From IMG/VR virus record IMGVR_UViG_3300017956_000075, positions 1 through 30,729 of that record: a stretch of 30,729 bases of DNA; one strand, written 5' to 3'. Shown piece after piece: positions 1-30,729 of the stretch. Within the stretch, counting starts at the first letter, position 1. Each line of letters opens with the position of its first letter. A program made the position numbers and the translations under genes. Source of the DNA: a virus. The notes under the pieces were generated by a model. That model was not told where the DNA came from, ran no database searches, and saw only the letters and a program-made list of their open reading frames with translations.

Positions 1-28
1 TATCCAACAAACTAACAAAGGAATACAA

Positions 29-223
29 ATGTCAGAGAACAAGTTTAAGTACTTCACCGTTACGACAACAGCAGTTGTTAAGGCCAACAATAAGGCTGAT
101 GCAGAGAAGATTGCTATGAGCAATCGTCGTACGATTAAGTCGACCCCAGGTGAGCTTCTGTACAAGGATATGGACGTTGACCGCATTACAGCTGTTCAGG
201 CACGTGAAAACTTCACCGTCTGA
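29..223 (+). CDS. Small hypothetical protein
   Basis: A 64-aa protein of unknown function. The ATG follows an AAAGGA ribosome binding site. The N-terminal third alternates hydrophobic and polar residues (FTVTTTAVVKA) and is followed by an amphipathic segment rich in Ala, Lys and Asp (NNKADAEKIAMSNRR), a beta-strand/helix pattern common in small phage proteins. A strong hairpin terminator follows 18 bases after the stop, so it ends a transcription unit separate from the glycosyltransferase genes. Its codons look somewhat more GC-rich than those of the following genes, as does the reversed small gene at 11627-11800, which may reflect high expression (inference). Confidence 0.7.
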   Translation: MSENKFKYFTVTTTAVVKANNKADAEKIAMSNRRTIKSTPGELLYKDMDVDRITAVQARENFTV

Positions 224-241
224 TAGATAGTATTATTTGCT

Positions 242-270
242 GAGGGGGAGGTGTAGGCCTCCCCCTCTTC
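242..270 (+). terminator. Hairpin terminator after the first small gene
   Basis: A perfect 10-bp GC-rich stem (GAGGGGGAGG at 242-251 pairs with 258-267) closes a 6-base loop. The following T run is weak (TTC), so termination may be partial. It separates the 29-223 gene from the glycosyltransferase operon. Confidence 0.75.
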
Positions 271-286
271 ACGTAAAGGAGTGCTA

Positions 287-982
287 ATGTTAATAGCACA
301 AATGATAGGAAGAAACGAATCTAATAGATATTTAGAAGATGTTCTAAAGAGACTGTCTGGTCAGGTCGATAAGATTATTTTTACAGACGATTGCTCTGAT
401 GATGACACACCAGAAATAGCTTCTAAATACGCAGAGGTTTTTTCTACTTCTGAACCACTTTTCAATAAGCATGAAGGCAAGCTCAGAGCCTATGCATGGG
501 GTAACCTAAACAACTTCGCCAAAGAAGGTGACTGGATAGTGGCTATAGATTGTGATGAAAAGCTATTCAGTATTGAGGGGCCTGAGATCAGAGATGTGCT
601 GAATTCTTCTGAGTATGACGTAGTTAATGTTAGGTTTTACCATATGTGGAATGAGACTCACTTTAGGGTTGATAAGCTATGGGCGCCAACAAATAGCTCT
701 AGAATATTTAGGTACGTGAAAGATGGTGGCTTTTTAAATAAGAAGCTGGCATGCGGCTCAGAGCCAACCTATGTATCTGACTGGATTAGGAGAAGAAATT
801 TCTTTATAAATTCTGGTCTCGTAATGCAGCACCTGGGCTATATTAGAGATGAGGATAAACAAGATAAGTATAATAGGTATTCAGAATTAGATGGTGGTGA
901 ATTCCACAATATAAATCATATCAATTCAATAATAGATGACAATCCAGTTCTTATGAGCTGGGAATCTTTAGGAGCAAAGTAA
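287..982 (+). CDS. Family 2-like glycosyltransferase
   Basis: A 231-aa GT-A fold glycosyltransferase, which transfers a sugar from a nucleotide-sugar donor. The signature is the N-terminal strand ending in IIFTDDCSDDDTPEIA (about residues 31-46), where acidic residues bind the nucleotide, followed by VAIDCDEKL, a DxD metal-binding motif. It is near the minimal size for the fold and has no membrane segment, so it is probably cytoplasmic. An upstream in-frame GTG at 281 exists, but AAAGGA at 275-280 is spaced correctly for the ATG at 287. It lies one base before another glycosyltransferase-like gene, suggesting a joint role in glycan synthesis. The acceptor cannot be told from sequence. Confidence 0.8.
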   Translation: MLIAQMIGRNESNRYLEDVLKRLSGQVDKIIFTDDCSDDDTPEIASKYAEVFSTSEPLFNKHEGKLRAYAWGNLNNFAKEGDWIVAIDCDEKLFSIEGPEIRDVLNSSEYDVVNVRFYHMWNETHFRVDKLWAPTNSSRIFRYVKDGGFLNKKLACGSEPTYVSDWIRRRNFFINSGLVMQHLGYIRDEDKQDKYNRYSELDGGEFHNINHINSIIDDNPVLMSWESLGAK

Positions 983-983
983 T

Positions 984-1616
984 ATGACATTTCTAGATCC
1001 AAAGCAATCCTTAATAGATGTAACTGAATCAATGTATAGGAAGCAAAAGTTTAGCTACATTAATATACCTAAAGCAGCGGTTGTTGCCCTAAGTAAAAAT
1101 AGTGACAATTCCTTCCCATCATCCTTTGCAAAAAATGTTATTCAATCGCTTAAGTCTAGTGATAAAAGAATAATGAAAGCAGTTTCACATTCTTTAAAGG
1201 ACGATGTAAGTGCAAACAGACATCGTAAGATAGGCTTGAATGCTGACCACAATTATTATTACTCGAATATATTTGAATATTTCTATTTGAATGATAGAGA
1301 AACTTTTAATTCGTTTGTCGATCATTTCATAAGGTACTCAAAAACAGCTATAGTGACATTCCATGACTCTAAGGCTGTGTCAAAATTCTTTGGGTACAAT
1401 GTACATAATATTCATGTTCCCTATAACAACTATTACGGTAAGGTAGATGATGTTTATTCACAATTATCTGAGCTGGATGGTGAGCTAGATTACTGCCTTC
1501 TGGATTGTGGAGTTATGGGACTGGCGCTTTTGCCAAAAGTGTGGCAAAACCTTAACGTTCCTCTTATAGATCTTGGCAAGACATTGACATTGGGTAAGAT
1601 AAATAGAAATCAGTAA
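984..1616 (+). CDS. GT-D-like glycosyltransferase domain protein
   Basis: A 210-aa protein. Its C-terminal half resembles the GT-D glycosyltransferase fold: a strand with AIVTFHDSKAV, then DYCLLDCGVMGLALLPKVW and the closing PLIDLGKTLTLG, which matches the usual pattern of a strand, a G-x-G turn, a helix and I-D-x-G. GT-D domains transfer sugars in bacterial glycan and adhesin glycosylation. The N-terminal 90 residues are Ser/Lys rich and include SYINIPKAAVVALSK. The AGGAG binding site lies within the end of the preceding gene, and the two genes are coupled. The fold call rests on pattern recognition only, so a generic glycan-related protein remains possible. Confidence 0.55.
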   Translation: MTFLDPKQSLIDVTESMYRKQKFSYINIPKAAVVALSKNSDNSFPSSFAKNVIQSLKSSDKRIMKAVSHSLKDDVSANRHRKIGLNADHNYYYSNIFEYFYLNDRETFNSFVDHFIRYSKTAIVTFHDSKAVSKFFGYNVHNIHVPYNNYYGKVDDVYSQLSELDGELDYCLLDCGVMGLALLPKVWQNLNVPLIDLGKTLTLGKINRNQ

Positions 1617-1617
1617 A

Positions 1618-2274
1618 ATGAGAAAAGACAATAGCGGTAATAGGTTTGATTCAGATGATTTAGATTTTTTGACAGACTTATTGTTCGAGAGCAATATGTC
1701 TTTGTCCTCAATCGCTACAGAGCTAAATACGTCTGTATCAGAAGTAAATAAAATGATAAACAGTCTTGGTTTATCTTGGCTAAAAAACTCTAGAAAAAAA
1801 ATGTCAAGAGGCCAGACAGCCTTAACCTCAATAATGAAAAAACTTCTCCCTGGTGAAGAGATAGTTAATGAATTTCATATTGGCAACAAAATGAAGCTTG
1901 ATGTTTATTGTCCAAGATTTAGTCTTGCAGCTGAATATCATGGTAGGCAACATTTTTATTATACGAGCAGATTTTTTGATTCGAAATATGATTTCGAGCA
2001 AGCTCAAAAAAGAGATGAGATAAAAGCTCAATACTGTAAAGATAATGGGATTGCACTGGTTGTATTTAGATACTGTGATTCACTAACGGAAAAGAGTGTA
2101 TATGATAGAATGCTGGATGCAATTAGGAGCACTCCTATAAAAAGTGAAAAAAAAGATCACAAGTCCATAACTTCTTCTGATTATTACCAGAAAATGAAAA
2201 AGGTAAACTCAGAAAGAAGAAAGCAGTATTATAGAAAAATGAAGGATAGTAAAATTGATGACAAAAGAAAGTGA
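1618..2274 (+). CDS. HTH plus Vsr-like endonuclease
   Basis: A 218-aa predicted DNA endonuclease. Residues 11-55 look like a helix-turn-helix (SLSSIATELNTSVSEVNKM). The nuclease core reads KLDVYCP (D95), AAEYHGRQHF (E106, H108, Q111, H112), then a helix with KRDEIKAQYCKDNG and the strand ALVVFRY. This is the Vsr/EDxHD branch of the PD-(D/E)XK superfamily, also used by some phage homing endonucleases. The C-terminal 40 residues are Lys/Arg rich and probably bind DNA. Its end overlaps the helicase start by 17 bases. It could be a free-standing homing nuclease inserted next to the replication genes, or a replication/repair nuclease. Confidence 0.75.
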   Translation: MRKDNSGNRFDSDDLDFLTDLLFESNMSLSSIATELNTSVSEVNKMINSLGLSWLKNSRKKMSRGQTALTSIMKKLLPGEEIVNEFHIGNKMKLDVYCPRFSLAAEYHGRQHFYYTSRFFDSKYDFEQAQKRDEIKAQYCKDNGIALVVFRYCDSLTEKSVYDRMLDAIRSTPIKSEKKDHKSITSSDYYQKMKKVNSERRKQYYRKMKDSKIDDKRK

Positions 2275-3715
2275 AACGTTAGAAAATGTTCCTTTAGAAT
2301 ATCATATTTTCTCTCTTTCATTAAATACTCCTGGGTCTATATCTTATTTTGACAAGAATCTACCAGACGAAATGGTGGGCATAATACATGGCGAAAAGGG
2401 TGTTCACGAATTCTATACAGCTTTACTTGCCTATCATAGGGCTACTAATCTTGATGTGGTAGAGCCAGCTGCCTTCAAGTCCTGGCTGGAGTCTGAAACC
2501 GACATATACTCAGCTCTAGGTGGGACAAGCGGAGTTAACCTTATGCTGGAGTATATATCTAGCTTAGAGTCTCCAAGCGCAGAATCAGTAGTGGAGATGG
2601 TTAAGTATAAGGCTCTTAGGAAAAAGCAAGAAGCTAATATAAAAGAGCTAGAAATACTTACCTCTAAAAAGGGCCTAAAAACAGATGAGGATAAATCTAG
2701 AATAACCTCTCTAATATCATCGATACAGGATATAGAAACTGCATCTAGAAAGAATCCATTTGAGGACATAACTACGGCCCAAGACATAGCGCAAAGAATA
2801 GATTCGCTATTAGATATACCAGACTTTGTTCCCACCCAGTTCAAAGCTCTGAATAGAGCCATGGGATATACTGATGAAGGGGGCTTTTTTAAAGGCGCTG
2901 TCCATGCAATAATAGCCCCCTCAGGTAAGGGTAAAAGCACGTTTGCTAAGTGCCTGGTAAATAACTGGTTGGACAATGGTTATAAAGTTCTGTATGTAAA
3001 TTTTGAAGAGGCGATAGGTCACTGGGAAAGAATACTTATGACTCAAATCATAGGTGAAAATGTATACTCAGAACTAGACAAGTGGACAGAGCAGCAAAAG
3101 GCAGCCAAGGTAAAAAAGTTCAAAGATAAGTTAGATGAATGGGGTAATCGACTTATGGTTAGACATGACCCTGATACTCCTTATTTTGAAGATCTTGAAA
3201 AATGGCTCAGAACTTTGGTTGGCAATGATGAAATGATCCCTGATGTTGTTGTTATAGATACTATACAATCCATGTTTACTAGGGGAAGTGGAAAGGGCAA
3301 GCCTAGATGGGGCGAATTTGAAGAGATGATGGTTAGGCTAGAAAAGCTAGCTAGAGACATGGGATGCGTTCTTATAATAACCGCTCAAGAAAACTCCAAC
3401 AGAATGAAAGAGAAGAGAGAGGTTGTTCAGCAATCTGACACTGGCGGTTCATTGGCTATTCAGCAGAAGTGCGCTGTAACAATATTCATTACCGAAAAAC
3501 GTTTGGCTACAGATGACGAAACAGAAGATGATTCGGTTATGCAGTTGCAAATTCCAAAAAACAGAATAACTGGGTCATCTTTTGTTTACGATCCTCCGCT
3601 TGTTAGATATGTAGATTCAAGAAAAACATATGAGGATTATGAAGTTATTGGAGATGATTCATATCTAGAATCGTCAGACTTCAATGAGTTACTAAATGGA
3701 GAGGGTTTTGACTAG
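2258..3715 (+). CDS. DnaB-like replicative helicase
   Basis: A 485-aa RecA-fold ATPase of the DnaB/gp41 helicase family, which unwinds DNA at the fork as a hexamer. The Walker A motif APSGKGKST lies at about residues 220-228, Walker B VVVIDTIQSM around residue 334, and a DnaB-type sensor segment follows (VLIITAQENSNRMKE, then SDTGGSLAIQQKC). The first 200 residues are helical and match the usual N-terminal domain plus linker. A TTG at 2255 also opens the frame, but the ATG at 2258 fits the AAGGAT site at 2242-2247. The gene heads the replication operon shared with the primase and polymerase. Confidence 0.93.
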   Translation: MTKESETLENVPLEYHIFSLSLNTPGSISYFDKNLPDEMVGIIHGEKGVHEFYTALLAYHRATNLDVVEPAAFKSWLESETDIYSALGGTSGVNLMLEYISSLESPSAESVVEMVKYKALRKKQEANIKELEILTSKKGLKTDEDKSRITSLISSIQDIETASRKNPFEDITTAQDIAQRIDSLLDIPDFVPTQFKALNRAMGYTDEGGFFKGAVHAIIAPSGKGKSTFAKCLVNNWLDNGYKVLYVNFEEAIGHWERILMTQIIGENVYSELDKWTEQQKAAKVKKFKDKLDEWGNRLMVRHDPDTPYFEDLEKWLRTLVGNDEMIPDVVVIDTIQSMFTRGSGKGKPRWGEFEEMMVRLEKLARDMGCVLIITAQENSNRMKEKREVVQQSDTGGSLAIQQKCAVTIFITEKRLATDDETEDDSVMQLQIPKNRITGSSFVYDPPLVRYVDSRKTYEDYEVIGDDSYLESSDFNELLNGEGFD

Positions 3716-4491
3716 TGCTAGTATTGAATACTGAATCTATAAAAGATTTTCAAATATGCGAAAGATTATACAGTTATAGGCATCTGGAGGATTTGCCGGA
3801 AAAGGTATACTCTAGAGACATATATACGGTTAGGTTTGAAACAACAATAAAAAACATCTTACAGTACTTTTGGTACAAGAAGCAGGCTGGTGCAACGCCA
3901 TCATATTCATCTATAATTAATAGGTGGGAAAAATTATGGTTTCCAAAAGGCACAGACGCATATGACATAATAAACGATCAGCATGAAACTTTGTACGGAA
4001 ATGTTGCTAGCCTAACGACAAAAGCCGCATCCTTACTGTTAAGGTTTTACGAAACTTATTCTGAAACAGATATTATACCAATAGCAATATCTGATGACTA
4101 TATAGCAAGAATAAATCGGGACATAAGAATAGAAGATAAGTTTGATTTAATTTATTATTTGGATGGCTATACTTATGTAGTTAAGTTTATATTTAGTTAT
4201 AAAAATTCAAATAGTCATATGTATCAGGTTGACTTTTCTTCAATGTATGAAGGATATAGGACTAGACATTCAGATAGATTGTCTAGTTCCAAGTTTGGCT
4301 ATATTGATTTGATGTCGGATAACATTAACTTTAATGAATATAGTGTTTCTCATGAAGATAGGGAAGCGTTGGAGTATTGGTGTGATACAATAAAGGGTAA
4401 AGATGTTTTTGTTCCAAGAAGAAATTTAAACCCGTATTGCAAGAAGTGTCCCTTTGAAGAACCGTGTTCGAAATGGAATGGATGGAAATGA
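3715..4491 (+). CDS. Cas4/RecB-like protein with degraded active site
   Basis: A 258-aa protein with the outline of a Cas4-type Fe-S nuclease: an N-terminal helix ending in a Cys (C15 in KDFQICERLYSYRHL) and a C-terminal cluster (C242, C245, C251), the four Cys needed for a [4Fe-4S] cluster. The catalytic core is eroded. The expected GxxxH helix is replaced by RFETTIKNILQYFW, and the GxxD...(D/E)xK site reads DKFDLIYYL...YVVKF, keeping D144 and K157 but lacking the acid before Lys. The GTG start overlaps the helicase stop and follows GGAGAGGG. It is probably a non-cleaving, DNA-binding partner. A second, intact family member lies at 10790-11575. Confidence 0.6.
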   Translation: MLVLNTESIKDFQICERLYSYRHLEDLPEKVYSRDIYTVRFETTIKNILQYFWYKKQAGATPSYSSIINRWEKLWFPKGTDAYDIINDQHETLYGNVASLTTKAASLLLRFYETYSETDIIPIAISDDYIARINRDIRIEDKFDLIYYLDGYTYVVKFIFSYKNSNSHMYQVDFSSMYEGYRTRHSDRLSSSKFGYIDLMSDNINFNEYSVSHEDREALEYWCDTIKGKDVFVPRRNLNPYCKKCPFEEPCSKWNGWK

Positions 4492-5174
4492 GTAAAAATT
4501 TTTTAGATGAAATAATAGGTTCAAATAAAAAGAATTCGATAGAGCAAGAAGATGAATTTCTTGCACCCCTGATTCAGGAAATTAATCTTATAAAAAATGA
4601 TGATATAAGAAACTTCATTAGATCAGTACTGATTAAGGCCAGTAGCTTTTGGGAGGTTCCATCAAGTTTCTCCGGAAAGTATCACCCCCCAGACGAGCAT
4701 GGACTTGGTGGAAATATGCTGCATACAAAGAGAGTTGTTCGAACAGCCTCTATTCTATGTGGGTCTTATGTATTGTCTGATGAAGAGTCTGATATAGTAA
4801 TAGCCGCCTGTTTACTGCACGATATTACCAAGGGTATAAAAAGAGAAGATGAAGAATCTTTTAATTACGACCCGATGCATCCCTATACGGTTCAGTCGTT
4901 TGTTGAAAAATGTATAGCGCATGATAAGGAGTATGGTGACGATAGTGGCTCAACGACCCTGTTTATACAAGAGGAAGCTATACAAACTATAATGAGACTG
5001 GTTAGATGTCATCTTGGTCCATGGTCACCGGTACCTGAAACTTACCCAATAACCTACCTGGATTATATAGTTCATTTAGCAGATAATGTTGCTAGTAAAT
5101 TACACCTATTAATAGAAGATAGCGAATTAATAAATGAAAAGTGGAGAAAAGACAAAAGAGCAGAGAATAGCTAA
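4488..5174 (+). CDS. HD-domain phosphohydrolase
   Basis: A 228-aa metal-dependent phosphohydrolase of the HD superfamily. Visible ligands are H79 in NMLHTKRVVRT, the HD pair at 111-112 in CLLHDITKG, H131 in DPMHPY, and a later H in RLVRCHLGPW followed by a D in LADNVASKL. The family includes dNTPases, nucleotidases and cyclic-nucleotide phosphodiesterases, and the substrate here is unknown. Between helicase and primase genes, a nucleotide-pool or repair role is plausible. The frame is open from 4464, but the ATG at 4488 overlaps the previous stop as ATGA and has GGATGGA upstream. Confidence 0.85.
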   Translation: MSKNFLDEIIGSNKKNSIEQEDEFLAPLIQEINLIKNDDIRNFIRSVLIKASSFWEVPSSFSGKYHPPDEHGLGGNMLHTKRVVRTASILCGSYVLSDEESDIVIAACLLHDITKGIKREDEESFNYDPMHPYTVQSFVEKCIAHDKEYGDDSGSTTLFIQEEAIQTIMRLVRCHLGPWSPVPETYPITYLDYIVHLADNVASKLHLLIEDSELINEKWRKDKRAENS

Positions 5175-5313
5175 TAGATATTTTTTAATAGATTCTCTTG
5201 ACAACATTATCAGAGAATCCGTATACTATAGATCCCATTCTCATCTAATAAACCCAGAAAGAAAGGTCGCCTCTTTAAATATCTACTCTAAAGAGATTAA
5301 GGCTAAGATATGA
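5134..5313 (+). CDS. Small overlapping ORF, 59 aa, unknown
   Basis: This frame encodes 59 aa (MKSGEKTKEQR...NIYSKEIKAKI) and fills the otherwise empty 136-base gap before the primase. The start lies within the end of the HD gene, and the stop overlaps the primase start as ATGA (5310-5313), the same coupling used by neighbouring genes. The product is charged, with a basic N terminus and a central helix (RYFLIDSLDNIIRESVYYR). No domain is recognised. The binding site is weak, so expression would rely on translational coupling. Confidence 0.6.
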   Translation: MKSGEKTKEQRIANRYFLIDSLDNIIRESVYYRSHSHLINPERKVASLNIYSKEIKAKI

Positions 5314-6506
5314 TAATACCCGCAGATAAAGATAAATTCCTATATAGGTGGCGACATGTAGAGGTAGCAAGATATGTACCTGATTTATCTCGTGTAATTA
5401 GGATTAAGGATGGGGACAATCCTGTAATGTTAGATATTTCTGAGATAGAAGATTTCAGAAGTAAATATAATAACCTTGGACTGTATACTTCTATCTGGCA
5501 TTATGATAATAAAAATATAGATGAAGCGATTCGCTTAGGTCCACTGTATTTCGATATAGATAGTGACAATCCCGCCGAATCCCTTAGTCAGGTTAGTAGG
5601 CTTTACGACTATCTCCTGGAGCATATACCATCATATGCATTGGCTGTTTACTTTACTGGAAAAAAGGGTTTCCATCTTGAGTGTGAACCACAGTCTCTTG
5701 GTATCAATCCGTCTAATAATCTTCCTAATATATTTAGATGGATAGCTAACAGCCTTAAAGATAAGCTGTCTTTAGATAATCTTGATTTTAGCGTTTATGA
5801 TGCAAGAAGAATGTGGAGACTCGCTGGCTCTAAACATCAAGATACCGGTCTATATAAAAACCTAATACCGAAAGAATTACTAGATCTTTCCTATGAAGAG
5901 ATATCAGATTACTGCAAAGAGTCAAGACCTATTGATAGAGAATATCCAGAGTTTAACGCAAAAGCTAATGAATGGTATAGGAACCATATATACGAATCTG
6001 AGATAGACAAAGAAAGATCCAAAGACTTTATGGCTTATTTCAATAAGCATGGATCCGAAGCATTCAAAGAATTTAAGGAAGTGGGTAAAGAATTTACGCC
6101 TAAAAGATTAGTAGAAGGATGTCCAGCGATAAAGAGACTTTGGCAGCAGGCTATAGATACAAAATTTTTAGAGCATGAAGCAAGATTATTTCTCTGTTCA
6201 GTCCTGTCCTATTCGGAAGAGTCTATAAAGTTTCTTCATGGTATACTTAGCAACTGCGAAGATTATAACTATGAAAAAAGTATGAGTCATATAAACGATT
6301 GGATAAAGAGAAGACAGCTTGGCATTGGCGGTAGGCCATATACTTGTGATAGGGCAAATTCTGTGGGCGTTGGATGTGGTGATTGTTCTTTAGATAAAAG
6401 AAATAAGTGGATAAAAATTGGAGATAGATACGTAGAGACGGATGAGCCATCTTCTCCATCTCCAGTCAGATTTGCTTACGTTTCAGTTTCGAAAGGAGGT
6501 GAATAA
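5310..6506 (+). CDS. AEP-type DNA primase (PriS-like) with Cys-rich C terminus
   Basis: A 398-aa primase of the archaeo-eukaryotic primase (AEP) superfamily, making RNA or DNA primers. Catalytic motif I is LYFDIDSDN (D82, D84), motif II is YFTGKKGFHLE (about 114-124), and motif III falls in NLDFSVYDARRMWRLAGSKH (about 158-176). The C-terminal part contains EGCPAIKRLW and a late cluster, YTCDR followed by GVGCGDC, which recalls the Fe-S domain of the PriL large subunit fused to the catalytic unit. The Fe-S call is tentative. It lies between a DnaB-like helicase and a bacterial-type DnaE polymerase, so an archaeal-type primase works within an otherwise bacterial-type replisome. Confidence 0.85.
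   Translation: MIIPADKDKFLYRWRHVEVARYVPDLSRVIRIKDGDNPVMLDISEIEDFRSKYNNLGLYTSIWHYDNKNIDEAIRLGPLYFDIDSDNPAESLSQVSRLYDYLLEHIPSYALAVYFTGKKGFHLECEPQSLGINPSNNLPNIFRWIANSLKDKLSLDNLDFSVYDARRMWRLAGSKHQDTGLYKNLIPKELLDLSYEEISDYCKESRPIDREYPEFNAKANEWYRNHIYESEIDKERSKDFMAYFNKHGSEAFKEFKEVGKEFTPKRLVEGCPAIKRLWQQAIDTKFLEHEARLFLCSVLSYSEESIKFLHGILSNCEDYNYEKSMSHINDWIKRRQLGIGGRPYTCDRANSVGVGCGDCSLDKRNKWIKIGDRYVETDEPSSPSPVRFAYVSVSKGGE
6492..6500 (+). promoter_or_regulatory. Full-length Shine-Dalgarno sequence
   Basis: AAAGGAGGT is a full match to the 16S rRNA 3' end, 7 bases before the ATG at 6508. It decides that start over the upstream in-frame ATG at 6442, which lies inside the primase gene. Confidence 0.85.
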
Positions 6507-6507
6507 T

Positions 6508-6714
6508 ATGGCAGAAGTAAAAGATCCAGATGATGTAATTGGAGTATGTTCAGAGTGTCACTCTGATCAGCCAGATAAATATATGTACGCAAGCCCCTTT
6601 GCACAGGATGGTAAGCCGGTCCCATGCAAGTATTGTGGTGGGGTTGTTATAATTACGTATAGAGAAACCAGAGATGACGCACTCAGAGACTCTGATGGCG
6701 GTAGAGGAATTTAA
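6508..6714 (+). CDS. Small zinc-ribbon protein
   Basis: A 68-aa protein with two CxxC knuckles, CSEC and CKYC, about 30 residues apart, followed by a beta strand (GGVVIITYRE) and a charged tail. This is a zinc-ribbon layout, probably nucleic-acid or protein binding. It is tightly coupled to the polymerase: its stop TAA shares a base with the polymerase ATG (TAATG). It may be a replication accessory factor (inference from position). Confidence 0.75.
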   Translation: MAEVKDPDDVIGVCSECHSDQPDKYMYASPFAQDGKPVPCKYCGGVVIITYRETRDDALRDSDGGRGI

Positions 6715-9700
6715 TGAGAAATTGGACTAACCTACATAATCACACCGTCTATTCTATGTTGGATGGCCATGGTGATATAGAGCAGTATTTGGATAGGGCC
6801 AAGTCTTTGGGCATGTCTGGAATAGCTACGACTGATCATGGCAATATCCACTCTTGGCTTGATTTCTACGATGCTGGTCAAGCAGTTGGTGTTAAGCCGA
6901 TTCTTGGGTCAGAATTGTATCAGGCAAGAAAAACTAGATTTGACAAAGATGAAGAAGAGAGATCTGGTCCAGCAAAAAATGAATGGGAGCAAAGAGGTCC
7001 ATATCATTTAACTATGTTAGCAAAGAATAATACCGGCTATCATAACTTAATAAAAATATCTTCCATGTCTTATCTTGAGGGTTATTATGTGAAGCCTAGA
7101 GTTGATCATGATCTCATATCTCAATACAGTGATGGCCTAATAGTCCTTTCCGGATGCCTAAATGGTGAGGTGGCTCAAGCCCTCCTAAGAGGTGACTACG
7201 ACTATGCGCTAAAGAGCGCTGCAAAGATGCAGGACATAGTTGGTAAGGAAAACTATTTTATAGAAGTACATGATCACGGTCTTGCGGAGCAAAAAAAGAT
7301 TATGAATCAGCTCGTCAGCATAGCTGAGACTATAGGCGCTAGAGTTGTTCCAAGCGGCGATTGTCATTATGTACACAAGGAAGACGCACGTGCCCATGAC
7401 ATAATGCTATGCGTGTCTACTAACTCAAATATACATACTGAAAATAGATTTTCTTTTGATGGTGATAATTTCTACCTTAAGTCTTTTGATGAGATGTCTA
7501 AAGTATTTCCAGAAGATTGGTTAGATAACTCCATGCACGTGTGTGACATGGTTGATGTTGACCTTAGTTTTGGTGAGATTTATTTTCCAGATTTTCCAAT
7601 ACCAGATGGCGAAACATCAGTCCAATACTTCGAGAGACTTGCGTGGGAAGGCTTAAAGACTAGGTATGGTGACCCTCTTCCTGGGGAGATAGTATCTAGG
7701 GCCGAGCACGAAATAAAAGTAGTAAAAGATATGGGATTTCCAGAATACTTTTTGGTAGTCTCCGATCTCGTTAAGTGGTCTAAAGAAAATGATATTAGGG
7801 TCGGCTGGGGTAGAGGTTCTGCTGCAGGCAGTGTTCTTTCTTATGCGTTTGAGATTACCAATCTTGATCCGATTAAGTTTGGCTTAATGTTCGAGAGATT
7901 TTTGGTAGAAGGCAGAAAGTCTATGCCGGATATCGACCTAGACTTTGATGATAGATATAGGGATAGGGTAATTGATTACGCTAGAACTAAATATGGTGAC
8001 GACAAAGTTGCCCATATATGTACCTTTAATAAGACTGGCGCAAGACAGTCACTGAGAGATGCGGCAAGAGCCCTTGGTTATACCTTCTCTGAAGGGGACT
8101 CTATAGCCAAGAAAGTACCTGCACCTATATTGGGTATATCAAAAAGTCTTTCTGAATGCATGGAAGTAGGTGAGTTTATTGATGAGTATAGTAAAAACCC
8201 TATTTCCAAAGAAATAGTTGATACAGCATTTGGGCTAGAGGGCATAGTTAGGCAGACAGGAATGCACGCTGCAGGGATAGTTATATCCCGAGAGTCCTTG
8301 ACGGAATATCTGCCAGTAATGCAAAAGGGAGTAGATAATCCAATCATAACCCAATGGGACATGGGTAGGGTGGAGCAATGCGGAATATTGAAGATAGACT
8401 TTTTGGGACTAAGAAACCTAGGTGTCATAGACTCTTGTATTAAGCTGGTTGCAAAAAATAGGGGCATAGAAATAGATGTTGATGCTATCCCCATAGATGA
8501 TCAAAAGACTTTTGATGAACTGTGCAAGGGTAATTGCATGGGTGTTTTTCAGTTGGAGTCATCTTCAATGAGAGAAATGATGATCTCACTTCAGCCAAGA
8601 TCCATAGAAGACATAATGGCCCTCATATCCCTGCATAGGCCTGGGCCGATGGGCTCTGGTATGGATAGGGAGTATATAGACAGAAAGCACGGAAGAAGTA
8701 AGGTTTCATACGAGCACCCCAAGTTGGAAAAAGTCTTAGCACCCTCGCTAGGGATCATGCTGTACCAGGAAGACGTGCTTGGTGTTGCTAGAGAATTGGC
8801 GGGATTTACTTCAGCTGAAGCCGATGACTTAAGAAAAGTAATTGGTAAAAAGTTGATGGATAAAATACCATTGATGAGATCAAAGTTTGTCGAAGGCTGT
8901 CAAAAGTACTCTGATCTAGATGATTCTAAGTCTAATAAAATATTTTCAGATATAGAATATTTCGGTGGCTATGGATTCAATAGGGCTCACGCAGCAAGTT
9001 ACGCTATGGTTAGTTACATAACAGCATATTTAAAGTCAAACTATACCGTAGAGTATATGGCAGCTCTGATGAGTTCTGTCGTTGGGAATAAAGACAAGCA
9101 GGCACTGTACTTGTCTGACTGCAGAAAGTTGGGAATAAAAGTCCTTGCTCCGTCTATAAATAAATCAAAAATAGATTTTGAAGTCGTTGATGAATCTACT
9201 ATAATATTTGGTTTCTCTGCAGTTAATGGGATAGGTGCGTCAATAGCAGAGTCTATTGTCGGATGCCAAGACAGTGCTCATCCTTTTGTTAATGTTTTTG
9301 ATTTTTTCAGAAGATGTGACCCTCTCATACTTAAGAAGTCTACGTTAGAGCATCTGGTTAGGGCTGGGGCTTTTGATGAGTTGTATGATAAAGACCAGGA
9401 CTCTGTTAATAGACTTTGTGAATTAGATGTTCTTGAGTCAGAAAAAAATGAACTTGGGATTTATGTTACTGATCATCCCGTTTATGGTATATGGGATGTA
9501 ATTAGGCCGAAGATAGATACCGAAATAGTTGATGTAGTTGAGTATCCAGTTGGATCAAATGTCAGAATAGGCGGCATGATTACAGAGCTAAAAACTATCA
9601 TGACCAAAAAGAATCAGAAGATGTACAAGCTGATACTTGAAGATATATCTTCTGATATAGAGATAATAATTTTTCCTCGAGACGCAGCTAAAATAAATCA

Positions 9701-10037
9701 AGATAGCTTAAAAAAGGGTTCTATATATATATTCTCTGGAACCCTAACAAAAGATGGTGATGAAGAAGCTTCTCCGGTCAAAATGTTCTATTCTTCCTCT
9801 GAGCAGCTTGATTCATCTTTATTTAGGAGCGGTAAGTCTATAGTATTAGAGATGACCGATTACCCTTCGCCTAAGATTATTGAAAAGATATATGATATAA
9901 TTAATTCAGCAAAAGGTGATAGACCCGTATATATTAAGTGCAATTCGCATAATAGGATTGTAAGTTATAAGTTTAATTCGAATGTTTCATATAAGATGGA
10001 GCAGGCTTTAAAAGACATTATTAGTTTGGAGTTATAA
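6714..10037 (+). CDS. dnaE: DNA polymerase III alpha subunit (C family)
   Basis: A 1107-aa replicative polymerase, close to the length of bacterial DnaE. The N-terminal PHP domain begins NLHNHTVYSMLDG and keeps TDHGN, a metal-binding Glu in GSELYQAR and SGDCHYVH, so the PHP site looks intact and may proofread. The polymerase core shows GWGRGSAAGS (about 363-373), PDIDLDFDDR (about 404, two catalytic Asp) and ILKIDFLGLRNL (third Asp, about 560), then LHRPGPMGSG, YQEDV and GYGFNRAHAASYA. A C-terminal OB fold follows (VRIGGMITELKTI). No frameshift or intein is seen. With its own primase and helicase, the phage is likely fairly independent of host replication proteins. Confidence 0.97.
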   Translation: MRNWTNLHNHTVYSMLDGHGDIEQYLDRAKSLGMSGIATTDHGNIHSWLDFYDAGQAVGVKPILGSELYQARKTRFDKDEEERSGPAKNEWEQRGPYHLTMLAKNNTGYHNLIKISSMSYLEGYYVKPRVDHDLISQYSDGLIVLSGCLNGEVAQALLRGDYDYALKSAAKMQDIVGKENYFIEVHDHGLAEQKKIMNQLVSIAETIGARVVPSGDCHYVHKEDARAHDIMLCVSTNSNIHTENRFSFDGDNFYLKSFDEMSKVFPEDWLDNSMHVCDMVDVDLSFGEIYFPDFPIPDGETSVQYFERLAWEGLKTRYGDPLPGEIVSRAEHEIKVVKDMGFPEYFLVVSDLVKWSKENDIRVGWGRGSAAGSVLSYAFEITNLDPIKFGLMFERFLVEGRKSMPDIDLDFDDRYRDRVIDYARTKYGDDKVAHICTFNKTGARQSLRDAARALGYTFSEGDSIAKKVPAPILGISKSLSECMEVGEFIDEYSKNPISKEIVDTAFGLEGIVRQTGMHAAGIVISRESLTEYLPVMQKGVDNPIITQWDMGRVEQCGILKIDFLGLRNLGVIDSCIKLVAKNRGIEIDVDAIPIDDQKTFDELCKGNCMGVFQLESSSMREMMISLQPRSIEDIMALISLHRPGPMGSGMDREYIDRKHGRSKVSYEHPKLEKVLAPSLGIMLYQEDVLGVARELAGFTSAEADDLRKVIGKKLMDKIPLMRSKFVEGCQKYSDLDDSKSNKIFSDIEYFGGYGFNRAHAASYAMVSYITAYLKSNYTVEYMAALMSSVVGNKDKQALYLSDCRKLGIKVLAPSINKSKIDFEVVDESTIIFGFSAVNGIGASIAESIVGCQDSAHPFVNVFDFFRRCDPLILKKSTLEHLVRAGAFDELYDKDQDSVNRLCELDVLESEKNELGIYVTDHPVYGIWDVIRPKIDTEIVDVVEYPVGSNVRIGGMITELKTIMTKKNQKMYKLILEDISSDIEIIIFPRDAAKINQDSLKKGSIYIFSGTLTKDGDEEASPVKMFYSSSEQLDSSLFRSGKSIVLEMTDYPSPKIIEKIYDIINSAKGDRPVYIKCNSHNRIVSYKFNSNVSYKMEQALKDIISLEL

Positions 10038-10402
10038 TGGCAGCTAATGGCACATATAAAAATCCTTCAACAAAAGATTGCTGGAGATTTTGTTCATCTT
10101 GCAATAGGTGTGGCGATAAAGGTAAGTACGCAAAGTGCGCAGATTGTAGTGGCAGATACGATCCCTCTGGAAGAATAGATCCTCATCCAGATGACTTCTG
10201 CCAGTGTACAGAAGGGGTATTGAGATGGAGAACTCAAGAGGGCAGAGTAATAATAACTAAGTTCAGAAGTGATCCATTTGCCGGTGAAGTAAAGTATCAG
10301 AAGAAGTCTGAAGACGAAAGAGACTGGGATTCCTATGTAGCAGACATGAGAGAGAAAATGAATGATCCAAATTGGAATCCAATAACAATTTACGAGGAGT
10401 AA
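10037..10402 (+). CDS. Cys-rich putative zinc-binding protein
   Basis: A 121-aa protein whose first 60 residues hold eight Cys in CxxC-like spacings (CWRFCSSCNRC, CADC, CQC), suggesting one or two structural zinc sites. The rest is charged (KKSEDERDWDSYVADMREKM) and ends in a Trp/Asn/Pro segment. The ATG overlaps the polymerase stop (TAATG). No family is recognised; single-strand binding or polymerase accessory roles are only possibilities. Confidence 0.75.
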   Translation: MAANGTYKNPSTKDCWRFCSSCNRCGDKGKYAKCADCSGRYDPSGRIDPHPDDFCQCTEGVLRWRTQEGRVIITKFRSDPFAGEVKYQKKSEDERDWDSYVADMREKMNDPNWNPITIYEE

Positions 10403-10404
10403 CT

Positions 10405-10599
10405 ATGTATGAACTACTAGATATTAGTTTGGGAAATTTTAAGATTACAGAATATATCAATAAATCCACCCAAGAGGTTGAAAAGATATATATCCAAAAT
10501 GGAATAGTAGGCTTCTATGCCTCAGAAGAAGAGATCAAGGATCTTTGCACTCTATTGAATTACTATATAGATATCGAAAAGATAAACGATATTAGATAG
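10405..10599 (+). CDS. Hypothetical 64-aa protein
   Basis: A small acidic protein (MYELLDISLGNFKITEYINK...) predicted as beta hairpin plus helix (EEEIKDLCTLLNYYIDIEKI). The ATG at 10405 is supported by GAGGAG at 10394-10399; the frame is open earlier, but that part overlaps the preceding gene. No function is recognised. Confidence 0.7.
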   Translation: MYELLDISLGNFKITEYINKSTQEVEKIYIQNGIVGFYASEEEIKDLCTLLNYYIDIEKINDIR

Positions 10600-10607
10600 G
10601 AGAAACT

Positions 10608-10772
10608 ATGTGGCCAAGATTGGAAGATGATCATATGGAAATTGGTGAGACAGGATGGATTCCTGTCGGCCAAGGCTGTTATTTGAACTTTAAAAATAAT
10701 CATACAATAGATGAAATAGGCAGAGAATTTGATGAAAATGGAGTCATAATCTATGACCCAAATGAAGAGTAG
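10608..10772 (+). CDS. Hypothetical 54-aa protein
   Basis: An acidic protein starting MWPRLEDDHMEIGETGW and ending YDPNEE. The binding site ATAGGAGA at 10597-10602 lies six bases before the ATG, and the gene exactly fills the space between its neighbours. No domain is recognised. Confidence 0.7.
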   Translation: MWPRLEDDHMEIGETGWIPVGQGCYLNFKNNHTIDEIGREFDENGVIIYDPNEE

Positions 10773-10777
10773 TTCTT

Positions 10778-10782
10778 AGGAG
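10778..10782 (+). promoter_or_regulatory. Shine-Dalgarno pointing at an ATA codon
   Basis: AGGAG stands 7 bases upstream of ATA at 10790. No in-frame ATG, GTG or TTG exists between the upstream in-frame stop (10763-10765) and 10877. Confidence 0.6.
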
Positions 10783-10789
10783 TAATAAA

Positions 10790-11575
10790 ATAGAAATATT
10801 AAACGTAGATTACATTAGTGAATTTAAAAAATTATCTTTAGTAGATTTTTCCTATTCTAGAATAGACACATATAACATGTGTCCTGCAAAATACTTTTAT
10901 TCTTACATATCAAAAGAGCCCAGGCAGTTTGCACCAGCAGCTGTATTAGGAAATATAGTTCACGAAGTTCTTGAGAATACACTGGACAATAATAAGGAAC
11001 TGGATCTAGAAGAGCTTAAGTCTGAGTATACTAAAACTATACCTAAGTGGGATCCTACAGGCCTTATACCTGAGCAGCTCCTTGATGCTGGTAATGTCAT
11101 TATAGATGAATTTTACGATACAAATTCCGGCATGCCGCTGAGCATATACGCCAAAGAAATGGGATTTGAATTAATTATAGGCTCTTATGTTGTTCGTGGT
11201 TACATAGACAGAGTAGATGTCACTGGCGATAGAGTTTCAATTATAGATTATAAGACTGGTAAGTGGGAGATTTCTAATAAAGAAATACCAAATAGTCTCC
11301 AGCTAGGAATATACGCCCTAGCTGCTCAGGAGATATTTCCAGGAAAAGAGATATACGCAGAAATGTATTATCTTAGATCAGGAAGAAGAAAAGGTCACCT
11401 CTTCACCAAAGAAGACATAGAAAGAGTTAAGGTTAACTTAGTTAATTCTATGAATAATATTATAAATGATCAGAACTTTACACCCACATCAAACGGTAGG
11501 GTTTGCTCCTTCTGCGATCATGCTAAATCTGGAGCATGTGCTACGGGTGCATTTAGGAACAGTAAAAGGGCATAA
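10790..11575 (+). CDS. Cas4/RecB-like [4Fe-4S] PD-(D/E)XK nuclease, probable AUA start
   Basis: A 261-aa nuclease if started at ATA. The Cas4-like elements are complete: FSYSRIDTYNMCP (C31), GNIVHEVLE (H58), RGYIDRVDV (D140), IIDYKTG (D153, K155), QLGIYAL (Q171, Y175) and the C-terminal CSFC...C cluster (C239, C242, C250). Members cut single-stranded DNA ends during recombination and repair. The first ATG (10877) would begin immediately before C31 and drop the conserved S-x-SRIDTY helix, so translation most likely starts upstream, where only ATA has a well-spaced Shine-Dalgarno. It ends the replication operon, just before a strong terminator. It is the intact counterpart of the eroded protein at 3715-4491. 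Confidence 0.85.
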   Translation: MEILNVDYISEFKKLSLVDFSYSRIDTYNMCPAKYFYSYISKEPRQFAPAAVLGNIVHEVLENTLDNNKELDLEELKSEYTKTIPKWDPTGLIPEQLLDAGNVIIDEFYDTNSGMPLSIYAKEMGFELIIGSYVVRGYIDRVDVTGDRVSIIDYKTGKWEISNKEIPNSLQLGIYALAAQEIFPGKEIYAEMYYLRSGRRKGHLFTKEDIERVKVNLVNSMNNIINDQNFTPTSNGRVCSFCDHAKSGACATGAFRNSKRA

Positions 11576-11613
11576 AAATAGCGGGGAGCCGATTTCTCAA
11601 CTCCCCGCTATTT
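11576..11613. terminator. Bidirectional intrinsic terminator
   Basis: A 13-bp stem (AAATAGCGGGGAG at 11576-11588 with 11601-11613) and a 12-base loop sit between converging genes. The minus strand has a T run after the stem (TATTTTTATG); the plus strand has a shorter one. It closes the replication operon and the reversed small gene. Confidence 0.85.
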
Positions 11614-11626
11614 CTAGTAATGAATA

Positions 11627-11800
11627 TCAGAAGTCAGTAACTTCGTTGTCAATTGAATCCTGAATGAGATCGAAGTCTTCGAACTCGGTTACAACTTTAA
11701 CTGCTCGCTCACGATCAAATCCAGTTGATATTAGATCATTGATTGTCTGCTCGTTGATCTTGTTAACGATGCTGTTGGTGAGTTGGTTAAGTGTATTCAT
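11627..11800 (-). CDS. Reversed small gene, 57 aa, possible regulator
   Basis: The only reverse-strand gene outside the right end. The frame opens at 11866, but the ATG at 11800 follows AAGAGGT and lies downstream of a plausible promoter. The product (MNTLNQLTNSIVNKINEQ..., ending NEVTDF) is acidic and helical, with ISTGFDRERAVKVV resembling a small three-helix domain. It is transcribed away from the second operon, from a promoter overlapping that operon's promoter. An early or regulatory role is therefore reasonable but unproven. No family is recognised. Confidence 0.65.
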   Translation of the reverse strand: MNTLNQLTNSIVNKINEQTINDLISTGFDRERAVKVVTEFEDFDLIQDSIDNEVTDF

Positions 11801-11824
11801 TTTTTGTACCTCTTTCTTAGGTGT

Positions 11825-11853
11825 TTGTATTTTTTTATTTTCTGTTGTATAAT
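11825..11853 (+). promoter_or_regulatory. Sigma-70-like promoter of the second operon
   Basis: TTGTAT at 11825-11830 and a perfect TATAAT at 11848-11853 are separated by 17 bases. This predicts a start near 11860 and a 5' leader of about 33 bases before the ATG at 11893. Confidence 0.75.
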
Positions 11854-11876
11854 ATAAGGTACTCATACGTTTACAA
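11849..11876 (-). promoter_or_regulatory. Overlapping divergent promoter for the reversed gene
   Basis: On the minus strand, TTGTAA (complement of 11871-11876) and TATTAT (complement of 11849-11854) are spaced 16 bases apart. Its -10 element overlaps the -10 of the plus-strand promoter, so the two should compete. Confidence 0.5.
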
Positions 11877-11883
11877 GTGTAAA
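11870..11883. promoter_or_regulatory. Palindrome, candidate operator
   Basis: TTTACA-AG-TGTAAA is a 6-2-6 inverted repeat. It covers the -35 of the minus promoter and lies just after the predicted plus-strand start, well placed to regulate both. Whether a protein binds it is unknown. Confidence 0.4.
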
Positions 11884-11892
11884 GGATATCAT

Positions 11893-12459
11893 ATGGAACT
11901 CAACCTTGTCGAGCCAAAACAGTTTTTTCTGGAAAAATCTTCCTTCAAAAAACATCCCAACATGAATAATATCAGAAACAAAGCGATTGCAACCGAAGTC
12001 ATCGACAATGATGGGGTTAGGCAAAGGGGATCCGGCAACGCCTACAGGTACACAAAGACTGGGGTTAGAAAAGATCTAGGCATGAGTTTTAGATCCAGTT
12101 GGGAGGCAAACTTTGCACGCGTGCTTAATCTGTATAAGGTTGAGTTTGATTTTGAACCTACAGTTTTCCCCTTTCCAATAAAAAGGGGAACAAAAGCCTA
12201 CACTCCAGATTTTTTTCTTCCAAGAAATGAAGACTGGATAGAAATAAAAGGATATCTAGACGATAAAAGTAAGATAAAATTAAAAAGATTTAAAAGATAT
12301 TATCCAGAAGAGTTTACTAAGCTTACCTGCGTTATAGGTAAATATTCTAGAGATGCTAAAAACTTTATGAGTGACTTAGAAGTTCCCGAAATTATTTTCT
12401 ACGAAGATATAAGGGATAATTACTCCGAGTATCTTATACATTGGGAAGGAAAAAAGTGA
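11893..12459 (+). CDS. T7 endonuclease I-like nuclease
   Basis: A 188-aa PD-(D/E)XK nuclease resembling the phage T7 endonuclease I Holliday-junction resolvase. The core reads FRSSWEANFARVLN (E71), FDFEPTVFPF, YTPDFFLP (D106) and DWIEIKG (E117, K119), then a Lys-rich helix (DDKSKIKLKRFKRYYP). Such enzymes cut branched DNA during recombination and before packaging. About 60 residues precede the usual start of the domain, with RGSGNAYRYTKTGVRKDLG as the recognisable part. ATG at 11893 follows AAAGGA; the frame upstream is promoter. It is the first gene of the second operon and overlaps the sigma factor start. Confidence 0.8.
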   Translation: MELNLVEPKQFFLEKSSFKKHPNMNNIRNKAIATEVIDNDGVRQRGSGNAYRYTKTGVRKDLGMSFRSSWEANFARVLNLYKVEFDFEPTVFPFPIKRGTKAYTPDFFLPRNEDWIEIKGYLDDKSKIKLKRFKRYYPEEFTKLTCVIGKYSRDAKNFMSDLEVPEIIFYEDIRDNYSEYLIHWEGKK

Positions 12460-13316
12460 AGCCAAAGAAAAGTTATAAAGAACAATATTATTCTCTAGAA
12501 GAAGAGGAGATGCAAAGCCTGATAGCGCGAGCAAAAACTGGATCAGGAAAAGATCAAGAAGAGTTGGTAAAGGTTTTTAATAATTTCCTCACCAAGTATT
12601 CTACAATGCTTTACCACGGAAAGTATAATCTTAATGACTACGATATTCGAAGGTTTATATCTTTATTCATAAAAGATCCTGGAACAAGATTTTCTTTGAT
12701 GAAGCAGAAGTTCAATTCAAATGTAATAAAAAACGTTAACGAATGTATGCGTGGTATAAATTACATGGCAAAAAGATATGGCGACGAAGAGGACATCAGG
12801 CAGACTGTTGATATGACGTTTTTTCAATGTATAGAAAGGTACGAAAGAAAAGGTCCAATTCCTTTTAGTGGTTTTTTGTACAGTTATTTCTTTTATCTCC
12901 TAAAGAAAAATGTTGATACCTTTTTAATAGATCAGTTGGGCAGGAAAACCTTCCCTCTGTTGGCAGATGAATCTGGTAGTGATGAAAATTCTGATGAAAA
13001 CACAGTAGGATTTAAAGCCGACCCTGTGGAATACAGTATGGAGCAAATGCTGTACGCGGATAAGATAGATGAATTCTGGGTCTTGGGGGAAAACAATATG
13101 GAACCTTTCAATATCCTGTCGGTTCAAGAGAGGCAACTTTTGAAGTGGAGATATGTAGACGGTATGAGATCTAGTCAAATATCTGCTAGAATAAACGAGC
13201 ATCCAAACACAGTTAGGGAGCACCTAGTGAAGATAAGAGGTAAGATTAAGGAAGCTATTATGAACGACGATTTTAACGAGTTTGCATTCTTAATCAAAAT
13301 GGAGAAAAAAAATTGA
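12456..13316 (+). CDS. Sigma-70 family transcription factor
   Basis: A 286-aa protein with two sigma-like domains. Region 2 lies near residues 105-150 (DEEDIRQTVDMTFFQCIERY, then FSGFLYSYFFYLLKKNV). Region 4 lies near 218-265 (LSVQERQLLKWRYVDGM, then SSQISARINEHPNTVREHL), a clear helix-turn-helix. An acidic linker (ADESGSDENSDEN) joins them. Such a factor would redirect host RNA polymerase to phage promoters, probably for later genes. The start is taken as GTG 12456 (GTGA overlap, GGAAGGA upstream) rather than TTG 12441. Region 2 is diverged, so a related regulator of another type is possible. Confidence 0.75.
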   Translation: MKPKKSYKEQYYSLEEEEMQSLIARAKTGSGKDQEELVKVFNNFLTKYSTMLYHGKYNLNDYDIRRFISLFIKDPGTRFSLMKQKFNSNVIKNVNECMRGINYMAKRYGDEEDIRQTVDMTFFQCIERYERKGPIPFSGFLYSYFFYLLKKNVDTFLIDQLGRKTFPLLADESGSDENSDENTVGFKADPVEYSMEQMLYADKIDEFWVLGENNMEPFNILSVQERQLLKWRYVDGMRSSQISARINEHPNTVREHLVKIRGKIKEAIMNDDFNEFAFLIKMEKKN

Positions 13317-13822
13317 CATACATGCAAGACATACGGCTAACTTTAAATAGCATATTGGGCCCACAACTATATGAGATAACAATGGCATATGCAGATGCTG
13401 AGCAGCAAATGAAATATTTTGTTGAAATACCAGAAACTGATGTGATAGATTTGGGTATAGATCAAATAGCATCCTTAGTTGCTAGGACATCAAACGTTTA
13501 TGGGCGTGCAGCTAGGTTTGCTGGCATAGCTAGAGCTCAGTATAAGATATTAGAAGGTAATTACAAGAAGAAATATAAGGCAAACAAAGTCGGCAAGAAT
13601 GAAGATGAGAGAGAAGCTACAGCGATGAACGCTGCTGAAGAGGAGTACGCCGCTTTTGTTACTTGCGAGGCTATAGTTGAGCTAGCTGAGTCAATAGAAA
13701 CCTCCGCAAGAATAGCCTCTGAATCAGCCAGAAAGCTAATGGATAAAATGCAATCGATGCAGATAGCTGCCCACAGAGAGGAAAGAGGCAGCTATTTAGA
13801 TTCAGATTTTAGTACCTACTAG
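13313..13822 (+). CDS. Helical protein, possibly UvsY-like mediator
   Basis: A 169-aa almost entirely helical protein, rich in Ala and charged residues (NVYGRAARFAGIARAQYKIL, then YKKKYKANK and SIETSARIASESARKLMDKM). Helix spacing and the central basic YKKKYK segment recall T4 UvsY-type recombination mediators, which load recombinase onto single-stranded DNA. This is a shape-level resemblance, not a motif match. A TTG start at 13313 overlaps the sigma stop and has GGAG 8 bases upstream; ATG at 13322 is the alternative but lies too far from it. Confidence 0.7.
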   Translation: MTYMQDIRLTLNSILGPQLYEITMAYADAEQQMKYFVEIPETDVIDLGIDQIASLVARTSNVYGRAARFAGIARAQYKILEGNYKKKYKANKVGKNEDEREATAMNAAEEEYAAFVTCEAIVELAESIETSARIASESARKLMDKMQSMQIAAHREERGSYLDSDFSTY

Positions 13823-13830
13823 GAGTTATT

Positions 13831-14040
13831 GTGTATATAGCGCATTATAAGAGTGTAAATACTTCTGATGAGTTTTACTCAGAAAATAGATCTACACTAG
13901 ATTTTCCTTTACAGGTAGAATTAAACAGCCTAAGATATTATCTATATAGAACTCTTCAAGTAGATACTCCATCAAAAATGAAAAACTTTAAGGATATGGT
14001 TACAAATCATGGTGTTAGATCAGGAATTAATGTTGACTGA
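13831..14040 (+). CDS. Hypothetical 69-aa protein
   Basis: A GTG-start gene preceded by AGGAG at 13821-13825. The product (YIAHYKSVNTSDEFY..., ending HGVRSGINVD) mixes strands and helices and has no recognisable motif. It sits in a tightly packed operon and overlaps the next gene. Confidence 0.7.
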   Translation: MYIAHYKSVNTSDEFYSENRSTLDFPLQVELNSLRYYLYRTLQVDTPSKMKNFKDMVTNHGVRSGINVD

Positions 14041-14191
14041 CGAATGTATAATAAGATTATCTGAGATGAAGGAATATGTAGATGAAAGATTATTGGAATT
14101 TTCCAACATATCTGCCAACCTGATTCTTAAAGCAGATGTTCAAGACATTCTACTGGACATATATCAAATACTGGATAGAGACATAACATGA
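14030..14191 (+). CDS. Hypothetical 53-aa helical protein
   Basis: A small acidic helical protein (MLTDECIIRLSEMKEYVDER...) ending at the RNase H start with an ATGA overlap. ATG at 14030 has AGGA four bases upstream; an earlier ATG at 14009 would add seven residues. No function is recognised. Confidence 0.6.
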   Translation: MLTDECIIRLSEMKEYVDERLLEFSNISANLILKADVQDILLDIYQILDRDIT

Positions 14192-14628
14192 ACGTAGAGG
14201 TATTTTGCGACGGTGCCTCTAGGGGGCAAGGGCAAAAGAAGTATGGAGAAGCTTCATGTGGAGTTGTGGTATATAGGAATAGGAAGAAGGTTGCGCAGTT
14301 TGCAAGAGGCTTAGGTCCCAGAACCAATAATGAGGCAGAGTATGAGGCTGTAATAGCTGGTCTGCTAATATGTTCTATGGCAGATCTGGTTGATCCAATT
14401 ATTTATACAGATTCAGCTGTTGTAGCAAATCAGGTTAATGGCAAATGGAGATGCAAAAATAGCGCACTTGTACCACTTCTGATGACCATAGAGGAAATAA
14501 GGGAAGAATATAAATTTAGAGTTGTCCAAGTACCTAGGGCTTTTGTTTGGGAAGCAGACAGTTTAGCTAAACAGTTCTTAGATCAACTTGAAGAAAGAAG
14601 AGAAAGTATATTAAAGGCAACTAAATAA
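14188..14628 (+). CDS. Ribonuclease HI-like
   Basis: A 146-aa RNase H that removes the RNA of RNA-DNA hybrids, such as primers. All four acidic residues are visible: D8 in FCDGASRGQG, E49 in TNNEAEYEAVIAGL, D75 in IYTDSAVVANQVNGKW and D124 in VWEADSLAKQF. It belongs to the RnhA branch lacking the basic protrusion, seen in Actinobacteria, archaea and phages. Overlaps on both sides place it in an operon with nucleases and the nucleotide kinase. Confidence 0.92.
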   Translation: MNVEVFCDGASRGQGQKKYGEASCGVVVYRNRKKVAQFARGLGPRTNNEAEYEAVIAGLLICSMADLVDPIIYTDSAVVANQVNGKWRCKNSALVPLLMTIEEIREEYKFRVVQVPRAFVWEADSLAKQFLDQLEERRESILKATK

Positions 14629-15416
14629 TGAGTATTATAAAATATAATCCAGAAAAACCCATTGTCGTAGGTCTTGCAGGTAAAGCCTTAACGGGTAAAA
14701 CCTCGGCTGCAGAAGCGATAGTTCCTAAAGCAAGAATAATAAATTCAGAGAATGGAATGGTATGGGATCATATATATTTTGCGCTACCGCTATATGAATT
14801 AGCATCTGTTAGAAAGATGGTTAGCGGGTCTCGAGCTATGACAAGACAGATGTATGGAATTCATGATACTTTATATGATCTATTCGGTGGCTCACCGATA
14901 GCTAATGTACCTGTATACGAGGAAATGGTTCAGTTGGTTAGAAATGTATATGACCTACCTATAGAGCCGGAGGGAATTAAGCCTAGAAGCTTCTTGCAGA
15001 AAGCGGGTGACCTATGTCGTGCTCAATATATAGACTGTTTTGCTGATTGGGCCATAAATAAAGCTAGATCTATTCACTTTGAATATGTAAGATCTCTGCA
15101 GGAGGATGTAGAGCCATTGCCAATGTCGGTGATAATATCCGACGTAAGAATGCTAAATGAGGCAGAGGCAATTAAAAATCACGAAAATGGCATACTGATA
15201 TGCTATACTGCTTCGGAAGAAGTTAGGAGAGACCGAATGATGCAAAGAGATGGAATGCTTATGACTGATGAGCAATTAAATCATATCTCTGAGCTGCAAA
15301 TGGATGAAGTTTGTTCCATGGCTGATTTAGTTATGGATACAGATGACAAGAGCATTGAAACCCAGGCGGCATTAACGTCTGAGTTCGTTCGTAGTTCGGT
15401 AGGCGTGTATGCCTAA
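14628..15416 (+). CDS. Deoxynucleoside monophosphate kinase-like protein
   Basis: A 262-aa P-loop kinase. The Walker A loop is GLAGKALTGKTSAAE (about residues 15-29), an Asp-containing strand MSVIISDVRMLNEAEAI (near 170-185) follows, and a lid-like Arg cluster EEVRRDRMMQRDG comes next. This matches the T4 gp1-like dNMP kinase group, which phosphorylates dNMPs for DNA synthesis; substrate specificity cannot be read. The insert YGIHDTLYDLFGG...RSFLQKAGDLCR is typical of phage members. Confidence 0.8.
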   Translation: MSIIKYNPEKPIVVGLAGKALTGKTSAAEAIVPKARIINSENGMVWDHIYFALPLYELASVRKMVSGSRAMTRQMYGIHDTLYDLFGGSPIANVPVYEEMVQLVRNVYDLPIEPEGIKPRSFLQKAGDLCRAQYIDCFADWAINKARSIHFEYVRSLQEDVEPLPMSVIISDVRMLNEAEAIKNHENGILICYTASEEVRRDRMMQRDGMLMTDEQLNHISELQMDEVCSMADLVMDTDDKSIETQAALTSEFVRSSVGVYA

Positions 15417-15729
15417 GATAGTTCCATCAGCATTCGAGCAGTCAGACAATCATTCTATAGAAAAGGTGGTACAGATTTTGTCAAGCGAAATGAGCATATC
15501 AACAAATCCAGTTTTTATATGCGGCGTCAATAGAAAAATTAATATAGGAAACTTTGAAAATATAGATGTGTATGCAGGCATAACTCTACCCATGTCAAAC
15601 GTCTCCCTTGAAGATAAAGAGGCCTTGCAGGCAGCTGTTGAAGAGGCGGCAGCATATGGTTTTGGTTTAGTTTCTAAGGAAACTGGAGAAAGATATTTAC
15701 TAATAAAAGAGTCACAACAAGGAAGTTAA
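15409..15729 (+). CDS. Hypothetical 106-aa protein
   Basis: Overlaps the kinase end by eight bases. The first half has strands with NPVFICGVNRKINIGNFENIDVYAGITLP and the second half a helix (SLEDKEALQAAVEEAAAYGF). The VNRKINIGNFENIDVYAG segment is like small phage proteins found near replication genes, but no function is known to me. An acidic helical end precedes the AT-hook protein. Confidence 0.7.
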   Translation: MPKIVPSAFEQSDNHSIEKVVQILSSEMSISTNPVFICGVNRKINIGNFENIDVYAGITLPMSNVSLEDKEALQAAVEEAAAYGFGLVSKETGERYLLIKESQQGS

Positions 15730-15731
15730 TC

Positions 15732-16019
15732 ATGAATTTTATTAAAAAGTTATTTGGTAAAAAAATACCTAAAAAAATACCTGAAGCTCACATAGAACCA
15801 GGTCAAACACCATGTCCCAATTTAGAAGGCAAAAAAGGTGGCTACGACTTGGATGATAAAGGTGAAGTAGTCTCAGAAGAGGCTGTGATTGATAGCACGG
15901 TGCCCAGCAAGGTTGAGTCAGCTGTCAAGAAAAAGCCTGGAAGACCTAAGGGGTCCACATCAAAAAAGACTCCTTCAAAGAAAACACCTGCAAAGAAAAC
16001 GCCTTCTAAAAAAAGCTGA
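15732..16019 (+). CDS. Histone H1-like protein with AT-hook
   Basis: A 95-aa protein in three parts: a basic N-terminal helix (MNFIKKLFGKKIPKKIP), an acidic middle, and a C-terminal DNA-binding tail. The tail has an AT-hook (KKPGRPKGS, residues about 67-75) followed by the repeats SKKTP, SKKTP, AKKTP and SKKS. This matches the Lys/Pro/Ala tails of H1-type proteins in eukaryotes and some bacteria. It should bind the minor groove of AT-rich DNA and may compact phage or host DNA. It is last in its operon and is followed by a strong terminator, so it may be highly expressed. Confidence 0.8.
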   Translation: MNFIKKLFGKKIPKKIPEAHIEPGQTPCPNLEGKKGGYDLDDKGEVVSEEAVIDSTVPSKVESAVKKKPGRPKGSTSKKTPSKKTPAKKTPSKKS

Positions 16020-16034
16020 CTTTCAAACAAAATG

Positions 16035-16058
16035 GAGAGGGGCAACCCTCTCTTTTTT
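16035..16058 (+). terminator. Intrinsic terminator of the second operon
   Basis: A 7-bp stem GAGAGGG/CCCTCTC around a GCAA tetraloop (16042-16045) is followed directly by six T residues. This is the clearest rho-independent terminator in the window. Confidence 0.93.
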
Positions 16059-16069
16059 GCTATGTGCAC

Positions 16070-16080
16070 TTACTATAATA
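16070..16080 (+). promoter_or_regulatory. Candidate promoter with TTACTATAATA
   Basis: TATAAT at 16074-16079 lies within TTACTATAATA, between the terminator and the next gene. No convincing -35 box is seen at 17 bases, as expected if an alternative sigma factor is used. Related TTACTAT motifs occur in other intergenic gaps. Confidence 0.5.
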
Positions 16081-16107
16081 ATTAATGCGTTTTTGAAAGG
16101 TGTTATT

Positions 16108-16260
16108 ATGGCTGACAAAAAAGGTTTCGGGATGAAGACATCCTCAATTAATAATTATTACAAGCTTTTAGCTGACGCCAAGCCTAATTTTCAAGATTTA
16201 AAAGTTACTCCACCAGAAGCGGTTCCGGGTAAAAGGAAAATTAAAAAGAATAAAGGCTGA
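16108..16260 (+). CDS. Small basic protein, 50 aa
   Basis: First gene after a terminator/promoter pair, with GAAAGG upstream of the ATG. The protein (MADKKGFGMKTSSINNYY..., ending RKIKKNKG) has a Lys-rich tail. No family is recognised. It opens a run of basic proteins and is probably a nucleic-acid binder (inference). Confidence 0.7.
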   Translation: MADKKGFGMKTSSINNYYKLLADAKPNFQDLKVTPPEAVPGKRKIKKNKG

Positions 16261-16263
16261 CAA

Positions 16264-16383
16264 ATGGCTATAAAAAAGTTTGTCTATATTAGTGGGCCAA
16301 GAATGGGTACTAATAATCAAAAATCTAACGGACCAGTTGTTAAAACTGGATATAAAAAACGTAAGAAAAAAAGGAAGAAATAA
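16264..16383 (+). CDS. Very small basic protein, 39 aa
   Basis: Begins MAIKKFVYISGPRMG and ends TGYKKRKKKRKK, so nearly all of the last ten residues are Lys or Arg. Its stop shares one base with the next ATG (TAATG), supporting real, coupled translation. The tail resembles short DNA-condensing peptides. Confidence 0.6.
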   Translation: MAIKKFVYISGPRMGTNNQKSNGPVVKTGYKKRKKKRKK

Positions 16384-16670
16384 TGGCCCAGAAAAAAGAT
16401 CCAAGGCTAGCTAGAGCTGGCGTATCTGGCTTTAATCAGCCTAAAAGAACTCCTGGTCATCCAACTAAGTCACATGTAGTTGTTGCTAAAGTTGGCGATA
16501 AAGTTAAGACCATTCGTTTTGGACAACAGGGTGTTAAGGGATCTCCTAAGAAAAAAGGCGAATCTTCTTCTTATGCAGCCAGGCGTAAGTCTTTTAAGGC
16601 ACGCCATGCAGCTAACATTAAAAAAGGTAAGATGTCCGCAGCGTATTGGGCCGACAGGGTCAAGTGGTGA
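16383..16670 (+). CDS. Conserved basic phage protein
   Basis: A 95-aa highly basic protein, MAQKKDPRLARAGVSG..., with HVVVAKVGDKVKTIRFGQQG and the C-terminal KSFKARHAANIKKGKMSAAY followed by WADRVKW. I recognise this layout as a conserved family in phages and large DNA viruses with no assigned function. The charge suggests DNA or RNA binding, perhaps as a virion-packaged protein. Start and stop both overlap neighbouring genes. Confidence 0.8.
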   Translation: MAQKKDPRLARAGVSGFNQPKRTPGHPTKSHVVVAKVGDKVKTIRFGQQGVKGSPKKKGESSSYAARRKSFKARHAANIKKGKMSAAYWADRVKW

Positions 16671-16921
16671 ACGGCATGGAGGCAGTAATTGTTGCAGCAA
16701 TAGCTGCAGTGGGTGGAGTTATTACGGCTTTAGTTCAGAAGAGTCGCAAAGAAAACAGGGATGATCACAACGTCGTTGCCGGGCTGGTAAGTGGTGTTAA
16801 AGACGAGCTGTTTAATCTGCATCATAAGATCGATAAAGTTGACGATGCAATGAATGATCATATGATGTGGCATTATGAAAAGTCAGATCCTCAACCCAAA
16901 AAAGTAAAAGGCGGCAAGTGA
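16667..16921 (+). CDS. Single-pass membrane protein, 84 aa
   Basis: One hydrophobic segment (AVIVAAIAAVGGVITALV, about residues 5-22) is followed by a basic stretch (QKSRKEN), an amphipathic helix (LVSGVKDELFNLHHKIDKVD) and a Lys-rich end. The layout suits a small inner-membrane protein such as a holin partner or spanin-like element, but no family is recognised. GTG 16667 overlaps the preceding stop as GTGA and has AGGGT upstream; ATG 16676 is an alternative. Confidence 0.65.
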   Translation: MNGMEAVIVAAIAAVGGVITALVQKSRKENRDDHNVVAGLVSGVKDELFNLHHKIDKVDDAMNDHMMWHYEKSDPQPKKVKGGK

Positions 16922-16924
16922 TTT

Positions 16925-17188
16925 ATGGCTCCTCCTAAATTAAAGAGGGTAAAAAAAACCGCCAAGTTTTATAGAAAAAATTCTTCAGCAAGGCAGAAGA
17001 AAGCAGCTACCGATAAAACTTTTAATTCAAAACCTGGTCAGAAAGCTAAAAGAAGACAACTAGCTAAAGCCAGGTACAAGAAAGGGATTATGGGCAAAGG
17101 GGGGAAAGACCTTTCTCACACTAAAAGTGGAAAGCTTGTAAAAGAAGACCCCAGTAAAAATAGGGCTAGAAATAGATCTAAGAAGTAA
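16925..17188 (+). CDS. Conserved basic phage protein
   Basis: An 87-aa protein with about one third Lys/Arg: KKTAKFYRKNSSARQKKAA, then NSKPGQKAKRRQLAKARYK and GKGGKDLSHTKSGKL. The pattern K-x-YR-N-x-A-x-KK, followed by KP-x-Q-x-KR and D-SHT-G, recurs in many phages and giant viruses as an uncharacterised family, probably nucleic-acid binding. It immediately precedes an oxygenase gene (one-base gap). Confidence 0.8.
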   Translation: MAPPKLKRVKKTAKFYRKNSSARQKKAATDKTFNSKPGQKAKRRQLAKARYKKGIMGKGGKDLSHTKSGKLVKEDPSKNRARNRSKK

Positions 17189-17189
17189 C

Positions 17190-17966
17190 ATGAAAATACA
17201 TAGTCTCCCAGGTGAAGTTATATACATTGAAGATGTATTTTTGCATTCACGAAAATTTATAACTGCAATAGAAGAAAATAACGAAAATCAAGAAATACAT
17301 AGCGTTATTCCAGCTTGGGAACACTGGGCTGATGGTGGTCCCGTTAGCCTGGATGCCAATGATCCAACTAAATGGCTGCAGGTCATACCAGACACATATA
17401 GCGCTGTAAGAGGTGTGTCAAAAAATTTTGACTGGGACACATCAATAAATAATAATAATTCTATTTGGCCAAGGATAGCAGTCGAAAATAATTACGACAG
17501 GGCACATGAGATTTCCGCCGAAATAATATCACTAATTGAAGACGATTACATTAAGGCATTGGATGTATGGTCGCATATTACTGGCCATAAAGTTCCGGAA
17601 TACATTACCAGAAATTATTGCGTAAGAAAATATAGGACTGGTGGCTCAATGGGAGCACATGTAGATAGGAATGTATCCAATCCATTAAACACAATGGACT
17701 GGACTTCATTAATATATCTTAATGATGATTATGAAGGTGGTGAAATATATTTTGACGACCTTGACATCACAATTAAGCCAAGCGCTGGTAGCATAATTTT
17801 CCTACCCTGCTTGCAGAGACACTCGGTTAACGAAGTTGCGAGTGGTAACAAGTATTATATATTCCTGTTTATGCATACGATGTACGACACTTCGACTGCA
17901 CTAGGTGAACCCTACCAAGGTATGAATGAGGCTATTATCAGGTATAGAAATTTGGAGAAAGTATAA
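17190..17966 (+). CDS. 2OG-Fe(II) oxygenase, prolyl-4-hydroxylase type
   Basis: A 258-aa oxygenase with the double-stranded beta-helix core at about residues 140-230. Iron ligands are H157 and D159 (MGAHVDRN) and H211 (QRHSVNEV), with YEGGEIYFDD and the strand GSIIFLP between them. The usual 2-oxoglutarate-binding Arg about ten residues after the last His is replaced by Lys (GNKYYIF, K221), which some relatives also show. The enzyme would hydroxylate a protein side chain or small molecule using O2 and 2-oxoglutarate. Its neighbours are basic proteins, so lysine- or proline-rich targets encoded nearby are possible (speculative). Confidence 0.85.
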   Translation: MKIHSLPGEVIYIEDVFLHSRKFITAIEENNENQEIHSVIPAWEHWADGGPVSLDANDPTKWLQVIPDTYSAVRGVSKNFDWDTSINNNNSIWPRIAVENNYDRAHEISAEIISLIEDDYIKALDVWSHITGHKVPEYITRNYCVRKYRTGGSMGAHVDRNVSNPLNTMDWTSLIYLNDDYEGGEIYFDDLDITIKPSAGSIIFLPCLQRHSVNEVASGNKYYIFLFMHTMYDTSTALGEPYQGMNEAIIRYRNLEKV

Positions 17967-17973
17967 TTATTGC

Positions 17974-17983
17974 TTACTATACT
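17974..17983 (+). promoter_or_regulatory. Candidate promoter with TTACTATACT
   Basis: The same TTACTAT core as at 16070 lies in the 42-base gap before the basic protein at 18009. The evidence is motif recurrence only; no clear -35 box is seen. Confidence 0.35.
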
Positions 17984-18008
17984 TCTATAAAGATTAAGGG
18001 TAATGCTT

Positions 18009-18221
18009 ATGGCTACAAAAAAAAATGATAAGAAGTGGATACAGGGAGCGATAAAAAGACCTGGAGCTTTCACTGCTAAAGCAAAAAGAAGAAAAATGAC
18101 TGTTTCGCAATTCGCTGCAGCAGTTAAAAAGAATCCTTCAAAATATGATGCAACAACTAGGCGTCAAGCAAACCTCGCAGTAACTCTGCGTAAAATTTCT
18201 AAAAATAAAAAAAAGAAGTAA
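18009..18221 (+). CDS. Conserved basic phage protein
   Basis: A 70-aa basic protein starting MATKKNDKKWIQGAIKRPGA and containing MTVSQFAAAVKKNPSKYD and TTRRQANLAVTLRK before a Lys tail. The W-x-x-x-AIK-x-PGA opening and the T-RQA-LA-TL helix mark a widespread uncharacterised family in phages. ATG 18009 is preferred over ATG 18003 because AAGGG stands eight bases before it. Confidence 0.8.
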   Translation: MATKKNDKKWIQGAIKRPGAFTAKAKRRKMTVSQFAAAVKKNPSKYDATTRRQANLAVTLRKISKNKKKK

Positions 18222-18233
18222 CAGGAGATTACA

Positions 18234-19217
18234 ATGGCTAGAAAATATACTGGATTTGATGAAATCGCAGCTGGTAAAAGAGCTGGTTTTGAAGCATTTA
18301 TTGACCTTTTAGAAGCTCACTTTGGTCTTTGGAATAATGGAACTTTTGGAGTTCGCAAAAAGAGAGGTAAGTCATCCTACTCTGTTCATGCGACAGGACG
18401 TGCGGGTGATTTAAGCTGGAGGGGTGCACCCTATAGGGGCACTGGGAACTACGAAGATGCAGTTAAGTTGATGGATTTCCTGGCAGAGAATGCTGATGAA
18501 CTTTTCGTTGAAGCAATATTCGACTACTATCCAAAGCCATGGGGCAGAGGATGGAAGTGTGACCGTTCAGCTTGGAGCGTATATTCTAAGAAAGCTTTTA
18601 GTGGTGCTCCTGGCGGAGATTGGGTACATGTTGAGGTAAGTAACGATAAGGCTGATGATCCCCAGTATTATATCGATACGATGAAAAAGCTCCTAGGAGA
18701 TCCTCCAACTGAGGTTAAGGCTTCATCATCTGCACCAGCACCTGCAGCTCCTGCAGGCAAAAGCCCATGGTTAACCAAGGGTTCTAAGGGTGGTGAAGTA
18801 AAAGAGATGCAGGCTATTGTGGGCGCCGATCCAGTAGATGGTGACTTTGGACCAAAAACCGAAACAGCAGTTAAGGCTTGGCAGGCAAAGCATGATCTTC
18901 ATGTTGACGGAATATGGGGTCCCGGTTCTGCAGGGCATGCAGCTGAGTCATGTGATCACGAAAATACACCACCATCTGAAGGCTCTGATCCCGATGCAGC
19001 TGGTGGCGACGATGCTCCCAAATATCCTGGTCATTCAATTTCCCGTGGGCACGAACATGCTGACGAAGTCAAGTTGATCCAAGCTAAGGTCGGGGCAACA
19101 GTGGATGGAGACTTCGGTCCCGCTACCGAGAGAGCAGTTAAGGCCTGGCAAAAAGCTAATGGCAGATCGCCTGATGGTATTGTTGGTCCTAAAACTTGGG
19201 AATCAATGTTTGGCTGA
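18234..19217 (+). CDS. Endolysin: M15-like peptidase with two PG-binding repeats
   Basis: A 327-aa cell-wall lytic enzyme. The N-terminal domain (about 1-155) has SVHATGRAGDL (H52, D59) and GGDWVHVEV (H132, E134), matching the zinc site of M15/VanY-type peptidases that cut peptidoglycan peptides. A Pro/Ala linker leads to two peptidoglycan-binding type 1 repeats, about 181-240 (VDGDFGPKTETAVKAWQ) and 268-326 (VDGDFGPATERAVKAWQ, then DGIVGPKTW). It lacks a signal peptide, so it needs a holin for release; a holin-like gene follows directly. AACAGGAG precedes the start. Confidence 0.88.
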   Translation: MARKYTGFDEIAAGKRAGFEAFIDLLEAHFGLWNNGTFGVRKKRGKSSYSVHATGRAGDLSWRGAPYRGTGNYEDAVKLMDFLAENADELFVEAIFDYYPKPWGRGWKCDRSAWSVYSKKAFSGAPGGDWVHVEVSNDKADDPQYYIDTMKKLLGDPPTEVKASSSAPAPAAPAGKSPWLTKGSKGGEVKEMQAIVGADPVDGDFGPKTETAVKAWQAKHDLHVDGIWGPGSAGHAAESCDHENTPPSEGSDPDAAGGDDAPKYPGHSISRGHEHADEVKLIQAKVGATVDGDFGPATERAVKAWQKANGRSPDGIVGPKTWESMFG

Positions 19218-19267
19218 TTAAAAAATAATATTAATAAGATAACACTACTTATTGGAGGGGTAATATC

Positions 19268-19501
19268 ATGAATGATATGAAAGAAAAAACTATGTACGTA
19301 TTAGCTGTTGGGGTCATGTTGGCAATTTTGTTTGCTATTGTTGGTGATTATGTGGTCGCAGCAATTGAGACGCAGACCACTGGTGAGGCTGTTGAGGTTT
19401 CTTCAGATGTAATGACCCTTGTCCAGACTGCCCTTGGTGGTGTTATTGGTATTATCGGTGGCTATTTTGGCGCTAAGGGTATGAAGAAAGATGGCGAATA
19501 A
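19268..19501 (+). CDS. Holin-like membrane protein
   Basis: A 77-aa protein with two hydrophobic segments: MYVLAVGVMLAILFAIVGDY (about 9-28) and LVQTALGGVIGIIGGYFGA (about 51-69). They are separated by a polar loop and followed by a short Lys tail. Position right after the endolysin, size and topology all fit a class II-type holin that forms the membrane lesion. GGAGGGG provides a strong binding site. Confidence 0.75.
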   Translation: MNDMKEKTMYVLAVGVMLAILFAIVGDYVVAAIETQTTGEAVEVSSDVMTLVQTALGGVIGIIGGYFGAKGMKKDGE

Positions 19502-19577
19502 AACTAAAGGCGAATGGCGAATAATTGACGGCAGACGTGTTTGGTATGTTATAATATTGCCAACTGAAGAAGATTAA
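19491..19577 (+). CDS. Possible 28-aa peptide
   Basis: The short frame MANKTKGEWRIIDGRR... overlaps the holin end by 11 bases and ends LPTEED. It has a Trp/Ile/Val-rich core (VWYVIILP) that could associate with the membrane. The weak GAAAG site and small size make it uncertain. The remaining 28 bases to the next gene hold no other frame. Confidence 0.35.
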   Translation: MANKTKGEWRIIDGRRVWYVIILPTEED

Positions 19578-19605
19578 TAATATAAAGGTATTTATAAATA
19601 AAGCG

Positions 19606-20028
19606 GTGACTAAATTAGTGAATGTACGCTTAATTGATAGGTCAAATATTCTATCCAATGATGCCGTTCTTAGCGTTGTAGATGATATACCCTTTGATGT
19701 TAAGAGGATCTTCTATATCCATTCTGCAAGTACACACCAAGATAGGGGCGACCATGCTCATAGGTGTTGTCATCAAATTTACGTGTGTATTCGTGGTTCA
19801 ATTTTTGTTGAGTGTACAGACGGTAAAGAAACTGTAGGCTATACACTAACTGAGAATAGCGACTGCTTGCACATTCCGCCTATGGTTTGGTCTACAGAAA
19901 AAGGATTTGATAAAAACACCATTTTTCTGGTACTATGTTCAGAAATATATGATGAATACGATTACATAAGGTCGTTTGATATTTTCTTGGAGGAAAATTA
20001 TGAAAAAGAAAAAGAAAGTATGGGATAA
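19606..20028 (+). CDS. Cupin sugar 3,4-ketoisomerase-like (FdtA/QdtA, WxcM)
   Basis: A 140-aa single-domain cupin. The pattern RGDHAHRCCHQIYVCIRGS (H50, H52) plus CLHIPPMVWSTEKG and LVLCSEIYDEYDYIRSFDIF is diagnostic of dTDP-4-keto-6-deoxyglucose ketoisomerases, which isomerise the keto sugar on the way to amino-deoxy sugars found in surface glycans. The partner aminotransferase is absent from the window, so it would tap a host or elsewhere-encoded pathway. The start is uncertain (GTG 19606 or GTG 19618), as no good ribosome binding site is close. TATAAATA at 19593-19600 would allow a near-leaderless transcript. Confidence 0.82.
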   Translation: MTKLVNVRLIDRSNILSNDAVLSVVDDIPFDVKRIFYIHSASTHQDRGDHAHRCCHQIYVCIRGSIFVECTDGKETVGYTLTENSDCLHIPPMVWSTEKGFDKNTIFLVLCSEIYDEYDYIRSFDIFLEENYEKEKESMG

Positions 20029-20167
20029 GCCATCTCCATCTAAAAAGCCAAGAAAGATGACAGCTAAGATGAAGGGTAGGGCTAAGGCAAGAGCTAAGGC
20101 AGCGGGTAGACCATATCCAAATCTTATAGATAATATGGCTGTAGCTAGAAAGAGAAGAAAGAAGTAG
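20000..20167 (+). CDS. Conserved basic phage protein
   Basis: A 55-aa protein starting MKKKKKVWDKPSPSKKPRKM, with AKMKGRAKARAKAAGRPYPN and LIDNMAVARKRRKK. The KVWDKP opening and AKARAKxAGRPYPNLxDN core form a compact family common in phages, of unknown role. TTGGAGG precedes the ATG, and it overlaps the ketoisomerase end by 29 bases. Confidence 0.78.
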   Translation: MKKKKKVWDKPSPSKKPRKMTAKMKGRAKARAKAAGRPYPNLIDNMAVARKRRKK

Positions 20168-20178
20168 GTTAACCCTTC

Positions 20179-20385
20179 ATGGAAGCAAGTGGTTTTGATG
20201 GCTTTATGCCGTCCCTGCATAGTTTGGATGTTTCTCCACCTACATCAATGATTACGACTGATGGGGATGTGATAGATGGTCACACAATAAAGTTAACTTT
20301 GGGGGATAATTCAGAGGTGTTTTTTTCTTGCACTCAAGATCAATTACAGAGATTATTCTTTCTTATACTAAAAGTATCATCTTAG
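20179..20385 (+). CDS. Hypothetical 68-aa protein
   Basis: The protein MEASGFDGFMPSLHSLDVSP... has a C-terminal half of alternating strands (TIKLTLGDNSEVFFSC) and a helix (DQLQRLFFLILKV). It resembles small phage proteins near structural genes but is unassigned. The binding site is poor (GGTTAACCC), so expression is less certain. Confidence 0.5.
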   Translation: MEASGFDGFMPSLHSLDVSPPTSMITTDGDVIDGHTIKLTLGDNSEVFFSCTQDQLQRLFFLILKVSS

Positions 20386-20409
20386 TGTGATATACTAATT
20401 GGGTAAATA

Positions 20410-20499
20410 GGAGAGGTGCCAGAGCGGCCAAATGGGACATCCTGCTAAGATGTAGAGGGCGCTTGTCCTCCGTGGGTTCAAATCCCACCCTCTCCGCCA
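20410..20499 (+). tRNA. tRNA-Ser (anticodon GCU)
   Basis: A complete type II tRNA. The 7-bp acceptor stem GGAGAGG pairs with CCTCTCC, the anticodon stem is ACATC/GATGT with loop CTGCTAA (anticodon GCT at 20444-20446), a long variable arm follows (AGAGGGCGCTTGTCCTC), and the T arm is GTGGG/CCCAC with TTCAAAT. The discriminator is G and CCA is encoded. It reads AGC/AGU codons, which are frequent in the + strand genes. It may also act as an integration or recombination site, but nothing here shows that. Confidence 0.97.
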
Positions 20500-20519
20500 A
20501 CGAAAGTTAGGTATAAAAT

Positions 20520-21275
20520 ATGGCTAAAATATTGTATTACGATATAGAAACCGCTCCAAATCTTAGTTATGTTTGGGGTCAGTATGAGCAAAATGTTATA
20601 GACCACGAAAGAGAGTGGTACATACTTTGTGTTTCTTATCGTTGGGAGGGCGACAAGAAAACCCACGTTTGTTCATTGGTTGATTTTCCTGAGGCATATA
20701 AAAAAGATCCAGAAAATGATTACCATGTAGTAAAAAAAATGTGGGACCTCATAGACGAAGCAGATATAGTTGTCGCTCATAACGGTGATCGATTTGATAT
20801 GCGTAAGGCTAATGCTAGGTTTATCTACCATGAAATGGGTCCTACTTCACCAGTAAAGCAAATAGACACCCTAAAGATAGCTAGAAGATATTTTATGTTT
20901 AACAGCAATAAGCTGGATCACCTAGGCTCCTACCTTGGTGTTGGGCGCAAGGTTAATGCTGGTGGGTTTGAGACCTGGGCCGGATGCATGCGTGGTGATT
21001 TGAAGTCTTGGAAAACCATGATTAAATACGCACGTCAAGATGTTGATCTTCTTAGAGATGTGTATATGAAACTTCGCCCTTGGGCCACTAATCATCCGAA
21101 TCTTAATGTATACGATGGAGGGTGCGATTGCCCTACGTGTGGCTCAGGTAATCTTCAGAAGCGTGGATTTAGATATACCCAAGTTGCCACCTATCAGCAG
21201 TACTACTGCAATGACTGTGGTGCTTGGAGTAGAGATAGACTAATGGAAGACGTAACTCGCCCAGATCTGGTATAA
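20520..21275 (+). CDS. DnaQ-like 3'-5' exonuclease with zinc ribbon
   Basis: A 251-aa exonuclease with RNase H fold of the DEDD class: D8 and E10 in YYDIETAPN, D93 in AHNGDRFDMRKANARF, and D174 in YARQDVDLLRDVY. It resembles the exonuclease domain of family B polymerases, here free-standing. The C-terminal 50 residues form a zinc ribbon (C204, C207, C230, C233 in CPTC...YYCNDC), giving a nuclease plus nucleic-acid-binding architecture. It may proofread for the DnaE polymerase or process DNA ends. Confidence 0.85.
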   Translation: MAKILYYDIETAPNLSYVWGQYEQNVIDHEREWYILCVSYRWEGDKKTHVCSLVDFPEAYKKDPENDYHVVKKMWDLIDEADIVVAHNGDRFDMRKANARFIYHEMGPTSPVKQIDTLKIARRYFMFNSNKLDHLGSYLGVGRKVNAGGFETWAGCMRGDLKSWKTMIKYARQDVDLLRDVYMKLRPWATNHPNLNVYDGGCDCPTCGSGNLQKRGFRYTQVATYQQYYCNDCGAWSRDRLMEDVTRPDLV

Positions 21276-21276
21276 T
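21271..21276 (+). promoter_or_regulatory. Candidate -10 box for a leaderless transcript
   Basis: TATAAT ends seven bases before the ATG at 21284, so transcription would begin at the start codon. No Shine-Dalgarno is present in front of that gene. The -35 region is weak. Confidence 0.5.
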
Positions 21277-21283
21277 TAGTTAT

Positions 21284-21964
21284 ATGGATGATTGGTATAA
21301 AAATACAGCAGTGTACACATCTGTATTTGGTGGTTATGACTATCATGGACCTCAGTTGATGGTAGATGGTGTGGATTATTTCTATATAACTGATGGTGTT
21401 AGCGATCCTCCTTCAGAGATAGGTTGGAATATTGTACATAGAAAATATAGTGATTCTCTAGATAATAGACGTAAAGCAAAAGTGCCAAAGTTAAATCCGC
21501 ATAGCTTTGATTTCTTGCGTAAGTACAGGTATCTAATATGGATAGATGGAGACATGCAAATAGTTTCCGAGAATTTCGTTCCAGGAATACTAAGCTTTTT
21601 GGAAAATGGTATGGTTATATCTCCTCATTTTGACGGCAGAAAATGTGCGTATAGTGAGGCAACTATTAGGCCACAGAAATACGCCAAAGAGCCCTTAGAT
21701 GAACAGGTTGCATTTTATAGAAGCGAAGGCTTCCCTGAGGGTTTCGGACTCTATGAGTGTGGTGTTATGGCTAGAGACATGACCGCTCCACATGTTGAGG
21801 GTGTTGGTGAACTATGGTTAAGGCAAAATTTAAAATGGTCTTATCAGGATCAGGTAAGTCTTCCTTATGTTCTCTGGAAGACCAAATTTCAACCTGATAT
21901 TTTACCTACAAGTTTTAGATATATGAATTGGATTCATATTAACGCCCACAAAAGAGAAGATTGA
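21284..21964 (+). CDS. DUF616/TOD1-like glycosyltransferase
   Basis: A 226-aa GT-A-type enzyme. The opening TAVYTSVFGGYDYHGP, DYFYITDG and a DxD motif in YLIWIDGDMQI (preceded by KLNPHSFDFLRKYRY) match the DUF616 family of putative glycosyltransferases. The C-terminal half contains GLYECGVMARDM and YQDQVSLPYVLW, the expected acceptor-side segments. It is followed by a GT32-like enzyme and a methyltransferase-like protein, forming a glycan cassette. It may be translated from a leaderless mRNA. Confidence 0.75.
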   Translation: MDDWYKNTAVYTSVFGGYDYHGPQLMVDGVDYFYITDGVSDPPSEIGWNIVHRKYSDSLDNRRKAKVPKLNPHSFDFLRKYRYLIWIDGDMQIVSENFVPGILSFLENGMVISPHFDGRKCAYSEATIRPQKYAKEPLDEQVAFYRSEGFPEGFGLYECGVMARDMTAPHVEGVGELWLRQNLKWSYQDQVSLPYVLWKTKFQPDILPTSFRYMNWIHINAHKRED

Positions 21965-21966
21965 TC

Positions 21967-22644
21967 ATGTCTGCTAATGTGGATAGAGTAGTTTATTGTT
22001 TTTGGGTTGGCCACAATAATGTTGAAATGAACCAAAACAGAAAGAATGGCTTAGATTCTTTAATAAAGAATTCAGAAGTAAAAGTAAAACTTATTAATAA
22101 CGATAACCTAAGTAAATACATCTTAGATGATCACCCCTTGCACGAAGGGTTTGAGCATCTGTCCGATGTTCATAAAGCTGACTATCTTAGGACATACTTC
22201 ATGCACTTCTATGGTGGCGGTTATTCTGATATAAAACCATGCTCCTGGAGCTGGTTAAGTTACTTCGAAAAGCTAGAGCAATCAGATTGCTATGGAATAG
22301 GTGCACCTGAAGATGAATTTGAACTTAGTGTTACACCAAAGGTTAGACCTTGGATAGGTAAGTATTGGCAAAGGTTATTGACCAATGACTTATATATATT
22401 TAAAAAGCAGACTATTTTTACAGAAGCGTGGTACAATACGTTATTGTATTTGATGGATAATAAATTAGATAATCTAAAAAAATATCCAGCTAAAAATTCT
22501 AGGGAAGCAGCAGACACCCTTGCAACTAGGTACCCAATAGAGTGGGGGGAGATACTGCTTGAGGTTTTTCATCCACTATGTTATCTACACTCAGAAAAAT
22601 TGATAAAAGAAATGCCATATCCAATAACTTCCAATTACAGATAG
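21967..22644 (+). CDS. GT32-like (DXD sugar-binding) glycosyltransferase
   Basis: A 225-aa enzyme of the capsule/mannosyl-transferase type. The signature HLSDVHKADYLRTYFMHFYG with GGYSDIKP is the conserved D-x-x-R...YGG-x-Y-x-D motif that binds the sugar nucleotide and metal. The opening VVYCFWVGHNN is the usual first strand. The ATG at 21967 is preferred over TTG 21961. It is coupled to the DUF616-like gene and probably extends the same glycan. Confidence 0.8.
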   Translation: MSANVDRVVYCFWVGHNNVEMNQNRKNGLDSLIKNSEVKVKLINNDNLSKYILDDHPLHEGFEHLSDVHKADYLRTYFMHFYGGGYSDIKPCSWSWLSYFEKLEQSDCYGIGAPEDEFELSVTPKVRPWIGKYWQRLLTNDLYIFKKQTIFTEAWYNTLLYLMDNKLDNLKKYPAKNSREAADTLATRYPIEWGEILLEVFHPLCYLHSEKLIKEMPYPITSNYR

Positions 22645-22653
22645 GGATAAATA

Positions 22654-23196
22654 ATGACTTTAAAATATGATTTAGGTGGAATAGGTAGAGGTGGAGAATA
22701 TCAAACCGTTAACCTAGCTGAATCTGCGGATGTCAATAAGAATATAATGGAATTAGACTCATTTTGCGAAGATGATTCAGTTGATGAGTTTTTTTTATCT
22801 CATACACTTGAACATATTCCAATAACAGATTATAAAAACTTTCTTTTACACATGAAAAAGAAGTTAAAAGTTGGTGGTAAAATCAAGGTAATTCAGACTG
22901 ACGCTGGAAAGATAATGAAAATGTGGGTAGACGGAACTCTTTCGTTCAGAGCAATGAGAGCTCCAATTTTCACTCCAGCAACGAGATGTCAGTCAAATAT
23001 TCTTCAGCAGCATCAGAGCATGTGGTCTCAAGAAGAGCTAATGAAGGATTTTCAAATAATCGGTATGAAAGTAAGCTCTTTTGACGCAGGCGTATGGATG
23101 TATGATATGGACGATGATATAATACCTGAAGATACAAAAGAATATTATGGTACTCCGATTCCAAATCTCGGAGTTTTAGCAGAGAAGGTGAATTGA
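22654..23196 (+). CDS. Class I methyltransferase-like protein
   Basis: A 180-aa protein with the second half of a SAM-methyltransferase fold: EFFLSHTLEHIPITDY (the EH motif after strand 4), LKKKLKVGGKIKV (post-motif strand) and a C-terminal WSQEELMKDF / GVLAEKV pair. The nucleotide-binding N terminus is shortened to YDLGGIGRGGEYQTVNLAES, which is short for a Gly-rich motif I, so binding of the cofactor is uncertain. In this cassette a sugar or lipid O-methyltransferase is plausible. Confidence 0.65.
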   Translation: MTLKYDLGGIGRGGEYQTVNLAESADVNKNIMELDSFCEDDSVDEFFLSHTLEHIPITDYKNFLLHMKKKLKVGGKIKVIQTDAGKIMKMWVDGTLSFRAMRAPIFTPATRCQSNILQQHQSMWSQEELMKDFQIIGMKVSSFDAGVWMYDMDDDIIPEDTKEYYGTPIPNLGVLAEKVN

Positions 23197-23197
23197 A

Positions 23198-23407
23198 ATG
23201 GGCAAACCAAGTAAAAATCAAAGAGTAGTCGCAGATAAAGTTATAAAAAAAGATCTACCAGGTAAGGCGGTTCTCTATGTTGGTAGCTATGGAACGTCTA
23301 AAGATTGTCCTGCGTGTAAGACATCTGTTACTCGCGCCATAATGTGGGAAGATGGTAATGAGATGTATTGCTCAAGAGGATGCATTCCAAAGAAGGAAGA
23401 AGTTTAG
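23198..23407 (+). CDS. Small zinc-ribbon protein
   Basis: A 69-aa protein with CPAC and a later C...C pair (YCSRGC), enough for one zinc site, flanked by basic residues (NQRVVADKVIKKD, IPKKEE). The ATG is preceded by GAGAAGGTG. It is probably nucleic-acid binding; the family is unknown to me. Confidence 0.65.
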   Translation: MGKPSKNQRVVADKVIKKDLPGKAVLYVGSYGTSKDCPACKTSVTRAIMWEDGNEMYCSRGCIPKKEEV

Positions 23408-23415
23408 GCCTAGCA

Positions 23416-23428
23416 TTACTATTATAAT
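23416..23428 (+). promoter_or_regulatory. Candidate promoter TTACTATTATAAT
   Basis: It shares TTACTAT with the motifs at 16070 and 17974 and contains TATAAT (23423-23428), 22 bases before the ATG at 23451. Confidence 0.45.
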
Positions 23429-23450
23429 AAATACTTAATAGGAGATTAAT

Positions 23451-24419
23451 ATGGGTAATCCTCGAGTAGTAAATCCTGACGGCAGCGAAATTGATGATCT
23501 AGCTAAGAAATTAATAGATCAACACGGCATAGATTCAGTTATAAATACCCCTATTGATCCAGATACAATGGACATAGATGAGATATTTGCAAGAGAAAGA
23601 GTGCAGGGTCAGGACTGGCTAGAGAAAAATACTGTACCAAAAGACCCATCTCCCACCAAAAAAGCAAATTCAGGTTTGTCTGACGCCGAAATTGAAAAAT
23701 TGCAAGCCGATTATGACGAATTTAAAACAAAACACCATGCCTACTTAGATGAGCTTGGTACCGTAAAAGAAAAAGACGGTGTTCCTTGGGACCAGTTGTC
23801 AAGGAAAGAGCAAGAAGATATCATGCAAGAACTTAAGTATAAGCATGGTGTTGACAAAGCGCCTCCGCCCCCCGCTCCTGCTCCTGCTACTGCCCCTGCT
23901 TCTCAGCCAGTAGCTCCTGCCCCTCAGTCGGGAAGCCCAGCAGGTGATGTCGTCATAAAAGATGGTAACGGAAACGTTGTACAGCAAAGTGGTGTAGACG
24001 CAAATGCTACTAGCAGAAATACTAGACCAGTAGGAAGAAGGGTTGACCCCAATCCACAGTCGGCTAGGGAGAGGCCTACTGTAAGAATGAACAGTCAGTC
24101 TGCAACGCAATCTTCTTCGGGTGGTGCACAAGCTAAAATTGTAACTGGGACAAATGCAACTACAACTACAGCAGCATCCACTGGTTCAAATGTTGCACCA
24201 CCTAGTTCTACAGCTAGAAAATCGGCCACAGTTCTTAGCGATATGTCTCAGGCTGTAACCAAAGGGTTTAAGGGATCTAAAAACCTTAGGGTAGCAGCAG
24301 CAGCTGCAGTACTTGGTGGGGGTGGTGCACTACTAGGTATGTCTAGGGGTAGGCAGCAAAGAGTTGAGGACATGGAAAGAAGGAGAGTCGAAATGCAAAG
24401 AAGAGGAGTTATATCATGA
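23451..24419 (+). CDS. Long disordered Pro/Ala-rich protein
   Basis: A 322-aa protein with an acidic N terminus (MGNPRVVNPDGSEIDDLA...), a helical stretch (LQADYDEFKTKHHAYLDEL), a Pro/Ala linker (APPPPAPAPATAPAS), a Ser/Thr/Gln-rich disordered region and a C-terminal Gly/Ala hydrophobic segment (RVAAAAAVLGGGGALLGM) with an Arg-rich end. Such build is seen in phage virion and scaffold-like proteins; no enzyme motif is visible. It has a good ribosome binding site (AGGAG) and its own candidate promoter, so it is likely made in quantity. Confidence 0.75.
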   Translation: MGNPRVVNPDGSEIDDLAKKLIDQHGIDSVINTPIDPDTMDIDEIFARERVQGQDWLEKNTVPKDPSPTKKANSGLSDAEIEKLQADYDEFKTKHHAYLDELGTVKEKDGVPWDQLSRKEQEDIMQELKYKHGVDKAPPPPAPAPATAPASQPVAPAPQSGSPAGDVVIKDGNGNVVQQSGVDANATSRNTRPVGRRVDPNPQSARERPTVRMNSQSATQSSSGGAQAKIVTGTNATTTTAASTGSNVAPPSSTARKSATVLSDMSQAVTKGFKGSKNLRVAAAAAVLGGGGALLGMSRGRQQRVEDMERRRVEMQRRGVIS

Positions 24420-24784
24420 GCCAAAAACATTTTTTATTTGATTTAGCCGAGTTCCTTGTTGAGATGGAAAAAGAAGAGATGGGGAAGCTTCATCCAGCTG
24501 AAAAACAGTTGGCAGATGCCCTACTTTCAATAGTTTCAAAGTACGGCAAGTTAGCTGACCGTGACGAAAAAGGTATATGGGTTGGTTATGAGGGTCCAGA
24601 AGAAAACGAGGATGCCAGCATTGGAGTTAAGTGTGCAAATTGCTATCTGCATGAATCTGAAAAAGTTTGCAAAATAGCTTCTGTTCAAATACATCCTGAA
24701 GGAAAGTGTAGATTAGCCGTTATTCCACCTGGTATGGTTTCAGTTAATGATGATGGTGATGATGATAAAGGCGAATATAAGTAA
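24416..24784 (+). CDS. Cys-rich protein, possibly HiPIP-like [4Fe-4S] binding
   Basis: A 122-aa protein. The first 50 residues are helical (FDLAEFLVEMEKEEMGK, then AEKQLADALLSIVSKYGKL), followed by VKCANCYLHESEKVC and HPEGKCRLAVIPPGM. Four Cys with G-x-C-R and a Pro/Gly end recall high-potential iron-sulfur proteins, but zinc is equally possible. An ATGA overlap couples it to the preceding gene, and it directly precedes the oxygenase cluster, which could need an electron donor (inference). Its acidic Asp-rich tail overlaps the start of the next gene. Confidence 0.55.
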   Translation: MSQKHFLFDLAEFLVEMEKEEMGKLHPAEKQLADALLSIVSKYGKLADRDEKGIWVGYEGPEENEDASIGVKCANCYLHESEKVCKIASVQIHPEGKCRLAVIPPGMVSVNDDGDDDKGEYK

Positions 24785-25475
24785 TATACATAGAATAAAA
24801 AACTTTCTTGATAAAGATTCCTACAGTTTCTTCTTATCGTTATTTAAGAATAATTATCATTTAAATAATCCAGACAATGTTGGTAGATCCATGTTGTCTC
24901 ACCACCATTGTATAGAAGATCAAGAACTTCTAGATCGCACCATGGACTACGCCAATAAGGTGGTGCAGCTGGCTAGTGAATTATTTGGTTTAGATTTAAT
25001 GGACCTTTCTGGTGTATCACTTAGAAACTGGAATCCTGGCGAGTTTCAGCCTCCTCATTCTGATTGTGAAGCTGATATTATTTTAAATAACAATAAGCTA
25101 GAAGTGGGTCCTTACTTTAATTTCTCATCGCTATTCATAGAGTACGCCGGACTAACCTACTTAAACAATGACTACTCAGGCGGTGCGATATATTTTCCTC
25201 AGCATGATTTAAAGATATATCCAGAGCCTAATGAGTTTATTGCATTTCCAGGTACTAAATATTACCTACATGGCGTAGAAGAAGTTCGTAGTGGTAAAAG
25301 ATATGTTATGCAGAATTTTATGACCAGTTTGAAGGCTAGATATATATGGGAAAATTTTGTTTTACCTGATCAGCCGATTACTTTCTCGTCTAAAACTTTG
25401 GACCAGGCGATGTATGAGAAGGTGTGCTATGATAGATCTAATATACCAGAACATTTTATTTTTAATAGGAGATAA
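24759..25475 (+). CDS. 2OG-Fe(II) oxygenase (P4H type)
   Basis: About 238 aa. The catalytic facial triad is H99 and D101 (QPPHSDCEAD) and H170 (YYLHGVEEV), with R180 (GKRYVM) for 2-oxoglutarate. The connecting strand LTYLNNDYSGGAIYFPQHDL is typical of prolyl-4-hydroxylase-like enzymes in phages. The start is unclear: ATGs at 24747, 24750, 24756 and 24759 lie in the Asp-rich tail of the preceding gene. An ATA at 24774 sits five bases after AAAGG, and the conserved fold begins only after residue 6. Confidence 0.82.
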   Translation: MMIKANISNIHRIKNFLDKDSYSFFLSLFKNNYHLNNPDNVGRSMLSHHHCIEDQELLDRTMDYANKVVQLASELFGLDLMDLSGVSLRNWNPGEFQPPHSDCEADIILNNNKLEVGPYFNFSSLFIEYAGLTYLNNDYSGGAIYFPQHDLKIYPEPNEFIAFPGTKYYLHGVEEVRSGKRYVMQNFMTSLKARYIWENFVLPDQPITFSSKTLDQAMYEKVCYDRSNIPEHFIFNRR

Positions 25476-25480
25476 AATTT

Positions 25481-26275
25481 ATGAGGATTATAAATATATC
25501 TGACTTAGGCGACTATAGTACTCCCGCCAGTCCTGAAAATATTTTTGTTATAGAGAACTTTATGTCCTTAGATGATGCGCAAAATCTTCATGAACTTTGT
25601 GATAAATCCCTGGAGGATCCAACCACTGATGAGTGGTGGTATAATAAGTTTCCTGGACCAGAGTATACTGAATATACTTTTGGAAGGTATAGGGAGCAGT
25701 GTGAAAAAAGTCTCATCAATTATCATGATGGTAAAAATCCACTTCTCAAAGAATATATGGATAAAGTTGTAGAACTTGTCAGCTTTATTGGCGGCAGAAA
25801 AGTTGTCCCAATGTTTCATTTTAACAGGCACAAGTCTGAGCCTGGAATCACATGTCCTGGCCATACAGATGCAGAGTCCCAAGGTCCTGACGGCATAAAT
25901 TATATGCTACATGACTATTCTCCCAATCATGTATACGAACCATCTGTTATAGAGTTTTCCGCAAATATATACCTAAACAACAATTACGAAGGCGGATCAT
26001 TATATTTTCCAGCATACGACATAAAAGTTGAGCATACTCCGGGTCAACTAGTGTTTTTCCCGGGAACCGTAGAGTACGTCCATGCTGTTGAAACAGTTTC
26101 AAACAAAACAAGATGGAATTTAATTAGCCATTTAAGTAGACCTAAACTGATTACTATGCATAGTACAATTCACAATATGTGGCACATGCTAGATTCTAAC
26201 CAAAGAATGCAATTTCCAGAAAATTGGGAAGATGGACCTAGGCCACGCGGAGTAAGGGAAGGTAATGTAAAATGA
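25481..26275 (+). CDS. 2OG-Fe(II) oxygenase (P4H type)
   Basis: A 264-aa oxygenase with H128 and D130 (CPGHTDAESQG), H201 (YVHAVETV) and R211 (KTRWNLISH). YLNNNYEGGSLYFPAYDI mirrors the same stretch in the neighbour at 24759-25475, so these are related but diverged genes. The stop overlaps the peroxidase-like start (ATGA), making a coupled unit. The substrate is unknown. Confidence 0.87.
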   Translation: MRIINISDLGDYSTPASPENIFVIENFMSLDDAQNLHELCDKSLEDPTTDEWWYNKFPGPEYTEYTFGRYREQCEKSLINYHDGKNPLLKEYMDKVVELVSFIGGRKVVPMFHFNRHKSEPGITCPGHTDAESQGPDGINYMLHDYSPNHVYEPSVIEFSANIYLNNNYEGGSLYFPAYDIKVEHTPGQLVFFPGTVEYVHAVETVSNKTRWNLISHLSRPKLITMHSTIHNMWHMLDSNQRMQFPENWEDGPRPRGVREGNVK

Positions 26276-26913
26276 CTGCTAACTATGTTGCTACTGATAA
26301 GCAAAAAAAATCTATATATGACATAAAAATCTCCAGTGCAGATGGCCTGGTGGATGATATAATGCAAAATTATAAGGGTAAGGTTACATTGATAGTTAAC
26401 ACTACTGGTCATTGTGGAAATGCTCCTCAGTTTGGGGTTATAGAAGAGGTTTACGCTAAATATAAAGACCAAGGCTTTGAGGTTTTGGCAGTTCCGACGA
26501 ATGATTATTGTGGACCTGGTGTTACATACGGAATATACGAAGATGGTATAGTCGATGCCGTTATGTCGCAGGAGTATGGCAGAAAAGAGTGGGGAGTTAG
26601 CTATGGCTTTAGTGAATTGGTTACTTCTCGTAGATCTAGAGATACCGATACGAAAGATCTTGATAGGGTCCCTCATGAGCTCTATGAAAATTTAAATCCA
26701 GAAGGAGAAGAATCTCCATTGTGGGGAAACTTTGAGAAGTTTTTAGTTGACAAGTCCGGTAAGGTTGTGTGGAGATTCCCCAATTGCACGCTGTTAAATT
26801 TTGGATATGATACAGGAATATGTGAAAAGCCTGAAGTTGAACTAATCGAGCTTGAAAGTAAGATAGTGGAACTTTTAAATGAAGAGTGGGATGGTGACAC
26901 CTATGCAGGGTAG
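26272..26913 (+). CDS. Glutathione peroxidase-like protein
   Basis: A 213-aa thioredoxin-fold protein. VTLIVNTTGHCGNAPQFG (C48 as peroxidatic Cys), GFEVLAVPTNDYCG (C80 replacing the usual NQFG-x-QEP segment) and PLWGNFEKFLVDKSGKVVWRF (W151, N153) match the glutathione peroxidase family, which reduces hydroperoxides. The usual active-site Gln is missing, and a Gly is inserted in the normal WNF. Cys at 80, 172 and 184 could act as resolving Cys. It lies between oxygenase genes, so it could protect the phage products or host from peroxide, or reduce a peroxidised intermediate. Confidence 0.78.
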   Translation: MTANYVATDKQKKSIYDIKISSADGLVDDIMQNYKGKVTLIVNTTGHCGNAPQFGVIEEVYAKYKDQGFEVLAVPTNDYCGPGVTYGIYEDGIVDAVMSQEYGRKEWGVSYGFSELVTSRRSRDTDTKDLDRVPHELYENLNPEGEESPLWGNFEKFLVDKSGKVVWRFPNCTLLNFGYDTGICEKPEVELIELESKIVELLNEEWDGDTYAG

Positions 26914-27700
26914 TCTAAAAGAAAATTTTGAAAGAGATGGTTTTATAATCATAGAAAATTTTTTTCCTGATCATGTTATTGACAAATATGTTTCTCTATG
27001 GAAAGAAGAGAACCATAATAGACCAGAAGGTTGGATGGACGGGGATAAGGGGGCGTCTGGCACCGCTTATCTAAAGCATCCAGAGGTTCTGGATATACTC
27101 TGCAGTAAAGATTTGGGTGATATCTTTGTCCAACTGGAAAAAGCTGTAGCTTTACATGTTGACATAACGTATAGTGTTAGCACCGAATTAGGTTGGCATC
27201 AAGATAATAATATGCCGCTAAAAAAATCCGGAGATAACTATATTGGCGTTTGGGTTGCTTTAGAAGATGTTGATCCAGAAGCCGGTCCGTTTCAATTTGT
27301 TCCTGGTTCTCACAACTGGGATATGGATTACGAATACTTGTGGAACAAGTCTATGAACGAAGGTGTTGGATTGGACTTGGAGAACGAAATGGAAAGAAGA
27401 GGCATAGGCGGCACCTCATTTATGGGTAAAAAGGGCGATGTTTTTATTTGGCACAGTAGATTGATTCATAGGGGTTCAGACATAATAGATAGATCAAAAA
27501 CTAGGATGTCACTGATAGGTCACTATTGCAACGACTACGCAAATATGGATGAGCATGAATCTATACCAGATTTTTCCTCAATGATTGACGACATGCTGAC
27601 TAAATCACTCAGATATGCTGAGTGGGGTGGTCTTGGGGCAATGTATTTTGTTAACCCTGATGTAACTGGCTATGACTATCCGGAGGAAGATAATGGTTAA
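26903..27700 (+). CDS. PhyH-family 2OG-Fe(II) dioxygenase, copy 1
   Basis: A 265-aa member of the phytanoyl-CoA dioxygenase family. It carries WHQDNNM (H99, D101), H189 (LIHRGSD) and R201 (SKTRMSL). The stretch GPFQFVPGSHNWDMDYEYL precedes the second half of the fold. It belongs to a broad group acting on lipids, antibiotics, halogenated or sugar substrates. ATG 26903 is chosen because its N terminus then matches the adjacent paralog; ATGs at 26879 and 26891 are alternatives. It overlaps the peroxidase-like gene and the next PhyH gene. Confidence 0.85.
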   Translation: MQGSLKENFERDGFIIIENFFPDHVIDKYVSLWKEENHNRPEGWMDGDKGASGTAYLKHPEVLDILCSKDLGDIFVQLEKAVALHVDITYSVSTELGWHQDNNMPLKKSGDNYIGVWVALEDVDPEAGPFQFVPGSHNWDMDYEYLWNKSMNEGVGLDLENEMERRGIGGTSFMGKKGDVFIWHSRLIHRGSDIIDRSKTRMSLIGHYCNDYANMDEHESIPDFSSMIDDMLTKSLRYAEWGGLGAMYFVNPDVTGYDYPEEDNG

Positions 27701-28472
27701 TGGTTCAATTGATTTAGATTTCTTTAATGAAAATGGCTTCTTTATTATAAAAAATGCAATTACAGAAGATAAGATAAATGCGTACTTAGATTTATGGAAC
27801 AGAGAGAATGCTGACAATCCTTCTGGGTGGAGTAATATAGGTGGTTCAGCAGCCGCATATCTAGAATACAGTGAAATATTAGATATTTTGTGCGATCCTA
27901 GCATTGCTAATGCTTTTGATGTGGCCGAGAAATCGGTAGCACTGCATGCCGATATAACCTATTCAGTTACTACCGAGCTTGAGTGGCATCAAGATAATTG
28001 TATGCCAAATGAAATAGCTGGGAGTAACTATATGGGTGTTTGGGTTGCCCTTGAAAATGTAGACGAAGATGCTGGACCGTTTGAGTTTGTTCCTGGTTCT
28101 CATAATTGGGATATGGATTACAACCTTTTATATGAGACAGCTGTTAAGGGAAGAGAGAATCCCGACCTTAATGATAAAAGAATTAAATATTATCAAGATC
28201 AAATAAATACTAGATCCGCAAAGGTTGAGAAGCTCTTAATAGAAAAAGGTGATGCCTTTATTTGGCATGGTAGATTAATGCATCGTGGATCACCAGCCGT
28301 AGATAGATCTAAGACAAGAATGTCCCTTATAGGTCACTATTGCAATAATTATGCTAACCTTGAAGAGGTTAGGAATCCTTCTTTTGACTTTCAGAAAAAA
28401 GAGATGTTTGAAGAAACTAGTAGGTATGCTAGCTGGGGCGAAAACGGTGCCTTTTATTTTGTAAATCCTTGA
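27693..28472 (+). CDS. PhyH-family 2OG-Fe(II) dioxygenase, copy 2
   Basis: A 259-aa paralog of the upstream gene, sharing most of the core: TELEWHQDNCM (H99, D101), YMGVWVALENV, GPFEFVPGSHNWDMDY, H197 (LMHRGSP), R209 and SKTRMSLIGHYCN. The main difference is residues 145-185 (ETAVKGRENPDLND...), probably the substrate lid. The ATG follows GGAGGA and overlaps the preceding stop. Tandem duplication with changed lids suggests two related substrates or two consecutive steps. Confidence 0.87.
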   Translation: MVNGSIDLDFFNENGFFIIKNAITEDKINAYLDLWNRENADNPSGWSNIGGSAAAYLEYSEILDILCDPSIANAFDVAEKSVALHADITYSVTTELEWHQDNCMPNEIAGSNYMGVWVALENVDEDAGPFEFVPGSHNWDMDYNLLYETAVKGRENPDLNDKRIKYYQDQINTRSAKVEKLLIEKGDAFIWHGRLMHRGSPAVDRSKTRMSLIGHYCNNYANLEEVRNPSFDFQKKEMFEETSRYASWGENGAFYFVNP

Positions 28473-28496
28473 TTACTATTTTCCTCGGAGTATACT
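28473..28496 (+). promoter_or_regulatory. Candidate promoter region before the second holin
   Basis: TTACTAT (28473-28479) and a TATACT box (28491-28496) occupy the 34-base gap before the holin-like gene. The evidence is motif recurrence only. Confidence 0.35.
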
Positions 28497-28506
28497 GGAG
28501 GGAAAT

Positions 28507-28746
28507 ATGGAAAGATTACAATCAATTCTATTTAGAATACTAGCCGCATTTGCAGCTTCTGGCTTAAGCGTTATAGGGGCTGGTGCCATAGCAGGAGTCG
28601 AACTATGGAAAGCTGTTATGATGGCAGGTATAGGCGGTGTGGCTATGGTTATAGAGGGATTAGCTAGGGCTTATATGGATGACGGTATTTTAACCAAGGA
28701 AGAGATAGATGCCGTCTTTAATAAGGTGGATAAAAAAGCTAAGTAA
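28507..28746 (+). CDS. Second holin-like membrane protein
   Basis: A 79-aa protein with two hydrophobic helices rich in Ala and Gly (ILAAFAASGLSVIGAGAIAG and AVMMAGIGGVAMVIEGLA), as in small actinophage holins, then a polar tail DDGILTKEEIDAVF that resembles half an EF-hand. It is the second holin-like gene after the one at 19268 and directly abuts a reversed membrane-protein gene. GGAGGG lies before the ATG. Confidence 0.7.
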   Translation: MERLQSILFRILAAFAASGLSVIGAGAIAGVELWKAVMMAGIGGVAMVIEGLARAYMDDGILTKEEIDAVFNKVDKKAK

Positions 28747-28917
28747 TTAGTCTTCATCTTCTTTTGATAAAGCGGTGGCCAGTAGGTGTATTCCTATTGC
28801 GCCACCGCTTATCCATAGGCCATACTTTAGTACGTCACCGCTAAGTGTTATCAGAACTAGCGCAGTGCCTGCTACTGTCCAGTTTAATTCTTTTATTTCA
28901 GAGAAAATCTTTTTCAC
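28747..28917 (-). CDS. Reversed 56-aa membrane protein
   Basis: A reverse-strand gene of 56 aa: MKKIFSEIKELNWTVAGTAL at the start, then VLITLSGDVLKYGLW and ISGGAIGIHLLATAL, ending SKEDED. There are two membrane-prone helices with a positive start and an acidic end, so it may be a holin/antiholin or small phage membrane protein. The GTG overlaps the stop of the surface-protein gene (GTGA) and follows a run of Gly/Arg codons that acts as a strong Shine-Dalgarno (GGAGGAGGGAG). Its stop abuts the holin gene's stop with no gap. Confidence 0.7.
   Translation of the reverse strand: MKKIFSEIKELNWTVAGTALVLITLSGDVLKYGLWISGGAIGIHLLATALSKEDED
28770..28810. other. Long hairpin between converging genes
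   Basis: AAGCGGTGGC (28770-28779) pairs with GCCACCGCTT (28801-28810). The inner CAGTAGG/CCTATTG arm continues with one G-U pair and a bulged C, giving about 17 pairs around a 6-base loop. It is coding on the minus strand and 24 bases past the plus-strand holin stop. No T run follows on either side, so a transcript-end or mRNA stability role is more likely than plain intrinsic termination. Confidence 0.55.
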
Positions 28918-30729
28918 GATCTTCTTCTCCCTCCTCCTGCTGGTGCAGCCGCAGCCATTATAGTAGCGCCCGCAGCAACTAATACTCTTCTTTGTTCAAC
29001 ATTAATATTTGAACCCAGTGGTACGTATTCTCCAAAGTCTTTATCAGAGAATATATTTACTTCCTTTTGGAAAGTATCTTTTACTTCGTCTTCAGCTTCA
29101 TTAACTGCTGCGACAAGAACTTGTTGAGCATCGTCGGAAATTTCTTCAAACTTATCATCTGTTATAAGTTTTTCAACTTCTTCTACGGTTACATTGCCGT
29201 CAACAACATCAAGGAAATCTTCTGCTAGTTCCTCATCTAATTCATCTAGCTCTTCAACTATTTTTACTTCAGCTTCATCAACCTCTAGAAGGTTAACGCC
29301 TTCTGTGTCGATACCTAATTGTTGAAATTCTACTTTAGTTTCTTCAGCTTTTTCTTCTGCGAGCGTCAAGGGCACGGTGGTTGTCGTAGTTGTGGCTCTC
29401 GGGATCGTTGTGCTCGTCGTAGATGTTGTTGTTGAGGAAGTCGAGGTTGGGGCGACCGTAGTTGTGGTTGTTGTTGTTGGCACTGTTGAGGTGGTGGTTG
29501 TCGTGGAAGTGCTCGTAGTTGGGGGCACCGTACTCGTCGTAGTACTTGTTGTTGATGTCGTTGTTGTTGATGGCAGCACCTCCGTAGTAGTAGTTGTCGG
29601 CGCTACCGTAGTAGTTGTTGTTGGCGCCAACGTCGTTGTTGTCGTACTTGTACTAGTACTGGTTGTTGTGGTAGGTGTCACAGTTGTAGTAGTTGTAGTC
29701 GTTGTCGGTACTGTGGTCGTTGTTGTCGTGGTGGTCGTCGTGGTGGTGGTGGGTGGCGTTGGTGCTAAAACCTCGATTTCCATTGTTTCACCAATATGGC
29801 AGTCCCCTTCAGAGCCACACGCAAGAATATTAAAATATTTAACACCACTACCAATATCTTCATATGCAATTGTGTAGGAAGTTTGAGAAAAATCCCCAGT
29901 GCTAGAGATAGCACCCTCGTCTTCTAGTTCCCACATGTTTCCAATGTTGTTCCAGGCAATTTGATAATGAGATGGATCCACAAACCCGTCGGAAGAAGCA
30001 TCCCAACTAAAGGTCAGATCCCCGGTCGCTGCATCTTCTACGTACGTTTGATTGTCAACGACGTCGGGCATATTCATGATTGTCGTTGACTGAACAGGCG
30101 TCCAAGAAGAGTACATGGCTTCCGTGTCATTATCTGATCTGATAGTTACATTAAATAGCCCGTGAGCCTCGTTGAAAAGAGTTTCTATGTACGAGGCGTC
30201 AAATGTGTATGCGGTGTTCAAGGCGTTTTCGTCACCGACATTCCCGGTCGCCACTCCGTATGGACCGGCGTTGCCATCATCGTTGAGACCAAATCCGATT
30301 GCGTATCGTTCAGGATCAAGTGTGCCACTGGTTGGTGCATCCCAGTCGGCGGTGACAGTTCCGTTGAAGTAGTCAACGGTCAGGGTGAGGTTTGTTGGTG
30401 GACCAATTGTCTGAGGGACAGTTGTCGTAGTAGTGGTAGCAGGGGTCGCCCACGTCCAAGTGTTTTGCACAAATCCACACAGGGTTGAAGAGGTCAGTCC
30501 TTGACAGACATCCCAAGAGGCATCAGAAGACCAGCCATCTGGCGGAGAGTTGCTATTGATCGAATTGAAATACGAGTTAGTGAGCAGATTGGTGAGATCA
30601 CTCCACTCGGTGCTTCCGTCTAGTTTTGCTTTGAAAGCGACTTCTTTGATTTCCGTTCCGTAGTTTCCTCCCCAACCTTCGCCATCTTTTGCCCAAATGC
30701 GAATCTTCACCGTGTCCCACAATGTTGAA
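28914..30729 (-). CDS. Surface protein with FnIII-like domains, Thr-rich stalk and C-terminal anchor (partial)
   Basis: At least 604 residues, open at the window edge, so the N terminus is missing. Going toward the C terminus there is a beta-rich part with DGWSSDASWDVCQG, two fibronectin-III-like domains (PPTNLTLTVDYFNGTVTADW and DLTFSWDASSDGFVDPSHYQ), a ~130-residue Thr tract broken by VP, AP, TS and LAP, an acidic helical domain (LDELDEELAEDFLDVVDGN) and the end FGEYVPLGSNINVEQRRV, a hydrophobic helix (LVAAGATIMAAAAPAG) and GGRRRS. That end has the layout of a sorting/anchor tail. The Thr tract and FnIII domains suit a secreted or surface adhesin. The gene is visibly more GC-rich than its neighbours. 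The start codon lies outside the window. Confidence 0.8.
   Translation of the reverse strand, partial: STLWDTVKIRIWAKDGEGWGGNYGTEIKEVAFKAKLDGSTEWSDLTNLLTNSYFNSINSNSPPDGWSSDASWDVCQGLTSSTLCGFVQNTWTWATPATTTTTTVPQTIGPPTNLTLTVDYFNGTVTADWDAPTSGTLDPERYAIGFGLNDDGNAGPYGVATGNVGDENALNTAYTFDASYIETLFNEAHGLFNVTIRSDNDTEAMYSSWTPVQSTTIMNMPDVVDNQTYVEDAATGDLTFSWDASSDGFVDPSHYQIAWNNIGNMWELEDEGAISSTGDFSQTSYTIAYEDIGSGVKYFNILACGSEGDCHIGETMEIEVLAPTPPTTTTTTTTTTTTTVPTTTTTTTTVTPTTTTSTSTSTTTTTLAPTTTTTVAPTTTTTEVLPSTTTTSTTSTTTSTVPPTTSTSTTTTTSTVPTTTTTTTVAPTSTSSTTTSTTSTTIPRATTTTTTVPLTLAEEKAEETKVEFQQLGIDTEGVNLLEVDEAEVKIVEELDELDEELAEDFLDVVDGNVTVEEVEKLITDDKFEEISDDAQQVLVAAVNEAEDEVKDTFQKEVNIFSDKDFGEYVPLGSNINVEQRRVLVAAGATIMAAAAPAGGGRRRS
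29373..29765 (-). repeat. Thr-codon low-complexity repeat tract
   Basis: About 390 bases of ACN-repeat coding (poly-Thr with VP, AP, ST, LAP spacers) within the surface protein. The complementary strand reads as a Val-only frame, which is not a gene. The tract is prone to length change during replication. Confidence 0.9.

Follow-up and report, generated by a model that had tools for sequence, protein, structure and literature searches.

The genes running from P4Ha to PhyHb in an uncultured virus of bacteria constitute cargo in a conserved slot between a gene for a Cys protein and a holin-like gene, and the unit that recurs in other phages is the combination of a P4H-type oxygenase with a glutathione peroxidase (GPx)-like protein, a combination demonstrated by a statistical link between the two gene types. 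The system is a variant of the phage 2OG-oxygenase and 'ROS-defence' cargo already known, not one six-gene pathway. The sequence analysed, hereafter the window, comprises 30,729 nt (IMG/VR record IMGVR_UViG_3300017956_000075, positions 1-30,729). The virus is one of a lineage of uncultured, large tailed phages, and the related GPx-bearing phages are probably actinophages; a search for an actinobacterial helicase as a means of host assignment returned only generic DnaB-like matches of 22-37% identity.

Gene layout of the window

The six open reading frames described at 24416-28472 in the initial annotation, which regarded them as a single oxidative cassette, are all found there on the + strand. 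Stop/start overlaps, claimed for most of these genes, occur at four of the five junctions (38, 4, 35, and 29 nt), the sole exception being the 5-nt gap between P4Ha and P4Hb. The start position of P4Ha is uncertain, as the homologue in the close relative L223 starts a few codons further on. The features are as follows:

17190..17966, + strand, third P4H-type oxygenase, outside the slot (profile, triad alignment)
23451..24419, + strand, Ala/Pro-rich protein preceding the Cys gene, with a similar C-terminus in G027 and absent in L222-L225
24416..24784, + strand, Cys protein with the motif CANC-x8-C-x12-C, flanking the slot on the left and outside the cargo, with orthologues in 25 viral loci
24744..28471, + strand, variable cargo segment (pairwise DNA alignment of the window and L224)
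24747..25475, + strand, P4Ha, P4H-type Fe(II)/2OG oxygenase (PF13640; profile, triad alignment)
25481..26275, + strand, P4Hb, P4H-type Fe(II)/2OG oxygenase (PF13640; profile, triad alignment)
26272..26913, + strand, GPx-like thioredoxin-fold protein, PHROG 5295 (Cys48, extra Cys80)
26879..27700, + strand, PhyHa, PhyH-family Fe(II)/2OG oxygenase (profile, ligands, fold comparison)
27672..28472, + strand, PhyHb, tandem duplicate of PhyHa (profile, 51% identity)
28507..28746, + strand, small membrane protein resembling a holin, flanking the slot on the right (PHROG 26427, with a weak holin match as well)
28914..30728, - strand, FN3-like protein rich in Thr, convergent with the slot and truncated at the contig end

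Genes of the GT2, GT-D-like, FdtA, TOD1/MUCI70, and Caps_synth types are also present in the window, in which a search for structured RNA found none. An anti-phage defence or counter-defence system was considered and rejected, since a PADLOC search matched only a generic '2OG' CRISPR-associated profile and gave nothing specific.

The slot and its turnover in relatives

When the window is aligned with the empty site of the close relative L224, homology ends at 24743 and resumes at 28472. The intervening cargo consists of P4Ha-P4Hb-GPx-PhyHa-PhyHb in the window and of P4Ha-P4Hb-GPx with a PhyH 3' remnant in the close relatives L222 and L223, while L224 retains only a 62-nt scar and the slot of L233 is likewise empty. 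Among more distant phages, the slot holds GPx-P4H-PhyH in G027, ferredoxin-PhyH in L229, and ferredoxin-PhyH-BBOX-like-acyl-CoA dehydrogenase in L217 and L234-L236. The remnant of the PhyH C-terminus in L223 (...GMYFINP and stop), lying ahead of the holin-like gene, and that of the P4Ha start in L224 (KANPDDI) are likely deletion scars. The flanks of the window and L223 are 87-89% identical, whereas the cargo reaches only 43-62%, with identities to the L222 homologues of 43% for P4Ha, 62% for P4Hb, and 62% for GPx. The order of the holin-like gene beside the slot is conserved in relatives.

The Cys gene, previously counted as the first member of the cassette, is a flank of the slot and not part of the cargo, being retained at loci where the slot is empty and adjoining portal-region genes in G007. 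Its four Cys are conserved among the orthologues and are the only feature behind the proposal of a possible Fe-S (HiPIP-like) protein; no family was matched, and the structure model (pLDDT 40) is unusable.

A single pathway of six genes is unsupported because PhyH and the P4H-GPx unit are found apart in relatives: L222 and L223 lack intact PhyH, and the slots of L229 and L234 contain PhyH but neither P4H nor GPx. Moreover, some slots are empty altogether (L224, L233), and P4Hs and PhyHs are also located outside the slot in these genomes.

Oxygenases of the cargo

Four Fe(II)/2OG oxygenases are encoded by the cargo, two of P4H type and two of PhyH type, and alignment bears out the intact triads that had been proposed for them in advance. 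P4Ha matches PF13640 with an E value of 8e-6 and 27.2 bits, against a cut-off of 27, and P4Hb (1e-5, 26.8 bits) falls just below it; each gives a clearer match to PHROG oxygenase-type families than to this borderline Pfam family. All three P4Hs of the window share an aligned HxD motif and distal H, followed ten residues later by an R/K (2OG). The solved proteins that best match the P4H profile are collagen prolyl 3-hydroxylase P3H1, the closest (E 1.4e-7), and the PKHD-type hydroxylase PiuC, although each phage P4H consists of one domain of 240-265 aa and lacks the other domains of P3H1.

PhyHa and PhyHb match the PhyH family of Pfam (PF05721) with E values of 8e-21 and 5e-20, and the residues H107/D109/H197/R209 are invariant across three phage PhyHs. 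A structure model, the C-terminal part of which is not confidently modelled, has SnoN/SnoK, proline hydroxylase H11, EctD, GriE, and KanJ as its closest folds; the fold and the Fe/2OG ligands are shared with PhyH-family hydroxylases (PHYH, EctD, SnoN/SnoK, H11, GriE), but identity in the fold comparison is below 25%. Single-sequence and two-sequence-profile searches of phage isolates and viral contigs found no close PhyH relatives, and these surfaced only once the G027 PhyH had been added.

The GPx-like protein

The GPx-like protein matches the GSHPx family of Pfam (E 2e-11) and HYR1 (1.7e-13), so that the description 'peroxidase-like' is sound as regards the fold; it fails at the active site, where two of the four catalytic GPx residues are replaced. 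In the canonical tetrad Cys/Sec-Gln-Trp-Asn, Cys48 and Asn153 are kept, while Gln has become Asp78 and Trp has become Gly152, and a second conserved Cys (Cys80) has been gained two residues past the Gln position. Cys80 is found in 87 of 95 phage GPx proteins and in none of 65 bacterial ones, the catalytic Trp in 3/95 and 65/65, respectively, and most phage relatives display the two-Cys pattern lacking Gln and Trp, which is absent among the sampled bacterial GPx. Judging from these residues, the phage protein is not a standard peroxidase, and the peroxide handling earlier attributed to it is doubtful because of the two replacements. A cellular source was rejected, as the bacterial matches are canonical GPx of at most 40% identity. 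The GPx proteins of the window and G027 group weakly in the tree (95/68), on a very long branch, and the idea that they are non-orthologous was therefore dropped.

Recurrence of the P4H-GPx pair

Gene-neighbourhood searches, suggested at the outset as a check, reveal the same gene types grouped elsewhere, as P4H-P4H-GPx in L222/L223 and L016 and as GPx-P4H-PhyH in G027. This grouping goes beyond chance, with the same types occupying that slot in other phages and GPx-P4H proximity above expectation. Of 37 independent phage groups, 18 have a P4H at most two genes from GPx, against 10.0 expected (p ~2e-4), under a within-locus null that already incorporates the local density of P4H genes, and 12 of 19 GPx genes lie at most three genes from a P4H against 3.8 expected. 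In L016, the GPx is 60% identical to that of the window and the P4Hs only 25-28%, which would represent a partner swap, the same order having been kept with non-orthologous P4Hs. Within a GPx subclade of ~270 aa, many genes lack an adjoining P4H.

Possible functions of the cargo

The explanation tentatively favoured, at somewhat short of an even chance, is that the genes are accessory cargo for 'oxidative tailoring', in which a product exposed at the surface, its identity putative, would be hydroxylated and the GPx-like protein would serve as the thiol-redox partner. The two P4Hs of the cargo, perhaps joined by the two PhyHs, would use Fe(II), O2, and 2-oxoglutarate to act on such a product of the infected cell, which may be a virion or secreted adhesion protein (the Thr-rich FN3 protein or a collagen-like fibre) or a glycan built by glycosyltransferases encoded nearby. 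With two conserved Cys in place of the peroxidase tetrad, the GPx-like protein might either clear peroxide from uncoupled turnover or provide electrons or disulfide exchange, thereby keeping the oxygenases active. That the cargo diverges and disappears rapidly is more in keeping with an arms-race trait acting at adsorption than with a housekeeping function. The Thr-rich FN3-like protein is a candidate surface substrate, its G027 homologue having 1442 aa and a signal-peptide-like start. A collagen-like fibre lies near the slot in L222/L223, and P4H arrays touch collagen-like fibre genes in 5 of 11 cases against 2.1 expected (p 0.03, a weak test); GPx itself has no such association, and neither G027 nor the available part of L217 yielded a collagen-like gene. 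Collagen-like fibres as a universal substrate were accordingly rejected, the association being weak and not universal. Decidedly unlikely, within the same family of ideas, is a reading in which the GPx-like protein serves the phage P4Hs as their dedicated thioredoxin-fold redox subunit, a role comparable to that of protein disulfide isomerase in the collagen prolyl hydroxylase of animals, and in which the pair hydroxylates prolines in phage fibre or adhesion proteins; if true, this would constitute viral post-translational hydroxylation machinery in bacteria.

Against the favoured explanation, the PhyH folds are nearest to small-molecule and antibiotic-tailoring hydroxylases (SnoN/SnoK, H11, EctD, GriE, KanJ), and the genes in the slot of L217 have a metabolic look; the slot may therefore house metabolic cargo of an unrelated kind. 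These observations favour a reading, somewhat doubtful overall, in which the oxygenases modify a sugar, amino acid, or lipid that either the host or the glycosyltransferase genes of the phage supply, and thereby alter the cell surface or a metabolite. The glycosyltransferase-related genes of the window could provide the scaffold, and the halogenase, carbamoyltransferase, and Asp/Arg hydroxylase genes adjoining the cassette in G027, together with the BBOX-like and acyl-CoA dehydrogenase genes of L217, point in the same direction. However, the recurrent core is P4H with GPx and not PhyH, the P4H profile points toward protein prolyl hydroxylases, and glycosyltransferase genes vary independently of the cargo, L225 having kept the TOD1/Caps genes of the window with no cargo in its slot. 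That the slot is an opportunistic hot spot gathering oxygenase and redox genes that act separately is unlikely; it would account for the separable combinations of PhyH, P4H, and GPx and for the oxygenases scattered elsewhere in the same genomes, but not for a GPx-P4H proximity that exceeds the within-locus null, or for the order preserved in L016.

Defence against oxidative stress, in which GPx gives the host or the phage protection against reactive oxygen species and the role of the oxygenases is to modulate 2-oxoglutarate, accords with the GPx fold, the retained peroxidatic Cys, and published proposals (PMC6802176, PMC3037559), yet it appears quite improbable, given that the catalytic Gln and Trp are lost in the phage GPx family and that general ROS defence leaves the specific pairing with P4H unexplained. 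Barely credible is a TET/JBP-like hydroxylation of nucleobases in phage DNA, one of the targets first envisaged: the Tet_JBP match of P4Hb (E 0.0076) is sub-threshold, at 15.9 bits against a curated cut-off of 34.9, PF13640 matches better, and no Pfam-recognised DNA methyltransferase occurs among the ORFs examined, a methyltransferase-like ORF (22654-23196) having no Pfam match.

The recurring partnership of P4H with a phage-specific, altered GPx offers a concrete handle, namely a small three-gene unit that is expressible and assayable and for which natural deletion relatives can serve as controls. It also cautions against taking phage GPx genes as plain antioxidant defence.

Comparison with known systems

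T4-like cyanophages carry 2OG-Fe(II) oxygenase and PhyH genes, and phage oxygenases have been proposed to modulate 2-oxoglutarate (PMC3037559); cyanophage S-SCSM1 has 24 copies, and phage 2OG oxygenases are abundant in water, their functions being described as uninvestigated (PMC9602691). A search of the open-access literature for a phage cassette of GPx and 2OG oxygenases found none. The present cargo resembles that of the T4-like cyanophages (PMC3037559, PMC9602691) in its PF13640/PF05721 superfamilies, in the many diverse copies per genome, and in the exchange of oxygenase genes chiefly among phages; genes for halogenase and carbamoyltransferase are known there too. It differs in its GPx partner, which was not found described there, in the defined slot with scars and the P4H-P4H-GPx unit, and in the weak identity to the cyanophage enzymes.

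With the glutathione peroxidase family (GSHPx, BtuE, HYR1), the phage protein shares the fold, the peroxidatic Cys, and the Asn, differing in the replacement of Gln by Asp and of Trp by Gly or Ala and in the extra conserved Cys. Glutathione peroxidases of freshwater phages have been proposed as a defence against ROS (PMC6802176), and the likeness extends to uncultured freshwater phages with GPx-family genes and to whiB-bearing actinophages, whereas the altered active site and the linkage to oxygenases seen here are not predicted by the ROS-defence view.

Gene Content of the Window

The six ORFs that the initial annotation placed at 24416-28472 are present there, and its oxygenase and GPx family assignments are backed by Pfam and PHROGs matches. 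All four oxygenases, two of P4H type (PF13640) and two of PhyH type (PF05721), keep the HxD...H triads that it called intact and also a basic 2OG-binding residue; PhyHa and PhyHb are tandem copies with 51% identity. The window spans an entire virus record of 30.7 kb and ends inside a convergent Thr-rich protein.

Features of the window
17190-17966, third P4H, outside the slot cassette
19606-23196, second variable block, just upstream of the slot region: FdtA, TOD1/MUCI70, Caps_synth, unassigned methyltransferase-like ORF
20410-20499, tRNA-Ser (GCT)
24416-24784 (+), Cys protein
24747-25475 (+), P4Ha
25481-26275 (+), P4Hb
26272-26913 (+), GPx-like protein
26879-27700 (+), PhyHa
27672-28472 (+), PhyHb
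28507-28746, small holin-like gene
28914-30728 (-), Thr-rich protein, partly FN3-like, containing very long runs of Thr (TTTTTTVP...)

PHROG families 2297 and 274, matching the 2OG oxygenases at 24747-26275 and 17190-17966, carry the label DNA endonuclease (V), which looks like a misannotation. The site of the second variable block holds different genes in the related viral loci L223 and L224, while L225 has the TOD1/Caps set of the window.

A Slot with Variable Cargo

A search with the Cys protein yielded 25 loci, in which the site between the Cys gene and the holin-like gene is variably occupied.

Slot content from the Cys gene to the holin-like gene in related loci
L222/L223: P4Ha-P4Hb-GPx
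L229: ferredoxin-PhyH
L234-L236: ferredoxin-PhyH-BBOX-like-acyl-CoA dehydrogenase
L217 (9647-12978, same slot, 171-kb phage record): ferredoxin, PhyH, gamma-butyrobetaine-dioxygenase-like, acyl-CoA dehydrogenase
L224, L233: empty

A fibre-like gene directly follows Cys (or Cys2) in L225, L227 and L228. The related record G027 (154 kb), collinear with the window across the replication region, carries Ala-rich protein-Cys-Cys2-GPx-P4H-PhyH in inverted orientation, and its homologue of the Thr-rich protein has 1442 aa and a start resembling a secreted protein. Directly opposite the G027 cassette, L203 (8252-13233) encodes a Trp halogenase, a carbamoyltransferase, an Asp/Arg hydroxylase and two further, unassigned ORFs.

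In DNA alignment, the segment that the window has in excess of L224 is 24744-28471; the last PhyH codons remain upstream of the holin-like gene in L223, and L224 retains what look like the first codons of P4Ha. The simplest reading of this series, given that the remnants are short, would be an occupied ancestor followed by repeated deletions, and the slot genes would hence be dispensable cargo. Between the window and L223, the flanks are 87-89% identical and the cargo 43-62%, so the cargo has either been exchanged or evolved faster than its flanks. The Cys gene, counted initially as a cassette member, belongs to the flank, since it is kept both with and without cargo and lies near portal-region genes in record G007. 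The proposed cassette is real and recurrent, but its six genes do not make up a single pathway; it is cargo of modular composition.

Association of GPx with P4H

Among viral contigs, 193 GPx relatives were found, the best 80 of which gave 76 loci; in these, the commonest GPx neighbour is P4H, which lies no more than 5 kb away in 25 of the 37 independent groups. P4H lies within three genes of 12 of 19 GPx genes in 15 records, against 3.8 expected, and within two genes in 18 of the 37 groups, against 10.0 expected from random positions within the same loci; both null tests agree (p about 2e-4 each, the resolution limit of the simulations). The locus L016 has the P4H-P4H-GPx arrangement of the window, with a GPx 60% identical to that of the window and P4Hs of a different subfamily (25-28% identity over short stretches), so the unit recurs with its P4Hs swapped. 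In L041 (7152-16503), an array adjoining structural-looking genes combines many P4Hs with two GPx-like genes, a TauD-like ORF and a gene for a DUF6065 protein.

An Altered Active Site

Cys48, Asn153 and Cys80, the last in the motif TN[DQ]-[YF]-C-G, are invariant in the alignment of the GPx-like protein with its phage relatives. When 95 phage-family sequences were compared with 65 bacterial GPx, Cys80 was present in 87 and none, respectively; only 3 of the phage-family sequences, against all 65 bacterial ones, had the catalytic Trp, and Asp replaces the catalytic Gln in 81 of the phage-family sequences. In the tree, a supported branch (99/92) sets the two-Cys family apart; on its other side are a small, divergent clade from phages and two phage GPx of canonical appearance, the latter nested among the bacterial sequences. 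Residue counts and tree position together indicate that the two-Cys family is phage-specific within the sequences sampled, and the label peroxidase should not be assumed for it.

Possible Substrates and Host

By profile, the P4Hs come nearest to the collagen prolyl 3-hydroxylase P3H1 and to PiuC. P4H arrays adjoin collagen-like fibre genes in several GPx phages (5 of 11 arrays, against 2.1 expected, p 0.03), a link that is only suggestive; GPx itself has no link to such genes. A collagen-like fibre gene lies shortly past the slot in L222/L223, but neither G027 nor the examined part of L217 yielded one. At least 11 near-consecutive P4H genes lie next to four collagen-like fibre genes in G009 (142244-151316, locus L212). 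The PhyH model is nearest to small-molecule hydroxylases (mean pLDDT 60, a rough guide only). The most defensible view is that the cassette tailors a surface product, with protein likelier than glycan for P4H-GPx and no preference for PhyH; judging by its two cysteines and gene association, the GPx-like protein may act as a redox partner.

The actinophage marker whiB (PMC6802176) occurs in 8 of 15 GPx records and is absent from the 30.7-kb window; an actinobacterial host is therefore no more than a lead.

Comparison with Known Systems

Cyanophages carry many 2OG oxygenase and PhyH genes, with functions not yet investigated (PMC3037559, PMC9602691), and the GPx genes of freshwater phages have been interpreted as oxidative-stress defence (PMC6802176). 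Neither the P4H-GPx unit nor the Cys/holin-like slot was found described in the open-access literature searched, and the main point of interest is the altered GPx and its partnership with P4H.
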